Shown here piece after piece: positions 1 through 64,000 of a stretch of 64,000 bases of DNA. The translations under genes and the position numbers were made by a program. The notes beneath the pieces are model-generated. The model was not told the origin of the DNA. It saw only the letters and a program-made list of their open reading frames with translations, and did not search any database. The stretch is from Marinomonas rhizomae. Lineage in GTDB: Bacteria; Pseudomonadota; Gammaproteobacteria; Pseudomonadales; Marinomonadaceae. Each line of letters begins with the position of its first letter. Position 1 is the first letter of the stretch. The stretch covers positions 310,001 to 374,000 of the forward strand of contig NZ_QNSE01000001.1 of NCBI RefSeq assembly GCF_003315485.1, written 5' to 3'.

Positions 1-2
1 GC

Positions 3-1874
3 TACCTAGAAGCGCGTCAAGGTTTAGCTTGGGACGCTGCCAATACTCCTCCTTTTAGTGCCGTTGTGGTGCATGCCCAGCCAGAGGATATTCTTGTTGT
101 AGATATTCACCCTATGCTTGATCAAAGTTATAAATTTGAAGAGTTAATAGCTTGTATACAGCATAATTACCAGCAACTCTCATTATCTGGACCTGCTCTC
201 TTATTAACTCCCCTTGACTCGTGTTCAATTCAGCGACGAAATAATGCTAAGCAGATAATCGAACCCAGTAAGTCACAGCTTACTAAAGGGCAGGTAGCGA
301 ACATTATTCTTAATGAATTTCGTGTAGCGCTAGTTGAACCAGATATGACGCTAGAAGATGATTTTTTTGATCATGGAGGGCATTCGTTATTGGCCACTCG
401 TGTTATTGGTAAGCTTTTGCAGTCTCATGGTATTGAGGTTAACTTTAATGACTTTTTTAAATCCTCTACAGCGCTAACGCTCGCCGAACGGGCAATCACT
501 AATGGGCAAGCGTATCAACAAGATGCTTCTGAAAGCCCGTCGAAAGAATGCACAGCGCCGCTTACCCTAGCACAAAATTTTTTGTGGCAAGCTTATTCTG
601 CTTACGATTTTAGTCCGATTTATAATTTACCATTTGTTATATCGTTTGAGGACAGGGTTGATGAAGCGGTATTATCTAGGGCGTTTAACGATGTTTTAGT
701 ACGTCATGCTAGCTTGCGAACAATGTTTAATTCGCAAAATGGGCAGGTCACTCAGCATATCATTCCCACTTCAGAATTAGATCAATATAAATGGTTTTGG
801 AGAAGTGATGAAAGTAAAGGTATTACGCCTTCTGATGAGGCCAGCTATCAGTTTGATTTGACTTGTGAGCTTCCGTTAAGAGTGCGTTGTATACATGATT
901 CTGTAAGCGAACCGCAAATTCTATCTTTGTTAGTTCATCATATGGTGATTGATGAATGGTCTTTGAATACGATGATGGCTGATTTATCTTACGCGTATAT
1001 GGCTCGTGCAAATACCCATGAACCGATTTGGGAGCAGCCTGCGCGTACTATTAATGATTTTGCTTTACTGCAATCAAAGCAAGGATTAAATCGACAACAT
1101 GTTGATTACTGGGTTCATAGATTGCATGGAGCCACAAAAGGCTTAAGTTTTTCTGAGTCGAACTATCAAGCTGATGTGACGGGAGATATGTCTACTAAAG
1201 CCCAATGGACGGAGCTCGATCTTGGTAAAGATGCATTTCAAAAATTGTCTACTTTTGCTAGACAGCATGAATCGTCTCTTTTTAGTGTTTTGTATACAGC
1301 GATTGCATTATCCCTGCATATAGAAGGAAAGTTGGAAGAAGTTGTAATAGGAACTTCTGCATCAGGTAGAACAGATCCTGACTTTTTTGATACGGTCGGT
1401 TACTTCACTACTATGGTTGCCCATCGTGTGCAGTTTGATCATCACGAGCTTATCAATGGGCTACTTGCAAGTATTACTGAGCAGATAAATGAGTCGATGA
1501 GTTATGCAGATATTCCGATAAATTTGATTCAGCAAGAATTGGGTATGCCAATTGATGATGGGCTGCTGTTTGATGTTTATATACATATACATTCGAATAA
1601 TGCGCTAAATGGTTCATTACAATCGCCGACAGGAGATATCTTTTATCAGCAAGTTCCTCCAGAGAAGAAGGATTCCATGTTTGGTTTACATTTTGAAGTC
1701 ATGGATGATGTTTTAGCTGGTGGACTGCATGCTTTACGTATCGTCACTACATTCCAAGAAGCTCGTTTTTCTAAGGTTCAAGTCGACAGTATTCTGAAAA
1801 AAGTGAGTGAAATATTAACAATGTTTTGTTCTGCTACTGACTGCAGTAAACCAATCGATCAAATTCAATTGTAA
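3..1874 (+). CDS. Nonribosomal peptide synthetase, C-terminal part (carrier + terminal condensation domain), 5' truncated by window
   Basis: The reading frame is open from base 3 with no stop upstream, so the gene starts before the window; the first in-window GTG at 66 is internal. A peptidyl carrier domain is visible around nt 290-470, with the phosphopantetheine motif DHGGHSLLATR; its serine is at nt 384-386. A condensation domain follows, with the active-site motif HHMVIDEWS near nt 937-963. The protein ends about 300 residues after this motif with no adenylation, thioesterase or reductase domain, so this is a terminal C domain, a type that can release the product by condensing it with an amine or alcohol. 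The stretch before the carrier (nt 3-180) looks like part of another condensation-like fold with a degenerate IHPMLD site, which is an inference. The product cannot be predicted because no adenylation domain is visible. Confidence 0.88.
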   Translation, partial: YLEARQGLAWDAANTPPFSAVVVHAQPEDILVVDIHPMLDQSYKFEELIACIQHNYQQLSLSGPALLLTPLDSCSIQRRNNAKQIIEPSKSQLTKGQVANIILNEFRVALVEPDMTLEDDFFDHGGHSLLATRVIGKLLQSHGIEVNFNDFFKSSTALTLAERAITNGQAYQQDASESPSKECTAPLTLAQNFLWQAYSAYDFSPIYNLPFVISFEDRVDEAVLSRAFNDVLVRHASLRTMFNSQNGQVTQHIIPTSELDQYKWFWRSDESKGITPSDEASYQFDLTCELPLRVRCIHDSVSEPQILSLLVHHMVIDEWSLNTMMADLSYAYMARANTHEPIWEQPARTINDFALLQSKQGLNRQHVDYWVHRLHGATKGLSFSESNYQADVTGDMSTKAQWTELDLGKDAFQKLSTFARQHESSLFSVLYTAIALSLHIEGKLEEVVIGTSASGRTDPDFFDTVGYFTTMVAHRVQFDHHELINGLLASITEQINESMSYADIPINLIQQELGMPIDDGLLFDVYIHIHSNNALNGSLQSPTGDIFYQQVPPEKKDSMFGLHFEVMDDVLAGGLHALRIVTTFQEARFSKVQVDSILKKVSEILTMFCSATDCSKPIDQIQL

Positions 1875-2004
1875 CACCTTAGTATGTCTATTTAGTTGTC
1901 TAGGAGGTTCTAGTAATTCATTTTTAATAGCTTCTCATTACTGAAATACGATAGATAGTGGGAGGCTTATTTTTTGGACTATTTTAGGGGGGGATTAGAT
2001 ACTT

Positions 2005-3561
2005 TCATACCTTAAAACACCAAAAATTAATGCTATAAGGGCTGACAATATTGAGTTTAGAAAGCTTGGGAAAGTCACTGAGTTTAACTTTGCCATTTTT
2101 AAATTTGGGTTTGAGGCCGTTGATACGGATTTTTTTGGAGGTTAAGGAGTCCGCGGTAATTTCAAAGCGTTTCTTTTTCGATCCAAAGCCGTTGCAATGA
2201 AGGATTTTGGGGCTGGCTGACATATTGATAATAAGCAGAGTACATTTTCCTTCTTGTTTCGCGCTATGGCAATAAATCTGTACATAGGGGTCGTTGCTTT
2301 GCACGTCAAAAACGTACTTTCCCATTAGCTTTTTCCATAGCCAACTCACCCAATAATCTGGGTTGGGTTTCAGTGTTTGTTGATTAATAAGGGCATAATC
2401 TCCGCCGATTAAGCTTTGTCTTATCATCACTTTTTGACCAATTTTCGCACCTCGACCGAGTTGATCTGCCCACCAAAAGCATGACACAAAGCGGTCAGAG
2501 AGTCGGGCTTGTCCGCCGCATTGCGCTGATCCAGTCTCTCCTGTCCAAAGTTGAGCGTTGGGCTGATATAGGTCGCGAAACTTTTTTAGTTGCTTTGAAT
2601 ATTTTTCGTAATCCATCAGAGAGCTTGGCGAAAGGATATTTTTGATCGTTGCCGCGCGGGTTTTTATTGGTGAGCGGCTGCTTTGAAATGGGTAATAATG
2701 CCAATCAACAATATCGAGAGGCTCTTCTAAACAGTTTAAAAATGACGCTGAAATATTGCTCAGTGGTTTGACGGCTTCGCCGATTTTGGGCCAAAAAGCA
2801 CTGCCAGGTCCTGCAATTTTGCTTTTGGGGCTGTATTGACGAACACAGCGAATGAAAGTGTCATAATCTTTGGCTAAGTTTTTCGCGCTGGGTTGAGAGG
2901 TTAAACCATGAAAGGCCCAGTAGGCGTTGAGTTCATTGCCCAGTTCACAAATATCGATAATTTGGCTATGAGCTTGGCAATACTCCAACAAGCTTTTAAC
3001 GTCAGTTGCTTGCCACGCGCCTTGTTGGCGTCGATCAAATAGGCCGTATTTCATGGTGAACATAAGAGCTAATTGATTACGCTGACAAAATTCATGAAGC
3101 TGATGCCACATGTTTTGAGTGATAAGAAGAGCATCAGAATGGCCACTAGTCGGTGCGTTAGTGCACGTAAAGTAGCGGACGTTATCAGCTTCTGATCCCC
3201 CGACGCGAACATAAGCGGGGCCAAGTGCTTGAACTAACAAGTCGAGTTGTTCTTGTTGTAAATTCAGGGGTTTAACTCGCTCTGTACCAAGTCCTCGCTG
3301 TGTTCCTTTGCTGCCTTCCCACCAGAAACCACCAGCGAGTACTGAAATATCAATCGAGAAAGATAAATATTTAGGGTCTATGGTTGTAACAGGTGTCGTG
3401 CTGTTAAGATTAACGACAAGCGATTTATTTTGGCGAATGTTGTGTCGTCTTTGATTCCATGGACGTATTAGTCTAGTGCTAAACAAGAGGCATCTTCCCT
3501 CACAATAGTTTTTACTAGACTGCAATAAAAGTGTGACATTTGTATGATGCTTTGAATGCAT
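2005..3561 (-). CDS. Glycoside hydrolase family 79, heparanase-like
   Basis: The protein resembles animal heparanase (GH79, retaining endo-beta-glucuronidase). ELGNELN contains the likely acid/base glutamate (E210 from this start), and LWTGETGSAQCGG contains the likely nucleophile (E342). The following LSDRF...WWADQLG...IRQSLIGGDYALIN region also follows the heparanase pattern around its nucleophile. A C-terminal beta-rich part of about 110 residues agrees with the family's beta-sandwich. I placed the start at the ATG at 3561. The frame can extend to a GTG at 3582, but that leaves only 4 bp to the divergent lipocalin gene. Neither start has a clear ribosome-binding site and no signal peptide is obvious, so location is unknown. 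A uronic-acid polysaccharide is the likely substrate, but it is not shown by the sequence. Confidence 0.8.
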   Translation of the reverse strand: MHSKHHTNVTLLLQSSKNYCEGRCLLFSTRLIRPWNQRRHNIRQNKSLVVNLNSTTPVTTIDPKYLSFSIDISVLAGGFWWEGSKGTQRGLGTERVKPLNLQQEQLDLLVQALGPAYVRVGGSEADNVRYFTCTNAPTSGHSDALLITQNMWHQLHEFCQRNQLALMFTMKYGLFDRRQQGAWQATDVKSLLEYCQAHSQIIDICELGNELNAYWAFHGLTSQPSAKNLAKDYDTFIRCVRQYSPKSKIAGPGSAFWPKIGEAVKPLSNISASFLNCLEEPLDIVDWHYYPFQSSRSPIKTRAATIKNILSPSSLMDYEKYSKQLKKFRDLYQPNAQLWTGETGSAQCGGQARLSDRFVSCFWWADQLGRGAKIGQKVMIRQSLIGGDYALINQQTLKPNPDYWVSWLWKKLMGKYVFDVQSNDPYVQIYCHSAKQEGKCTLLIINMSASPKILHCNGFGSKKKRFEITADSLTSKKIRINGLKPKFKNGKVKLSDFPKLSKLNIVSPYSINFWCFKV

Positions 3562-3586
3562 TGGTTTTTTTATAAAGGACACTAAA

Positions 3587-4135
3587 ATGAAAATAACGAA
3601 TGGGATAAAGGCGATTTTTCTTGCAGGCTGCGCTTTATTAATGGGTTGTACCAGTGCCCCTAAAAATATTGATCCTGTGACCGAGTTCCAAGTTAAGCGT
3701 TATTTGGGGACTTGGTATGAAATCGTCCGCCAAGATCATGCTTTTGAAGAAGGTTTGTCAGAGGTGACGGCGACTTACTCTATGCGTGACGATGGCGGTG
3801 TGGCTGTGGTGAATCGTGGTTATTCTGCAGAAGATAAAAAATGGCGGGAAGCCGAAGGCCGTGCTTATTTTGTAAACTCTTCAGATGTCGGTCACCTAAA
3901 AGTATCGTTTTTCGGACCATTTTATGGTGCTTATGTGATTTTCGAATTGGATAAAAAAGATTACCAATATGCCATGATATCTGGGCCGAGTCGTGATTAC
4001 TTCTGGTTACTGTCTCGTACACCAAGAATGCCAGAAGAGGTTAAACGTCGATTATTAGCAAAAGCGAAAGCCCTAGGTTTCCCGATGGATAAGCTAGTTA
4101 ACGTAGTGCAAAGTAGTAAAGTGCCTGCAAGTTAG
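3587..4135 (+). CDS. blc: Outer-membrane lipocalin lipoprotein Blc
   Basis: This is a 182-residue lipoprotein with a lipobox ending LMGC at residue 21, so the mature protein is probably lipid-anchored at the outer membrane. The lipocalin signature YLGTWYEIVRQDH is at about residues 39-51, followed by VTATYSMRDDGG and VSFFGPFYGAY. DYFWLLSRTP near residue 143 is the third conserved block of bacterial Blc. Family members bind lysophospholipids or fatty acids and are linked to envelope stress. It is divergent from the GH79 gene, so any promoter must overlap that gene's 5' end. An AAGGA-type ribosome-binding site precedes the ATG. Length and motif spacing are normal for the family. Confidence 0.95.
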   Translation: MKITNGIKAIFLAGCALLMGCTSAPKNIDPVTEFQVKRYLGTWYEIVRQDHAFEEGLSEVTATYSMRDDGGVAVVNRGYSAEDKKWREAEGRAYFVNSSDVGHLKVSFFGPFYGAYVIFELDKKDYQYAMISGPSRDYFWLLSRTPRMPEEVKRRLLAKAKALGFPMDKLVNVVQSSKVPAS

Positions 4136-4159
4136 TTTTTCTTTTCTTTATATAAATGA

Positions 4160-4708
4160 TTAGAACAGGGTGCAAGTTATGGACTCTTTTGCTGTTGGGT
4201 TTGAGCAAACCTCAGCGTAAGCCGTTGGATTTCTCACCAACGAGTAGTGTGTATTTGAGTCTCGGCATAAGGCTAGAAAATCGTCATAGTGTTGATTGAA
4301 GTTTGCTCTTGTTATTTCGTAATTAATGCTTGCGTCATTATCACCAAAATTGTTATCTATAGCTTCTGTTTTGACTCGCTGAATTAGATAGGTTAACTCG
4401 TTGTATCTGCGTCTAACTTGATGGCAATAAGCACTATTAGGTGTAGTGTTGATGCATTCTGTCATTTCTGTTTCTAAATCTGCTAGTTCTGTTTGATAGC
4501 GCTCTAAATAGTTTATCGCTTGGCTATTTTTCCTGTGCGTCCTTTCTGACCGAAGCGATAACTCTTCTAATCTAGTCTCAGCTTTCTTTAAGAGCTCTTC
4601 CTTTACCAAGCAACTTTTTCCAAAAGCGATTAAGTCGTTGCCATGTACTAAGCTGATAAAAGTACATCCTAATATAAAAATGCTGGATTTAGTGGTCGAA
4701 ATACTCAT
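4160..4708 (-). CDS. Small secreted coiled-coil protein of unknown function
   Basis: I do not recognise this protein. It has 182 residues. The N-terminus has a hydrophobic stretch (about residues 8-21) ending near HGND, which fits a Sec signal peptide. The body is rich in charged heptad-like segments (about residues 33-85) that may form a coiled coil. Six cysteines lie in the mature part, which suggests disulphides and a periplasmic or secreted location. It converges with blc and is divergent from the pepsin-like gene. AT-rich codon use matches its neighbours. It could be a recent lineage-specific gene. Confidence 0.6.
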   Translation of the reverse strand: MSISTTKSSIFILGCTFISLVHGNDLIAFGKSCLVKEELLKKAETRLEELSLRSERTHRKNSQAINYLERYQTELADLETEMTECINTTPNSAYCHQVRRRYNELTYLIQRVKTEAIDNNFGDNDASINYEITRANFNQHYDDFLALCRDSNTHYSLVRNPTAYAEVCSNPTAKESITCTLF

Positions 4709-4789
4709 AAAGTTATTAACCCTGCTGTTTTTTTTGGCACGTTCATTGTATATGTCGTCAAGTATACACTGTGTTTTTCTGGAGGAAGT

Positions 4790-6022
4790 ATGGATAAGTC
4801 GTTATCGGTAAAAAATGAAAAAAAAGGGATTGTTATTTCTCTTGATCGGGGGCCTTATCAGAATAATGGTGCATCACCTTGGTATGCGTATGTTGGACTT
4901 GGTACGACTGCACAAGCGTTAAAGTTTTCCTTTGATACTGGCAGCAATTTTATTTGGGTGACTTCTAGTTTATGTGGATCGGATACTTGTCATCATTATG
5001 GAGATACAGAGTTTGTTTATGACAAATCAACGAGCTTTTCATGGATAAGTACGAAGCCAATTAATGTCGATTTTGGTCCATGGGGAAGTATGCAGGTACA
5101 AACGGGTAAGGATATTTTCACCTTAACGCCAGAGGCACTAGAAAAAATGGAGAATGGCTTAGTGTCTGTGTCTTCGGATGTATATTTAGCACAATCTTAT
5201 GAAGGTTCTCAGTTCAGGGAGCTTGATTGGGATGGCGGTATTGGTATTCCAAGCACAATGGATTTACCCGATTTCTCTTCCGTTTATCGATCTTACCGAG
5301 GTTTGACTCCGGGAAAAGAGCCAGAAACGACGTCATTTCATTTCTTTCAAAGTTTAGTTGATCAAGGGGTGGTCAATGCGAAAGATCCTTATGTCACTTT
5401 TCTAACTGATAACGATCGCAAGGTCGGTCAAGCCGCATTTGGGCAGCTGAATCAAGATTACCGAGAGAGTAGGGAGTATTTGTTTTTGCCTTGGGAACCT
5501 TATTCCATTGCGTCCGTGGCTTATATTTGGACAAGTCCACTAACTAGTTTTTCTGTGGGTGATGAGCAACTAATCAAAAAAGGTGACTCTTCAGTACCTA
5601 CTTGTTTCTTCTCCTTAGACTCTGGTTCCTCTCAATTTAAAGGAGACCCGGCGTTAATGGATGACGCTTTTAAACTGACTTCTTTATATGGTAAAGATGT
5701 AACGATTGAGCTTGGAGAAACAGATAAAAATGAGACGGGTAAATTAGTTATTCCGTCTTCAATTTACGATGTTTTTATTGAGGAGGGTGAGGGCAAAGGT
5801 AAAACTATTTCTCAATTTGCTCCTTTGGATGGAATGAACAATCTCGTTTTAGTCGGTTCCGTGCTCATGGACTATTTATATACTGTATATGAATACAAAA
5901 TTGTTTCCGATGGTTCTCAACGTTTTATAACACCTGTTGGGATGTGGATTTTTAATAAGCTTGATGGGGTAAAAGTTATTACAACTGAACAAGATTCGGT
6001 AGCACGTATTTTTCACTCATAA
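4790..6022 (+). CDS. Bacterial pepsin-like aspartic protease (family A1)
   Basis: Both catalytic motifs of a two-lobed pepsin are present: FDTGSNFIWV with D49 and LDSGSS with D277. GGIGI at about residues 149-153 corresponds to the pepsin F-D-G-I-L-G-L strand, and LVGSVLMDYLYTVYEY near residue 350 matches the second-lobe hydrophobic-glycine region. Family A1 is mainly eukaryotic; bacterial members such as the shewasins are few and are active without a propeptide. At 410 residues, with no visible signal peptide or propeptide, this could be cytoplasmic. GGAGG precedes the ATG at a good distance. Only 12 bp separate it from the avidin-like gene, followed by kinase and cyclase genes in the same direction, so they probably form one operon. 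The substrate is unknown. Confidence 0.88.
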   Translation: MDKSLSVKNEKKGIVISLDRGPYQNNGASPWYAYVGLGTTAQALKFSFDTGSNFIWVTSSLCGSDTCHHYGDTEFVYDKSTSFSWISTKPINVDFGPWGSMQVQTGKDIFTLTPEALEKMENGLVSVSSDVYLAQSYEGSQFRELDWDGGIGIPSTMDLPDFSSVYRSYRGLTPGKEPETTSFHFFQSLVDQGVVNAKDPYVTFLTDNDRKVGQAAFGQLNQDYRESREYLFLPWEPYSIASVAYIWTSPLTSFSVGDEQLIKKGDSSVPTCFFSLDSGSSQFKGDPALMDDAFKLTSLYGKDVTIELGETDKNETGKLVIPSSIYDVFIEEGEGKGKTISQFAPLDGMNNLVLVGSVLMDYLYTVYEYKIVSDGSQRFITPVGMWIFNKLDGVKVITTEQDSVARIFHS

Positions 6023-6034
6023 ATAGGAGGGGTT

Positions 6035-6820
6035 ATGTCTCAGAATTTAAATGGTTCTTGGGTGAATAGTTATGGCTCAAAAATGGATCTTCTCGTTGTC
6101 GAGGGTGGTGCCATCGTCGGTCAATACTCCTCGACAACAGGTTCTACAGGAATTTATAGCGTTATCGGACAATGTTCACCAAAGACACCACAAGAAGGTA
6201 AAGGCCTGGCCGTAGTTTTATCAATTTATTGGCACCCTATAAATGCAGAAACACCTGATGAAAGCTGGCACTGGGTATCCACTTATTGTGGTCAGCTTTT
6301 AGGTGCTGGTGAGCTGAGTGTTACTAATTCACTTGTTGCTACATGTGACTTTAATGGCTTTTCGTCGGGGGATTACATTGATAAGTTGGCTTTCCAAAAA
6401 GTGTCAAACGTATCTGATACATTCGTATCTTTGGTGCACTTTGAGTCCGAAGGCGTTGTGTTTGATAACCCTATTAATGGTGAATGGGTCGGCGTTAACC
6501 CTGAAGTTCAATTAAGCTTAACAGTAACAAATAATCATTATGGTTTGGTGCAAGGTGTTGCTAAGTATCAGGATACGATGATTACCTTGAAAGGGTTTAC
6601 GGATACAGGGGTTAATGATTTAGGTCGTCAAAGTATTAGTGTTTGTGGATATATGCGCGGTAGGAATGTCCCTGTTTCATTAAGCGGATGGTTAGACATA
6701 AGTAACAATTCTTTACAGCTATCTAGGTGGATTGCTAACGCCACAAGCCCTGAAAATGTTTACTATCAGTCTGATGTTGAAAGTTGGCTACTCAGAAAAA
6801 GTAACCGCAAGGATTATTAA
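6035..6820 (+). CDS. Tandem avidin-like protein (two avidin-type repeats)
   Basis: The N-terminus NGSWVNSYGSKMDL followed by GGAIVGQYSS closely follows the first strands of avidin and streptavidin. N11, S15, Y31 and S33 align with streptavidin N23, S27, Y43 and S45, all biotin contacts. W66 probably matches W79, and STYCGQLLG aligns with the TTWSGQY strand. The W108, W120 and D128 positions are not conserved in this first repeat. A second repeat starts near residue 147 (INGEWVG) and ends with LQLSRWIANAT and ESWLLRK; W232 aligns with W108, but the N/S/Y contacts are lost. No signal peptide is seen. Placement between a pepsin-like protease gene and a sensor kinase is unusual. Biotin binding is possible but unproven; it may be a non-biotin avidin-fold protein. 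Confidence 0.7.
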   Translation: MSQNLNGSWVNSYGSKMDLLVVEGGAIVGQYSSTTGSTGIYSVIGQCSPKTPQEGKGLAVVLSIYWHPINAETPDESWHWVSTYCGQLLGAGELSVTNSLVATCDFNGFSSGDYIDKLAFQKVSNVSDTFVSLVHFESEGVVFDNPINGEWVGVNPEVQLSLTVTNNHYGLVQGVAKYQDTMITLKGFTDTGVNDLGRQSISVCGYMRGRNVPVSLSGWLDISNNSLQLSRWIANATSPENVYYQSDVESWLLRKSNRKDY

Positions 6821-6839
6821 ATTGATGGAGCATAGTAGT

Positions 6840-9257
6840 ATGAATTTGATTAATACATTTGATCAAACCGAACATGATCAAATAATTATTGATTGCTTTT
6901 TGAAACTGTGGAGCTACTCTGCAGACCTAATGTTTATTATGTCCGTAGAGTCTAACGGCGAGTTTACTTTGTTTGATAATAATCCCGCATCAAGAGAAAT
7001 AATGGGGTTATCAAGAGAAGCGAAAATTCATCGCATGAATATTAGGGATACATGGGGCGATGATATTGTAGAGGGTCTTTATAGTTCTTATCGGAAAGCT
7101 ATCGCGGCACGAGAACCTATTTCAGTTGCCCAATACGCTACTTATGATGGTAAAGATGTCTATGTTGATACTTTGCTTGTGCCTATTTTTGATGCATCGG
7201 GTAACCCCATTTTTGTTTGTGGCGTAAGCCGTGATATTACAAAAATAAAAGAAGCTGAAATTGTTGCATTAAAAGCTAATGAAAAGCTGCTTGAGTACAG
7301 CGCAGCACTCGAAACGATCAATCAAGACCTGGATCACAAGGTACAAGAGCGAACCAAAGAGTTAGAAAGTGCAAAATGTACGGTAGAAGAAGCATTGGAA
7401 GCGAAATCTTCATTTGTTGCCAAGATGAGTCATGAAATACGCACGCCCATTAATGCTGTGATTGGATTAAGCCATTTAAGTTTAAAAACCGCTTTAAGTA
7501 TTGAACAGAAAGATTACATCAATACTATTTTATCTTCAGGGGAGACCCTACTTAGCCTTGTAAATGATGTACTCGATTTTTCGAAGATCGAGGCAGGTAA
7601 AATGAGTATAGAGGCGGTGCCTTTTTCGCCCAGATTAATTGTTCAGCATGCGATCAATATGAACGCAATTAAAGCCGAAGAAAAAAAACTAGCGGTAACG
7701 GCTGACATTTCTCCATCACTCCCTCCCATGCTTTTGGGTGACCCACTACGTATACAGCAAGTATTGATTAACCTTGTGACGAATGCTGTTAAATTTACCG
7801 AGTGCGGTGGTATATGTGTACGCATGTATACAGATGAAAAAAACGATAAAGATGTTTTGTTGAGATGCGACGTCATTGATACTGGCATAGGTATCTCGAA
7901 AACATATATAGATCAACTATTTCAATCTTTTCAGCAAGCTGATGACAGTATTACTCGTCAGTTTGGTGGGACTGGTTTAGGCTTAACTATTTCGCGTCAA
8001 CTTTGTGAGCTGATGGGGGGGGAGATTTGGGTTCATAGTGAATTAGGGCAAGGTTCTACGTTTAGTTTTACTCTACCTCTTAATATCGCATCGCATGCAT
8101 CTGTATATACAGAGGACATGTCTAGCAATGAAATGGTTGACCTAGCCACGGTTAATGAAAAGGTGGAAGGGGCTTTTAGTGATAAGTTACTTTATGAGGA
8201 TGGGGACGTTCCGGACTTTTCGCAATATCATGTCTTATTGGCGGAAGATAACTTAATAAATCAGAAGGTCATTTTAGGCTATTTGGGCGATACCTCTATC
8301 AATGTGGATGTGGCTGGTAATGGTGAAGAAGCTATTTATAAACTAAATAGTAAAAAATATGATTTGGTATTGATGGATATTCAAATGCCCATTATGGATG
8401 GTCTGGCAGCGGCTAGATACATTAGACGGTCTTCGGTATATGGTAATATTCCTATCATTGCTATGACAGCTCATGTCTCTGATGAGGCAAAAGAGCAGTC
8501 TGCACAAGCTGGTATGAATGCACATTTAGATAAACCAATTCAAAAATCAGAGTTATACAAAACATTACAAAAACATTTTGAAGTAAAAGATACTCATAAG
8601 TCTATACAAAAGCATGATTTTTTTGCTCCTAGTCATGATTCTTCCTACGATGAACTATTGTTTCAGCTCTCATCAATAGATACATTATCTGTTGATGATG
8701 CTATTGAGCATCTGAACGGGAAGAAAAGCTTATATCTTGATATTGCCACGGCTTTTTATAATAAATACAAGGTATTTTCGTTGCATGGATTTTTAGGTGA
8801 TGATTTGGCGATTGTTCTTCATTCATTGAAATCAAATTCAGCGTATATAGGTGCATTTGAATTGTCATCTTATTGTGCTGAGCTAGAAAGTAATATTAAG
8901 GAAGATGTACCAGATTTACATTTGTTAAGTCGTCTTGAAATGATGGTGAGCGATCTTAATGACTCACTTGAAAAGATATTAACGCCTTACTCTTCTCTGC
9001 TTGAATATAGTGAAGAAGCTAAGAGTTTTAATGAAAAGGATTTGCTGATTAAGCTGCAAGCTATTGTTCCATTATTAAAAAAATCAGATTTTTTTGTAGA
9101 AAACTACTTTAGTTTATTGCGCAAAACGGTCAGGGGAACAAGGTATACATTGGACGTCGAAAATATCATTTTCGATATAAAAAATATTGAGTTTGAGACG
9201 GCAACTGTAAAAGCATCTCAACTTATTTTGGCGCTTCGAGGCGATAAAAGACGATGA
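6840..9257 (+). CDS. Hybrid sensor histidine kinase (PAS-HisKA-HATPase-REC-HPt)
   Basis: The domain order is a PAS sensor (about residues 20-140), a coiled coil, HisKA with MSHEIRTP and phospho-acceptor H198, HATPase_c with the N box NLVTNAVKF and G boxes DTGIGIS and GGTGLGLTIS, REC with D513 in LVLMDIQMP, and HPt with HSLKSNSAYIG and H661. No transmembrane segment is visible, so it is probably a cytoplasmic sensor. The open frame runs back to 6732, inside the avidin-like gene. I chose the ATG at 6840 because GGAG lies 8 bases upstream; an ATG at 6825 is the alternative. It overlaps the diguanylate cyclase gene by 4 bases (ATGA), so translation is probably coupled. Its likely output is phosphotransfer to the REC domain of that cyclase. 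Confidence 0.92.
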   Translation: MNLINTFDQTEHDQIIIDCFLKLWSYSADLMFIMSVESNGEFTLFDNNPASREIMGLSREAKIHRMNIRDTWGDDIVEGLYSSYRKAIAAREPISVAQYATYDGKDVYVDTLLVPIFDASGNPIFVCGVSRDITKIKEAEIVALKANEKLLEYSAALETINQDLDHKVQERTKELESAKCTVEEALEAKSSFVAKMSHEIRTPINAVIGLSHLSLKTALSIEQKDYINTILSSGETLLSLVNDVLDFSKIEAGKMSIEAVPFSPRLIVQHAINMNAIKAEEKKLAVTADISPSLPPMLLGDPLRIQQVLINLVTNAVKFTECGGICVRMYTDEKNDKDVLLRCDVIDTGIGISKTYIDQLFQSFQQADDSITRQFGGTGLGLTISRQLCELMGGEIWVHSELGQGSTFSFTLPLNIASHASVYTEDMSSNEMVDLATVNEKVEGAFSDKLLYEDGDVPDFSQYHVLLAEDNLINQKVILGYLGDTSINVDVAGNGEEAIYKLNSKKYDLVLMDIQMPIMDGLAAARYIRRSSVYGNIPIIAMTAHVSDEAKEQSAQAGMNAHLDKPIQKSELYKTLQKHFEVKDTHKSIQKHDFFAPSHDSSYDELLFQLSSIDTLSVDDAIEHLNGKKSLYLDIATAFYNKYKVFSLHGFLGDDLAIVLHSLKSNSAYIGAFELSSYCAELESNIKEDVPDLHLLSRLEMMVSDLNDSLEKILTPYSSLLEYSEEAKSFNEKDLLIKLQAIVPLLKKSDFFVENYFSLLRKTVRGTRYTLDVENIIFDIKNIEFETATVKASQLILALRGDKRR

Positions 9258-10180
9258 CAGAAGAACAAAGTGTTTTAGTCATTGACGACGAAAAAATCAA
9301 CCTGAAAATAATCAGTGATATGCTTAACGATGAAGTTGTCGTTATGCTTGCAAAAAGTGGTGAGCAAGGCATTAGAAAAGCCATGGAATATAAGCCAGAT
9401 TTGATTTTATTGGATGTGGTGATGCCTGAAATGGATGGCTTTGAAACCATGTCCCTTCTTCGTCATGATGTGCGTACAAGTGCTATCCCTGTTATTTTTA
9501 TTACTGCATTAAATGATTCGAGCCATGAAGAAAAAGCGTTATTAATGGGGGCTAGTGATTACATTCAAAAGCCATTGCATACGAACATTGTTCAGGCTCG
9601 TGTACGTCTTCATTTACAGCTTGTAAAACAACGCAAGATGCTAGAGAAGTTGGCCAATATTGACCCTTTAACATCACTTGCCAACCGTCGTAAATACCAA
9701 AACGTTATTGAACAAGAATGGCAAAACGCAATCGCCAACCAAGCGAGTCTTTCTTTATTGGTAATTGATATCGACAACTTCAAACAATATAACGATTGCT
9801 ATGGACACGCCACAGGCGATAAGGTTCTACAGCAAGTGGCCACCGTATTGGCCAAGCAAGTATTAGACAAAGGACTTGTCGCAAGATATGGTGGTGAAGA
9901 GTTCGTCATTTTATTGCCTAGTCACTCTCAAGAAGAGTCAATTGAAGTGGCTCGTCGCTGTATGCAAGGTGTTGGATCGTTGAACTTAGCTTACACTCAT
10001 CAAAACTGTAGCGGCAAAGTAACAGTGAGTGTTGGTGGTGCTACAAAGTCTCCTAGTCCACATTGTCGCAGTGAAGACTTTTTTAATGCGGCTGATGGCA
10101 TGCTTGGGCTTGCTAAAAAGAGTGGTAAAAATAAAATATTATGGCACTCACCGAGTAACCTACACGCAGTTGTAGAGTGA
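9254..10180 (+). CDS. Response regulator diguanylate cyclase (REC-GGDEF)
   Basis: A receiver domain occupies residues 7-125, with acidic pair D11/D12, phospho-acceptor D54 in LILLDVVMP and conserved K106. A GGDEF domain follows, with an intact GGEEF signature at residues 213-217, so it should make cyclic di-GMP from two GTP. The usual RxxD inhibitory site just upstream reads LDKG, so product inhibition through that site is probably absent. The start overlaps the histidine kinase stop by 4 bases, and the HPt domain of that kinase is the obvious phospho-donor. The unit would link whatever the PAS sensor detects to c-di-GMP and so to motility or biofilm state. Confidence 0.93.
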   Translation: MTEEQSVLVIDDEKINLKIISDMLNDEVVVMLAKSGEQGIRKAMEYKPDLILLDVVMPEMDGFETMSLLRHDVRTSAIPVIFITALNDSSHEEKALLMGASDYIQKPLHTNIVQARVRLHLQLVKQRKMLEKLANIDPLTSLANRRKYQNVIEQEWQNAIANQASLSLLVIDIDNFKQYNDCYGHATGDKVLQQVATVLAKQVLDKGLVARYGGEEFVILLPSHSQEESIEVARRCMQGVGSLNLAYTHQNCSGKVTVSVGGATKSPSPHCRSEDFFNAADGMLGLAKKSGKNKILWHSPSNLHAVVE

Positions 10181-10223
10181 TATTTTCTAAATCACTCTAA
10201 TAGAAGGTTTGACAGATAACACA

Positions 10224-11552
10224 ATGAATCAGGTTAATAACTCATACGGATTAAAGACGCACCCATTACGAGATGCATTGTATGCAGAGTTGCATTCACG
10301 TCCATTTCAGGTTTTGCCCAGTCCAGCTAGAATCAGTTACCTCGCTGTTATTGTTGGGGCAGATCAAAAGCAAGCAGAATTTGAACATTTCTGTTCACTG
10401 TACAATCATTTTAACGGTACACCTCCAGAAAATGACAGTGTGTGTTTTGAAGTAGATTTTGGCTCTTTTAAGCTGCGTCGGGATAAGCACCTTGAGTTTA
10501 TTTCTTACATGATAATCCACACTCAAGTTGATACAGGGTTAGGTGTTTTTGCTCAAAACGCCTTGTCTTATTTGCCGCTTGAGTGGTTGTCAAATATGCC
10601 AGGTAATACTATTGCTGCCTTTCATGTAGCCGTTGAGGATGCTCGAACCATTCCTGAACCAGACTTAGCCCTCGTTAAGAGTCATTTTGAAGGAATGCGT
10701 TTAGTTGGCAGCCGCCCTCAAAATGGTGATGCTCAGGTCTGGACAACTTTTCAGCTGCACAGCGATGGTTGTGGCCGCTTTCTTATTTACAATAAGCGAA
10801 TGAGCGATAGTCAATTGGGTCGTATGGTCCAGCGCGTAGTCGAAATAGAAACCTACCGTTTGATGGCCTTATTAGCACTACCCATGGCGCGTAAATACAA
10901 CGCAGAATTGGTTGCCATGGACGAAGAGTTAGCGCAAACCACGGCTAATTTGTCTGACGCGACAGCAGCACTTGATGAGCAGGCTTTATTGAGTGAACTA
11001 ATTGATATGGCTGCTTGGGTCGAAGCGACTCGGTCAAAAACCTCATTTCGGTTCAGTGCCACAAGGGCATATCACGAGTTGGTTTTAAAGCGTTTAAATG
11101 AGTTAAAAGAAGACGAAGTATCAGGCCATTTAACCATTACCGAATTTATGACTCGTCGATTAACACCAGCAGTACGAACCTGTAATACAGCGGGTAATCA
11201 TTTAGAAAGCCTTTCTACGCGTATCGACAGGGTATCAGATATGATGCGTACCCAAGTAGAAATGTCGATTCAATCTCAGAACCAACAACTGCTCACCTCT
11301 ATGGATCGGCGCTCGAAAATTCAACTTGCCATGCAACACACAGTTGAGGGCCTGTCGGTAGCTGCAATCAGTTATTACAGTGTGGGACTGTTGAAGTTCT
11401 TGATCGAAGCGGTTTATGACAAAGGTGTCCATTTTGATAAAAGCCTAGTGATAGGTTTGTCGGTGCCTCTTGTGGTTGGTGGTGTGTGGTTAGCGACGCG
11501 AAAAATCCATAAGAGGTTTTTGTTGTTAGCTAAAGCAAAAGAAGAGAAATAG
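10224..11552 (+). CDS. DUF3422 family predicted membrane-anchored protein
   Basis: The N-terminal block LYAELHSRPFQ...PARISYLAV is characteristic of the DUF3422 family (about 420-450 residues). The centre is long and helical, and one or two hydrophobic segments near the C-terminus (about residues 370-430 from this start) would anchor it, with a short basic tail. The biochemical role is unknown. I chose the ATG at 10224. A TTG at 10209 in the same frame sits only one base from AGAAGG, while the ATG is 16 bases from it, so the start is uncertain. It lies 43 bases after the cyclase gene in the same direction and might be co-transcribed. Confidence 0.8.
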   Translation: MNQVNNSYGLKTHPLRDALYAELHSRPFQVLPSPARISYLAVIVGADQKQAEFEHFCSLYNHFNGTPPENDSVCFEVDFGSFKLRRDKHLEFISYMIIHTQVDTGLGVFAQNALSYLPLEWLSNMPGNTIAAFHVAVEDARTIPEPDLALVKSHFEGMRLVGSRPQNGDAQVWTTFQLHSDGCGRFLIYNKRMSDSQLGRMVQRVVEIETYRLMALLALPMARKYNAELVAMDEELAQTTANLSDATAALDEQALLSELIDMAAWVEATRSKTSFRFSATRAYHELVLKRLNELKEDEVSGHLTITEFMTRRLTPAVRTCNTAGNHLESLSTRIDRVSDMMRTQVEMSIQSQNQQLLTSMDRRSKIQLAMQHTVEGLSVAAISYYSVGLLKFLIEAVYDKGVHFDKSLVIGLSVPLVVGGVWLATRKIHKRFLLLAKAKEEK

Positions 11553-11792
11553 TGATGATCCTTTTGTTTCGTTTCTCTGCTCTATCTAATTTCAAATTAT
11601 AAAGAATAAAGCTATCTATCTAACATATATCTCTATATTATGGCGGCACAAGCTAGAAAGAAGTCTAAAATTATTAACTCTGCAATACGTTGTTTTATTC
11701 ATAAAATCCTCGTCCTGAAAGTTTTTAAGTACAAGTCTATTTTTTTGCAAAATCGGCCCCTAAAGGGCTATTTAAAACTCAGGTGATTATTT

Positions 11793-12002
11793 ATGTCTAA
11801 TACAGTGAAAGGAACCGTTAAGTGGTTCAACGAAACGAAAGGTTTTGGTTTTATTGAGCAAGAGTCTGGTCCAGATGTGTTCGCACATTTCAGCGCAATT
11901 GTAAGCGATGGCTTCAAAACATTGGCTGAAGGTCAACAAGTAGAATTCGTTGTTACTGCTGGCCAAAAAGGTCCTCAAGCAGAAAATATTACAGTAGTTT
12001 AA
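11793..12002 (+). CDS. CspA-family cold-shock protein
   Basis: This is a 69-residue single cold-shock domain. It has the nucleic-acid-binding motifs KGFGFI (RNP1) and VFAHF (RNP2) and the usual GTVKWFN start. Such proteins bind single-stranded RNA or DNA and melt mRNA structure. AGGTG lies 7 bases before the ATG. About 240 bases of AT-rich leader precede the gene, including a GCCC-CTAAA-GGGC hairpin just upstream of the ribosome-binding site, as expected for a structured leader. A strong terminator follows directly. Which csp paralogue this is cannot be decided from sequence alone. Confidence 0.96.
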
Positions 12003-12027
12003 TTCGCTACTCAGAATATTTAAGAAA

Positions 12028-12059
12028 GGGTAAGTTCTTCGGAACTTACCCTTTTTTTT
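12028..12059 (+). terminator. Rho-independent terminator of the csp gene
   Basis: A perfect 10-bp stem, GGGTAAGTTC (12028-12037) with GAACTTACCC (12042-12051), encloses a TTCG tetraloop and is followed by eight T residues. It lies 25 bases after the csp stop codon. Confidence 0.95.
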
Positions 12060-12232
12060 GCGTTTTAAAAAATCAAACCTTTTTGCAGAAGGACTAGTGC
12101 CACCTAGTTGGGCTTCTCATTGCGCTTTTTACCTAGCAAATTGAAACTTTATTTTAGGTTTTTACGTACTTATTGGTATCTATTGCGTTTTGACTATAAA
12201 GCAACAGCCTAATTCTAATAAGGAGAAATACT

Positions 12233-12706
12233 ATGAATCGTCGGAATTTTCTCGTAACAACCGCTTGTGTTATTGGTGGTTCTCATTCGTTTAGTACACC
12301 TGTTATGGCTATCTCTTCCACCTCTGGTGAAAATTTTGAGGTGGTTCGAAGTAAGAAACAATGGCAAGCAAAGTTAAGTGATTTTGAATACCAAGTAATG
12401 AGAGAAGAGAAAACAGAGCGTCCAGGTAGTAGTCCTTTGCTGAATGAAAAGCGAGAGGGCACTTATTTCTGTAAAGGTTGCGATCTTCCTCTATATCCTA
12501 GTAATACGAAATATGAAAGTGGCACAGGTTGGCCAATACCTGATGCCGTTGGTACGAAAGAAGATAATGGCTTCTTTATGAAGCGCACAGAAGTTCATTG
12601 TCGTCGATGTGGTAGTCACTTGGGGCATATTTTTGATGATGGCCCGCAACCAACAGGATTGCGCCATTGTTTAAATGGGATTTCTTTGGTTTTTAAGCCT
12701 GCTTAG
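12233..12706 (+). CDS. msrB: Peptide-methionine (R)-S-oxide reductase MsrB with Tat-type signal
   Basis: The MsrB fold is clear. Zinc cysteines C80/C83 (CKGC) and C123/C126 (CRRC) are present, with GTGWP near residue 97 and catalytic C146 in GLRHCLNG. It reduces methionine-R-sulphoxide in proteins. The N-terminus MNRRNFLVTT carries a twin-arginine RRxFL motif followed by a hydrophobic run and an A-x-A-like site near residue 26, so export of a folded protein to the periplasm by Tat is likely. The conserved serine of the common GWPSF motif is replaced (GWPIP). AAGGAG precedes the ATG. The fasciclin lipoprotein gene follows about 110 bases downstream and also has an envelope product. Confidence 0.93.
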   Translation: MNRRNFLVTTACVIGGSHSFSTPVMAISSTSGENFEVVRSKKQWQAKLSDFEYQVMREEKTERPGSSPLLNEKREGTYFCKGCDLPLYPSNTKYESGTGWPIPDAVGTKEDNGFFMKRTEVHCRRCGSHLGHIFDDGPQPTGLRHCLNGISLVFKPA

Positions 12707-12813
12707 AAATTTTTTAAAGTTATTTTGGAAAAGCTTGAAACCTTTTTTAATTCGCAGCGTATTTCTTAATAACCATGGCGAATTGTTATGGAAAAACAAA
12801 CTGGAGAATAACA

Positions 12814-13386
12814 ATGAAATTACTAAGTCTTGTTTCTGCTGCAACAATTTTAACACTTGCTGGCTGTTCTGCTGGTGGTATGAAAACTACTGATGATAAT
12901 GCAAATCCAATGGTGGGTGGCGCTCCAATGTATGCGAGCAAAAACATCATTGAAAATGCGGTCAACTCTAAAGACCATACGACATTAGTGGCTGCCGTTA
13001 AAGCAGCTGGTTTAGTTGAAACATTACAAGGACCTGGCCCATTTACTGTATTTGCGCCAACCAATGCGGCGTTTGATAAATTACCAGAGGGGGCGGTAGC
13101 TGGTTTGTTGAAACCAGAAAACAAAGCCGCTTTAACTAAAGTGTTAGCTTGTCATGTGGTAAAAGCCGATGCCTTGTCTGGCGCGATTAAAACCATGATC
13201 GATGATGACATGGGCAAACACCCAGTACCTACCATTGGTGGCTGTACATTAATGGCTACTTATATGGGCGATAAAATCATGCTTGAAGATGAAAATGGTC
13301 GTGTTGCTCACGTAACTATTGCTGATGTTAAGCAATCTAACGGTGTGATTCATGTAATCGATACTGTGCTTTTGCCTAAGCAATAA
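12814..13386 (+). CDS. Fasciclin (FAS1) domain lipoprotein
   Basis: The protein is a 190-residue lipoprotein with lipobox LAGC (C18). A single FAS1 domain follows, with the H1 block FTVFAPTNAAFDKLP and the closing block GVIHVIDTVLLP. FAS1 domains mediate adhesion or ligand binding at the cell surface. The frame is open from 12775, but GGAG at 12803-12806 and the clean signal sequence support the ATG at 12814. Two cysteines in the domain could pair in the periplasm. Confidence 0.92.
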   Translation: MKLLSLVSAATILTLAGCSAGGMKTTDDNANPMVGGAPMYASKNIIENAVNSKDHTTLVAAVKAAGLVETLQGPGPFTVFAPTNAAFDKLPEGAVAGLLKPENKAALTKVLACHVVKADALSGAIKTMIDDDMGKHPVPTIGGCTLMATYMGDKIMLEDENGRVAHVTIADVKQSNGVIHVIDTVLLPKQ

Positions 13387-13449
13387 GCGAGTACTAAAAA
13401 ACAGATCTAGCCCAAAAACCTGTATCTAACTAATAAGGTTGGCAGGCTA

Positions 13450-13496
13450 AACGAAGAAGTCAGTATCTTACCCCTTTAGATACTGGCTTCTTCGTT
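13450..13496. terminator. Long inverted repeat, probable bidirectional terminator
   Basis: A 19-bp stem (13450-13468 with 13478-13496, one G-T pair) with a 9-base loop lies between the convergent fasciclin and map genes. Its right arm encodes the last codons of map. The T-tract is weak on both sides, so termination is inferred from position and stem length. Confidence 0.65.
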
Positions 13497-14249
13497 TCTT
13501 AAGGTCAGTACTTCATAACCCGTTTCTGTGACCAAGATGGTGTGCTCCCATTGCGCCGATAATTTTTTATCAGAAGTTACAACCGTCCAGCCGTCTTTTT
13601 TTGTCTTAGTTTTTGATTTTCCTTGGTTGATCATGGGTTCGATGGTGAAAGTCATGCCTGCTGCCAATGTCATGCCTGTTCCCGCTTTTCCGTAATGCAG
13701 TACTTGCGGTTCTTCGTGCATTTCTCGACCAATACCATGGCCGCAGTATTCTTTTACAACAGAATAACCTTTACTTTCCGCTAGGGTTTGGATGGCTGCG
13801 CCAATATCACCTAAGGTTGCACCAGGCTTTACTTTTTTGATCCCAGCCCACATTGCCTCGTAGGTAGTTTTTACTAAGCGTTTGGCAATAGGGTTGGCGT
13901 CACTCATGACATACATTTTGCTGGAATCGGCGATAAAACCATTCTTTTCTAGGGTGATGTCTAAGTTGATGATGTCTTTTGTTTTGAGTTTTTGATTATC
14001 ACTTGGCACGCCGTGGCAGACTACTTCGTTGATAGAGGAGTTTAGGACAAATTCATAGTCGTATTGTCCTAAGCTTGCTGGTCTTGCGTTCAGTTCATTG
14101 CGAATGAAGTCTTCAACTCTATTGTTGATTTCTAAAGTCGACACGCCTTCTTTGACGAAGTCATCGAGCATATGAAATACGCTGGCCAGTAATTTGCCAG
14201 ACTCACGCATGAAGTCAATTTCTGCGGGTGTTTTAATATGAACTTGCAT
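13476..14249 (-). CDS. map: Type I methionine aminopeptidase
   Basis: The enzyme removes the initiator methionine from nascent proteins. All metal ligands of the family are visible: two aspartates in NLDITLEKNGFIADSSK, the histidine of CGHGIGREMHEEP, and glutamates in TIEPMIN and SAQWEHT. The length of 257 residues is typical. It starts one base after the stop of the ParD-like gene and is translated from the same short transcript. Its location away from rpsB/tsf suggests that it may be a second map copy, which cannot be confirmed from this window. Confidence 0.93.
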   Translation of the reverse strand: MQVHIKTPAEIDFMRESGKLLASVFHMLDDFVKEGVSTLEINNRVEDFIRNELNARPASLGQYDYEFVLNSSINEVVCHGVPSDNQKLKTKDIINLDITLEKNGFIADSSKMYVMSDANPIAKRLVKTTYEAMWAGIKKVKPGATLGDIGAAIQTLAESKGYSVVKEYCGHGIGREMHEEPQVLHYGKAGTGMTLAAGMTFTIEPMINQGKSKTKTKKDGWTVVTSDKKLSAQWEHTILVTETGYEVLTLRNEEASI

Positions 14250-14250
14250 G

Positions 14251-14457
14251 CTACTTCACCGCTTTGAGTGGTGTTTCAGCATTTGCACTGGCCAGTTCGT
14301 TGGCAATCAACTCGGAAAAGGTGAGGCTGGGGTTGAGCTCGGCTAAGCGTCCCATTTTCATCCAGAATTCGGCTTGTGCATTGATAGAGCGCGACATGAC
14401 ATGGCAGCTTTTGCGGATGTCGTCGTGAAGGTCGTCGGAGATTTTAATAATACCCAT
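14251..14457 (-). CDS. ParD-like antitoxin-family protein upstream of map
   Basis: This short protein (68 residues) begins MGIIKISDDLHDDIRK and contains SRSINAQAEFWMKMGR, the pattern of the ParD-like family (ribbon-helix-helix type). The frame extends to 14517, but a promoter at 14489-14517 places the transcript start near 14482, so the ATG at 14457 is the sensible start. It lies one base upstream of map, in the position an antitoxin would have relative to its toxin, but map is an aminopeptidase and not a known toxin. A role as a DNA-binding autoregulator of the pair is inferred. Confidence 0.75.
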   Translation of the reverse strand: MGIIKISDDLHDDIRKSCHVMSRSINAQAEFWMKMGRLAELNPSLTFSELIANELASANAETPLKAVK

Positions 14458-14460
14458 GAG

Positions 14461-14517
14461 ATATGATCCATATATAAAATGTATATGGATCATATATTCA
14501 CGGTTTGATCTTTTCAA
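14461..14517 (-). promoter_or_regulatory. Promoter with overlapping 14-bp inverted-repeat operator for parD-like/map
   Basis: On the minus strand, TTGAAA (14512-14517) and TATGAT (14489-14494) are spaced by exactly 17 bases. The -10 hexamer lies in one arm of a perfect inverted repeat, ATATGATCCATATA (14461-14474) and TATATGGATCATAT (14482-14495), separated by 7 bases. The second arm is just upstream of the start codon. A repressor bound here would block transcription; the ParD-like protein is the natural candidate. Confidence 0.75.
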
Positions 14518-14583
14518 GTGCTATTTATAGAATGATCTTTAGCAAAGTAGGTCTTCTGAATAAGTAAAAAAGGTAGTATAGGG

Positions 14584-15804
14584 TTAGTTCAAAAGTTCAT
14601 TTGAGTAGCCATAGGATGACATTCTTCTAACTCCGGTTTCTGTAACCAGAACTTGCTCTTCTAGCTTCACACCTTCTTCACCGTACTCACGGCCAATGTA
14701 TGACTCAACGCATAGTGTCATGCCGGGTTGAATGATGCCGTCATAACCTACTTCATCCCAGTCCATATTGTGGGAAATGATTGGCCATTCTCCTGTCATT
14801 CCACAGCCATGCACCACCGCCAGATATCGGTTTTTTTGATATTCTTTTGGAATTCTCCATGCTTTTTGTGAGTACTCTTTAAAACTCATTCCTGGTTTCA
14901 TTAGCGCAATATTAGTTTCTAGTTCTTCACAAGATAACTGATACAGTGCCTTTTGAGTCGGCGTGGCTTCTTTACCAGGAATGACGAATGTCCGCGAAAA
15001 GTCAGTATAGTAGCCAAAAATACCAACTGTATCGGTATCAAAAGCAACCAGTTCACCCGCGTTCATTATTTTATCTGAACACTCTTGGAACCATGGATTA
15101 GTGCGGTTACCTGAGGAAAATAATCGAGTTTCTGCATACTCGCCACCTGTAGCGAGGACTTCTTTGTTAAATACGGCCCATGCTTCGTTTTCTGTAATGC
15201 CAGGCTTAAGGTAACCCTCCAGAACAGACATGGCTCTCTCTGTTAAGGTAACAGAGCGAGCGATAAGTGTAAGTTCATCTAAGCTTTTGACGGACTTAGC
15301 CACTTCAATAGGGCGAGAAGCATCTATCACGTCAAATCCAGCTTTAATAGTATCGGCTAATAATTCTGTTGGTGCTGATTCAATACCAATGCGACCGAAG
15401 TTCTGTGTAGATCGGCTAAGAATATCTTTCAACGAGGTAATAAAGCTTTGTACATGGCGATGAGAATGATCTCCGCTGTGAAGTGGCATGATAGGGCTGG
15501 CTGGATGAACCTCGTCCAGTGTCACAACACCTTCTGTTAAATGGGCGCATGAGCGATACTCAAAAAGAGCAACTGGGCCTTCTGCAGGTACAATTAAGTA
15601 TCGAGCTGGGTTGCGTTGAGAATAAACCTGCATGTTGCGAACACCACAAGCATAGCGAATATTAATTGGTTCAAATAACACCACGGCATCGAGTTTAAAG
15701 TTAATGATTTGTTCTCTTAGTCGATTCAGCCTGTATATAGCGACACGGTCTTCTAAGTCTTTATCGATTACTTGATTGAAAAAATCAAAAGTTGAATAGT
15801 TCAT
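14584..15804 (-). CDS. DddP-like M24-family metallo-enzyme
   Basis: The fold is that of the M24 creatinase/aminopeptidase family. Conserved blocks (EPINIRYACGVRNMQ, ETRLFSSGNRTNPWFQEC) match the DMSP lyase DddP better than ordinary Xaa-Pro peptidases. The six metal ligands fit DddP with identical spacing: D256, D258, D268, H332, E367 and E382. However, the position of the proposed catalytic base of DddP (D377 in the Ruegeria enzyme) is G338 here, within HGCGMTGEWP. It may therefore not be a DMSP lyase and may act on a related small molecule. It is the last gene of a BCCT transporter-dioxygenase-M24 set read from one side of a LysR gene. The ribosome-binding site (AAGG) is rather far upstream. 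Confidence 0.75.
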   Translation of the reverse strand: MNYSTFDFFNQVIDKDLEDRVAIYRLNRLREQIINFKLDAVVLFEPINIRYACGVRNMQVYSQRNPARYLIVPAEGPVALFEYRSCAHLTEGVVTLDEVHPASPIMPLHSGDHSHRHVQSFITSLKDILSRSTQNFGRIGIESAPTELLADTIKAGFDVIDASRPIEVAKSVKSLDELTLIARSVTLTERAMSVLEGYLKPGITENEAWAVFNKEVLATGGEYAETRLFSSGNRTNPWFQECSDKIMNAGELVAFDTDTVGIFGYYTDFSRTFVIPGKEATPTQKALYQLSCEELETNIALMKPGMSFKEYSQKAWRIPKEYQKNRYLAVVHGCGMTGEWPIISHNMDWDEVGYDGIIQPGMTLCVESYIGREYGEEGVKLEEQVLVTETGVRRMSSYGYSNELLN

Positions 15805-15868
15805 TTTTTAGGTATGCCTTTTGAATTACAGTAGTTTAAAGTATTACCCGTCTTGTATTAGGCTGAAT

Positions 15869-16753
15869 TTAGCCTGCTAAACCGTCTTCCCTTGTTTCTT
15901 GTTCAGCCTTGATATGAGCCTCAGTCACCCGTCCATAAACGTCTTTCGTCCGTTTAATTTTTCCTATCATTCCTGGCTTTTCGGCATAGCCAAAGAGGGC
16001 GCATAATCTAGTGCCTTTGCATGATGCAACGCGGTGCATAGAGAAGCGGCCTTTAAACATTTGTAGGTCGCCTGTGTTAAGTGTTAGTGATTTCACTTTT
16101 GTAAGATCACCATCGAGAATGTTTTGCACTTCAGAATAGTTTTCGTTACCAGGCTGACGAAGCCCAGGAGAATACTGAAATTCGCCGCCTTCTTCTGGAC
16201 GTCTAGTCATCAAGCTGACAATAAATTCATTCGTATCATAGTGCCAAGGAAGTGATGTATTCTCTGGCATTGCATTAATCACTAGGCCTGCGATGGGATC
16301 TGCATATTCATAAATCTTATCCTTCCCTAAACATTCAGCAATGAACTCTTGGAAAATAGTATTCCTATAGAGTTGTTTGATAATCATCTGTTCTGGCAGT
16401 AGATCTTTTGCAACAAAGCCATTGCTAAACTGTTGGTATCGGTTAACCGGATGGTTTTCGCCTAATTCAGGGTTGCCTTCGGTGGCATAAGGTGTCACTT
16501 TATTCTCGTGATAGTGAGCCAAATGGGAGACATTTTCGCTCTGCTCTCTAATTAATTCGATTTTATCTTCACGAATAAAGTTGGGTAAGTGAGCACAGCC
16601 ATCACTTTCAAGCTGCTTCTGACAAGCAAGTACTGCTTGTTTATAGGCCGCCGACTCTTTTTTATTTAAAGGGTAGTCAGACATATTTATCATCAGAGCA
16701 AGGCTGTCTAATTCAGATAGCATATTCAGATTTTGATTGTTTGTGAGGTTCAT
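15869..16753 (-). CDS. Fe(II)/2-oxoglutarate-dependent dioxygenase-like protein
   Basis: A facial triad of H171, D173 (LPWHYDTNEF) and H240 (FSMHRV) is visible, with R249 as the likely 2-oxoglutarate-binding arginine. These features define the non-haem iron oxygenase fold. Because the second ligand is aspartate, hydroxylation or demethylation is more likely than halogenation. GAAGG lies upstream of the ATG. It sits between the BCCT transporter and the DddP-like gene, so its substrate is probably the imported compound or a product of it, such as a betaine or another quaternary amine. That link is inferred from position only. Confidence 0.75.
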   Translation of the reverse strand: MNLTNNQNLNMLSELDSLALMINMSDYPLNKKESAAYKQAVLACQKQLESDGCAHLPNFIREDKIELIREQSENVSHLAHYHENKVTPYATEGNPELGENHPVNRYQQFSNGFVAKDLLPEQMIIKQLYRNTIFQEFIAECLGKDKIYEYADPIAGLVINAMPENTSLPWHYDTNEFIVSLMTRRPEEGGEFQYSPGLRQPGNENYSEVQNILDGDLTKVKSLTLNTGDLQMFKGRFSMHRVASCKGTRLCALFGYAEKPGMIGKIKRTKDVYGRVTEAHIKAEQETREDGLAG

Positions 16754-16778
16754 AATGAAAAATCCTTCAATTTCATTT

Positions 16779-16801
16779 AGATGCCATTTTAAATGGCATC
16801 T
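16779..16801 (-). repeat. Palindrome between BCCT and dioxygenase genes
   Basis: AGATGCCATTT (16779-16789) and AAATGGCATCT (16791-16801) form a perfect 11-bp inverted repeat around one base. It lies in the 110-base gap of the unit. No T-tract follows on the minus strand, so it may be an mRNA-processing or stabilising hairpin or a protein site. Confidence 0.55.
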
Positions 16802-16863
16802 TATTCATGTGGTCTTAGTCAAATAGTTGTGAATATTTAAGGAAAAACTTATTTGTATTTTCC

Positions 16864-18399
16864 TTAAATCGTCACTTTGTTTTTTTCCCGTTTTAGAAAA
16901 CACAAACGTAATAAGAAAATTTGCGCACACATGGCAATAATCATGCCCAAGAAACCACCGATGGTTGATACCAATTTCAGACCATCCAAGCCGCTATTGA
17001 TTGTCATAATGCAGGCTAATAAAGCAATGATTCCGCCCCATACTAATTTAATAAATAGTGGTGATTTGGGTTCTTCGTCCTGTTCATGAAAAGACTCAAC
17101 ACATGTCCCAGCGATGGCATCAATAGCCGAATCTGATGCGGTTACATAAGACATGAAAGACATAATTAGGAAAAATGCAATGAAGAAAATAGAACCTGGA
17201 AGATCTTGCATTAGCTCCCAAATGATTGCACCAGGACCTTTTTGGCTTAGCGTATCAGACAATACATTATTGGCTGTTAGCTCAAGGTAAATAGAGTAGC
17301 CTCCAAAAATAGAACACCAGAACAGCACAAAAATGGAAGGCATTGCGACATTGAAAATTAGGAATTCTTTGACTGTATAGCCGCGTGAAATTTTACCCAG
17401 AAAAATCGCGACTATTGGTGCCCATGCGTACCAAGCAGCCCAGAAAAAGACAGTCCAATCTTTTGGCCAAGAATCTTCTACGACAACGCCTGTATCTAGG
17501 CTCCAGTTAACAAAGTTGGAAAGGTACATGGAAAGGCTATCTAGCCCTGCATGAGCGATGAAGCTAGTAGGACCAAAAATTAAAACGAGTAATGAGAAAG
17601 CGATAAATGCTTTTGCATTCCAACTGGATAAGAAGGCAATCCCTTTGTGTAGGCCAGATGCAGCAGACAAAGCGGAAGCCACCATAACTAAAGCGGCAAT
17701 CAGAGCGAGTGCTGTCGTACCGATTTCAGTGGTAAAAAGAGCATTGATACCGCCTTCAAGCATTAAAATACTTGACCCTAAAGAGGTGATCATCCCCGCC
17801 ACTAAGGCAATAAGGGCGAAAGCATCAATCAACTGTTTTGTTGTCGATTTTAATTCAATATTACTGCCAACAAACATGGCTGAAGAAATACTGAAGTCGC
17901 GTTTAAAATTATAATAAGCAAGTGCGAATGCCAAAGCTGGAATGCTATAGAGAGCGTATGTGGTTAGCGACCAATGCATGAATACGGCGGCTAAACCAAA
18001 GACGGCGGATTCTCTTGAAAGTGGTTCTGCTCCTAAAAACTTAGGAGGATATGCCATATCGATAATAGGTTCGGATGAGGCAAAAAAGAGTAACCCGATA
18101 GCAACAGAGCTACATAACGTAATGGAGGCCCACTGCCACTTTGTTAAAAGCGGTTTTGCCTCTTTCCCTCCTATTCTCATATTACCTATTGGCGAAAAGA
18201 AAACCACAAAGCAAGTTATGACCAATGAAAAAGCGGAAAGTAGATACATCCAGCCAAAATTATCTAACAACCAGTGATGTATTTGTGACGTTATGGCTAA
18301 AAAATTTTCATTATCAAAAAGTGCTAAGTAACTGAGTATCCCTAAGATAGTAAGTGAGGGATAAAATGTATAAGGTCTAATTCTTAAATTTTTTCTCAT
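16864..18399 (-). CDS. BCCT-family betaine/choline/carnitine-type transporter
   Basis: This is a 511-residue inner-membrane carrier with about 12 hydrophobic segments. The family signature is present as MHWSLTTYALYSIPAL and FFWAAWYAWAPIVAIFLGKISRG. Members import trimethylammonium compounds or DMSP with Na+ or H+. Neither long cytoplasmic tail of the osmosensing BetP type is present, so a nutritional uptake role is more likely. It is the first gene after the divergent LysR promoter region and leads the dioxygenase and DddP-like genes. The substrate is not determined by sequence. Confidence 0.93.
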   Translation of the reverse strand: MRKNLRIRPYTFYPSLTILGILSYLALFDNENFLAITSQIHHWLLDNFGWMYLLSAFSLVITCFVVFFSPIGNMRIGGKEAKPLLTKWQWASITLCSSVAIGLLFFASSEPIIDMAYPPKFLGAEPLSRESAVFGLAAVFMHWSLTTYALYSIPALAFALAYYNFKRDFSISSAMFVGSNIELKSTTKQLIDAFALIALVAGMITSLGSSILMLEGGINALFTTEIGTTALALIAALVMVASALSAASGLHKGIAFLSSWNAKAFIAFSLLVLIFGPTSFIAHAGLDSLSMYLSNFVNWSLDTGVVVEDSWPKDWTVFFWAAWYAWAPIVAIFLGKISRGYTVKEFLIFNVAMPSIFVLFWCSIFGGYSIYLELTANNVLSDTLSQKGPGAIIWELMQDLPGSIFFIAFFLIMSFMSYVTASDSAIDAIAGTCVESFHEQDEEPKSPLFIKLVWGGIIALLACIMTINSGLDGLKLVSTIGGFLGMIIAMCAQIFLLRLCFLKREKNKVTI

Positions 18400-18751
18400 C
18401 GCAATCGTCTCTGGTATTTATTGTGTTCTATTAGCCTAAATAATAAATAGAGGAAAAAAAAATAAAGTTATGATCGAGTAAGTCATCATTTTTTTATATA
18501 TAAAAACATTGGCCTCTAAAATAAGCTGTAAAAAACCATATTTATCATTGGTTTATGTTTTTTTTTGGGTGTGTTTGTAAAATTTTTTTGATGAGAATTT
18601 TTGCTTTTTATGTCGTAATTAGATTATATATTTTCCTATAACGGTTTTTTATGGACAAAAAAGTGTGCCATAACTTGTGATAAACCTAGAAATAACCGTC
18701 ATATAAAGACGGATGAACTGTTTTATTTCGATCATTTTATTGAGGTTTCTA
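18400..18751. promoter_or_regulatory. Divergent intergenic region between BCCT unit and LysR gene
   Basis: This is 352 bases of very AT-rich DNA with long T runs and no convincing gene. It must hold the promoters of both directions and the LysR-type operator. A small hairpin CCGTC-N7-GACGG (18696-18712) sits in the probable LysR leader. I could not fix a single T-N11-A box with confidence. Confidence 0.5.
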
Positions 18752-19630
18752 ATGCTAGATATAAAACACTATGAGCTGATATGTGCAATTGATGAACACC
18801 GCTCACTAAAAGACGCAGCCTCGGCGCTTGGGTTGACTCAGCCGGCAGCGACTTATCGTTTGCGTGAAATAGAAAAGCGATTAACAGTAAATATCTATGA
18901 TAAAAGAGGGCGCAAGCTAGTCCTTTCTCCTTCAGGTGAGAGGTTGTTAAAGGCAGGTAAGTTGTTACTGCCGTTTGTACGTAAGGCAGAAGCGGAAGCG
19001 GTAATGTTGGGGCGATCAGATAGCTATATTAGATGGGGAGTTAGCGCTTACGATACCTTTGATACTATTCTACAATACCTTCCTGAAGCCTCTTTTGATA
19101 AGCTGGATATCAACAGGTACAACACATCCAATCTTGTGAATGCGCTTTTCGAGAGAGAAGTAGATTTTATTATTAATACGACACCGGTAAATACGAAAGA
19201 CTTCCATTGCGAAAAAATCTTTGATGATGAGCTGTTACTGACTCTGAATCATAAACATCCGCTAAATACTGCCAAAAATTTTAGTATCGAAAAAATTACA
19301 GAATACCCATACCTTACCTACAGTCGAGCCTATCAGCCGGATATGGAATTCGACACAATTTTCAGACCTAATAATTGCAGTCCTAATACCATCAGAGAGG
19401 CTGACTCTGTTTCATTGATATTAAGAATTCTATCTATGAATAAACAATATGTAACGTTTCTATCTGCCTGGGTAGTCAGAAATTCACCTTTTGAAAATAT
19501 AACAACCTTAAAAAAGGCCGCATACTCAGTCCCATGCACTTGGTACATTATTTATCATCAATCAGTAGAGAGCCGACCTGAAATAAGAGAGGTTATAAGA
19601 GCATTACAAACGATTGCTGAAATTAGATAG
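18752..19630 (+). CDS. LysR-family transcriptional regulator (divergent to BCCT unit)
   Basis: The N-terminal winged helix-turn-helix is clear: LKDAASALGLTQPAATYRLREIEKRL. A periplasmic-binding-protein-like effector domain follows, and the length is 292 residues. The frame is open from 18713, but the ATG at 18752 has TGAGG 6 bases upstream and gives the usual LysR start just before the helix-turn-helix. It is divergent from the BCCT-dioxygenase-DddP-like unit and is the likely regulator of it, probably responding to the imported compound or a breakdown product. Confidence 0.92.
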   Translation: MLDIKHYELICAIDEHRSLKDAASALGLTQPAATYRLREIEKRLTVNIYDKRGRKLVLSPSGERLLKAGKLLLPFVRKAEAEAVMLGRSDSYIRWGVSAYDTFDTILQYLPEASFDKLDINRYNTSNLVNALFEREVDFIINTTPVNTKDFHCEKIFDDELLLTLNHKHPLNTAKNFSIEKITEYPYLTYSRAYQPDMEFDTIFRPNNCSPNTIREADSVSLILRILSMNKQYVTFLSAWVVRNSPFENITTLKKAAYSVPCTWYIIYHQSVESRPEIREVIRALQTIAEIR

Positions 19631-19648
19631 CCAAGTCTTCGGGAGTAT

Positions 19649-19692
19649 AAAAGCGTGTCCCCTTCTTGTAAGGTAAGAGGGGAAGCGCTTTT
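19649..19692. terminator. Bidirectional terminator between LysR gene and trpA
   Basis: AAAAGCG (19649-19655) pairs with CGCTTTT (19686-19692), enclosing an imperfect CCCCTTCTT/AAGAGGGG stem. The A and T ends give a U-tract for transcripts in both directions. It lies between two convergent genes. Confidence 0.75.
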
Positions 19693-19712
19693 GGTATTTT
19701 GAGATTTTTTCT

Positions 19713-20516
19713 CTAATGTTGAAACAAGTCTTTTATCAGTTTAACACCTGCTTCTTGGCCACCTTTGTTGTACGCATCTAGGAGCGCAGAACCAAGAATC
19801 GCGATGTCGGCTTTGCCAATCAGTTGCTCTATTTGAGCTCGTTCACGCAGGCCAAAACCGACGCCCATTGGTGCGCTGGCGTGTTGTTTTATTTGCGTCA
19901 AATAGTCATCAAGTGATGTCTGCTTGGTTTTACGTTCATGGCTTTTGTTTTCATGAACAGAGTGACCCGTTACACCAGAGCGAGCCACACAATATAGGAA
20001 ACCACTAGCTTGACTGGCTAGCATGGCTAGACGATCTGGTGGCGTTACTGGTGTCACTAACCACACTGGATCAATGTTGTTGGCTTTACAAGCGGCTTGG
20101 TAGGTCGTGGCTTGTTCAATTGGTAGATCTGGTAAGATCAAGCCTAGAATATTTTCCTCAGCCGCACGCTTGGCGAGCTTGTCTAATCCAAAGCGATACA
20201 TTGGGTTGAGATAACTCATTAACACAATGCGGCTGTTAGGGAAGTTCTTAGCTAATTTGCCAAGCTGAGACAAACAGGTTTCTACGTCTAACTTTTGCTC
20301 TAATGCCTTATGGCAGGCTGCAACAATGCTTGGGCCGTCGGCAACAGGATCGGAAAAAGGAAATTGCACCTCGATAAAATCGACGCCTTCCTGCATTAAT
20401 CTTTCCATCCAGCTCAAGCTTTGTTCAACACTCGGATAGCCATAAACCACATGGGTCATCGATAAAATCGGCTTTTGCTGACGTTTTTCTGCAATAAAGG
20501 TGGCTAACTGGCTCAT
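19713..20516 (-). CDS. trpA: Tryptophan synthase alpha chain
   Basis: TrpA cleaves indole-3-glycerol phosphate to indole and glyceraldehyde-3-phosphate. The catalytic region FIEVQFPFSDPVADGP holds the conserved glutamate and aspartate, and RSGVTG and GVGFGLR match the phosphate-binding loops. The length of 267 residues is normal. The start overlaps the trpB stop by 4 bases (ATGA), so the two are translationally coupled and form the usual alpha2beta2 complex. A terminator lies directly downstream. Confidence 0.96.
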   Translation of the reverse strand: MSQLATFIAEKRQQKPILSMTHVVYGYPSVEQSLSWMERLMQEGVDFIEVQFPFSDPVADGPSIVAACHKALEQKLDVETCLSQLGKLAKNFPNSRIVLMSYLNPMYRFGLDKLAKRAAEENILGLILPDLPIEQATTYQAACKANNIDPVWLVTPVTPPDRLAMLASQASGFLYCVARSGVTGHSVHENKSHERKTKQTSLDDYLTQIKQHASAPMGVGFGLRERAQIEQLIGKADIAILGSALLDAYNKGGQEAGVKLIKDLFQH

Positions 20517-21775
20517 GCGTTTTCCTCCTCATTGTCGGCGTGATTGGTTGGATATGCCGCAAGGTAATCGGTTAAGAATTGTGGGAAGGTTTCGTCTTGC
20601 ACCGCTTTCGCTACATTAAAGATGTCCTTGTCGCCACGACCAGACAGGTTGATGACGATCTTAGAATCTTTAGGCAAATTCGGTGCGTCTTTAAAGGCAC
20701 CCGCTAAAGCATGGGAAGATTCTAGTGCAGGGATTATGCCTTCTTTTTTCAGTAATAACGTACACGCCGCAATCACATCATCGTCCATGGCGTAGGTCAT
20801 GTTAATACGCCCCGTTTCGGCCAAATGGGCAATGATTGGCGATACGCCAACATAGTCTAAACCGGCTGCAATGGAATGAGTTTCTTGCAGTTGTCCTGCG
20901 TCATCTTGTAAAAACATAGTCGCAAAGCCTTGGGCGATACCAGGTTGTCCAAGATTGTGAGACAAACGAATAGAATGCTCGCCAAGTTCCAAACCTTTAC
21001 CGCCCGCTTCGACACCCACCATTTCCACTTCTATGTCATCAAGGAAAGGTAGGAACAAACCACAAGCGTTCGAACCACCGCCAACACAAGCGTATAAACG
21101 ATCTGGAAATTGACCGAATTGCGCCACACTTTGTTCACGTACTTCATTGCCAATCACTGATTGAAAGTAGGCCACCATTTCAGGGAAGGGTGCGCAACCA
21201 CAAGAGGTGCCAATCAGATAATGACTTTCTTCGTGGCTAGAAGACCAGTCACGTAGGGCCTCGTCTAAGGCATCACGTAAAGTTTGTGCGCCAGTGGTAA
21301 CAGGCACAACGGTTGCGCCAAGCTGTTTCATCCAGAAAACATTTGGGTATTGGCGCTCAATGTCTTTCGCACCCATGTAAATGGTGCATTCTAGCCCTAA
21401 ACGCGCTGCAACAAGCGCCGTGGCAATACCGTGCTGACCCGCACCTGTTTCGGCAATAACGCGTTTTTTGCCCATACGTTTGACCAATAACCCTTGGCCA
21501 ATTACGTTGTTCATCTTATGTGCGCCACTGTGATTTAAGTCTTCACGCTTCAGATAAATTTGTGCGCCACCAAAATGCTCAGTCAAGTTCGCACAAAACG
21601 TAAGAGGAGTAGGGCGGCCAGAAAACTGCTGCCATTGTTGATTCAGCTCAGCAAGAAACTCAGGGTCGTTTTTGACTTCTTCGAACGCCTGTAAAATTTG
21701 CTGTTGGCTCGAATAAAGAATTTCAGGAATATAGCTACCGCCGTATTGCCCGTAGAAACCGTTCTCGCTTTGCAT
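20513..21775 (-). CDS. trpB: Tryptophan synthase beta chain
   Basis: This PLP enzyme joins indole and serine to make tryptophan. The PLP lysine motif HSGAHKMNN and the glycine-rich phosphate loop GGGSNACG are intact, and EDLNHSG is conserved. The 420-residue length is typical. TAGGAG precedes the ATG. No trpI or other trp genes lie nearby, so trpBA stands as a two-gene operon with a strong promoter/operator upstream. Confidence 0.97.
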   Translation of the reverse strand: MQSENGFYGQYGGSYIPEILYSSQQQILQAFEEVKNDPEFLAELNQQWQQFSGRPTPLTFCANLTEHFGGAQIYLKREDLNHSGAHKMNNVIGQGLLVKRMGKKRVIAETGAGQHGIATALVAARLGLECTIYMGAKDIERQYPNVFWMKQLGATVVPVTTGAQTLRDALDEALRDWSSSHEESHYLIGTSCGCAPFPEMVAYFQSVIGNEVREQSVAQFGQFPDRLYACVGGGSNACGLFLPFLDDIEVEMVGVEAGGKGLELGEHSIRLSHNLGQPGIAQGFATMFLQDDAGQLQETHSIAAGLDYVGVSPIIAHLAETGRINMTYAMDDDVIAACTLLLKKEGIIPALESSHALAGAFKDAPNLPKDSKIVINLSGRGDKDIFNVAKAVQDETFPQFLTDYLAAYPTNHADNEEENA

Positions 21776-21803
21776 GACTTGCTCCTAAAATTACTTTTGC
21801 GCT

Positions 21804-21859
21804 CTATTAAATTAACTATACCGTTTAGTTAATTTAATAGCGTTTTGATGTCTCGTCAA
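21804..21859 (-). promoter_or_regulatory. trpBA promoter overlapping a perfect 15-bp inverted repeat
   Basis: On the minus strand, TTGACG (21854-21859) is followed 17 bases later by TAAATT (21831-21836). The -10 lies inside a perfect inverted repeat, CTATTAAATTAACTA (21804-21818) and TAGTTAATTTAATAG (21826-21840), with a 7-base spacer. This geometry suits a repressor operator. AACTA/TAGTT half-sites recall TrpR boxes, but the match is loose. The rest of the 316-base gap up to 22091 holds nothing I can assign apart from the DUF6152 gene's leader. Confidence 0.65.
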
Positions 21860-22091
21860 GTGTATTTTTTGATTTAAAATGCTGATTGACGATTACGCTG
21901 GAGAAATATTAAAAAGTCATTTTTCAGAAGGGTCTAGAGCAATAGCACGAGATGTTTTTTGTGCGCTCAAGTAAGCACTTAATTTACACATATTTATTTT
22001 ACTTAGCTTTACCCGCTATTTTCTTGTTGGTCTCTTCTTCCCTCCTATAGAATTCTGACCACGTTAACTTTAGATGTTTAAAGAGCCATAT

Positions 22092-23240
22092 ATGAATCAG
22101 TTTGTTTTTAAAAGTGCGCTTGTGTTAATGGTCGGCGCAAGTGTGTTCGCAAGTAAAAGTTACGCACATCACGGTGTAAATGGTCAGTTTGATGAATCTA
22201 CGACGATTAAAGTGGAAGGCATCGTGACTAAAAGTCGTTTGGTTAATCCTCACGCTTATATCTACTTTAATGTTTTAGATAAAGCCGGACAGACTAATGA
22301 ATGGCGCTGTGAATTGGGAACTGGAAGTGCGCTGAAGCGTGCCGGATGGACATCGGGGACTTTTGCAAAAGGCACGCAAATTAAGGTAGTAGGTTCTCCG
22401 GCTCGCAGTGAAGATAATGCTTGTTATGTCCATACAATTACTTTTGATAGCGGTGTAACTGTAGACCGTGACTCTGTTTTTGATAAAGCAGGTCAATTGG
22501 TAAAACAACCACGACAAACGACGCTAGTAGATGGTACGCCAAACATTGGCGGGACTTGGGTGGCCGAACGTCCAGAGCATGATAGAAAGCCTCCCAAAGG
22601 GGTTAATGGTGATAGGCCGCCAATGCCACCAGAAGGTATGCCGGAGTTAGCAGAGGGTGAGCATCGCCCGCCTCGTGGTGATCACCCTCCAATGGATGAA
22701 GGTCGTCCACAGTTTAAGTTAACCGAAGAAGGTAAAGCCGCCGTAGCGGATTATGCATTTGCTAAGTCACCGCGTATGCATTGTGAGGCCACAAATATTA
22801 TTGATGATTGGACCTTTGATCAGCTGGTAAACAAGATAGAGCAAACCCAAGACGATATTGTGATTTCTTATGGCTTTATGGATATTGCTCGCACCATTCA
22901 CCTTGATTTGGACAAGCACCCTGAAAATATTGAAGCTAGCCGAGCAGGGCATTCGATTGGCCACTGGGATGGCAAAGTATTGGTTGTGGATACTGTTGGT
23001 TTCAACCCTGGATATCTCCATGCGCCGCCAATGAAACAAGGCGCTGCAATGAACAGTAATCAACTGCATATGGTTGAGCGCTTTTATTTAAGCGAAGATG
23101 GTTTAACGCTTTATCGTGAATATGAAGGAGAAGACGCCTTGTATTTGGAGAATAGCTTTTCAGGTAAAGATGAAGTGAAGCTAACCGAGGGGCATTACGA
23201 ACCTTACAACTGTGCTGATTTAACCAATGAAGTTCGGTAA
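22092..23240 (+). CDS. Exported DUF6152-family protein
   Basis: The protein has a signal peptide (residues 1-25, ending SYA before HHGV). A DUF6152-type domain follows, with FDESTTIKVEGIVTKSRLVNPHAYIYF and an ELGTGSALKRAGW block; this family is a small beta-rich periplasmic domain that begins with histidines. The centre (about residues 160-215) is rich in proline and charge, and the C-terminal part (about 150 residues) recalls hypothetical proteins usually attached to DUF6152. I chose the ATG at 22092, which has AAAGAG upstream, over the ATG at 22074. Two DUF6644-type membrane proteins follow in the same operon. The function is unknown; metal or redox roles are only suggested by the N-terminal histidines. 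Confidence 0.78.
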   Translation: MNQFVFKSALVLMVGASVFASKSYAHHGVNGQFDESTTIKVEGIVTKSRLVNPHAYIYFNVLDKAGQTNEWRCELGTGSALKRAGWTSGTFAKGTQIKVVGSPARSEDNACYVHTITFDSGVTVDRDSVFDKAGQLVKQPRQTTLVDGTPNIGGTWVAERPEHDRKPPKGVNGDRPPMPPEGMPELAEGEHRPPRGDHPPMDEGRPQFKLTEEGKAAVADYAFAKSPRMHCEATNIIDDWTFDQLVNKIEQTQDDIVISYGFMDIARTIHLDLDKHPENIEASRAGHSIGHWDGKVLVVDTVGFNPGYLHAPPMKQGAAMNSNQLHMVERFYLSEDGLTLYREYEGEDALYLENSFSGKDEVKLTEGHYEPYNCADLTNEVR

Positions 23241-23253
23241 ATAAGGGTGTCGC

Positions 23254-23772
23254 GTGGACTTTTTGAATTGGGCTGAAATGTCACCTCTTGGTGAGTGGGT
23301 ATCTACCTCTCTTTGGGGATATCCGATTGCCTTAACTTTACACACAATCGGTATGGGGACCTTGGTTGGGCTTGCCTTAATGATTTGTTTTAGGGTGTTA
23401 GGGGTTGGTCGAGGAATACAGACTAGTCGCTTACCTGTTTATTGGAAGCTGGCACTTATTGGCTTTGCCATTAACCTTTTTTCCGGTGTGGCGCTGTTTT
23501 TTGGCAGCGCCACTGTCCTCTGGGAGAGTTGGCCTTTTCGAATCAAGATAGTCTTTATTTTGGCAGGTTTGGTGGGGACTCACTTTTTAGTTAGAAGCTG
23601 TGCGGTAACGCGTCGTGTTATTTCGGCGAAAAATGTGTCATTGGGGCTTGTTGCACTAGGGCGGATTTCGGCAGGGGGAAGCACTGTAAGGCAAAAAGTA
23701 CTCGCATTTGCTGTGATCCTAATCTGGATGACGGCCTTAGTGGCTGGACGCTTAATCGCGTATATTTTCTAA
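23254..23772 (+). CDS. DUF6644-type membrane protein 1
   Basis: This 172-residue protein has four to five hydrophobic segments. SLWGYPIALTLHTIGMGTLVG resembles the family's conserved histidine-bearing first helix. The GTG at 23254 has AAGGG upstream and lies 13 bases after the DUF6152 gene. The paralogous gene follows 12 bases later, so the three genes form one operon. A membrane complex with the exported protein is plausible, but no function is known. The conserved histidine in the helix could bind haem or a metal, which is speculation. Confidence 0.75.
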   Translation: MDFLNWAEMSPLGEWVSTSLWGYPIALTLHTIGMGTLVGLALMICFRVLGVGRGIQTSRLPVYWKLALIGFAINLFSGVALFFGSATVLWESWPFRIKIVFILAGLVGTHFLVRSCAVTRRVISAKNVSLGLVALGRISAGGSTVRQKVLAFAVILIWMTALVAGRLIAYIF

Positions 23773-23784
23773 GGGATGTTAAAT

Positions 23785-24285
23785 ATGCAAATTCAGTCTA
23801 TTGTTCAATGGATGAGTGAGTCCAACCTTAACCACTACATTATTACTCATAGTTATGTTTGGCCGACGTTAGAAAGCTTGCATTTTATTGGTTTATGCTT
23901 GTTGTTTGGGTCCTTGTTGTTTATTGATTTAAGAGCACTAGGCCTTGCTCGGATGATCCCATTTCCAGCCGTTGAGCCATTTATTTTAGTTTCGCTAATA
24001 GGTTTTTTCATTAACTTGGCAACTGGCGTAGCTTTTTTGTTCGGCGACCCTAGTCGCTACTTTATAAATCCGTCTTTTCAATTGAAAATGCTATGTATTA
24101 TTTTGGCATTATTAAATGCTTTATATTTTTCTCTGAGAATGAAAAAACGCCGCAACGCAGACGCTATTGAACAAGGGGGAAATGAAGTGGTAATGCCTTT
24201 GGATATGAAACTGGCAGCGGGTGTGTCGCTCGCTTTGTGGATTGCGGTGATTGTCTTTGGTCGCCTTATTCCTTATGTCGAGTGA
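23785..24285 (+). CDS. DUF6644-type membrane protein 2
   Basis: This is a paralogue of the preceding gene. It has the same layout of hydrophobic helices, WPTLESLHFIGLCLLFG in the first helix, and a matching C-terminal VIVFGRLIPYVE (VAGRLIAYIF in the partner). I chose the ATG at 23785, which has AAGGG 9 bases upstream; an ATG at 23776 directly abuts that site. The length is 166 residues. The pair probably form a heterodimer in the inner membrane. The function is unknown. Confidence 0.75.
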   Translation: MQIQSIVQWMSESNLNHYIITHSYVWPTLESLHFIGLCLLFGSLLFIDLRALGLARMIPFPAVEPFILVSLIGFFINLATGVAFLFGDPSRYFINPSFQLKMLCIILALLNALYFSLRMKKRRNADAIEQGGNEVVMPLDMKLAAGVSLALWIAVIVFGRLIPYVE

Positions 24286-24381
24286 TAGTCGTTTAGCCTA
24301 TCGTCAATTGTTATTTCTGTTATGGGGCTTGCTCAAGGGTTAGAATAGCCTTTATAGCAGAAAATAGGCATAGAGGTAGAA

Positions 24382-24966
24382 ATGGCAAGAGGAAGACCCA
24401 GTAAAAAAGCCCACATAGTTGAGGCGGCGGGTGGTTTATTTACCAAGCAAGGTTATCAAAGCACCAGTATTGATCAGGTAGTGGTGACGGCGGGCGTGTC
24501 TAAACCGACGGTTTACAGTAATTTTCCAACTAAGCTGGTGTTATGGGAAATGGTGTTAACTTCGTTAACAGAATTGGCTCAGGATGAAATGCAAAAGACT
24601 TTGGTGCGTTTGCAATCGAAAAAAGAACTATCGCTGATTGCGGGTTGGATCTTGCTTTGGGAAGCTTGGGTTAATAAAACTGAACGCCTTGCAGTGTATC
24701 GTATTCTGCTTGGTGAACAGCATAAAATGCTGCCGTCGACATTTGCCTTATTTGCCGAGTTTGAAGCCGTTTTAGAATCTGCTTTATTAGCGTGGGCTGC
24801 TGAATTTTCAGTATCGCCCATGAATTTTTTTGCCTTAAAAGCAGTTAGTAAAGAGGCACTTTTAACGCCAGCTTTGATGAATCAGGCGATGATGGAAGCG
24901 TCTGAACTAGAGAATCAGCTTGATACGCTGTTACTTACTTCCACTGATAACAAACAAGCCAAATAG
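24382..24966 (+). CDS. TetR-family transcriptional regulator
   Basis: The N-terminal helix-turn-helix is typical: IVEAAGGLFTKQGYQSTSIDQV...GVSKPTVYSNFPTK. A ligand-binding domain of about 130 residues follows. The basic start MARGRPSKK is common in the family. AGAGGT precedes the ATG. It is convergent with the Bcr/CflA pump, with a shared terminator between. It may control the pump or the upstream DUF6152 group; the sequence does not decide. Confidence 0.93.
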   Translation: MARGRPSKKAHIVEAAGGLFTKQGYQSTSIDQVVVTAGVSKPTVYSNFPTKLVLWEMVLTSLTELAQDEMQKTLVRLQSKKELSLIAGWILLWEAWVNKTERLAVYRILLGEQHKMLPSTFALFAEFEAVLESALLAWAAEFSVSPMNFFALKAVSKEALLTPALMNQAMMEASELENQLDTLLLTSTDNKQAK

Positions 24967-24990
24967 TTTTGCTATTTGGTTTGTTTGTTT
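24951..24990. terminator. Terminator between TetR gene and Bcr/CflA gene
   Basis: A 16-bp stem (24951-24966 with 24972-24987, one G-T pair) with a TTTTG loop is followed by a T-rich run. The left arm includes the TetR stop codon. Confidence 0.8.
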
Positions 24991-25017
24991 TCTTTTTGGT
25001 GTTGTTGAGCAGATAGA

Positions 25018-26259
25018 TTAAACAGCGCTGTGCTCTTCAACGACTTCTTCAACCCGCCCTTTCTCAGCCCAGTACATAATACACACGGCTAGTGAGCCCA
25101 TAATTATAAAGCCACCGGAAATGGGTAATAAGGTATTGTTGTACATTTGGCCTATCACGGTGCCAATACTCATCGACATGATAGAGGACGCTGAGCCAAT
25201 AACCGCAGAAGCAATACCTGCAACGTGTCCCATGGGCTCCATTGCTAGGGCGTTGAGATTACCGAATAACAAACCAAAGCAGAAGAACAGCACGGCAGCA
25301 TAGACCAAGAACATCCATAAGCTGATGGCCACGAAAGCATGTAAAGCAAAAAAGGCAATTGATGCGATAACAACCAGGCAAATGGCGCGGAAAGCGATAT
25401 ATTTCGCGCCATGTTTTTCAACAATACGTGAGTTAATCAACGAAGAGAAACCTAATACTAAAGCTAATAAACCAAAGTAGAGTGCGAAGAGGTTACCGGT
25501 ATTAAATTGCACCTGGAATATTTGTTGTGAAGAGTTCAAATAACCAATAAAGCTGCCGAAAAACAACCCTATGCAGATGGTATAACTCGCGGTAATTCTA
25601 TTCGTTACGACTTCTCTAAAGCCGTCTAAAAAGCCTTTTTTAGAGAAAGGAATGCGGTTTGATTTTGGTAGCGTTTCTTTTAGACGGAAACCAATCCAAA
25701 CAATTAGTAAAACGGCATAAGCTAGATAAAGTTCAAAAATACCTCGCCAGTCTGAAACAAGCATGATGGCTTGACCCAATGTTGGGGCAATGGCTGGAAC
25801 CAAGACGAAAATCATCATGACCAAAGACATTATGCGTGCCATTTGGGCGCCGTGATACAGATCGCGAACAAGAGAAATGGCGGAAATGTATGGCCCTGCA
25901 ACGCCTAAGCCTTGAATAAAACGACCCAGCATGAGTATTTCTAAACTGTCTGCCCGATAACAGACAATCGTACCAACCAAGTAGAGAGCAAAGCCGCCAA
26001 ATAAAATTGGGCGACGACCTAGCGCATCTGATAACGGCCCGCAAATTAACTGTCCCATCGCCAAACCGAGAAATAACATACTAATAAGTAGTTGTGGTTG
26101 GTTTGCTGTTACTGCGCCCAATTCGTTACCGATAATACCAAGCGCTGGCAGTAATGCATCAATCGAAATGGCTGTTATCGACATGAGCAGAGCGACTAAA
26201 AGTGTGAACTCCTTCGCTCCCATACCGGAAGAAGAGGTGTTGTTGTGAGCATTTTCCAT
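25018..26259 (-). CDS. Bcr/CflA-family multidrug efflux MFS transporter
   Basis: The protein has 413 residues and 12 predicted membrane segments. The MFS motif between helices 2 and 3 reads GPLSDALGRRPILFGG, and the early ISIDALLPAL segment and GPYISAISLVRDLY match the Bcr/CflA subfamily, whose members export drugs such as bicyclomycin or chloramphenicol, or small peptides, with proton antiport. It is convergent with the TetR gene. The substrate is not determined. Confidence 0.92.
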   Translation of the reverse strand: MENAHNNTSSSGMGAKEFTLLVALLMSITAISIDALLPALGIIGNELGAVTANQPQLLISMLFLGLAMGQLICGPLSDALGRRPILFGGFALYLVGTIVCYRADSLEILMLGRFIQGLGVAGPYISAISLVRDLYHGAQMARIMSLVMMIFVLVPAIAPTLGQAIMLVSDWRGIFELYLAYAVLLIVWIGFRLKETLPKSNRIPFSKKGFLDGFREVVTNRITASYTICIGLFFGSFIGYLNSSQQIFQVQFNTGNLFALYFGLLALVLGFSSLINSRIVEKHGAKYIAFRAICLVVIASIAFFALHAFVAISLWMFLVYAAVLFFCFGLLFGNLNALAMEPMGHVAGIASAVIGSASSIMSMSIGTVIGQMYNNTLLPISGGFIIMGSLAVCIMYWAEKGRVEEVVEEHSAV

Positions 26260-26713
26260 ATGTCATCCAAAGAAAATATGAAGTTGTTAAGGGTGCGAAC
26301 AAACTCGAATCCTAATAATAGTCGAGTATTATACTCAGGCTTTCTAAAGCCCTGTTTGCTAGTTTGTGCATTAAAAAAGGAAGTGGTTGATTCGGGAAAT
26401 TGAATGCTAAATTTATGTTTCTTGGTGAGTTTAGTCGCATTGCCTGGATGTAGTTTTTGTAGTTTTGCAGTGATTGGTTTGCTTTTTTATTGCACTTTTT
26501 TGGTTATTTTTATACGATAACTACATATTTGATAGCAATCGAAATCAAAAATTTTGATACAGGCGATACTAAATTGCACTTGCATGGAATGCGTTTACCA
26601 ATAATGTTCTTAGCTCCCCTTCGTCTATTTGAAGATGCTTTTAATAGCAGCCAATTTTGTCTTCCTGCTTACCTTCATTTCCCAGTGTTTTCATACTCTC
26701 TATGAGGTTTTTT
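26260..26713. other. 454-base intergenic region with two adjacent hairpins
   Basis: I see no convincing gene here; a 71-codon frame at 26490-26705 lacks a ribosome-binding site and homology. GAGTAT-T-ATACTC (26324-26336) and GGCTTT-CT-AAAGCC (26338-26351) form two back-to-back palindromes, about 65-90 bases upstream of the pump start. They could be operator sites for a dimeric repressor. The second half is AT-rich and probably holds the promoter of the secretion locus. Confidence 0.5.
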
Positions 26714-27319
26714 ATGGCTTTTTGCCCATTTTTTATCCGGTCTCTAGTTGTCACTTCTTTTGTGGTGCTTAGTTATGGGTGTTCAAGTGTTACATCTGAC
26801 AATATAAATCTAGACTGTAACGACCGTTATACTCGATGCGCTTCAAAAGTTGATGCTGTTGATATGAAACAGTTTAAAGAGCCGCAAGCCGTTAGTAAGG
26901 CGCCAAAAGTGAGCTCGGGAGCTTCCGAGAGTTCGCAAGCTAAGATAGCGGTAAGCCCTGTATTGTTTGGATTTGATGAAGGTGCCGCTGTTGGACTTGA
27001 CCTTAATGATGTTGTTGTGTTTCTGAACTCATTCCCCAATGCCTCACTAACCTTACATGGTTACACAGACCCTATCGGCAGTGATGACTACAATATGGCC
27101 CTTTCGTATAGGCGTGCTGATTATATCCGTGAGCGTTTGCTTATGTCAGGCGTATCAAAACAGCAAATATTTGTGAAACCACATGGTGAAAATAATCTTT
27201 TGGTCTCTGCCCCAGAGGAGCCGTTAGCGTCCAGAGATTCGTTGAAAAGTATGTATGCGCGAAATCGACGCGTGGAATTTGAGTTCAAGGTTTCAAACGC
27301 CAGTACTCTGTCCAACTAA
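26714..27319 (+). CDS. OmpA-family peptidoglycan-associated lipoprotein of the giant-protein secretion locus
   Basis: This 201-residue lipoprotein has lipobox LSYGC (C22). Its C-terminal OmpA-like domain carries LHGYTDPIGSDDYNMALSYR, the conserved block that binds diaminopimelate in peptidoglycan. GAGG 6 bases before the ATG at 26714 decides the start; the open frame runs back to 26657. It is the first gene of a same-strand locus with a TolC-like protein, an adaptor, the giant protein, GAF-HlyD and M50-HlyD. It probably ties the export machine, or the displayed protein, to the cell wall. Confidence 0.88.
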   Translation: MAFCPFFIRSLVVTSFVVLSYGCSSVTSDNINLDCNDRYTRCASKVDAVDMKQFKEPQAVSKAPKVSSGASESSQAKIAVSPVLFGFDEGAAVGLDLNDVVVFLNSFPNASLTLHGYTDPIGSDDYNMALSYRRADYIRERLLMSGVSKQQIFVKPHGENNLLVSAPEEPLASRDSLKSMYARNRRVEFEFKVSNASTLSN

Positions 27320-27358
27320 ATTTATTATTCTGTAAAGCGCTTATTCTAAGGAGATGAC

Positions 27359-28933
27359 ATGGCGATCTACCCAGTGTTCGGTAAAACCATGCTTGCAATG
27401 CTTGTTGCCACTACAATAGTGGGGTGTTCTGTTAGTCCTGTTCGTTTAAGTGACAATGATGTCATGGCGAATGCAAGTGACAACAGTGCGTTGTTAGAAA
27501 AAAACGTTGCGCCTATAACAGGGCCAATTGACTTAAATGAAGCCTTTGCCAGGACGATTAAATACAACCGTGATGCGCGACTAAAAGCGTTTGAAGCGGT
27601 CGTTTCACAGGGGCAGTTGGCCGTTGATAAATTTGACATGTTACCTGAGTTAGCGGCTAAGGCAGGTTATAACCAACGTAGTAATTATGCGGCTTCAGCA
27701 TCCGTGACTTTCTCTGGAGATGAGCCTTCTAGCCTAGGCAGTAATCCAAGTTATTCTGTTTCTTCTGATAAAAGTACGGTCAATGCGAGTATTGGAGCAA
27801 CTTGGGATGTGCTTGATTTTGGGTTGTCCTATTACCGCGCAAAACAACAAGCAGATCGTTTTCTGATTTCCAAAGAGCGTGAGCGTAAAGTGGTTCACTC
27901 TATTATGGAGCAATCTCGTAATGCCTATTATCGTGCTGTTTCTGCTGAGCGCCTGCTGTCTAAAATTAATCCCTTAATCATTAAGGCCCGTGCTGCGTTA
28001 GTTGACTCCGCCAAGATAGAAAAGCTCCGCGCTCAGTCCCCAATGGAAGCGCTAACCTATCAACGTGCCTTGCTGGAATCTTTAAGAACACTTCAGGATA
28101 TTCGTAAGGATCTGATGCCTGCCAAAACTGAATTGGCTGTTTTAATGGGATTAAATCCATCAGTGGATTTTGAATTGGCGGATGTTAATAACCCAAATAG
28201 TGATATCCCCGTTCTTAATATCGATATGAGTGATATGGAGCGTACTGCGCTAGTGCTTCGCCCAGAGCTTCGTGAGGCGCAATACCAAGAACGTATTACT
28301 CAAGAAGAAGTGCATTCTGCCTTTCTGTCTCTTTTCCCAAGTTTAAGCCTGAGTGCAGGCCTGAATTACAACGATTCCGACTACCTTCGTTATAACGATT
28401 GGACATCGGCTGGCGTCGGCTTAAATTGGAATCTAATGAACGTGTTTCGATATGGCAAGTTGGATAAGTTAAATGACTTGAAAATCGCGGCAGGCAAGCA
28501 GCGTTCTTTAGCAACGTCTATGGCGGTTATTTCTCAGGTTCATATTGCTGATATTCAATTCAAAGAATCGAATGATACCTATGATCTTGCTACTCAATAT
28601 TATGACGTGGCACAGCGTATTAAAGCCCAAGTGGATTCTAGCCGTACAGCGCAAAGTGTTGGTGATTTAACCGTGATTCGTGAGGATCTTAATGCTTTGT
28701 TGGCCGAATTGCGTCGTGATGTGGCTTATGCGGATCTGCAAAATAACTTCGGTAAAGTGCTCGTATCTATGGGGCTTGATCCATTGCCGGAAGGTTTCGG
28801 CAGCATGAGCTTGGAGGAATTATCGACAGCCTTCAACAACATGTTCGCTCGTTGGGAGCAAGGTGATATTGAAGTGATTTCAGCAGAAGAAATGCAATCT
28901 GCATTAGCGGCAAAAAGCGTGGCTGAGAAGTAA
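27359..28933 (+). CDS. TolC-family outer-membrane channel protein
   Basis: The protein has 524 residues with a lipobox-like IVGC at residue 23. The body has the TolC duplicated coiled-coil pattern: DLNEAFARTIKYNRDARL begins the first repeat, and LRPELREAQYQERITQEEV the second. LSAGLNYN and VGLNWNLMN are beta-strand signatures of the barrel. TolC proteins form the trimeric exit duct of type I secretion and efflux systems. AAGGAGATGAC precedes the ATG. It lies directly upstream of a periplasmic adaptor gene (gap of 6 bases). Confidence 0.92.
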   Translation: MAIYPVFGKTMLAMLVATTIVGCSVSPVRLSDNDVMANASDNSALLEKNVAPITGPIDLNEAFARTIKYNRDARLKAFEAVVSQGQLAVDKFDMLPELAAKAGYNQRSNYAASASVTFSGDEPSSLGSNPSYSVSSDKSTVNASIGATWDVLDFGLSYYRAKQQADRFLISKERERKVVHSIMEQSRNAYYRAVSAERLLSKINPLIIKARAALVDSAKIEKLRAQSPMEALTYQRALLESLRTLQDIRKDLMPAKTELAVLMGLNPSVDFELADVNNPNSDIPVLNIDMSDMERTALVLRPELREAQYQERITQEEVHSAFLSLFPSLSLSAGLNYNDSDYLRYNDWTSAGVGLNWNLMNVFRYGKLDKLNDLKIAAGKQRSLATSMAVISQVHIADIQFKESNDTYDLATQYYDVAQRIKAQVDSSRTAQSVGDLTVIREDLNALLAELRRDVAYADLQNNFGKVLVSMGLDPLPEGFGSMSLEELSTAFNNMFARWEQGDIEVISAEEMQSALAAKSVAEK

Positions 28934-28939
28934 ATATTG

Positions 28940-29665
28940 ATGACGTTAACACAGAAAATTGTGGCATGTCTGTTCTCTTGTTCAATCGCGGTGCCTGCGA
29001 TTGCGCAAGAGACCTTTAAAGCGCGCGGTATATTAACCGCGACCAATAAGGCGACCTTGTCCACTGAGTTATCGGCTAGAGTGATTGCTGTGCCAAAAAA
29101 GATGGGGGAATCCTTTGAGCAAGGGGATTCTCTTATTCGTTTAGACTGTCGATTATTTGAAGCTCAGTTGGAAAAAGTGGATGCCGAGACGAAAGTTGCG
29201 CAAGCGAGGCTGGATAATACACAACAGCTCAATCGTTTGAACTCTATCGGTACACTGGAAGTAACCATTGCAGATGCTGAATTACAAAAGGTGCAAGCAG
29301 AGCGCACAATGGCGCAATTAAATGTGGAGCGTTGTGATATTAAGGCGCCATTTGATGGCGTGGTGGAGCAGCTAGATAGCCATACATTTGAAGTGGTGCA
29401 ACAGCAGCAAGCCTTGATGAAAATCGTCGGATTGAATCGTTTAGAAGCCGACATTATCGTTCCAGCCCAATGGATGGCATGGCTGACGATAAATAAAGCA
29501 ATCACATTGCAGGTTGAAGAAACACAACAAACATTACAGGCAGTGGTTAGCCATATCGGGCCAAGCGTTGACCCAACCAGTCAAACAGTACAAATACGTG
29601 CCACGATAAAGACTGTGCCAGCAAAGGTTTTGCCGGGCATGAGTGTGGTGGCAGTGTTCCGGTAG
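28940..29665 (+). CDS. Periplasmic adaptor (RND/HlyD-type membrane fusion protein)
   Basis: This 241-residue exported protein has a Sec signal peptide (about residues 1-22, ending AIAQ). A lipoyl-like half (STELSARVIAVPKKMGESFEQGDSL), a helical hairpin and a closing lipoyl half (CDIKAPFDGVVEQL) follow, with a beta-barrel domain at the end. This is a short member of the family that bridges an inner-membrane component to TolC. The ATG at 28940 is preferred to a TTG one codon upstream. No RND pump or ABC gene follows. The next gene is the giant protein, so this adaptor probably serves that exporter. Confidence 0.88.
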   Translation: MTLTQKIVACLFSCSIAVPAIAQETFKARGILTATNKATLSTELSARVIAVPKKMGESFEQGDSLIRLDCRLFEAQLEKVDAETKVAQARLDNTQQLNRLNSIGTLEVTIADAELQKVQAERTMAQLNVERCDIKAPFDGVVEQLDSHTFEVVQQQQALMKIVGLNRLEADIIVPAQWMAWLTINKAITLQVEETQQTLQAVVSHIGPSVDPTSQTVQIRATIKTVPAKVLPGMSVVAVFR

Positions 29666-29807
29666 ATATGGCTCTTAAAAGAAGCATATTGAGCAAATAA
29701 GAAAATGTCTGGCAAAAAGCAATTGTGCAGCATTTGAAAAATAGATTGGATGAATTTTAGTGACAAATAATAAGTTACTAAAAATATACCCCTAAGAGGT
29801 GGCGATT

Positions 29808-32800
29808 ATGAAAAAGCAGTATTCCAACAAATCAACTAAAAAAACAACCAGCAGTTCGCCAGTAAATAAAAAGCAAGCGCGTAAAGCGCTTATTACGGCT
29901 CTGGAGCCGCGGTTATTGTTGGATGGTGCTGCAGTAGCCACCGCTGTGGATGTATTAACCGATTCACAGCTTCATGATGCTTTTCAAATGGACGTGAATC
30001 AGCAAGATTCTGATACCTCTTTCGTTATAGCTCCAACCGAAGTACGGGCTGTAGATCCATCACAAAACAATGGCAAAAAAGAAGTTATCTTCATTGAAGA
30101 CAACGTCAGTGACTATCAAACCCTAATCGACGCGGCCAATACTGGCATAGAAATCGTTATACTAGATTCGACACAAGACGGCCTCGCACAAATGGCATTG
30201 TGGGCTGAAACGCATACTGATTTTGATGCTATTCATCTTATTTCTCATGGTGCTGAAGGTTCACTAAATTTAGGTGGCTTGCACTTAGATAGTACCGCCA
30301 TATCAGGTCGCAGTGCTGATTTAGCCAAACTGGGATCGGCATTGAATAAAGAAGGCGATTTATTACTTTACGGCTGTGAAGTGGCCAGCGGTGAAGGACA
30401 AGACTTTATTGTCGCCTTAGCCAAAGCCACTCAAGCTGACGTAGCGGCTTCAGACGATCTGACCGGCTCGGCTGAACTTGGGGGGGATTGGGAGCTGGAA
30501 GTCAAAGAAGGTGCTATTGAATCTTCTTCTTTGAGTATTTATGAGTTTAATAAAATATTGCCAACCATCACATTTGATACAGTCACTCAAAATGGCAATT
30601 ATGCAGTAAATGTTAGTGAGCAAGGAGTTGAGGTCTCAGTTACCACTGAAAATGCAAATAATATATTTGCTCAAGCGAATGCTTCAGTAGGTGGAGCAAG
30701 TGGTAACCTTATAGGTGATACTCAAGGGGATGGCTTAACTAAGGTTATTTTTACCTTTGATACAACGGTTGATATCACTTCAATTCAATATATTGAAACT
30801 AGTAACTTTTCTTCTGGTACTTATGTATTTACCAATACGACGTCAGGTAGCAGTGAGAGTGTGGCGATTAACGCGTCAGATTCAACTGATATCAATGGAA
30901 TTCATGGGCAGCTGGCGACGTTAAATTTGACAAATGTGGATACAATGGAGGTGACTTACAGTGGCGGTGTGTTTGCTCCTGCGTTTGATAATTTAATTTT
31001 CACGCCTTCTGTTTCCAATACAACACCAACGTTAAGTGGCACACCAACAGACATCACGGTAACCGAAGACACGGCTTCTAATGTAGATTTATCCGCAGTG
31101 ACGTTTGCTGACAGTGATGGCGATAGCCTAACGGCAACGCTGACAGCCTCGGCGGGTACTTTAGCGGCCAGCAGCGGTGGCAGCGTGACAGTGAGTGGTT
31201 CCGGCACAGGCACACTGACTTTGTCTGGTACAGCCGCCAACATTAATACCTATTTAGATACAGCTTCTAATGTTCAGTACACGGGTGCGAGCAACGCCAG
31301 TGGTGGTGATGCAGCGACGCTGAGTATAAAAGCGAATGATGGCACAACGGATTCCAGTGTAGCCACTGTTAACATTGACATTACAGCAGTCAATGATATC
31401 CCAGTCATTAATAATCTTAGCGATGGAACTCCTAGTACGACACTGAATATTTCTGAATACATTGATGTGCAAGGCGACATTGCTGGTGTAGTTGATGTGG
31501 ACGGTGGCGATTTTAATGGCGGCTACCTGTTGATTGAACAGACCTCAGGTACAGCCAATGGCTCTTTTTTAAGCGACCTAGATGATATTACTTTTAAGTT
31601 TGGTACAACTGAATCGAGTGCTAATGGCACGCCTTCTGGGGGCGACACTGTTTGGTATTCCGATGGTGGCCCTTTCGTCGCCATGGGTACAGTCGATAAT
31701 AGCTTAACGGGTCAGAATGGTGCTAATTTACGTATTGACCTAAATACAAGTAATGCAAAACCAAATAGCGTAGGAGATTTCTTAGGCTATATAAAATATA
31801 GTGCTTCTACCGAAGGTGATCGTTCATTTTCAGTGACAGTGAATGATGGTGATGGCGGTACCTCTACGGCAGCCAGCTTTACGATGCAAGTGATCGATAA
31901 TATCGCGCCAACTGTAGTCAGTATAGATCGCCAAACACCAAGTAATGAAATTACCAATGCTGACAGTTTAGTGTGGCGAGTGACGTTCAGCGAAGCCGTT
32001 GCTAATATTGACAGTGCTGACTTTGCGGTATCCGGTACAACTGGCACGGTAACCAATGTGACGTCAGCAGGTGGAAATGCTTATGATGTCACTGTTTCCG
32101 GCGGCAACCTTGTTTCTTACAATGGAAATGTCACTCTTAGCTTTGCAGGGGGGCAAAACATTACCGACAGTGCTAATACGCCCAACGCCCTGACCACGAC
32201 AACACCAACTGGCACTAATAACGCCAACTACACATTAGACAATACGGTATCAGCCCCAACGATTGACTTGTCGAGTGGCTCCGATTCTGGCTCGTCGAAT
32301 AGTGACAACATCACTAGCGACACCACACCTACGGTGACAGGAACCGCTGAAGCTGGTGCGACCGTGGCTCTTTATGATACTGACGGAACCACATCACTTG
32401 GTTTAGCAACGGCGGATGGTTCAGGCAATTGGAGCATTACCAGCTCAGCGCTTTCTACTGGTAGTCATACCTTAACGACAAAAGCCACCGATGCAGCCGG
32501 CAATGTCAGTGTGGCATCCTCTGGCTTAACCATTACTGTCGATGATACCGCTCCGACTTTGTCTTCTAGTAACCCAGCCGATGAGGCTGTTTCAGTTGCC
32601 CCTAGCGGTGACATTACTCTGACGTTTAGTGAAGACATTGCCAAAGGTTATGATGAGATTACCCTAATCAATATCACGACCGGCGCTACGGTAGATACCT
32701 TCGACGTATTGAACGGCGGTAATTTAACGTATTCTGGCAATACAGTTACCTTGAATCCAACTTCTGATCTAGACGAAGCCACTACTTACGCGATTCGTAT

Positions 32801-35800
32801 AGATGGTAACGCCGTACGCGATACGGCAGGGAATACCTACGCAGGCATCAGTGATAACACGACGTTGAACTTTACGACTGGCGTGACGGATTCTGCTGCG
32901 CCGACCTTCTTGTCGATTCAGCGTGCCGATAACAATACCATTACAGGGTCGACTACAAGCTTTACGTTAGCATTCAATGAAGCTGTGAATGTGGAGGCGG
33001 GAGACTTTGAACTGAATACCGGCGGTTCGGTAGCAGGCACAATTGGCACAATTACAGGCTCAGGCACTAATACGATTACCGTGAATGTCACGGGGATTTC
33101 AGGCATTGGCACGCTTGGATTAAACCTTAAATCTGGGCATGCTGTGACCGATCTGGCAGGCAATGCCTTAGCGACAGCAGAACCTTCGGACGATGAAGTC
33201 TACACCGTTGATACCGTCGCGCCGACGTTAATCTCGATTAACTGTGTTGACAGCGAGACGACCAATGCCGACTCCGTGCAGTTTATGGCGGTGTTTAGCG
33301 AAAATGTCACCGGATTAAGTGCAGATGATTTTGAATTAACCGGCACAGTCACATCGGGGGCCAGCATTAGCACCGTAACCGGTACAGGGAATGGCTACGT
33401 TATCACTGTGTCTGGTGTCAGTGGTGATGGTGCCTTGGGTGTGAAACTTAAATCCGCAGCCACTATGACTGATAGCGCTGGTAACGCCTTAACGGCAACC
33501 ACGGCCAGTGCGGTGACTGAGCGGTACACGATTGATAATACCGCGCCAATCGCTACGGCGATTATCACTACGAATACTGCATTAAGCACAGCGGATACGG
33601 TGACCTTTGATGTCACCTTTGATGAAGCGGTAGCGAACGTCTCCGCCGATGATTTTGAGATTTCAGGCGATGTCACTGGCACTATTACAGGCATTACGGG
33701 TTCTGGCTCATCTTATACTGTGACTGTAGACTCTATTAGCGGCGATGGTGCGCTGGGATTGAACTTCAAATCTGGTCAGAATATTACCGATGCCGCTGGT
33801 AATGCTTTAGCAGGGACAGAGCCGACAACGGACGAATCTTATACTATCGACAATACCTTGCCGACTGTAACGTCTATCAGTCGTGGCATGGTGAATCAGG
33901 TTGAAGCAAATACCGCCACCGATGTCGTTTTCACTGTTGTTATGAGTGAAACCGTTACTGGAATTGAAACCAGTGATTTTGCCGTCACGGGCAATGCTAC
34001 TAATACGGGCGTCAGTAGCGTTTCCAGCAGCGATGGTAAAGTTTTCAAAGTAACGGTGGCAGGTGTCAATGGCACCATTGGTCAGACCCTTGGCTTGAGT
34101 TTTACGGGGTCTGCTGACGATGTGCTTAGTCAGGCGTCCACGGCCCAATTTACCTCAGGTGATAGCTACACCATAGCGGGCACCTTGCTTAATGAAGGCG
34201 CAATGACACAGGCGCAGCTCGATGCGCTTGTTGATTTAAACCGCGAAGGTACCTTGCTGGAACAATCGGTTGATGGCGCGAAAGAAGTTGTCATTGTTGA
34301 TTCGCGTGTTCCGGGTTTAGTTGACTTGACCAAAGAATCCAACCCGAATGCGGATGTCTGGTTGCTCGATGGCTCTCGCTCAGCGACTGAACAGATTACC
34401 GAAATTTTATCTAACTACAGCGATTTAGATGCCTTACACATCCTGTCTCACGGCGGTGTAGGCGAAATCTACCTCGGCGCAGAAACCATCAGTGGATCTT
34501 CTATTACTGAAAACAGTGATGTGTATGCAGCATGGGGTAATGCTCTAAGCGACAGTGGTGACATCCTACTTTACGGCTGCAACGTCGCCCAAGGCGATAC
34601 TGGCATAGGCTTCATCAACCAACTTGCCCAAGTCACCGGCGCGGATATTGCTGCATCCGATGATTTAACGGGCTCGGCTGTGCTGGGTGGCGATTGGGTG
34701 TTGGAGCGATCAAGTGGTGAGATAACTAATGATACCTTATCTATAGCTGGAGCAGAGCTAGTATTGGCAAATCAGACTATGACGTTTAGCTCTGGCGCTA
34801 GTCATGCAGGGTTCACTTTCTCTGGTCTTAGTGGCGGGACCGGTGAGATTTGGTTGCCAAACATGAACACTACCCCAGGCCGCATAACTGTTGACTCAGG
34901 AACCTTTTCATTAGTGAGCTTTCAGACAGCTCAGTGGCAGGGGGCTGAGAACTATATCGTAAGCTCAAATTTAGGCCAAAGTCAAAATTACTCAGGTTCA
35001 GGTACGGTAACTTTAAATTGGTCAGGGATAAGTTGGATAGAGTTTCGTTCGGCGTCTAACGGAGGAGACGCCGATAGTATAAAAAACCTAGTTTTCAATG
35101 TGCCTGCTGCAGACACTACGGCGCCAACATTCGATAGCACTCCTGCGGCCAGTAATATCGCGGATACCACGCTGGATCTCGCCACAGACATTAATGAAGC
35201 GGGTAAGGTGTATTATGTAGTTGTTGCAGATGGCGCTCAGGCACCAACTGCAGCACAAGTGAAAGCGGGTGTTTCTTACGGTGATAATAATGGGCGTGGG
35301 GCAACGGTGGTTACGTCAGGTAATGCTACGGTCTCTAGCGGTGATTTCTCTAATACCTTTAATGTCACAGGCTTAACGGCTAGCACCTCGTACGACATTT
35401 ACGTGGTAGCGGAAGACGATGAAGGAACGCCAAATCTGCAATCAAGCGTGACCAAGGTGGATGCGACGACCATTGCTCCAGCAAACCAAGCGCCAATCAT
35501 TTCCGATGCTGTGGCCAACCAAACTGTTGATGATAACGCAACGGTTTCTCCGTTTAATGCGATTACATTAGCAGACGTAGATGGTGACAATGTCTCTGTC
35601 ACCGTGGCACTGGATACCGCTGCGAAAGGGGTATTCACTGCGGCGTCTTTGACCAGCTCAGGTTTTACCAATGCGGGTAGCGGTTCTTATACACTGTCGT
35701 CTACGTCGTTAGCGTCAGCACAGGCAGCGTTGCGCGCATTGGTGTTCGATGCGACAGATAATCGCGTGGCAGTAAACTCAACCGAAACGACTACCTTTAC

Positions 35801-38800
35801 CATCACGGTAAACGATGGCACGGTGAACAACAGCAACAATACCACCACGGTGGTGAGTACCTCGGTTAACGATACACCGACGGATATCGCTTTGTCGGAT
35901 GCGGCATACAGCCACTCCGAAGGCTCTACTAATGTGGTTGTCGGTAGCTTCTCTTCCACAGATGCGGATACGGGTGAAAGCTTCAGTTATTCGTTAGTGG
36001 CTGGCTCGAGCGATACGGATAACGCTAAGTTTAATATTAATGGTGCGGATTTGCGTGTCACTGATCGTGCGAGTGTGCCAGCAGGAACCTATAGCATCCG
36101 AGTACAGGTCAGCGACGGTGATGCGACCTATGAAAAAGCCTTCTCCATTACTGTTTCAGACGATCAAGCACCGAGTATTTCAACCATTGTTCCTAACGAT
36201 AATGCGACTGGCGTTTCGGTAGCGGATTCTATTCAAATTGCTTTTGATGAAAATGTGCAATTGGGCAGCGCTGGCACGATCACTCTTTATGACATAACCG
36301 GCTCGGGTGCAAATAGTATTACCATTGATGTGAGCAGTCATAATGGTCAACTATCAATTGAAGATAATGTCATTACTATTAACCCTACTGATAATCTGAA
36401 AGCAACTAATCAATATGCAGTACAGCTAACTGCGGGAGCATTAGAAGACAGTGTCAATAACGCTAGTCTCGCCGTAAATGATACCACTAGCTACAACTTT
36501 ACAACTGGAACTGTAGACACAACAGCACCCACGGTTGCCATTGTCGATGTGGAAGGCCCAACACAACCTAATGCAGGTACAGTGTCTATTAACTTTAGTG
36601 AGCAAGTGACTGGTGTAGACATCACAGATTTTGTTTTGACTAAAGATGGTAACTCAGTCGATCTTACTGGGCTGTCTGTGGTGGGTAGTGGCAGCGTTTA
36701 TAGTATTGATTTATCGAGTGTGACAACCGCTGGTGGAACTTATGTCCTAACATTGGCGACGTCCAATATTACCGACAGTTCAGGTAATGCTTTGGCTACT
36801 GGCGACAGTGATACTTTTGTTATTGATACAACCGCACCAACGGGCGTTGCCATTGTTCGTGCTGGAGCTGAAACCACCAATGGTAATGCAGCCACTTTTA
36901 CTGCTGTATTTAGCGAAGCGGTGAGCGGTGTTGATGCCACGGACTTCACTTTGACGGGGACAGCAACCGGTGGCACGATCAGCTCCGTCACTCAAGTATC
37001 GGATTCGGTTTACACCGTCTCTGTCACTGGATTAAGTGGTGATGGCACTGTGGGTGTGGATTTAAACAGCACAGATACAGGAATTACCGATACCGCTAGC
37101 AATGCCATTAGTGGCGGTAAAGTGGGACAACAGATTACTCGTGATACGGCGGGGCCATCTGTGTTATCTGTCAACCGTGATGGCGCAGAAGTCACCACGG
37201 CAGACACGACAACCTTTACGGTTAACTTTAGCGAAGCTGTTTCTGGTGTTGATGTCAGCGACTTTAGTTTATTTGGTGGCGCGTCGGGCACTGTGGCTTC
37301 CATATCCGGTTCTGGTGCGACTTACCAGGTGACTGTGAACAATATCAGCGGCGATGGTAGTCTTCGTCTTGATCTTAATTCTTCAGGAACTGGCATTGCT
37401 GATCTAACCGCAAACGCCATTGCTAGTGGTTTCACTGGTGGTGATAGTGTGACCATTGATAATACGGCACCCACCATTACGGCGTCTCAAAGCGTTAATC
37501 TTGATGAAGGTATGGTAACGGGTACCGTCATCGGTCAAGTTAAAGCCTCCGATAGCAATGGTGTGAGCCAGTTTGCCATTCAGTCGGGTAACGATGCAGG
37601 GTACTTCGCTATTGATAACAACGGCGTATTGACCTTGACCAGTGCGGGGGCAGCGGCTATCGACTATGAAACAGCCACTTCCTACACATTAAATATCGTC
37701 GCTACAGATATTGTCGGTCAAGCATCCAGTGCAGTAGGTGTAACGATTGCTGTGCAAGATATTAACGATAATGCGCCAGTCATTAGCTCTTCATCTACAG
37801 CAAGCGTAGCTGAAAATACTGCCATAAGTGCTGTGGTTTATGATGCAAATGCCACTGATGCAGATAGTTCTACAACCTTTAATACACTAACTTATTCTTT
37901 AAAAGCAACCGCTGATCATAGCGCTTTCACCATTGATGCATCTACGGGTGAAGTGACGCTAAAAGCAGCGGCAGATTACGAAACCAAATCAGCTTATGAC
38001 TTCACCGTCATTGCCAGCGATGGTATGCGTAGCACTGAAAAAGACGTGACTTTGTCGATTACAGACATCAACGACAACACACCAGTGATGACCTCTGGCG
38101 CAACGGGCAGCGTAGATGAAAATGCCGATACCTCGACCGTGATTTACACGGCAACCGGTACGGATGCGGATGGTACCGCGACCAACAATACCTTGGTGTA
38201 TAGTCTAACTGGCACCGATGCAGCGTTGTTAGACATCAACGCCAGCACTGGTGTGGTGACCCTCAAAGCGTCTGCGGATTATGAAACCAAAGCCAGCTAC
38301 CGCTTCAACGTGGTGGCCACCGATAATGGAGCCGGTAACTATAATTCGGGTAGCTTAAGTAGCACACAAGCGGTCACGGTGAGTGTTAACGATTTGAACG
38401 ACAACACACCAGTGATGACGTCAGCTGCGACGGGCAGCGTAGATGAAAATGCCGACACCAGTACGGTGATTTACACGGCAACTGGTACGGATGCGGATGG
38501 TACCGCGACCAACAATACCTTGGTGTATAGTCTAACTGGCACCGATGCGGCGTTGTTAGACATCAACGCCAGCACTGGTGTGGTGACCCTCAAAGCGTCT
38601 GCGGATTATGAAACCAAAGCCAGCTACCGCTTCAACGTTGTGGCGACAGATAACGGCGCGGGTAATTTCAACTCAGGTAGTTTAAGTACCACACAAGCGG
38701 TCACGGTGAGCGTTAACGACCTGAACGACAACACACCTGCGATCACCTCCGGTGCGACGGGCAATGTCGATGAAAATGCGGATACATCAACGGTCATCTA

Positions 38801-41800
38801 TACCGCCACAGGCACCGATGCTGACGGCACGGCAGCGAACAACACCTTGCGTTACAGCCTAACGGGTGATGATGCGGCGTTGTTAGACATCAACGCCAGC
38901 ACTGGTGTGGTGACCCTCAAAGCGTCTGCGGATTATGAAACCAAGGCCAGCTACCGCTTCAACGTGGTGGCCACCGATAATGGAGCCGGTAACTATAATT
39001 CGGGTAGCTTAAGTAGCACACAAGCGGTCACGGTGAGTGTTAACGATCTGAACGACAACACACCAGTGATGACGTCAGGTGCGACGGGCAGCGTAGATGA
39101 AAATGCCGACACCAGTACGGTGATTTACACGGCAACTGGTACGGATGCGGATGGTACCGCGACCAACAATACCTTGGTGTATAGTCTAACCGGAACCGAT
39201 GCGGCGTTGTTAGACATCAACGCCAGCACCGGTGTGGTGACCCTCAAAGCCTCTGCGGATTATGAAACCAAAACCAGCTACCGCTTCAACGTGGTGGCGA
39301 CAGATAACGGCGCGGGTAACGTCAATTCGGGTAGTTTGAGTACCACGCAAGCGGTGATTGTTAGCGTTAATGACCTTAATGACAACACACCAGTGATTAC
39401 GTCAGGTGCGACGGGCAGCGTGGATGAAAATGCCGACACCTCGACCGTGGTTTACACGGCAACCGGTACGGATGCGGATGGTACCGCGACCAACAATACC
39501 TTGGTGTATAGTCTAACTGGCACCGATGCGGCGTTGTTAGACATCAACGCCAGCACTGGTGTGGTGACCCTCAAAGCCTCTGCGGATTATGAAACCAAAA
39601 CCAGCTACCGCTTTAATGTGGTGGCCACCGATAACGGTGCCGGTAACTATAATTCGGGTAGCTTAAGTACCACACAAGCGGTCACGGTGAGCGTTAACGA
39701 CCTGAACGACAACACACCAATGATGACCTCTGGCGCAACGGGCAGCGTAGATGAAAATGCCGACATCAGTACGGTGATTTACACGGCAACTGGTACGGAT
39801 GCCGATGGCACGGCAGTGAACAACACCTTGCGTTACAGCCTAACGGGTGATGATGCGGCGTTGTTAGACATCAACGCCACCACCGGTGTGGTGACCCTCA
39901 AAGCGTCTGCGGATTATGAAACCAAAGCCAGCTACCGCTTCAACGTTGTGGCGACAGATAACGGCGCGGGTAATTTCAACTCAGGTAGTTTGAGTACCAC
40001 GCAAGCGGTGATCGTTAGCGTTAATGATCTTAATGACAACACACCAGTGATTACGTCAAGTGCGACGGGCAATGTCGATGAAAATGCAGATACATCAACG
40101 GTCATCTATACCGCCACAGGCACCGATGCTGACGGCACGGCAACCAACAACACCTTGCGTTACAGTCTAACGGGTGATGATGCGGCGCTATTGGATATCG
40201 ACTCAATCAGCGGTGTCGTGACGTTGAAGGTCTCCGCTGATTATGAAACCAAAGACAGCTATAGCTTCAATGTGGTGGCGACAGATAACGGCGCGGGTAA
40301 TTTCAACTCAGGTAGTTTGAGTACCACGCAAGCGGTGATTGTTAGCGTTAATGACCTTAATGACAACACACCAGTGATTACGTCAAGTGCGACGGGCAGC
40401 GTGGATGAAAATGCCGACACCTCGACCGTGATTTACACGGCAACCGGTACGGATGCGGATGGTACCGCGACCAACAATACCTTGGTGTATAGTCTAACCG
40501 GAACCGATGCGGCGTTGTTAGACATCAACGCCACCACCGGTGTGGTGACCCTCAAAGCGTCTGCAGATTATGAAACTAAAGCCAGCTACCGCTTCAACGT
40601 GGTGGCGACGGACAATGGCGCGGGTAATTTCAACTCGGGTAGTTTGAGTGCCACGCAAGCGGTGATCGTTAGTGTTAATGATCTTAATGACAGTGCACCG
40701 ACGGTGGTTGCAGGGGCTGCGACAGAAACTCTAGTGGAAGCCGGTGGTGTAAATAATGCAGCAGCTGGTGCTAATAGTTCCTCTATTACGCTCACTAAAG
40801 GAGATGTTGATACGGTTGGTAGCGTTAGTTATGACGCTACGTATTTAATTAATAATGGCTGGACTAATTCAGAGGATGGAAAGACTTATTCAAGAATCGG
40901 CACTTATGGTACAGCGACATTAACAGTATCGACTGATGTGGTGAGCTATGTCCTGAACAACAACGATAGTGACACTCAATCTTTGGTGGTAGGGCAGTCC
41001 GTTACTGATAGTTTTATGATTCAAGTTACGGACGGTAATGCGACTCAGAGCACTAGTGCTGTATTTAATATAACTGGGGCGAATGATGCGCCGATGGTAG
41101 AGGCTACAGCGGCAGCTATGTCAGGTACCGCTGGGCTGGTGTTTACCCCAGTCACTTTACCAGCTGACTTATTTGCTGACGTTGATGACGGACAAACAGG
41201 TCAGTTGGTTTGGAGCGTGGAGAATTTACCGACAGGACTTGTGTTCGATGCAGTGACTCATACGATTTCAGGTACGCCTCAAGGCGGTTTTGAAGGTATA
41301 AATACATTGCAAATCGTAGCGACTGATCCTGATGGCGGTCAAGTTAAGACTTCTGTCACTTTGACGTTGAGACCATCTCCAGTTTCTCCACCAGTTGAAG
41401 CAAGTCCTGAGGCAACGGAACAGGTGCAACCTTTGGGTGAACAGGCCGATACCACTGAGTCAGATATTGATCTTAATGTTGAATCGCTACCTTCAGGCCT
41501 TATAGATTCAGGTGCTGGCGTCAGTGGCTTTGCTGGGGAATCGGCTGATGAAGTTCAATTGGTTGATGTTGCAGCACCTGTTGACAGTGCTGTTAGTGCC
41601 GCTCCATCCCCGGTAGCAGAAAGTAATGGTCAAGGGACTCCTAATGGTACGATAGTATCTGAATCACGAGTGTCTGTTGATGTTGGGGCTAATGGTCAGG
41701 TTCGGGTAACAGAAGGCGTTGGTCAATTATCTAATAGCACTGGTTTGACGGTTGCCAGTATGGTTAGCCGGGCTGATAGCGTGTCTATTTCCTTAGCCGA

Positions 41801-42143
41801 TACGGGAACCTCTGCAAGCTACAGTGCTACGTTAGCGGATGGATCGAGTTTACCAACTTGGGTCAAAGTGAACCCAACCACAGGTGAAGTCTCTATGACG
41901 CCACCATCTGGGCAAGGTAAAATCACACTCAAAATTAATGCTACAGACGCAGACGGTAATATTCGTGTGTTAGAGGTTGAAGTGGACCTTAATCAGTTGC
42001 CTTCCTCTGTTGAGGAAGAGCCTGTAGAGCCAGCGGCTCAAGCTAATGGTGCTATCTTTGTACCGTTGGATGAGCAGTTAGCTGTTGCAGGTGAGCAGTT
42101 TGACGATTATGGAAATGATTTAATGAAGTTATTAGTGTCGTAA
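29808..42143 (+). CDS. Giant LEPR-XLL/DUF4347/Ig/cadherin-repeat surface protein
   Basis: The protein has 4,111 residues. A lysine-rich start (residues 1-27) is followed by the LEPR-XLL motif ITALEPRLLLDGAA (near residue 34). DUF4347 domains lie at about 90-240 and 1490-1655, each with a HG and LYGC motif (H147/C190 and H1548/C1591). Between and after them are many Ig-like domains (for example VTFDEAVANVSADDFEISG). Two diverged cadherin repeats precede eight near-identical 109-residue cadherin repeats (about residues 2756-3628). The C-terminus has a putative-Ig domain, a proline/glutamate-rich linker, and a short end, NDLMKLLVS. No RTX nonapeptides were seen. AAGAGG 8 bases before the ATG decides the start over GTG 29799. 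It is probably a secreted or surface adhesin, exported by the neighbouring genes. Confidence 0.93.
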   Translation: MKKQYSNKSTKKTTSSSPVNKKQARKALITALEPRLLLDGAAVATAVDVLTDSQLHDAFQMDVNQQDSDTSFVIAPTEVRAVDPSQNNGKKEVIFIEDNVSDYQTLIDAANTGIEIVILDSTQDGLAQMALWAETHTDFDAIHLISHGAEGSLNLGGLHLDSTAISGRSADLAKLGSALNKEGDLLLYGCEVASGEGQDFIVALAKATQADVAASDDLTGSAELGGDWELEVKEGAIESSSLSIYEFNKILPTITFDTVTQNGNYAVNVSEQGVEVSVTTENANNIFAQANASVGGASGNLIGDTQGDGLTKVIFTFDTTVDITSIQYIETSNFSSGTYVFTNTTSGSSESVAINASDSTDINGIHGQLATLNLTNVDTMEVTYSGGVFAPAFDNLIFTPSVSNTTPTLSGTPTDITVTEDTASNVDLSAVTFADSDGDSLTATLTASAGTLAASSGGSVTVSGSGTGTLTLSGTAANINTYLDTASNVQYTGASNASGGDAATLSIKANDGTTDSSVATVNIDITAVNDIPVINNLSDGTPSTTLNISEYIDVQGDIAGVVDVDGGDFNGGYLLIEQTSGTANGSFLSDLDDITFKFGTTESSANGTPSGGDTVWYSDGGPFVAMGTVDNSLTGQNGANLRIDLNTSNAKPNSVGDFLGYIKYSASTEGDRSFSVTVNDGDGGTSTAASFTMQVIDNIAPTVVSIDRQTPSNEITNADSLVWRVTFSEAVANIDSADFAVSGTTGTVTNVTSAGGNAYDVTVSGGNLVSYNGNVTLSFAGGQNITDSANTPNALTTTTPTGTNNANYTLDNTVSAPTIDLSSGSDSGSSNSDNITSDTTPTVTGTAEAGATVALYDTDGTTSLGLATADGSGNWSITSSALSTGSHTLTTKATDAAGNVSVASSGLTITVDDTAPTLSSSNPADEAVSVAPSGDITLTFSEDIAKGYDEITLINITTGATVDTFDVLNGGNLTYSGNTVTLNPTSDLDEATTYAIRIDGNAVRDTAGNTYAGISDNTTLNFTTGVTDSAAPTFLSIQRADNNTITGSTTSFTLAFNEAVNVEAGDFELNTGGSVAGTIGTITGSGTNTITVNVTGISGIGTLGLNLKSGHAVTDLAGNALATAEPSDDEVYTVDTVAPTLISINCVDSETTNADSVQFMAVFSENVTGLSADDFELTGTVTSGASISTVTGTGNGYVITVSGVSGDGALGVKLKSAATMTDSAGNALTATTASAVTERYTIDNTAPIATAIITTNTALSTADTVTFDVTFDEAVANVSADDFEISGDVTGTITGITGSGSSYTVTVDSISGDGALGLNFKSGQNITDAAGNALAGTEPTTDESYTIDNTLPTVTSISRGMVNQVEANTATDVVFTVVMSETVTGIETSDFAVTGNATNTGVSSVSSSDGKVFKVTVAGVNGTIGQTLGLSFTGSADDVLSQASTAQFTSGDSYTIAGTLLNEGAMTQAQLDALVDLNREGTLLEQSVDGAKEVVIVDSRVPGLVDLTKESNPNADVWLLDGSRSATEQITEILSNYSDLDALHILSHGGVGEIYLGAETISGSSITENSDVYAAWGNALSDSGDILLYGCNVAQGDTGIGFINQLAQVTGADIAASDDLTGSAVLGGDWVLERSSGEITNDTLSIAGAELVLANQTMTFSSGASHAGFTFSGLSGGTGEIWLPNMNTTPGRITVDSGTFSLVSFQTAQWQGAENYIVSSNLGQSQNYSGSGTVTLNWSGISWIEFRSASNGGDADSIKNLVFNVPAADTTAPTFDSTPAASNIADTTLDLATDINEAGKVYYVVVADGAQAPTAAQVKAGVSYGDNNGRGATVVTSGNATVSSGDFSNTFNVTGLTASTSYDIYVVAEDDEGTPNLQSSVTKVDATTIAPANQAPIISDAVANQTVDDNATVSPFNAITLADVDGDNVSVTVALDTAAKGVFTAASLTSSGFTNAGSGSYTLSSTSLASAQAALRALVFDATDNRVAVNSTETTTFTITVNDGTVNNSNNTTTVVSTSVNDTPTDIALSDAAYSHSEGSTNVVVGSFSSTDADTGESFSYSLVAGSSDTDNAKFNINGADLRVTDRASVPAGTYSIRVQVSDGDATYEKAFSITVSDDQAPSISTIVPNDNATGVSVADSIQIAFDENVQLGSAGTITLYDITGSGANSITIDVSSHNGQLSIEDNVITINPTDNLKATNQYAVQLTAGALEDSVNNASLAVNDTTSYNFTTGTVDTTAPTVAIVDVEGPTQPNAGTVSINFSEQVTGVDITDFVLTKDGNSVDLTGLSVVGSGSVYSIDLSSVTTAGGTYVLTLATSNITDSSGNALATGDSDTFVIDTTAPTGVAIVRAGAETTNGNAATFTAVFSEAVSGVDATDFTLTGTATGGTISSVTQVSDSVYTVSVTGLSGDGTVGVDLNSTDTGITDTASNAISGGKVGQQITRDTAGPSVLSVNRDGAEVTTADTTTFTVNFSEAVSGVDVSDFSLFGGASGTVASISGSGATYQVTVNNISGDGSLRLDLNSSGTGIADLTANAIASGFTGGDSVTIDNTAPTITASQSVNLDEGMVTGTVIGQVKASDSNGVSQFAIQSGNDAGYFAIDNNGVLTLTSAGAAAIDYETATSYTLNIVATDIVGQASSAVGVTIAVQDINDNAPVISSSSTASVAENTAISAVVYDANATDADSSTTFNTLTYSLKATADHSAFTIDASTGEVTLKAAADYETKSAYDFTVIASDGMRSTEKDVTLSITDINDNTPVMTSGATGSVDENADTSTVIYTATGTDADGTATNNTLVYSLTGTDAALLDINASTGVVTLKASADYETKASYRFNVVATDNGAGNYNSGSLSSTQAVTVSVNDLNDNTPVMTSAATGSVDENADTSTVIYTATGTDADGTATNNTLVYSLTGTDAALLDINASTGVVTLKASADYETKASYRFNVVATDNGAGNFNSGSLSTTQAVTVSVNDLNDNTPAITSGATGNVDENADTSTVIYTATGTDADGTAANNTLRYSLTGDDAALLDINASTGVVTLKASADYETKASYRFNVVATDNGAGNYNSGSLSSTQAVTVSVNDLNDNTPVMTSGATGSVDENADTSTVIYTATGTDADGTATNNTLVYSLTGTDAALLDINASTGVVTLKASADYETKTSYRFNVVATDNGAGNVNSGSLSTTQAVIVSVNDLNDNTPVITSGATGSVDENADTSTVVYTATGTDADGTATNNTLVYSLTGTDAALLDINASTGVVTLKASADYETKTSYRFNVVATDNGAGNYNSGSLSTTQAVTVSVNDLNDNTPMMTSGATGSVDENADISTVIYTATGTDADGTAVNNTLRYSLTGDDAALLDINATTGVVTLKASADYETKASYRFNVVATDNGAGNFNSGSLSTTQAVIVSVNDLNDNTPVITSSATGNVDENADTSTVIYTATGTDADGTATNNTLRYSLTGDDAALLDIDSISGVVTLKVSADYETKDSYSFNVVATDNGAGNFNSGSLSTTQAVIVSVNDLNDNTPVITSSATGSVDENADTSTVIYTATGTDADGTATNNTLVYSLTGTDAALLDINATTGVVTLKASADYETKASYRFNVVATDNGAGNFNSGSLSATQAVIVSVNDLNDSAPTVVAGAATETLVEAGGVNNAAAGANSSSITLTKGDVDTVGSVSYDATYLINNGWTNSEDGKTYSRIGTYGTATLTVSTDVVSYVLNNNDSDTQSLVVGQSVTDSFMIQVTDGNATQSTSAVFNITGANDAPMVEATAAAMSGTAGLVFTPVTLPADLFADVDDGQTGQLVWSVENLPTGLVFDAVTHTISGTPQGGFEGINTLQIVATDPDGGQVKTSVTLTLRPSPVSPPVEASPEATEQVQPLGEQADTTESDIDLNVESLPSGLIDSGAGVSGFAGESADEVQLVDVAAPVDSAVSAAPSPVAESNGQGTPNGTIVSESRVSVDVGANGQVRVTEGVGQLSNSTGLTVASMVSRADSVSISLADTGTSASYSATLADGSSLPTWVKVNPTTGEVSMTPPSGQGKITLKINATDADGNIRVLEVEVDLNQLPSSVEEEPVEPAAQANGAIFVPLDEQLAVAGEQFDDYGNDLMKLLVS
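38074..40690 (+). repeat. Eight 327-bp near-identical tandem cadherin repeats within the giant gene
   Basis: Repeat starts (ACAACACACC...) recur every 327 bases, seen at 38074, 38401 and 38728 and continuing for eight units to about 40690. Each unit encodes 109 residues with DENAD, DADGT, DYETK and DLNDN motifs, the calcium-binding signature of cadherins. Long runs are identical at the DNA level between units, so repeat number can change by recombination and short-read assembly may collapse them. Confidence 0.93.
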
Positions 42144-42146
42144 TTT

Positions 42147-43487
42147 ATGTCTACTGATCAATCTGTTGCACAACTGTTTCAAATAGAGCAGCAGGTTCGT
42201 CGTTGTGAAACCTTGACGGACCTCAGCTTTATTCTAGTGAATTTAACGCGATCTTTAGTGCCTTACCAGCAAGCCATGCTTTTGGTTGGTAATGAGTTGG
42301 AGAAATTGAAATTAAAAGCGGTGAGCGATCTTTCTCTTGTTGATCGATCCACCCCTTTTAGTGCTTGGCTTGAGCAGGTTTCTAATTTTCTAAGTGCTTC
42401 AGAGGCTGGTGATAAAGCACATACTGTAGATACGAAAAACTGGCCCGCTGAGTTGCTTAACGATCTTAGTGAGTTCTCTCCGCCTTATATGTTGTGGCTG
42501 CCTTTGTTAATTCCGGCTAAACCTACTCAACGTGTAGGTGTACTTTTATTGGCGAAATCCAAACCTTGGACGGAAAAAGAAATAGGGCTATTGCAACACC
42601 TTGCATCGAGTTACGCTCATGCGATGCAGATGTTTACCCATCGTTCTGGTTGGCGAACATGGTTAAATGGCTTAAATTCTAGAAAAGTGAGGCTTGGCGT
42701 CCTTGTTGCTGTTGTTTCATTGGGTTTTGTGCCTGTACGGCTGACCGTTCTGGCACCGGCAGAAATTATTGCGAAAGAATCCCTTTTGGTGACGTCTGCG
42801 ATTGCTGGTGCGGTTCGTGAGGTGTTAGTGAAGCCTGGTGATCAAGTAGCCATTGATCAGCCTCTCGTTCAAATGGATAGGACTGAATTTCAAGGTGCTT
42901 TTGATGTTGCTCAGAGAGAGCTAGAAAGAACACAGGCGGAATTAAGAACCGCTGAACAGGCTGGTTATGTGGACCGTAGAAAAAAATCAGAGTTGGCTGA
43001 GCTGGAATCTCAAGTCGAATTGAAGACCATTGAACGAGATTATTTGAAAACTAAACTGTCTCGCACTCAAATTCTTGCGAACAAGTCGGGTATTGCGATA
43101 CTGGATGACCCTGAAAAATGGAAGGGGCGTCCGGTTGTCGTGGGAGAGCGTATTTTATCCATAGCAGACCCATCGAAAGTGCAGTTGCAAATAATGCTCC
43201 CTGTTGCCGATGCTATTTCTTTAACGAATGGTAATGATGTCACTGTCTATCTAGATACTGACCCTTTAAACCCTATTGCCTTTAGTCTGGATTATTCTTC
43301 TTTTGAGCCGAGTTTAACGCCTGATCAAGTGATTGCGTATCGAATTATCGCCGATATACAACAAGATGTTTTACCTCCTCGTATTGGCTTGCGTGGTACG
43401 GCAAAACTGTATGGTGAAAAAGTTTCTTTGGCTTATTATTTATTGCGTCGCCCCATTACTTTCGTTCGTCAGCATTTAGGTATTTAA
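42147..43487 (+). CDS. GAF domain-HlyD fusion adaptor protein
   Basis: The N-terminal half (about residues 15-165) resembles a GAF domain (LTDLSFILVNLTRSLVPYQQAML...LPLLIPAK...GVLLLAKSKPWTEKEIGLLQHLA). A single membrane segment at about residues 182-200 follows, and then a HlyD-type periplasmic adaptor with a lipoyl half (AIAGAVREVLVKPGDQVAIDQ), a coiled coil (about residues 250-300) and a beta-barrel. A cytoplasmic GAF sensor fused to an export adaptor is unusual and suggests regulated assembly. It starts 3 bases after the giant gene's stop and ends directly before the M50 gene, so the genes are tightly coupled. Confidence 0.85.
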   Translation: MSTDQSVAQLFQIEQQVRRCETLTDLSFILVNLTRSLVPYQQAMLLVGNELEKLKLKAVSDLSLVDRSTPFSAWLEQVSNFLSASEAGDKAHTVDTKNWPAELLNDLSEFSPPYMLWLPLLIPAKPTQRVGVLLLAKSKPWTEKEIGLLQHLASSYAHAMQMFTHRSGWRTWLNGLNSRKVRLGVLVAVVSLGFVPVRLTVLAPAEIIAKESLLVTSAIAGAVREVLVKPGDQVAIDQPLVQMDRTEFQGAFDVAQRELERTQAELRTAEQAGYVDRRKKSELAELESQVELKTIERDYLKTKLSRTQILANKSGIAILDDPEKWKGRPVVVGERILSIADPSKVQLQIMLPVADAISLTNGNDVTVYLDTDPLNPIAFSLDYSSFEPSLTPDQVIAYRIIADIQQDVLPPRIGLRGTAKLYGEKVSLAYYLLRRPITFVRQHLGI

Positions 43488-45599
43488 ATGCCTGTTGATA
43501 TGGATGCAACACTGCCAAAATTACGTCAGAACTTGTCTCTGTTAGTGGCGCCACCAGATGAAGATGGAGAGCCTCGTTGGCAAATTTTTGATCCAGTCAG
43601 TAATAGGTTTTTTTACTTATCTCGTACCGCTTTTTATTTATTTCGAGAATGGCGTCATGCAAGCAATGCTGTTGAATTGCTTGCTAGAGTTGAGCGGCGA
43701 GGTATTGAGGTTGAGGACGCTGAACTAGAGTATTTTTTGCGTTTCTTGGAAGGGAATCATCTGTTAGAAGCTCAATCTGAAAAGGATGTGGCTCGTCTTA
43801 GCGGTGAGGCTACTAAACAAAAAAAACATGTTTTGCTTTGGCTCTTACATAACTATTTATTCATCAAAATCCCTCTCATTCGCCCCGATTTACTATTGAC
43901 GCGTTTTTACCCTTTTATAAAACAGTTATTCAGGCTGCGTTTAGATAGAGTTGCGCTTGCGTTAGGCGGTATAGGCTTAGTTGTGGTATTAAAGCAGTGG
44001 GACACCTTTACCCATACATTTCAAAACTTGTTTAGCATGTCGGCTATTTTTTATTACATTGCGGCATTGGTTTTTGTAAAAACAGCCCATGAATTGGGTC
44101 ATGCTTTCGTTGCCAAACGCTATGGTTGTCGGGTGAGCTCAATGGGCGTTGCTTTCTTACTGATGACACCGATTCTTTATACAGATACGACGGATGCTTG
44201 GCGATTAAGGTCGCGGTTTCAGCGTTTGAGTATAGTGATGGCGGGGGTGAAAGTTGAAATTTATATTGCCTGTGTCGCTACTTTTTTATGGGGAATTGTT
44301 CCTGATGGCGGTTTTAGAAGTGTGCTATTTTTTATCGCGACGACTAGTTGGATATCGTCGTTGTTAATCAATACGAGTCCATTTATGCGGTTTGATGGTT
44401 ATTATGCATTATCCGATTTTTTAGGTATGGAGAATTTACAGCCGCGGTCTTTCTTAGTGGGTAAATGGTTTTTGCGCGAGCGCTTATTTGGTTTTGGTTT
44501 TTTACCTCCTGAACCGCTTAATAGCAAAAAGTGCTTGCTGATGGTTGCTTATGCTTGGAGTACTTGGGTTTATCGGTTTTTTTTATTTTTGGGTATTGCT
44601 GCCTTAGTGTATTACTTTGCATTCAAGGTATTAGGTATCGTACTTTTTTTGGTGGAAATTATTTGGTTTGTACTACTTCCTATTATTAAAGAAATGAAGG
44701 TTTGGGTGAGTTTGAGAGATAAAATGTCGTTAAACCGCGCTAGTGTGATGACTTTATTGTTGTTTGTATTGGTTTTAGTTGGGTTGGTTATGCCATGGAG
44801 GAGTCAAATTAGTGCGCCTGCAGTCGCTACTTTTGAGCGTCATCAGACTTTTTACCCTAGCGAATCGAGTCTAGTTGTGTCTTGGCAAGTGACTCCGAAT
44901 GAAAAGGTTAAGCAAGGGCAATTGTTGATTTTATTAGAATCTCCCGATGTGGAGCAGCAAATTCGATTAACGCAGATTAAGCTTGATGCGTTGCAGACTC
45001 GTTGGCATAGAGCAAGCTCAGGGGCTGTTGAATTAGACGCCGCATTTACGTTACAAACTCAATTGTCACGAGAACAATCTCGCCTTCAATCTTTACTTGA
45101 GCGCCGAGAGAAATTGGCGATTAAAGCGCCTTATGATGGTTATATTGGCGAATGGTTACCTTTATCAGAAGGTGATTTTGTCAATGGGAAATCGCCTTTA
45201 GCGACCTTGTATGATGATGAAAGTTTGATGGTCAAAGCCTATGTTGAAGGGCGTGTCGTGCCGCAATTGAAGGAGGGTAGTAAGGTAGATTTTATTGGTG
45301 ATGATGGCGAAACCTTATCTGCTCAACTGGTCGTAGATAAGATATTACCTACGGCCATTAAAAGCCTCAGTTACCCAGGTCTTGGTTCTACGTATGGAGG
45401 TGCTATCGCGACCCAAAAATTAGAAGATCAGCTAATTCCTGAAGAGGCGACTTATGAAGTGCAACTGAAATTAATTGGTGAAACACCCTTGATGCGACAG
45501 CAATTTGGTAAGGTCAATTTAGCAATTGAGCCTCATAGTTTATTGGTAGAGGGTTTACGTCGTATTTACGGCGTGTTCATTAGGGAATCAGGCTTTTAG
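43488..45599 (+). CDS. PqqD-like/M50 site-2-type protease/HlyD fusion protein
   Basis: Three parts are visible in 703 residues. Residues about 12-95 resemble a PqqD-type recognition domain (WQIFDPVSNRFFYLSRTAFYLFREW). A polytopic M50 protease follows, with HELGH zinc ligands H201 and H205, catalytic E202 and a third ligand D303 in RFDGYYALSD. After a further membrane helix near residue 420, a HlyD-like adaptor contains VVSWQVTPNEKVKQGQL and a coiled coil. M50-HlyD proteins are known beside peptide-export clusters (YydH-like). It abuts the GAF-HlyD gene. It may process the giant protein's N-terminus or take part in its export; no ABC ATPase accompanies it. Confidence 0.88.
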   Translation: MPVDMDATLPKLRQNLSLLVAPPDEDGEPRWQIFDPVSNRFFYLSRTAFYLFREWRHASNAVELLARVERRGIEVEDAELEYFLRFLEGNHLLEAQSEKDVARLSGEATKQKKHVLLWLLHNYLFIKIPLIRPDLLLTRFYPFIKQLFRLRLDRVALALGGIGLVVVLKQWDTFTHTFQNLFSMSAIFYYIAALVFVKTAHELGHAFVAKRYGCRVSSMGVAFLLMTPILYTDTTDAWRLRSRFQRLSIVMAGVKVEIYIACVATFLWGIVPDGGFRSVLFFIATTSWISSLLINTSPFMRFDGYYALSDFLGMENLQPRSFLVGKWFLRERLFGFGFLPPEPLNSKKCLLMVAYAWSTWVYRFFLFLGIAALVYYFAFKVLGIVLFLVEIIWFVLLPIIKEMKVWVSLRDKMSLNRASVMTLLLFVLVLVGLVMPWRSQISAPAVATFERHQTFYPSESSLVVSWQVTPNEKVKQGQLLILLESPDVEQQIRLTQIKLDALQTRWHRASSGAVELDAAFTLQTQLSREQSRLQSLLERREKLAIKAPYDGYIGEWLPLSEGDFVNGKSPLATLYDDESLMVKAYVEGRVVPQLKEGSKVDFIGDDGETLSAQLVVDKILPTAIKSLSYPGLGSTYGGAIATQKLEDQLIPEEATYEVQLKLIGETPLMRQQFGKVNLAIEPHSLLVEGLRRIYGVFIRESGF

Positions 45600-45644
45600 T
45601 TGTAAGCGAGAGGTTCTTTTAACGTATTTAGCAATGGCAGTTTC

Positions 45645-46457
45645 ATGACCCAATTTAATAATGTTAAGACAGAATGGTCATCCGAACAGGTTGGTGTAAT
45701 AATAAAAAGTTTAGCGAACTTACGCTTATTAGCTGACTTAGAATTAGTACCTCGTTACCCGTATTTTGGTGATAAAACTTATCCCTTAGGGCGCTGTAAA
45801 GAAATTCGTGATGCCGTATTTATTTTGCTTCAGGAAAAGCTCCCACAATCGACAGATCCAGGTCTTGTGTTAATACGCGATATGTTATCTAAAGGTGCTG
45901 TGCTTAACAAAGTTTGGGGCTCTCTACGTGATGAATACTTTCAGAATGCCATGATATTAGGAGATTGGTATCTTGATGTTTCTAACGATACGGTAAACCC
46001 GAACAAGCCAAGAGTCGAAGTTCTTCCTCTCACCGATTCACAGTTTTACCATATCTCAAGCTTCGAGCAATTTGTCAAAATAGCTCGAAGCTATTGGAAG
46101 GTTGAAGTATATAGAAATGACATCTGTCCAGCTCTAGCGCCGTTTATGCCGTTGATTTACCTGAATGAGGATGGTACCAGTTGGATAGGGGAGGCCAATG
46201 ATGATATGTTGTCTATGGTGATGAAAAGCCAGTTTTGTTCAGCAGAAAGTATTTTGTCTTGTCTTTCCACTCCTCCTGAAGCGATAGTGAATAAATGGAA
46301 AGGCGCCTTGTCACAGTTGAATCACAATAACTTTATACATTCACAAGGTGATCCACTGGAATTTTGTAAAGAATACCGAGTAAAACAATACCACCTTGAT
46401 TCTGTGTTTCGTGATCGTATTGTAATGGCTTTTTTGGCATTGCCTAGAGGGCTTTAG
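45645..46457 (+). CDS. Conserved-looking hypothetical protein of the secretion locus
   Basis: I do not recognise this 270-residue protein. It has no signal peptide or membrane segment, so it is probably cytoplasmic. The sequence is a mix of helix and strand with several tryptophan- and tyrosine-rich stretches (RYPYFGDKTYPLGRCKEIRDAV; ILGDWYLDVSND). It lies 45 bases after the M50 gene in the same direction and could be the last gene of the operon. Codon use is like its neighbours. A chaperone or regulatory role is possible but not supported by motifs. Confidence 0.65.
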   Translation: MTQFNNVKTEWSSEQVGVIIKSLANLRLLADLELVPRYPYFGDKTYPLGRCKEIRDAVFILLQEKLPQSTDPGLVLIRDMLSKGAVLNKVWGSLRDEYFQNAMILGDWYLDVSNDTVNPNKPRVEVLPLTDSQFYHISSFEQFVKIARSYWKVEVYRNDICPALAPFMPLIYLNEDGTSWIGEANDDMLSMVMKSQFCSAESILSCLSTPPEAIVNKWKGALSQLNHNNFIHSQGDPLEFCKEYRVKQYHLDSVFRDRIVMAFLALPRGL

Positions 46458-46497
46458 TTTTTAGAAAAAGCTATTTTTGCAGCTTGGAGTACGGGCC

Positions 46498-47001
46498 ATG
46501 CATAACAGTGAGAAAGAGAAAGTAGAGCTTGAACATCAGGCTGCTAAGCTTTTTATGCGTTGTTATGAGCGTAATACAGGTAAGCATATTCGTCATATTT
46601 GGCATAATGATCCGATTCGTCCAGATGTGTCTTGTATGTTGGAAGGCGAGCGCCTTGATTTGGAAATAGCCCATCTTTATGGTTCGGAAGAAGAGGCCAT
46701 GGCGATTTTAGGCAGAGATCTTACCGATAAAACGCGTGTCACATTACAAGCGTTAAATACCGAGCCCGCTAGCGAGCGTTTATTAAGGTCTTTGAATAAG
46801 ATTTTAGGAAATAAGTCTGGTAAGCAATACGATTCAAAAAGAGTTTGGTTGGTTATTCGAAATACGCATCCAGCGTGGAGTCAAGCTGATATAAAAGCCC
46901 TTGAGCATCTTATTACGATTCCTGCTCCGCACGCGTTTGAGAAAGTGTGGATCCTTGGTGATATGGAAGGTAAAAGTGGTATAGTCCGCCTTTATCCCTA
47001 A
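46498..47001 (+). CDS. Hypothetical protein, possible PD-(D/E)XK-like fold
   Basis: The protein has 167 residues. HNDPIRPDVSCMLEGERLDLEIAHLYG has the PD...(x)n...D/E-x-E pattern of the restriction-endonuclease-like fold, but the lysine of the classical triad is not clear, so this is tentative. GGAG 8 bases before the ATG at 46498 supports the start; a TTG at 46477 is the alternative. It follows the previous unknown gene by 40 bases and may be co-transcribed. The C-terminal half (VWLVIRNTHPAWSQADIKAL) has no family I can name. Confidence 0.6.
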   Translation: MHNSEKEKVELEHQAAKLFMRCYERNTGKHIRHIWHNDPIRPDVSCMLEGERLDLEIAHLYGSEEEAMAILGRDLTDKTRVTLQALNTEPASERLLRSLNKILGNKSGKQYDSKRVWLVIRNTHPAWSQADIKALEHLITIPAPHAFEKVWILGDMEGKSGIVRLYP

Positions 47002-47013
47002 TTCTAAAGAGCA

Positions 47014-47175
47014 CTAATTCCTTTTCTGCTTTTCCTCTAAGCGTTTTTTCGCTAATTCATTGATTCGTGTTTGCTCTGCTTTGTATTTTTTTAGAATAAT
47101 AAGACCAACAATTAACGCAGCGCAGAAAAATATAATGGCGAAGGCGCCAAGTGCGACAGTAGCAAGAGAATGCAT
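47014..47175 (-). CDS. Small single-pass membrane protein
   Basis: This is 53 residues with one hydrophobic segment (about residues 6-27) and a strongly basic, charged tail. The frame opens at a TTG (47211), but the ATG at 47175 is more plausible. The ribosome-binding site is weak. It is convergent with the previous gene. It may be real, but its size makes it uncertain. Confidence 0.4.
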   Translation of the reverse strand: MHSLATVALGAFAIIFFCAALIVGLIILKKYKAEQTRINELAKKRLEEKQKRN

Positions 47176-47228
47176 AATGTTTGTGCTCAGTATTTGTGCT
47201 AAATGGAACAAAATTGCGGTGATTATAT

Positions 47229-47273
47229 AAAAAAATGGCCACTTTTACAGGTAAGTAACGTGGCCATTTTTTT
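47229..47273. terminator. Terminator downstream of guanine deaminase
   Basis: AAAAAAATGGCCAC (47229-47242) pairs with GTGGCCATTTTTTT (47260-47273), leaving a 17-base loop. A-tract and T-tract ends make it work in both directions. It lies just after the guaD stop codon on the minus strand. Confidence 0.88.
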
Positions 47274-47297
47274 ATTGTTGATGTACTCGCATTAGGC

Positions 47298-48599
47298 TTA
47301 ACGTTGATGAACGCATTTACCTGCGGAGTAAGTCGCTTGAATTGCTCGATCGTCGCCAATGGTCATGAAAACGAATAAGCTTTCTTCGATATTCTTCGAT
47401 AGTGCTAGGCGCGACTCCAGTAATGGCGTGCCTTTTTTGTCGAGAATGATAAAGTCCGCTTCGCTGCCTACGGCTAGGTTACCAATTTTATCTTCTAGGC
47501 GAAGTGCTCTAGCACCACCTAGGGTAGATAAGTACAAAGATTTGATAGGGCTAAGGTTCTCGTTCTGTAGCTGAATAACTTTGTAGGCTTCGTTCATGGT
47601 TTGCAGCATGGAGAAACTCGTTCCACCACCGACGTCGGTACCAAGGCCGACATTGACTTTATGTTCTTCTGCTTTGTTTAATTTAAATAAGCCACTACCA
47701 ATAAACAAGTTAGAGGTTGGGCAGAAAGAAATAGCTGAACCTGTTTCATGTAGTTTGTGGTATTCGCTGTCACAAAGGTGAATGCCGTGAGCAAATACTG
47801 AGCGCTCACTTAGTAGTTTGTGTTGGTCGTAAACGTCTAAGTAATTGCTGCTCTTTGGAAAAAGGTCTTGTACCCATGCACACTCGTCTTTGTTTTCTGA
47901 TAAGTGAGTGTGTAAATAAACATCGTCATATTCGCTTAATAGCTTACCGGCTAACTGTAACTGTTCGTCAGAGCTTGTCGGTGCAAAACGAGGTGTAATG
48001 GCATAATGTAGTCTGCCTTTGTTATGCCAAGTATCGATAAGCTCTTTGCTTTCTTGGTAGCTACTTTCTGGCGTATCGGTTAGATAATCTGGTGCGTTGC
48101 GATCCATCATTACCTTGCCACAAATCATGCGTAAGTTATGAACTTCACTGGCCTCAAAAAAAGCTTCAACAGAGACTTTATGTACCGTACCGAATACCAA
48201 GGCTGTTGTTGTTCCGTTACGTAAGAGCTCTTTCAGGAAGCGATCTGCAACATCACGAGCATGAGTTTTATCGGAAAACTTGCTTTCTTCTGGAAAAGTG
48301 TAGGTATTTAGCCAGGTTAGTAGTTGTTCCCCGTATGAGCCAATCATATCGGTTTGTGGGTAATGGATGTGTGTATCGATGAAGCCCGGTGTGATAATGC
48401 TATCAGGGTGATGTTCAATTAAGGTGTTGTCTGGCAGGGTTGGTAATAGATCGACTGCGTTGCCAAGGGCGGAGATTTTATCGTCTTGAATGACCAACAA
48501 GCCATCTTCAAAATATTCATAAGCAGCATCTATGCCGACATCTTTAGGGTCTGCAATGCAGTGAACAATGGCGGAGCGCCACGCTTTCAAATGGCTCAT
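47298..48599 (-). CDS. guaD: Guanine deaminase
   Basis: GuaD converts guanine to xanthine and ammonia. This amidohydrolase of 433 residues has PGFIDTHIHYPQTD (metal ligands H77 and H79), YLHTHLSEN and FAHGIHLCD with further histidines, and the final metal aspartate in GLGTDVGGGTS. The length and motifs match the guanine deaminase branch rather than other amidohydrolases. It is monocistronic between a terminator and an AT-rich gap. No xanthine dehydrogenase or permease lies next to it. Confidence 0.94.
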   Translation of the reverse strand: MSHLKAWRSAIVHCIADPKDVGIDAAYEYFEDGLLVIQDDKISALGNAVDLLPTLPDNTLIEHHPDSIITPGFIDTHIHYPQTDMIGSYGEQLLTWLNTYTFPEESKFSDKTHARDVADRFLKELLRNGTTTALVFGTVHKVSVEAFFEASEVHNLRMICGKVMMDRNAPDYLTDTPESSYQESKELIDTWHNKGRLHYAITPRFAPTSSDEQLQLAGKLLSEYDDVYLHTHLSENKDECAWVQDLFPKSSNYLDVYDQHKLLSERSVFAHGIHLCDSEYHKLHETGSAISFCPTSNLFIGSGLFKLNKAEEHKVNVGLGTDVGGGTSFSMLQTMNEAYKVIQLQNENLSPIKSLYLSTLGGARALRLEDKIGNLAVGSEADFIILDKKGTPLLESRLALSKNIEESLFVFMTIGDDRAIQATYSAGKCVHQR

Positions 48600-48679
48600 A
48601 TGTTTCTCTTAGTTGTCTTTATGTAAGGATGATATTTGACCGAATGGTTATACTTTATCAGGTCTTTTTCGTACTTTCA

Positions 48680-49042
48680 TTAAGCCTTATCTTTTGATTT
48701 TAAAAATAGCCCAATTAATAACCTTACTATGATGATTAGAATGACACCTAAGGCATCAGCATAGAAATCTAACCATTCCGCATAACGGTTTACATAAGGT
48801 TGAATCAACTCAATAGCGCCACCTAAAAGTATGATGAATAAGGACAGTAAGAGAAAACGTTTGATCGGACCAAAAGCGCACAGCAATGCCCAGCCAGCAA
48901 AGCCGATTACATGATGTGTTTTATCCGTACCAGGTACTGTTGGAAGGATATCGGCAGGCGTTAATGTCGCTAGGCATATGATGAGTGCGCCTAAAATGAA
49001 ACCGGCAGCTTGCGCTGCCGGAGAAGTGAGCTTATTGATCAT
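48680..49042 (-). CDS. VanZ-like membrane protein
   Basis: This 120-residue inner-membrane protein has about four hydrophobic segments. TDKTHHVIGFAGWALL and AIELIQPYVNRYAEWLDFYADALG are the two conserved blocks of the VanZ-like family, whose best known member gives low-level teicoplanin resistance. Its role in Gram-negative bacteria is unknown. Its start overlaps the dbpA stop by 4 bases, so it is translated with the helicase. Confidence 0.88.
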   Translation of the reverse strand: MINKLTSPAAQAAGFILGALIICLATLTPADILPTVPGTDKTHHVIGFAGWALLCAFGPIKRFLLLSLFIILLGGAIELIQPYVNRYAEWLDFYADALGVILIIIVRLLIGLFLKSKDKA

Positions 49043-50421
49043 CGTAAAATGCGCGCTCGAATGTTTTTGCCTTTGATTTTTTTGTTTTCGAACTCTTTAA
49101 CGACGGTTTTAGCGACTTCGTTGTCGACTGAGACGTACGCATGAAAATCAAAGATATCGATTTTGCCAACCTGTGATTTGTCCAATCCAAGGCCAGCAGT
49201 TAATGCGCCAAGGATGTCGCCTGGGCGAAGTTTATTTTTACGGCCAGCATCAAAGGAGATAGTGGTTTTTTGTGGGATCAAACGATAGTGCGGGTCGATG
49301 GGTTCCAATTCAATAAAGTTGGCAGTCATGTCAAATCGAGCTTCAATATCGCGCACTTTGTAGTCGTCTTTTGATGTGACAAGGTTAACGGCAATACCCG
49401 CTGCGCCCGCTCGGCCTGTTCGACCAATACGATGGGTGTGAACATCTGTGTCACGTGTGGTGTCATAGTTCACCACGAGGTCAATTTCTTTTACATCAAT
49501 ACCACGAGCGGCCACATCGGTAGCGACTAGTACGCAGCTACTTTGGTTACTGAAGCGCACGAGCACTTGATCACGTTGTCTTTGTTCTAGATCGCCGTGA
49601 ATAGCTTGAGCGGCTACTTTGTGCTCGGCTAGCCAGTCAGCAACTACTTGTGACTCGGCTTTTGTATTACAGAAGACAATGGCTTGGCGCGGTTCAAATT
49701 GCTGCATTACCGCTAACAAGGTTTCGCATTTGTCTTTATTTTCGCTGCGAACAAAAAACTGTTCTATATTAGGTTTAAGGTCTTCTTGTGCTTCGACTTT
49801 GATGCTAACGGGTTTGTTCTGAAACTCTTTGCTGATTGCTTCGATTCCATCGCCATAAGTCGCAGAGAAAAGCAGCGTTTGACGATTGCTTGGTGTTAGC
49901 TCAACGACTTCGCGGATACTATCAACGAATCCCATATCCAACATGCGGTCAGCTTCGTCTAACACTAGAGTCTTTAGCGCATTAAGTTTAAGCGTGCCTT
50001 TGCGAAGGTGTTCCATTAATCGACCGGGTGTACCTACAACAATATGAGCGCCATGTTCTAAAGAACCTATTTGTGGGCCGAATGGCATGCCGCCACACAA
50101 GCTAAGTACTTTAATATTGTCTTGGTAGCGTGCAACTTTGCGAATTTCTTTGGATACTTGATCGGCGAGTTCACGAGTAGGGCACATGACGAGAGCTTGA
50201 ACGCCAAAGAAACGCGGATTGATTTTTAGTAAAAGGGCAATTGAAAAGGCGAGAGTTTTACCACTACCAGTTTGTGCCTGCGCAAGAATGTCTTTGCCTT
50301 CGATCATAGATGGCAAGCTTTGCTCTTGAATAGGGGTAAAGGTTGAGAACCCCATGTCAGAAAGTAGAGCCGTTAGCTTGGTTGGAAGAAGGTTATTTAG
50401 AGCGTGTTGAAATGTGGTCAC
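49039..50421 (-). CDS. dbpA: ATP-dependent RNA helicase DbpA
   Basis: This is a DEAD-box helicase with the Q motif FTPIQEQ, Walker A AQTGSGKT, VLDEADRM, SAT and HRIGRTGRAG, in normal order. The C-terminal RNA-binding domain carries KLRPGDILGALTAGLGLDKSQVGKIDIFD, the mark of DbpA, which binds hairpin 92 of 23S rRNA and aids 50S assembly. The length of 460 residues is typical. VanZ-like is coupled downstream. Confidence 0.97.
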   Translation of the reverse strand: MTTFQHALNNLLPTKLTALLSDMGFSTFTPIQEQSLPSMIEGKDILAQAQTGSGKTLAFSIALLLKINPRFFGVQALVMCPTRELADQVSKEIRKVARYQDNIKVLSLCGGMPFGPQIGSLEHGAHIVVGTPGRLMEHLRKGTLKLNALKTLVLDEADRMLDMGFVDSIREVVELTPSNRQTLLFSATYGDGIEAISKEFQNKPVSIKVEAQEDLKPNIEQFFVRSENKDKCETLLAVMQQFEPRQAIVFCNTKAESQVVADWLAEHKVAAQAIHGDLEQRQRDQVLVRFSNQSSCVLVATDVAARGIDVKEIDLVVNYDTTRDTDVHTHRIGRTGRAGAAGIAVNLVTSKDDYKVRDIEARFDMTANFIELEPIDPHYRLIPQKTTISFDAGRKNKLRPGDILGALTAGLGLDKSQVGKIDIFDFHAYVSVDNEVAKTVVKEFENKKIKGKNIRARILR

Positions 50422-50597
50422 AAAATGCCTGTCTAGTTATGTAGATAATTGGCTGAGGATACCAGAAAACAACAGTAAATACTTTTCTTAACCATTTATT
50501 CCGTGTCGGATATATTGTTTTTAGGTAAAGTAAGTTGTTAGTCATGGAAAAGCGTTAAGAAAGCGCTATTTGGATTGAAACACATGATGGGTAAAGA

Positions 50598-52940
50598 ATG
50601 ATTTCTTCGAAGAAACAGATGAAGTTTAATAAAGCGCATTACCTAGTGTTTTGTTTTGTTTTTTTATGTGGCATTGGGGCGAGTGTTGCGCTTTTGTTTG
50701 AAGAACGGGCCTATGTGGATTCTAATCAAAAAGCCATGGGAGCTGATTTCACCGATAAGCTTAATGATGCACTACGTCAATATACATTAGAGCTAACTTC
50801 TGTAGCTGCTTTTATTCAATCTAATAAGGGGGAAGTGTCCGAGAGTCATTTTTCTCGGTTTGCTCAGAACCTCATGATGTCACCTGGGGTTAGTCTATTT
50901 TTTGCTCAGTATCTTCCTATAGATAAAAAACATGAGTATCAATTGCAGCAACGAGTACTTTTGAGCAATCCTAATTTCAAGATTTTTCCTGATGGCGATA
51001 GAGAAGAGTACCTTCCATTGACATTGCTTTACCCAGATAAAATACCTTATGGCTATGATATTTTATCGTCACAATACCGCGATTTAGAATCCGTTTATTT
51101 GGCACGCAGCTCCTATGCTCTAGCGGCATCGATGCCTATTGCGTTGCCATTTTCAAATGTCATGCGGAACAAACAAGCAGATACTATAATCCTTAGTGCT
51201 CCTGTTTATTTGCCTCTCGATTCGCGTGTTTATAAGTTGACGGACAGCGTTGGTTTTCACGGTATTGTTGGTGCGTATTTTAACGTAAATAGTCTGCTCA
51301 ACTTTGTGGCTCCGTCTGTCAGTGGTGATCTTTTTTATCGTATAGCAGATGTTTCATCTGATGAGCCTGTTTGGCTTGTAGATTCAACAAGGGGGGCGGC
51401 TTGGGATGAGGGCAATTACGAAACACATTACCTTTCTGTGGCTAATCGGCAGTGGCGACTTGATACGCGCCATTCTGTCAGTGTGTGGAGTAGGGGGCAT
51501 TGGCTACCAGCTATCCTTGCTTTTTTAGTGTTCACTGCTATCGCTTGTTTTCTTTCTTTTTATACCAGAAAGCTGTCTTTAACTTATTTCTCTGCACTTG
51601 ATGCAGTAAATGAGCGGATTGAGGTGGATGAACTGACAGGGCTGTCGAGCCGTTATCATATCCAACACACATTGAATGAATTGATTGGGTGTTGCGAAAA
51701 AGATGATAAACAACTTGCTACGCTCATTTTAGACCTAGATCATTTTAAAACTATCAATGACGCATTTGGTCATGAGATCGGGGATAAATTGCTGTCCAGC
51801 GTGTCTAAACGTTTATTGTCTATTTTACCTGATGATGCTGTTATCGGCTATTTGGGAGGGGATGCTTTTTTGGTTTTGCTGATGCAGGATGACTATCAAG
51901 ATCGGCCATCATTGGATATTGTTGCGACGGACCTGATTAAAAAGATCAGCCAAAGTTATTTTGTTGAGGGGCTAACGTTAAATATTGGTTGCTCTATTGG
52001 ACTGGCTTTATATCCTGAATTTGGTAAAGATGCGGTTACCTTAATTAAAAATGCCGATATGGCGGTTTATCAGGCTAAAACATTAGGTCGTGCCACATAT
52101 CATTTTTACGACGGTGAGATGGGACGTCGCTTTGCTCGTAATGTACGAATAGAGACAAGGTTGAGAAAGGCACTTCAAACGGAAGGTTTAGAGTTACACT
52201 TCCAGCCCAAAGTGGACCTAATAACCGAGCGATGTGTTGGGGTGGAAGCCCTGCTGCGTTGGGAAGATAAGGAGCTAGGTGCGGTTTCACCTGCAGAGTT
52301 TATTCCAATTGCAGAACAGACTGGCGTCATCTTACCTTTAGGCGATTGGGTTTTTGAGCAAGCGTTTCGTCATATTAAAGAGTGGGAAGAGCAAGGGATT
52401 ACGGTTCCACCCATCGCAATTAACTGTTCGGCTGCGCAATTGAAACGGGTTGATTTTTTGCCTAATTTATTGTCACTGCTCGATAAATATAAAATTGACC
52501 CTAGTTCGTTAGAAATAGAAGTGACGGAGTCAATCTTGATCGAAGATGCGGAAAGTTGTGCCGAGCTTTTACGTCAGATTAGTCGTCTTGGAGTGAAGTT
52601 GGCGATTGACGATTTTGGCACAGGGTATTCCAGCTTAAGTTATTTAAAAGACCTGCCATTCCATTATGTCAAAATTGATCAAGTTTTTATTCGCGATATT
52701 GTTGAAGATAGAAAGCACGCAGCATTGACTCACGCTATCGTGAGCTTAGGGCATAATCTTAATCTAAAAGTGATTGCTGAGGGGATCACCAATATCGATC
52801 AGCTAATTATGTTGCAAGAGTTTGGCTGCGATATTGGACAGGGTTATCTATTCAGTAAGGCGCTTGGTGCCAACACAATGGGAAGCGATCCGATGATAGT
52901 AGCGCTGAATGAACAAGAAGGGCTGGATAAGCAAGAGTAA
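50598..52940 (+). CDS. CHASE-like/GGDEF/EAL cyclic di-GMP phosphodiesterase
   Basis: The N-terminus has a membrane segment (about residues 14-33), then a CHASE-like periplasmic sensor (GVSLFFAQYLP...), then a second membrane segment near residue 310. A GGDEF domain follows whose signature reads GGDAF (G420-F424); the changed glutamate makes cyclase activity unlikely. The EAL domain is intact: E550-A-L, INCSAAQL, EVTES, DDFGTGYSSL and KIDQVF are all present. The predicted net activity is c-di-GMP hydrolysis, perhaps controlled by GTP binding to the GGDEF domain. It is monocistronic, with no partner nearby. Confidence 0.92.
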   Translation: MISSKKQMKFNKAHYLVFCFVFLCGIGASVALLFEERAYVDSNQKAMGADFTDKLNDALRQYTLELTSVAAFIQSNKGEVSESHFSRFAQNLMMSPGVSLFFAQYLPIDKKHEYQLQQRVLLSNPNFKIFPDGDREEYLPLTLLYPDKIPYGYDILSSQYRDLESVYLARSSYALAASMPIALPFSNVMRNKQADTIILSAPVYLPLDSRVYKLTDSVGFHGIVGAYFNVNSLLNFVAPSVSGDLFYRIADVSSDEPVWLVDSTRGAAWDEGNYETHYLSVANRQWRLDTRHSVSVWSRGHWLPAILAFLVFTAIACFLSFYTRKLSLTYFSALDAVNERIEVDELTGLSSRYHIQHTLNELIGCCEKDDKQLATLILDLDHFKTINDAFGHEIGDKLLSSVSKRLLSILPDDAVIGYLGGDAFLVLLMQDDYQDRPSLDIVATDLIKKISQSYFVEGLTLNIGCSIGLALYPEFGKDAVTLIKNADMAVYQAKTLGRATYHFYDGEMGRRFARNVRIETRLRKALQTEGLELHFQPKVDLITERCVGVEALLRWEDKELGAVSPAEFIPIAEQTGVILPLGDWVFEQAFRHIKEWEEQGITVPPIAINCSAAQLKRVDFLPNLLSLLDKYKIDPSSLEIEVTESILIEDAESCAELLRQISRLGVKLAIDDFGTGYSSLSYLKDLPFHYVKIDQVFIRDIVEDRKHAALTHAIVSLGHNLNLKVIAEGITNIDQLIMLQEFGCDIGQGYLFSKALGANTMGSDPMIVALNEQEGLDKQE

Positions 52941-52963
52941 TAAATCAAGTTGCATAGCCTGCA

Positions 52964-53899
52964 TTAATGTGGGCTGTTGTGAGCCATCTTATCCTTGAGT
53001 GCTTGCCAAAATTGATTGAGGTTTGGGTTTTGATTAAACCTAGATCGATATAAGCGGATCTCAAGAGGTATATTCCAGTTTTCTTCTCCAGCCAAAGCGA
53101 CTTTTCCATAATTGAGAGTGTCTAGCATGAGGCGTTTGGGAATCCAGCCAATACCATAGCCTTCTTTCACCATGGCTTTGATGCTAACGGAATGATAATT
53201 TTCCGACAAGGTTTGCAGTTGCGGAATTTCTCTTTGTCGTTGCAAATGGTGGTGAATGACGGGCTGCAAAAACGAATTTTCGTAATAACCAATATAGGGC
53301 AAAGGTTTTCGTTTGGCGCCAGGCAAGGTAAATTTTGGGGCGCCTGTGGTATCGGTTGCGCTGTACGGAATTAGGGTCTCTTCGGCAATCACAAGATGCT
53401 CATACTGCTCATCGTCAAGGGCGCGAATAAAGTTAATGGCTGGATGCCAATAGCAAAGCATAATGTCGCACTGCTGATCCATGAGAGAATTAACAAAGTC
53501 GATACCGAGCCAAGAGCTAGATTTCATGTTGATATCTAGATCCATCTCGATGCTTTCGCAAAATGGTTCGATAACTTCTTTGTAAAAGCTGAGAAATAAA
53601 GTTTGTGTGGTCACAAAACGTACTTGAGACTCTTCTTGCTTGCGAATTTCTTGGCAGCGCTCTTTAGTATCTCTAAGTTGTCTGGTAATTAGTTCGGCGC
53701 TTTGCAGAAAAACTTCGCCCGCGGGCGTGAGAGACAAAGGCAATGTGTTTCTATCTATCAAGGTAACACGCATTTCTTCTTCGAGCAGTTTTATGCGTCG
53801 ACTAAACGTGGGTTGTGTGACGTTTTGTTCGTCTGCAGCACGTGAGAAATGACGAGTTTTTGCGAGGGCGATGAAGTCCTCAAGCCATCTTATTTCCAT
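52964..53899 (-). CDS. LysR-family transcriptional regulator at the end of the peptide-transport operon
   Basis: The N-terminal helix-turn-helix FIALAKTRHFSRAADEQNVTQPTFSRRIKLLEEEM is clear, followed by an effector domain; the length is 311 residues. The ATG at 53899 has GGAGG upstream, and the open frame runs to 53914. It lies 49 bases after the oppF-like gene in the same direction, so it may be co-transcribed with the transporter and regulate it. The inducer is unknown. Confidence 0.92.
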   Translation of the reverse strand: MEIRWLEDFIALAKTRHFSRAADEQNVTQPTFSRRIKLLEEEMRVTLIDRNTLPLSLTPAGEVFLQSAELITRQLRDTKERCQEIRKQEESQVRFVTTQTLFLSFYKEVIEPFCESIEMDLDINMKSSSWLGIDFVNSLMDQQCDIMLCYWHPAINFIRALDDEQYEHLVIAEETLIPYSATDTTGAPKFTLPGAKRKPLPYIGYYENSFLQPVIHHHLQRQREIPQLQTLSENYHSVSIKAMVKEGYGIGWIPKRLMLDTLNYGKVALAGEENWNIPLEIRLYRSRFNQNPNLNQFWQALKDKMAHNSPH

Positions 53900-53948
53900 A
53901 CGACCTCCAGACAAACAGAAGCCGTAAAGTAAGCGCTAAGCACGAGCA

Positions 53949-54959
53949 TCATAGTCGACCCTCTTCAATTGCGTGACAAGCGACACTGCTGCCGTCACTT
54001 TGTAGTGTCATAGGGGGTGATGTTTCATAGCAGCGTTGGTTGGCATAAGGGCAGCGTGCTTGAAAAACACAGCCAATTGGCTTCTCTGTTGGTGTTGGAA
54101 CTTCACCAATTAATCGTATTGGTTGTGCTGTATTACTATCCAATCTTGGAATAGCCGATAACAAGGCTTGTGTATAAGGGTGCTTTGGGGATTGAAATAA
54201 TGTTTCCGTAGGGGCAAGTTCACAAATTCGGCCTAAATACATTACCGCGACTCTGGTAGCAAAATGTTCGACTACAGCCAGGTCATGGGTAATGAAAAGG
54301 TAACTAAGATTTCGTTCTTCTTGTTTGTCCATCATTAAATTGAGCACTTGCGCTTGCACCGAGACATCCAGTGCAGACAGTGGCTCATCAGCAACAATAA
54401 AGTCGGGCTCAACCGATAAGGCTCTGGCCAAACTTATACGCTGACGTTGGCCACCTGAAAACTCATGAGGATAGCGGTCAGAGCTTAAAGCAGAAATGCC
54501 AACAGATTCTAATAGCGCATCAATTTTTTCATCCACTTGAGATTGAGAAAGTTGTGGATTATGAAAAGAAATCGGTTCACTGAGTGTTTGGTAGACGGTC
54601 ATTCTAGGGTTTAACGACGCATAGGGGTTCTGAAAAACCATTTGCATGCGACGTCTAAAAAACATGCGCTGACGGTTGTTTAATTGATCGATGCGTTGAT
54701 CAAGATAATGTATTTCACCTGCGCTAGGTGTTGTCAGGCCCATAATTACGCGCGCCAGAGTGGATTTTCCGCAGCCAGTCTCGCCAACAACACACAAGGT
54801 CTCACCTTGATGAATGGTTAAGTTAACGCCGTTAAGCGCATGAATGCTGTCTTTATGCTTTTTGAATTTTCCGTGACGAAACCGCCATTGGCTAAGCCAG
54901 CTTTCATTGGAAGAGAAGGCTTTTTCTAAACCGCTAATTTGAATAAGAGGAATTGGCAC
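53949..54959 (-). CDS. Peptide ABC transporter ATPase DppF/OppF-type
   Basis: An ABC ATPase of 336 residues with Walker A GETGCGKST, signature LSGGQRQR, Walker B FIVADEPLSALD and switch histidine in FITHDLAV. The C-terminal oligopeptide extension has GCVFQARCPYANQRC cysteines that bind an Fe-S cluster in homologues. It overlaps the preceding dppD-like gene by one base. It would form a heterodimer with the DppD-like subunit to power the DppBC permease. Confidence 0.94.
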   Translation of the reverse strand: MPIPLIQISGLEKAFSSNESWLSQWRFRHGKFKKHKDSIHALNGVNLTIHQGETLCVVGETGCGKSTLARVIMGLTTPSAGEIHYLDQRIDQLNNRQRMFFRRRMQMVFQNPYASLNPRMTVYQTLSEPISFHNPQLSQSQVDEKIDALLESVGISALSSDRYPHEFSGGQRQRISLARALSVEPDFIVADEPLSALDVSVQAQVLNLMMDKQEERNLSYLFITHDLAVVEHFATRVAVMYLGRICELAPTETLFQSPKHPYTQALLSAIPRLDSNTAQPIRLIGEVPTPTEKPIGCVFQARCPYANQRCYETSPPMTLQSDGSSVACHAIEEGRL

Positions 54960-55957
54960 TAGCTTATTTCCTTATCGTTATTAGCGAACTCGTTGAGCAT
55001 ATCTTCGACCAAAAAACAGGCGACGCTAGACACACCGCTGTAAATAAACTTAGGTTGTTCTTGTCTGCATTTTTGTGTCGCATAAGGGCAGCGTGGATGA
55101 AATGCGCAACCTGTTGGGCGTTCTGCTAGTGATGGCATGCTGCCTTGGATTTGGTTTAATCGCTGCCCAGGTAATGTCATCTGGGGTAATGCATTTAACA
55201 GGCCTTGGGTATACGGATGTTGAGGATCATTGATGATTTCTAGGGTAGGACCTTCTTCAACAACATGACCGGCGTACATTACCAAAGTACGTTCAGCCAC
55301 TTTGGATACCACGCCAAGGTCATGGCTAATTAACACTAGTGCTACACCATTATCTCGGCAAATGGTCAGTAGCAGTTGCAGTATTTCTGCTTGAATCGTG
55401 ACGTCCAGAGCTGTGGTCGGCTCATCGGCAATAATAATATCCGGATTGAGTAGCAATACGGATGCAATAATAACCCGCTGTCTCATACCGCCTGATAATT
55501 CATGCGGGTACTGATTAAAACGTTTCTCTGGTGACGCAATTTGTACATGATGCAGCTTTTCAATCGCTATGTTTCGAGCATCTTTATAAGATATTTTGGT
55601 ATGGCTGCGGATGGTTTCGACTAATTGGTCGCCTATAGTTAGCACTGGGTTTAGTGTCATCATCGGGTCTTGGAAAATCATCGCAATGCGTTTGCCACGA
55701 ACTTCCTGTAGCTGCCGCAAATTCATTTTTGTAATTTCTTTGCTCTCTAATTTAATTGACCCAGACTTTATATACCCAGGTTTACCAATCAAATTTACAA
55801 TAGAGAATCCTAAAATTGATTTTCCAGCACCGGATTCACCAACAATGGCGATTCGTTCGCCACGATTTAAAGTGAAACTGACGTCAATAAGAGCAGCGAG
55901 TTCCTGTTCTTTCATGTGAAAGTTGACGTGTAAGTTACTGACACTTAGTAAATTCAT
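54959..55957 (-). CDS. Peptide ABC transporter ATPase DppD/OppD-type
   Basis: An ABC ATPase of 332 residues with GESGAGKS, LSGGMRQR and IIADEPTTALD. The C-terminal GCAFHPRCPYATQKC extension is typical of oligopeptide transporters. The start at ATG 55957 is preferred over the TTG at 55990 because AAAGG lies about 7 bases upstream. That site belongs to the terminal inverted repeat of the element at 55959-56102, so the ribosome-binding site appears to have been supplied by the insertion. It is downstream of dppC-like and overlaps the dppF-like gene by one base. Confidence 0.93.
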   Translation of the reverse strand: MNLLSVSNLHVNFHMKEQELAALIDVSFTLNRGERIAIVGESGAGKSILGFSIVNLIGKPGYIKSGSIKLESKEITKMNLRQLQEVRGKRIAMIFQDPMMTLNPVLTIGDQLVETIRSHTKISYKDARNIAIEKLHHVQIASPEKRFNQYPHELSGGMRQRVIIASVLLLNPDIIIADEPTTALDVTIQAEILQLLLTICRDNGVALVLISHDLGVVSKVAERTLVMYAGHVVEEGPTLEIINDPQHPYTQGLLNALPQMTLPGQRLNQIQGSMPSLAERPTGCAFHPRCPYATQKCRQEQPKFIYSGVSSVACFLVEDMLNEFANNDKEIS

Positions 55958-55958
55958 T

Positions 55959-56102
55959 TGAGACCTTTGCACGACTGCTGTGCTTGCCAATACCTTGTTA
56001 AAAACAGACTTGAATTGCTCATTTATACTCCATAAACTCCGCGTTCTCGTCTATTTTTGCCTCGTCTTTGCTTTGCTCGTGACATCGTGTAAAAAGGTCT
56101 CA
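55959..56102. mobile_element. MITE-like element between dppC- and dppD-like genes
   Basis: TGAGACCTTT (55959-55968) and AAAGGTCTCA (56093-56102) are exact inverted repeats, extended imperfectly by GCACGA and TCGTGTAA. The 144-base unit contains no gene. GAGACCTTTGCA-type ends resemble those of IS5-family elements related to IS1106 (from memory). No clear target duplication is visible. It separates genes that elsewhere in this operon overlap or nearly touch, as expected for an insertion. It joins the dppC stop codon on one side and the dppD start on the other. Confidence 0.65.
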
Positions 56103-56104
56103 TA

Positions 56105-57043
56105 TTAGTCTTTATACGTCCTTGGGTTTAGATGGTCGCGTAACCAATCACCAAGTAAGTTCATGGCTAGAATTAAAATGATCAGTGTGATACTTGGGAT
56201 GACACAAATCCACCATGAGCCAGAAAACATATAGGCAAAACCAGCAGAAATTAGTGAGCCAAGAGAGGGCTCTGTTGCTGGCATGCCTAGACCTAAAAAC
56301 GATAATGCGGCTTCAGCGACAATTGCATTGGCAATTTGAACGGTAAAAATAACCAAAACTGGTGAAAGGGTGTTGGGTAGGATATGACGAAACATGATGC
56401 GTTTTGAACTTATGCCCATTACTCTGGCAGCGTCAACATACTCTTTTTGTTTTTCTGCCAGTACTGATGCTCGAATAGTCCGCGCAAAGAGAGGCCACTC
56501 AGTTAAGCCAATGACTAAAATAAGAATGACCATAGCAAGTTGCTGATATCGAGCCATACCAAACAAAGATTGGAAGATAGCCAGAAAGACAATGGCGACC
56601 ATCATGTTTGAGAAAGACAATTGAATATCTGCACAGCGCATCAAAAAATTATCAATTCGCCCACCTAAGTAGCCAGCTATCAAGCCGATACAAATCCCGA
56701 GCGTGGCTTGGATCAAGACAGCACAGATGCCGATAGTGAGTGACAGACGTGTGCCATATAAAATAACGGATAATAAGTCTCGACCTTGTGCATCAGTCCC
56801 TAATAAAAAGCGTGCGTCGCCACTGATCCAGTTTGGAGCAATTTCTGCGTTTATTAGGTCCATAAACGTAGGGTCAGTGATATCGTAAGGCGCCACTAAG
56901 GGGGCAAGCAGTGCGACAAGGCAATAAAAGAGGAAAATAATGAGAGCAAGCATCGCCAATTTATCACCCACGAAGCCGGATACAATATGGCTCCAACGAC
57001 TGCCTGAAGTAGGGTGAAAGATGTCTCTTTTTGTGTACTTCAT
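56105..57043 (-). CDS. Peptide ABC transporter permease DppC/OppC-type
   Basis: A 312-residue permease with about six membrane segments. The binding-protein-dependent transport motif (EAA-type) is seen as YVDAARVMGISSKRIMFRHILPNTLSP. LGTDAQGRDLLSVILYGTRLSL is the usual N-terminal part of this family. It overlaps the dppB-like gene by 4 bases. It pairs with DppB to form the channel. Its stop codon is two bases from the end of the MITE-like element. Confidence 0.93.
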   Translation of the reverse strand: MKYTKRDIFHPTSGSRWSHIVSGFVGDKLAMLALIIFLFYCLVALLAPLVAPYDITDPTFMDLINAEIAPNWISGDARFLLGTDAQGRDLLSVILYGTRLSLTIGICAVLIQATLGICIGLIAGYLGGRIDNFLMRCADIQLSFSNMMVAIVFLAIFQSLFGMARYQQLAMVILILVIGLTEWPLFARTIRASVLAEKQKEYVDAARVMGISSKRIMFRHILPNTLSPVLVIFTVQIANAIVAEAALSFLGLGMPATEPSLGSLISAGFAYMFSGSWWICVIPSITLIILILAMNLLGDWLRDHLNPRTYKD

Positions 57044-58020
57044 AAGCCGTGGCTCGCTAAGCGTACAGTAGGGTTAACTAATCCATAGATTAAATCTACC
57101 AAGGTATTTGTAATTACAAAAATGCCACCAACAACAATTAAATAAGCCGAAACGAGAGGAGTATCCACTCGGCTAACCGCGTCCATAAACAAAAAGCCCA
57201 TGCCAGGCCATTGGAAAATGGTTTCGGTCAAAATGGTGTAGGCCACTAACGTTCCTGCTTGGATCCCTCCTACAGTAATGACTGGTAACATGGTGTTTTT
57301 TAAGGCGTGTTTAAAATAAATACGCCTAGCTGACAAGCCCTTTGACCAAGCGAAACGGATATATTCGGACTGCAATACCTCCATCATCTCGGCGCGAATT
57401 AGGCGAACAAAAATAGGCATTAAGGCAATTGCAAGCGATAGGCTAGGAAGCAATAAATGCTTAAGACCGTCTTTTGTAAATAGTCCGCTTTCCCATAAAC
57501 CAAATACTTCTTTGGTTTGTCCACGTCCAAAGCTGGGAGCTATATTCAGTTCAATGGAAAATATATACACCATCAGAATAGCAATAATAAATATAGGGAC
57601 TGATAGTCCTACAGAGCTGATTACCATTAACAAACGAGACAGTATATGTCTGGGTTTAATAGCCGCTAAAACGCCACAAGGTGTAGCGACAATAACGACC
57701 AATACAATAGCGCAAAAGGCTAATTCTAATGTCGCTGGTAGTTTTTCAAGAATGACATTGAGAGCCGGCTCTTTATAGTAGTAGGAAGTACCTAAGTCTC
57801 CATGAATGGCACCTTTTGCGAATCGCCAGTACTGAAGAAAAAAACCGTCATTTAAGCCGAGCTCATCCCGAATTTGATTGCGTTCTTCCTGAGAAACTGT
57901 CATGCCAACCATTTGTTGCACGGGGTCGCCTAACTTATCTTGTATCGCGAAGCTGATCAGGCTAATGATGATCATGACAAAGCAAGCTTGTATTAAGCGG
58001 CGGAGTGAAAAAATCAACAT
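57040..58020 (-). CDS. Peptide ABC transporter permease DppB/OppB-type
   Basis: A 326-residue permease with about six hydrophobic segments and the EAA-like motif YIRFAWSKGLSARRIYFKHALKNTMLP. The N-terminal FAIQDKLGDPVQQMVGM region is typical of OppB/DppB. It is the second gene of the unit, 75 bases after the binding-protein gene, with DppC overlapping by 4 bases. Substrate range is set by the binding protein. Confidence 0.94.
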   Translation of the reverse strand: MLIFSLRRLIQACFVMIIISLISFAIQDKLGDPVQQMVGMTVSQEERNQIRDELGLNDGFFLQYWRFAKGAIHGDLGTSYYYKEPALNVILEKLPATLELAFCAIVLVVIVATPCGVLAAIKPRHILSRLLMVISSVGLSVPIFIIAILMVYIFSIELNIAPSFGRGQTKEVFGLWESGLFTKDGLKHLLLPSLSLAIALMPIFVRLIRAEMMEVLQSEYIRFAWSKGLSARRIYFKHALKNTMLPVITVGGIQAGTLVAYTILTETIFQWPGMGFLFMDAVSRVDTPLVSAYLIVVGGIFVITNTLVDLIYGLVNPTVRLASHGL

Positions 58021-58095
58021 CAGGTAATGATATTCCCAGTGGTTATTTGCATGGGGGCCCTTTGATACAATCTCTTAAAGAGTTTGCCATATTTA

Positions 58096-59625
58096 CTATT
58101 CTGCAATGAATAGATCTCCTATATGAGGATAGTTTTGATCATTGACTATGTCTCGTATTTTGACTTTATCCTTAGCTGCCCATGTAAGGGATTGCCAATA
58201 TAGAGGCACGATTGCGGCGTCATTATAGATGGTTCGCTCTATTTGCTGCATAAGACGAATGCGCCTCTCGGGATTCATTTCTCGGTTTGCTTGACGGATA
58301 TCGTCGTCAATATAAGGTCTGCAATACTCGCTGGCATTATAAGCGCCCAGCCCCGTTTTGGCATCTGGACAGGCAATAATAAATTCAAATAAATTATTGG
58401 AATCCATAGTGTCTGATTGCCACCCTAGCATCATGATGTCTGCGCTACGGTTATCAAACTCTTTAAAGTACTGTGCTTTGGGGAGCGTTTTTAAATCGAC
58501 AGTAATATGAATTCTAGACAGCATGGCGGTAATGGCTTGTGCGACTTTTTCATCGTTCATGTAGCGATTATTTGGCGCCATCATGGTGATGCGGAAGCCT
58601 TTTTCATAGCCGGCTTCTTTCATAAGCATTAAGGCTTTTTTTAAATCGTATTCTGGTTCTAAATTATTGATATGACCTAAAAACCGGTCGGCACTTAATT
58701 GCCCTGCTGGTGTTGCGTAGCCTTTTAAGATTTTTTCGACGATGAGAGATTGGTTAATGGCTAAATTAATGGCTTTTCGAACTCTAATGTCTTGAAATTC
58801 TTTACGGCGTTTTTGGTTCATGTGCAGTAATAATATGCGTGTGCTGGGCAGTGTAACCAGTTGGATGCCTTTGATCTTTTTAGTGCGTTCAATGTCTATC
58901 GGCGAAACAGGGAAAATAAAGTCTACATCGCCAGATAGAAGAGCGGCTAACCTTGTTGAGTCAGCACGAATGGGGGTGAGTATGATTTTATCGACGTTAC
59001 CAATTGTGTTTTTATCCCAGTAATTAGGGTTACGTTCTAGTTCCATACGGTTGCCTAGCTCTCGTTCTGTCAGAATGAAAGGTCCTGTTCCGGAGACATT
59101 TCGAGAGGCAAATGTTTCACCATATTTAACGATTTGATCTTGGTCTTGGTAGAAAGCTTTATCCATTGGGAAAACATAGGTCATTATGTTGAGTAGCAAT
59201 GGGTTAGTATAGGTTGAATGAACATCGACCGTGTATTTATCGACTAAGGAAACGGAGTCTATAGTGTCAAACATGGCGCGAAAATCAGGGGATTTCTTGA
59301 GCCGTTCAATGGTGTAAATAACGTCTTTGGCCGTAAATGGGTTGCCTGTTCTAAAGGTGACATTGTGGCGCAAATAAAAACGCATTGTCTTGTTGTCGAT
59401 CCTCTCCCATTTGGTCGCTAAACGGGCTTCAAACTGACTATCTTGTTTCCAGCGTAATAAAGGGTCAAAAACAAGATGAGAGAATTGTAGGGTACCTTCT
59501 GACAATTGCTCATGCGGGTCTAATGAAATGGGGTCCGCATCAAAGGCCATTTTTAGTGTTGTTGCTGTTGCCTTATTCCATAAGAGCAGGGCTAAGCAGC
59601 AAACTATAATAACCTTTTTTTTCAT
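58096..59625 (-). CDS. Peptide ABC transporter substrate-binding protein (family 5, DppA-like)
   Basis: A periplasmic binding protein of about 509 residues with a Sec signal peptide (KKKVIIVCCLALLLW...ATA). The family-5 hallmarks are LKMAFDADPISLDPHEQ at the start and GTGPFILTERELGNRMELERNPNYW in the middle. It would capture short peptides or similar compounds for DppBCDF. The ATG at 59625 gives a clean signal; an ATG at 59640 is the alternative and has no better ribosome-binding site. It is the first gene of the operon. Confidence 0.93.
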   Translation of the reverse strand: MKKKVIIVCCLALLLWNKATATTLKMAFDADPISLDPHEQLSEGTLQFSHLVFDPLLRWKQDSQFEARLATKWERIDNKTMRFYLRHNVTFRTGNPFTAKDVIYTIERLKKSPDFRAMFDTIDSVSLVDKYTVDVHSTYTNPLLLNIMTYVFPMDKAFYQDQDQIVKYGETFASRNVSGTGPFILTERELGNRMELERNPNYWDKNTIGNVDKIILTPIRADSTRLAALLSGDVDFIFPVSPIDIERTKKIKGIQLVTLPSTRILLLHMNQKRRKEFQDIRVRKAINLAINQSLIVEKILKGYATPAGQLSADRFLGHINNLEPEYDLKKALMLMKEAGYEKGFRITMMAPNNRYMNDEKVAQAITAMLSRIHITVDLKTLPKAQYFKEFDNRSADIMMLGWQSDTMDSNNLFEFIIACPDAKTGLGAYNASEYCRPYIDDDIRQANREMNPERRIRLMQQIERTIYNDAAIVPLYWQSLTWAAKDKVKIRDIVNDQNYPHIGDLFIAE

Positions 59626-59847
59626 TATCTTAGGTCTCATTGTATAGTGAAAGTGGTTGCTTTTGTTAGATGGAGAAAGAGTTTATAAGATGCGGATAGT
59701 TTGGCATTTACAAATCTTGACCATTAAGACGATCTTGCATTTTTACAAAAAAATGAGCAAAAAGACAGCAAGACGAATGAGTTTGAGTACAATTTAAGTT
59801 GGATTGTGTTTTATTTAAAAGGTGTACTTAACAATAATTAGGTAGAT

Positions 59848-60447
59848 ATGAATTATTTTGCCCACCTCCACATTGCTTCGCTTACCAGTACTTCCTGGGT
59901 TGGCAATTTATTGGGGGACTTTCCCGTTGACGCTAATCGATTGGATTCAGATTTACTGCTTGGCTGGCGCCTGCATCAAAAAGTGGATGTTATGGTGGAT
60001 AAGCATGAAGCCAGTTTATTGTTTCGTGCTATGGAGCGGAAAGGACGGCGTCGATTTGCTGGAATTGTGCAGGATATTACGATGGATTATTGGTTGATAC
60101 AAAACTGGCCACAGTTTAGCTCTGTTCCTTTAGATGTATTTTGTGAGCAGGCGGTGGCGGGGTTGGTAAAAGATAAAAGTCGCAGTCCAGAGCGTTTGAG
60201 AAATATGATTAGTTCATTGGAACATGATAATTGGTTGTCTAACTTAGGGACACTTGACGGTGTCGATAGAGCGATTCGTTCTATCATGCACCGCTGGAAA
60301 CACGGAGCACATTTACAAGGTTTTATCGATGATTTGCCTAATGTAGTCGCACAGGCTGAAGCCCCGTTTTTAGCCTTGTATCCAGATTTATTGGATTATG
60401 TTGAGCAAGAGATGAAAAAAGCCGAGGCCACACACAGCCTCGGCTAA
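59848..60447 (+). CDS. acpH: Acyl-carrier-protein phosphodiesterase
   Basis: AcpH removes the 4'-phosphopantetheine arm from holo-ACP. The start MNYFAHLHIASLTSTSWVGNLLGDF follows the E. coli AcpH N-terminus, and WRLHQKVDVMVDKH, ITMDYWLIQNW continue the alignment with the conserved histidines and aspartates of the metal site. The length of 199 residues is normal. It is divergent from the peptide transporter and followed by a hairpin that overlaps its stop codon. Confidence 0.9.
   Translation: MNYFAHLHIASLTSTSWVGNLLGDFPVDANRLDSDLLLGWRLHQKVDVMVDKHEASLLFRAMERKGRRRFAGIVQDITMDYWLIQNWPQFSSVPLDVFCEQAVAGLVKDKSRSPERLRNMISSLEHDNWLSNLGTLDGVDRAIRSIMHRWKHGAHLQGFIDDLPNVVAQAEAPFLALYPDLLDYVEQEMKKAEATHSLG
60414..60445 (-). 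terminator. Terminator facing the minus strand, after the small ORF
   Basis: A 9-bp stem AGCCGAGGC (60420-60428) / GCCTCGGCT (60437-60445) with a CACACACA loop. On the minus strand it is followed by six T residues (60414-60419), so it would stop a transcript coming from the right. It overlaps the acpH stop codon, where on the plus strand it may also end the transcript. Confidence 0.65.
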
Positions 60448-60454
60448 ATGGACC

Positions 60455-60637
60455 TTATTCGCTACTTACTTCATAGCAGGCCCGATCGAGAGAACAACCA
60501 GATAAACAAATTAAGCTTGGTGCAGATTCCTCGCCATCGTTTATCTGGAATGGATGAGTATAGGTATTTTCTGATTGGCCACCTTGACTTAGGTCAGATT
60601 TGATTTGATCACTACAATAAAAGCCCAATAAATTCAT
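60455..60637 (-). CDS. Small cysteine-containing ORF of unknown function
   Basis: This 60-codon frame (MNLLGFYCSDQIKSDLSQGG...) has several cysteines (C8, and CLSGC near residue 45). No ribosome-binding site is visible and I do not recognise it. Its only support is a terminator-like hairpin directly behind it on the minus strand. The 284-base gap otherwise holds the promoter of the RbgA gene. Confidence 0.3.
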   Translation of the reverse strand: MNLLGFYCSDQIKSDLSQGGQSENTYTHPFQINDGEESAPSLICLSGCSLDRACYEVSSE

Positions 60638-60731
60638 GAGAGATAGGTGCGCAGTATTTTATCTCTCTCTTGCCGTAACTTGTGGTAGAATCCGCCACCG
60701 AAAAAGACTTGGTTAGAATAGGGGAGTTAGG

Positions 60732-61760
60732 TTGAGCGTTCAGTGGTATCCAGGGCACATGAATAAAGCGCGTCGAGAAATCGAAGAAGTCATGACGCAA
60801 GTAGATATCGTTATCGAGGTATTGGATGCCCGTATTCCCGATTCCAGCCAGAACCCCATGCTGAATACTTTACGTGGAGAGGTTCCAGTTCTTCGTCTGT
60901 TGAATAAAAAAGACCTAGCGGACAAAGCTAGACTAGACTTATGGTTAGAGCATTGGCGTGGTAATGAATCTGTTTTGGCCCATCCCTTTTCGACATTAGA
61001 CAAAGCGGATGTCGGAAGAATTAGCCAATGGGTGAGCCAGATGGTTCCCCATAGAGGCAGCGCTGAAAAACCAATTCGAGCCATGATTGCTGGCATTCCT
61101 AACGTTGGAAAGTCCAGTTTAATGAATGCTTTGTTAGGTCGCCGCGTGGCTAAAGTAGGCGACGAGCCAGCGGTAACTAAGTCTCAGCAAAAGTTGAAAG
61201 TCACTAATGGTTTTCAAATATTAGACACACCAGGCATTCTGTGGCCGAAAATTGAAAACCCTGATGCCAGCTATCGTTTGGCGGTAACGGGTGCTGTTCG
61301 TGATACTGCAATTGATTACGAAGACGTTGCTTTGGCAGGGTTGAAGTTTTTTATTGACGATTATTTAGAGTCGCTTACAACGCGTTATAAATTGAAAGAA
61401 GTCTCTGCAGATCCATACGAAGTGCTGAAGGTGATTGGCTCTAAACGTGGTGCTTTGCGTGCAGGTGGTAAAGTCGACATGCATAAAGCGGCAGAAGTAT
61501 TTTTAAATGATGTAAGAACTGGCGCTATTGGTCCTTATGTCATGGAAACACCGGAAATGATTGCTCATGAAGAGCGGCTGGTTGAAGAGGCAAAAGCGAA
61601 AAAAGAAGCCGAGAGGCAAGCTCGATTGGCCGCTGCTGTTCCACAACGTCAGCAAGCAAGCAATCGCGCGTATCGTAATGCCCAATCAGTGGAGCAAGCA
61701 GAATCAACAGAACAAGCTCAAACTATTCAGCAAGATGAGAACATAGATGACAAACAGTGA
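60732..61760 (+). CDS. rbgA: Circularly permuted ribosome-biogenesis GTPase RbgA/YlqF
   Basis: The GTPase motifs occur in permuted order: G4 NKKD (58-61) comes before G1 GIPNVGKSS (121-129), then G2 T149 and G3 DTPG (165-168). This is the YlqF/RbgA family, needed for late steps of 50S assembly. The N-terminal WYPGHMNKARRE is the family start. The start is a TTG with GGGGAG 5 bases upstream. The C-terminus has a long charged, glutamine-rich tail (about residues 285-342) that is less conserved. The YacL gene follows 11 bases after its stop. Confidence 0.93.
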   Translation: MSVQWYPGHMNKARREIEEVMTQVDIVIEVLDARIPDSSQNPMLNTLRGEVPVLRLLNKKDLADKARLDLWLEHWRGNESVLAHPFSTLDKADVGRISQWVSQMVPHRGSAEKPIRAMIAGIPNVGKSSLMNALLGRRVAKVGDEPAVTKSQQKLKVTNGFQILDTPGILWPKIENPDASYRLAVTGAVRDTAIDYEDVALAGLKFFIDDYLESLTTRYKLKEVSADPYEVLKVIGSKRGALRAGGKVDMHKAAEVFLNDVRTGAIGPYVMETPEMIAHEERLVEEAKAKKEAERQARLAAAVPQRQQASNRAYRNAQSVEQAESTEQAQTIQQDENIDDKQ

Positions 61761-61771
61761 GGTTCACGGTC

Positions 61772-62152
61772 ATGGATTATGAAATTGCCTTTGATCAGGA
61801 CGAAAATGTTTATCGTATTTATACAGGGTATGAGTTTGCTGCAATTGGCGAATGGGTCTCTGAATATGTACGTGATTTAGAAAGTATTCAGCGAGTGTTA
61901 ATGGCCGCTCGTTTGGCGGAAACGGAAAAAGAAACCACAGCATTTAAGCATGGCCCTTTTGATGTGATTCTGAGCGAAGAAGGGGCGTCTGTCTCTCGAC
62001 AAGTGGATCTAGACTCAGCAGAAGAAGAAATAAAAGCCATGTTCGATACGCAAGAAAGTTTTTATCAAACGTCGACAGACGGTATTCAAGCAGAATGTGG
62101 CTTAGAAGACCTGATTAATATGATCGAAAACTGGCACGAAGTGTTGCAATGA
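61772..62152 (+). CDS. yacL: YacL/UPF0231 family protein
   Basis: This 126-residue acidic protein starts MDYEIAFDQDENVYRIYTGYEFAAIGEW, which parallels E. coli YacL, and has the family's C-terminal C-G-L/V-E-D pattern in AECGLEDLINMIENW. The function is unknown. The ATG at 61772, with GAGG upstream, is chosen over a GTG that overlaps the rbgA stop codon. It is probably co-transcribed with rbgA. Confidence 0.85.
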   Translation: MDYEIAFDQDENVYRIYTGYEFAAIGEWVSEYVRDLESIQRVLMAARLAETEKETTAFKHGPFDVILSEEGASVSRQVDLDSAEEEIKAMFDTQESFYQTSTDGIQAECGLEDLINMIENWHEVLQ

Positions 62153-62237
62153 TTCTAACGTGTTAGGATAGTTGTTCCTTGCGCTGGCTGGGTTTACACT
62201 AGCGCTTGTTTATTTTACGTTTTTTTAGGGAGCCGAT

Positions 62238-62840
62238 ATGCTCATCGAATTGGAAAAAGCCCGCACTCGAAATAATGTTGTTCGCATATTTCGTGAGGAA
62301 TTGGATGGGCCGGATGGCTGGACCGACGGTTTTGTTGTGGATGCCAACGAAGAAATGGTTTTGCTCCAATTAGTGGATGATAGTGTTCGCCTTAATGGTT
62401 ATCAAATTCTCTTTTTGGAGGATATTAGTGACTTTGCTCATCCTGCTCCCTTTAATGACTTCCAGAAAAAAGTATTAGCGCTTCGTGGCGAAGAAGTGGT
62501 TGACCCTGAAGTAGAGCTTGATGATTTAGCTGTATTACTAATTGATATTAGTGAAGAATTTGGTTTGGTTACTCTTCATCGTGAAGAAATTGAGCCAGAT
62601 AGCTGTGAAATTGGTCGTGTCGTTCGAGCTGATGCCGTTACGTATGAGCTAGAAGAAATTGGTTCAGATGCTCGTTGGTTTGATGATACATTTGAGTATG
62701 ATTTGTACGATATTACCCGTATTGAGTTTGGCGGTGCTTATGAAGATGCTCTTCTCATTGCGAACGATGATATGGGCGATGATGCTTATGAATTATCGGA
62801 TGATTATCCTGATGACGGAATGATAGAGAGCAAAGATTAG
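62238..62840 (+). CDS. Acidic hypothetical protein with two related halves
   Basis: I do not recognise this 200-residue protein. It is strongly acidic, with a D/E-rich C-terminal tail and no signal peptide. Two halves seem alike: one begins near residue 14 (VVRIFREELDGPDGWTDGFVV) and the other near residue 119 (LVTLHREEIEPDSCEIGRVV), each continuing to a D-I-S/T-x-I/F block. A two-domain small beta-barrel fold is possible. AGGGAG precedes the ATG. Two terminators follow. Confidence 0.7.
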   Translation: MLIELEKARTRNNVVRIFREELDGPDGWTDGFVVDANEEMVLLQLVDDSVRLNGYQILFLEDISDFAHPAPFNDFQKKVLALRGEEVVDPEVELDDLAVLLIDISEEFGLVTLHREEIEPDSCEIGRVVRADAVTYELEEIGSDARWFDDTFEYDLYDITRIEFGGAYEDALLIANDDMGDDAYELSDDYPDDGMIESKD

Positions 62841-62841
62841 T

Positions 62842-62862
62842 AAACAGAGCCTCTGTTTTTTT
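62842..62862 (+). terminator. Terminator 1 after the acidic hypothetical gene
   Basis: AAACAGA (62842-62848) pairs with TCTGTTT (62852-62858) over a 3-base loop, followed by further T residues. Confidence 0.7.
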
Positions 62863-62874
62863 ACTCTTTAATCG

Positions 62875-62899
62875 AAAAACGCCTTATGGGCGTTTTTTT
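62875..62899. terminator. Terminator 2 after the acidic hypothetical gene
   Basis: AAAAACGCC (62875-62883) pairs with GGCGTTTTT (62889-62897) over a 5-base loop, with a T-run beyond. It is a classical factor-independent terminator that may work in both directions. Confidence 0.85.
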
Positions 62900-63040
62900 A
62901 TTTATATTAATACCTTTGTTGGGCTATTAATGCAGCAAGGGTTACATTACGTTAATAACGTCTGGCTGGCAGTGATCTTGTGACAATATAGGGATGAAGT
63001 GCTTCGCGAATACGATGAAACGGAAAATGAGGAACCTTTT

Positions 63041-64000
63041 ATGTCTCGGTGGCTAACCCTTTTTTGTTCGCTATTGTTAATTTCTGGCTGTGCGGCTTAT
63101 GCCACACACCAATTTGATAATGTGTTTGGGGTGCAAGATCCAGCCAATCGTATTGGTGATGTGAGTGATGCTGATAGTGCATTTTATAATGAACAAGTGA
63201 AGCCTATTTTAGATAGTCGCTGTGTTTCTTGTCATGCTTGTTACGATGCGCCTTGTCAATTGAAACTCACCGCTTCTGGTGGTATTGAACGAGGAGGTTC
63301 AAAAGATCTTGTGTATGATGGCACTCGCTTATTAGCGGCTTCGCCAACACGTTTATTTATCGATGCGAAAAGTACTGATGAATGGCGATCAAAAGGTTTC
63401 CACCCAGTCTTAAACGAACGTGAACAATCTCCATCTGCTAATTTACAAGGTAGTTTGTTATACCGAGCGATTGCGTTGCGTAAAAAACAAGGGGATTTTA
63501 CGCAGCCTGTTTTGCCCGATAGTTATGACTTTTCGCTCGCTCGAGATCAGCAGTGTGTCAGTATCGAAGAGTATAGGCAATTTGAAGAGGATTACCCGAA
63601 TTGGGGGATGCCGTATGGGCTGCCTGCACTTAGTTCTGGAGAATATGATGTCCTAACGCGTTGGTTAGCTAAAGGTGGGAAAATGTCGCCAGCTAAGCCT
63701 TTGCCAGCGAAGCTACAGCAACAAGTTGCTTTGTGGGAGTATCGTTTAAATGGCGACACCTTAAAAGAGCAGTTAGTTTCACGCTATATTTACGAGCATC
63801 TTTATTTATATAGTTTGTATTTGGATGGCAGTGAAGAGTTTCGTTTTCAGCTAGTGCGTTCTAAAACTCCACCGGGTGAGCCGATTGACCGTATTGCGAC
63901 GCGCAGGCCATATGATCCGCCAGGTGTTGATCGTGTCTATTACCGCTTTTGGACAGACCCAGAAGTAAAGGTTCAAAAAAATCATATTCCTATGCAGTTA
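63041..64000 (+). CDS. cti: Fatty-acid cis/trans isomerase Cti, 3' truncated by window
   Basis: The frame opens at ATG 63041 (GAGGA upstream) and runs off the window after 320 codons, so the 3' part is missing. A signal sequence or lipobox (LLLISGCAA) is followed by a haem-binding CVSCH motif near residue 62, and then FHPVLNERE and WGMPYGLP, blocks known from Cti. Cti is a periplasmic c-type haem enzyme that converts cis to trans unsaturated fatty acids of membrane lipids, a fast response to solvents and heat. The full protein in Pseudomonas has about 766 residues. Confidence 0.88.
   Translation, partial: MSRWLTLFCSLLLISGCAAYATHQFDNVFGVQDPANRIGDVSDADSAFYNEQVKPILDSRCVSCHACYDAPCQLKLTASGGIERGGSKDLVYDGTRLLAASPTRLFIDAKSTDEWRSKGFHPVLNEREQSPSANLQGSLLYRAIALRKKQGDFTQPVLPDSYDFSLARDQQCVSIEEYRQFEEDYPNWGMPYGLPALSSGEYDVLTRWLAKGGKMSPAKPLPAKLQQQVALWEYRLNGDTLKEQLVSRYIYEHLYLYSLYLDGSEEFRFQLVRSKTPPGEPIDRIATRRPYDPPGVDRVYYRFWTDPEVKVQKNHIPMQL

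Follow-up and report, generated by a model that had tools for sequence, protein, structure and literature searches.

A pepsin-like protein and a tandem avidin-like protein as a possible accessory receptor of a hybrid histidine kinase in Marinomonas

Little is known about what pepsins, or avidins, do in the bacteria that encode them. A locus of Marinomonas rhizomae in which a gene for each (hereafter the pair) stands directly before the genes of a hybrid histidine kinase and a REC-GGDEF response regulator (the cyclase) raises the question of what the two proteins do in that company. We analysed this locus within a stretch of 64,000 nucleotides (the window, to which all coordinates refer) and in related genomes. 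At a probability of roughly 0.48, the reading that we prefer is that the pair is a cytoplasmic accessory receptor of the neighbouring kinase, feeding a c-di-GMP phosphorelay.

Open reading frames confirmed the gene coordinates, the common strand and the close spacing reported in the original prediction (Table 1). The pepsin stop (6022) is followed after 12 bases by the avidin ATG (6035), the avidin stop (6820) after 19 bases by the kinase ATG (6840, with an alternative ATG at 6825), and the cyclase ATG (9254) overlaps the kinase stop (9257) by 4 bases (ATGA). The four genes make up one apparent operon, a proposal that is supported by their conservation together with the kinase (see below). Since a DUF3422 gene begins 28 bases further on and a long terminator-like hairpin follows it, the transcript may span five genes; terminator-like sites in the region numbered 6, against 5.0 expected by chance. 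DUF3422 lies directly downstream in 9/15 of the pepsin loci found in the genus, and it also adjoins the displaced cyclase of one genome (G038). A consensus scan for a promoter 5' of the pepsin gene gave no match. As judged by eye, the same or a similar AAGTATACACT element lies upstream of pepsin in the 12 loci that have a GH79 context, being most altered in L022 and L029, and was not seen there in L031-L033. The small divergent gene upstream is kept 5' of pepsin in 12/15 pepsin loci and is also found adjoining kinase or cyclase loci that lack the pair.

Table 1. Positions of the genes, domains and candidate signals of the locus within the window.
Feature	Position	Strand	Basis
Small protein, divergent, 5' of pepsin	4160-4708	-	without Pfam match over cut-off
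AAGTATACACT element, 20-30 bases 5' of pepsin start; possible -10 region	4760..4770	+	
Pepsin-like (family A1) protein, 410 aa	4790..6022	+	Pfam, alignment A1, hydropathy
Tandem avidin-like protein, 261 aa	6035..6820	+	Pfam, model, Foldseek, VIA-align, alignment A2
Avidin barrel 1 (predicted)	~6035-6409	+	structure model
Avidin barrel 2 (predicted)	~6467-6805	+	structure model
Soluble hybrid histidine kinase	6840..9257	+	Pfam, motifs, hydropathy
Kinase PAS domain	6963-7244	+	Pfam, motifs
Kinase HisKA domain	7401-7598	+	Pfam, motifs
Kinase HATPase domain	7737-8084	+	Pfam, motifs
Kinase receiver domain	8232-8567	+	Pfam, motifs
Kinase Hpt-like domain	8808-8960	+	Pfam, motifs
REC-GGDEF response regulator, probable diguanylate cyclase	9254..10180	+	Pfam, motif
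DUF3422 protein, 28 bases downstream of REC-GGDEF; possible fifth gene of the transcript	10209..11552	+	Pfam
Terminator-like hairpin after the run, 16 pairs, T-rich tail	12022..12057	+	terminator scan

The first protein of the run belongs to pepsin family A1 (Pfam PF00026, E = 4e-14; 53.2 bits against a cut-off of 19.9). Both catalytic Asp-Thr/Ser-Gly motifs are present (D49, codon 4934-4936; D277, codon 5618-5620), in all 15 Marinomonas proteins of alignment A1 and in 10/10 pepsin-avidin fusion proteins from outside the genus, and the Trp after the first motif is invariant in the same two sets. The second hydrophobic-hydrophobic-Gly motif also looks present, as an LVG that is invariant in 15/15. 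In a sequence alignment to chymosin, which is not a structural one, the flap Tyr (Tyr75) is replaced by Phe95 (codon 5072-5074). Phe occupies this position in 15/15 Marinomonas proteins and 10/10 fusions, with an invariant Trp-Gly nearby, and D49, F95, W98 and D277 are each invariant in 15/15 (alignment A1). The replacement of the flap Tyr may weaken catalysis, and in the accessible text of Rawlings and Bateman (2009; PMC2761423) the Marinomonas pepsin is placed in a separate group that is thought likely to be inactive. The predicted model of the pepsin had a pLDDT of 34.9, and no fold, bilobed or otherwise, was read from it. Ratios of dN/dS were 0.10-0.24 for pepsin (three pairs) and 0.13-0.20 for avidin (five pairs), and at the level of coding sequence these values point to clear purifying selection on both genes.

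The second protein matched the avidin family over residues 4-73 only (Pfam PF01382, 1.3e-6; 29.2 bits against a cut-off of 24). A model built from five sequences (mean pLDDT 69.9) predicted an eight-stranded barrel twice over, and its best PDB matches in Foldseek, at full length, were engineered single-chain dimeric streptavidins (Z 22.2, rmsd 2.9 over 224 residues). Compared separately with streptavidin chains, residues 1-125 gave Z 13.8 and residues 145-260 gave Z 13.5. The tandem avidin of the original prediction was therefore borne out by structure (2 x 8 strands, Z 22.2) but not by sequence, since a profile-profile comparison of the two halves found no internal repeat (P = 0.29). In the model, the protein is a double barrel that occurs naturally as a single chain. 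The streptavidin residues N23, S27, Y43, S45, W79, S88, T90, W92, W108 and D128 are those that we take to be its ligand contacts. At the positions of N23, S27, Y43, S45, W79 and T90, barrel 1 has N, S, Y, S, W and S, and it does so in 14/14 aligned Marinomonas proteins (alignment A2; the copy of G006, the fifteenth, is cut by a contig end) and in 10/10 fusions (compared in a residue table of these fusions with 9 of the 15 Marinomonas rows). Throughout the same 14/14 and 10/10 proteins, Trp stands at the S88 position and Leu at W108; the W92 position is Tyr, Leu, Met or Phe among relatives and Tyr in the window protein, and D128 has no clear match. Barrel 2 does not keep the set of contact residues (alignment A2, by eye). 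Going by these residues, barrel 1 keeps the ureido-ring contacts and a cyclic ureide head would fit, and a biotin tail would probably take a position other than that in streptavidin. Since S88 and W108 are replaced by Trp and Leu and D128 is unmatched, classical biotin binding is doubtful, and to name biotin as the settled ligand would be too strong where the S88, W108 and possibly D128 contacts differ. The streptavidin equivalog model NCBIfam NF047623 gave 23.1 bits, against a cut-off of 300. Avidins of three Marinomonas strains have been reported, in the accessible text of Laitinen et al. (2021; PMC8033661), to carry a C-terminal extension of unidentified nature in which no domain was found.

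The third protein combines PAS_4, HisKA, HATPase_c and Response_reg domains with a C-terminal Hpt match that is weak (22.9 against a cut-off of 24.6), and its relay motifs are SHEIRTP, GTGLGL, MDIQMP and the Hpt-like HSLKSNSAYIGA. The fourth has Response_reg and GGDEF domains, with the receiver Asp and a GGEEF motif present; an RxxD inhibitory site was not seen in it by eye. The kinase probably controls c-di-GMP. Its highest 19-residue hydropathy is 1.40, and none of the four proteins has a transmembrane stretch or, by hydropathy only, an apparent signal peptide. All four therefore appear to be cytoplasmic and can meet there, and secretion of the window proteins was set aside on the same hydropathy.

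We surveyed the neighbourhood in 48 Marinomonas genomes. Pepsin occurs in 15/48 and avidin in the same 15, with avidin scraps besides in G029. The order pepsin-avidin-kinase is found in 15/15 (in G006 across a contig break), and the REC-GGDEF gene comes next in 13/15 pepsin loci. In the 12/15 loci where gaps were measured, 11-55 bases separate pepsin from avidin and 4-37 bases separate avidin from the kinase. Pepsin loci lie in four genomic settings, 12/15 having a GH79 gene on the upstream side; in the other three (L031, L032 and L033) the flanks differ and the trio of pepsin, avidin and kinase is still together. Since the neighbourhood is conserved in every pepsin-bearing genome of the genus, with the kinase beside the pair each time, chance adjacency is excluded, and the prediction came through a comparison with relatives that could have overturned it. 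The kinase and cyclase might nevertheless be bystanders, carried along by vertically inherited gene order, with only pepsin and avidin belonging together. The confinement to one genus, the GH79-side setting shared by 12/15 loci and the absence of the pair from the eight other kinase loci examined (L036, L037, L038, L041, L042, L044, L045 and L047) would suit such neighbours without joint function. However, the trio is kept in three other settings, the measured gaps are short and the kinase adjoins the pair in 15/15 while the flanks vary, and we consider this explanation unlikely.

Several loci depart from the common layout. In G038 the 3' end of the kinase runs into insertion-element-like sequence (L024:13150-13400), and the cyclase and DUF3422 lie ~50 kb away, reversed, at the contig's other end. 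In G023, the reading frame of the Hpt part differs from that of the remaining kinase (L031:12461-13047), either through a frameshift or as a separate gene. Two of the kinase loci without the pair encode proteins of ~2,200 aa (L045:5431-12156 and L047:3726-10424) whose start looks Ser/Thr-kinase-like by eye and whose C-terminal part is a hybrid kinase; each lies directly 5' of a REC-GGDEF gene related to that of the window. Genes resembling N-carbamoylputrescine amidase and agmatine deiminase (by eye) lie just 5' of pepsin in G020 (L032:5783-8166), which puts a ureido metabolite beside pepsin once again, possibly by chance. The REC-GGDEF survey scored candidates of a first look, at most 48 per genome, and 24 of the 31 places were examined, the remainder being second copies in G032, G025, G038, G043 and G044 and two in G035.

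Loss of the pair has left traces. G029 retains avidin scraps only, and G005 retains pepsin residues 5-37 and avidin residues 190-255; both keep kinase and cyclase. Possible remnants in G017 were weak matches (E 0.24-0.5) and were not counted. The genomes G003 and G023 share flanking genes (by eye) and have sister kinases, the pair being absent from the former and present in the latter. Among the loci examined, kinase and cyclase were seen without the pair, and no locus had the pair but lacked the kinase. In a tree of the kinases (L031 entered by its first 599 residues only, L045 and L047 by their last 1000), the pair switches between present and absent 6 times over 21 rows, a number close to that given by shuffled labels, so its presence follows no deep lineage. 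Since pair-only losses are few (two clear remnants and one faint), the one-way pattern is not statistically firm; it suggests that the kinase carries the pair as an optional attachment, in numbers too small for a test.

Gene order does not fix whether the pair is input or output. As an output, it would be a set of co-expressed effectors, in effect a targeted protease, of a kinase-cyclase module that senses through its own PAS domain. A protease, LapG, is an end point of c-di-GMP control elsewhere. The catalytic dyad is intact in 15/15 and 10/10 proteins, and the kinase, having its own PAS, persists without the pair, as would be expected of a complete sensor minus its effector. Yet the pair opens the run and has the kinase, not the cyclase, as its direct neighbour, G033 has the pair with the kinase and no adjacent cyclase (a cyclase lies elsewhere with a second kinase), and every aligned pepsin has Phe for the flap Tyr, which may weaken catalysis. 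We regard an output role as somewhat unlikely. The kinase as the likely reader of the pair, which the original prediction had raised as a possibility, is supported.

Beyond Marinomonas, searches with the pepsin profile detected this type in two other genera, in two Pseudomonas-like genomes out of 390 of the order and in one distant genome (G457) out of 398 of the phylum, and in all three pepsin and avidin form one chain. Within the Pseudomonas-like genus, pepsin was found in 9/298 genomes, fused to avidin in 9/9. Weak partial pepsin matches in G246 (E = 3e-9) and G054 (E = 3e-7), maybe other A1 proteins, were not counted as members, and no avidin match was present in the stretches fetched round them. 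The avidin family was found in one of 369 genomes of the class, the window's own. Carriage of pepsin by plasmids and of avidin by phages was considered and rejected, since searches of 72,556 plasmid records (at E of up to 1e-4) and of 50,697 phage records (at E of up to 1e-3), respectively, gave no match. No relative of the window kinase or of its REC-GGDEF protein was found in the stretches fetched round 10 fusions; the kinase-linked arrangement was seen in Marinomonas only, and the link to the kinase may therefore be local.

The fusions have a setting of their own. Seven of the nine (L059, L060, L072, L074, L075, L076 and L078) follow, on the same strand, a run of HyuA, HyuB, a small protein, an Asp/Glu/hydantoin racemase and an MFS transporter, and the other two lie in other settings. 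The MFS gene, surveyed from 5 candidates per genome at E of at most 1e-140, occurs in 11/298 genomes, 7 with the fusion and 4 with a tandem avidin without pepsin in the same place (L089-L092). Pfam named HyuA, HyuB, racemase and MFS in L060 and HyuA, HyuB and MFS in L059; NCBIfam was used for L060 only, where the racemase had no match, and the genes of the other loci were assigned by tblastn similarity. HyuA and HyuB of L060 matched caprolactamase models best, at scores far under the cut-offs (497.7 and 204.2 against 1000). Enzymes of the hydantoinase-like family open the rings of cyclic amides and ureides. A hydantoinase B gene is absent from the window genome. Since the lone avidins branch among fused ones (moderate support, 82/85, in a tree whose long G457 branch was flagged unsafe) and the outgroups have pepsin, loss of pepsin is the simplest reading. 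A MalT/LuxR-like gene lies upstream in L074 and, by eye, in other loci reaching that far. An M24-peptidase-like gene (by eye) follows HyuB in L089-L092 and L059; none was found in the remaining 8 fusion loci of the Pseudomonas-like genus. The fusion of G457 (L061:8800-13769) has, as the sole such case, a signal-peptide-like start by eye, and is followed by an AAA_16-TPR (STAND-type) protein.

Inheritance also couples the two proteins within Marinomonas. In a mosaic locus of G018 (L023:8325-10374), the pepsin is window-like over its first 120 columns (90-94%), and pepsin columns 181-420 and the avidin resemble those of G038 (93-100% and 89-100%, respectively), a pattern which indicates that the C-terminal half of pepsin and the avidin moved as one block. 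This block, together with the single-chain fusions and the joint invariance of the catalytic Asp pair and the ureido contacts, could also speak for a biotin- or ureide-directed protease, in which barrel 1 would dock a ligand-tagged protein or peptide for cleavage by pepsin, and a signal would come from the cleavage product or from the complex once emptied. Against such a protease, 4/11 of the Pseudomonas-like runs have avidin without pepsin, so cutting is not needed there, and we judge it improbable. The adjacency of the genes and the same coupled inheritance might be put down to an avidin-like protein that is the inhibitor or the substrate of the pepsin, two options of the original prediction. 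These have become less likely in view of the one-chain fusions and the four runs with tandem avidin but no pepsin; moreover, neither role needs the invariant residues of the ureido pocket, and we think either very improbable. The third option that had been offered, a ligand-binding partner, fits best.

In the scheme that we infer for Marinomonas, the pepsin-like and tandem avidin-like proteins would form one cytoplasmic complex that acts as the accessory receptor of the neighbouring kinase. The ligand of barrel 1 would be a small molecule or a tagged peptide whose head is a cyclic ureide (biotin, a biotinyl-peptide or a hydantoin-like ring); barrel 2 would be the degenerate partner of barrel 1, and the pepsin lobe would bind, and perhaps cut, a peptide. 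Occupancy by ligand would alter autophosphorylation of the PAS hybrid kinase, phosphate would pass His-Asp-His to the receiver of the REC-GGDEF protein, and c-di-GMP would change. A broader view, which we put forward tentatively and hold to be possible though doubtful, is that pepsin plus single-chain double avidin is an unrecognised class of receptors whose ligands are cyclic ureides, either peptides tagged with biotin or hydantoin-like rings, and which is placed in a c-di-GMP phosphorelay in Marinomonas and in hydantoinase-like catabolic runs in the Pseudomonas-like genus. The avidin fold would then serve intracellular signalling, not defensive biotin hoarding, and the pepsin would be an arm for peptide binding or ligand-directed cutting. 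The conserved kinase setting in one genus and the hydantoinase-like run in another offer a testable partner and a testable ligand class for bacterial pepsins and avidins, and the setting suggests that avidin barrels can act as sensors inside the cell. There may be practical interest, too, in a naturally occurring single-chain avidin that has, as modelled, one live and one degenerate barrel.

Parts of this arrangement have known counterparts. Pepsin-avidin fusion proteins have been described in six species (Laitinen et al., 2021; PMC8033661), so the link between the two domains, which the original prediction had taken to be undescribed, was already in print; for an operon with a kinase and c-di-GMP output that description stands, as far as we found. 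These fusions, which belong to the 'extended' and beta6 clades of avidins, have the same two domains, mostly in the same order, whereas the window has separate genes in a run with a hybrid kinase and a REC-GGDEF gene. The 'extended' clade includes the Marinomonas avidins that carry a C-terminal extension, and we read this extension as a second avidin-type barrel; the accessible text of the same paper makes no mention of kinase, cyclase or hydantoinase-like neighbours. A literature search that left aside supplements, most subscription papers and preprints found neither a pepsin-avidin-kinase/c-di-GMP operon nor a natural tandem avidin or second barrel, nor a hydantoinase-avidin setting. Engineered single-chain dimeric streptavidin (PDB 6s50 and 6s4q) likewise has two avidin barrels in one chain, whereas the window avidin is natural, shares 18% identity with it and has the ligand contacts in one barrel only. 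Shewasins A and D, active bacterial pepsins, belong to family A1 like the window pepsin, and shewasin D, from another pepsin group, is cytoplasmic and active, according to the accessible part of the source (PMC4814920); what sets the clade of the window apart is an avidin partner and a Phe in place of the flap Tyr. The nearest parallel to the proposed mechanism is offered by the H-NOX and NosP accessory sensors, which are encoded beside histidine kinases controlling c-di-GMP (reviewed in PMC8738867, in its accessible part). A NosP-type assignment of the kinase was rejected, the NahK models scoring far under their cut-offs (134.9 against 400 and 113.2 against 1500), and Pfam matched none of the four genes to a haem sensor domain (HNOB or FIST); the putative sensor here would be pepsin plus avidin rather than a haem protein. 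As in those systems, a candidate sensor gene adjoins the kinase and a c-di-GMP enzyme is the likely output, here with a soluble hybrid kinase and a REC-GGDEF gene side by side and, by analogy, a putative sensor role for the neighbouring pair. Lacking a haem domain, the Marinomonas system would be no member of the H-NOX systems and would work like them.
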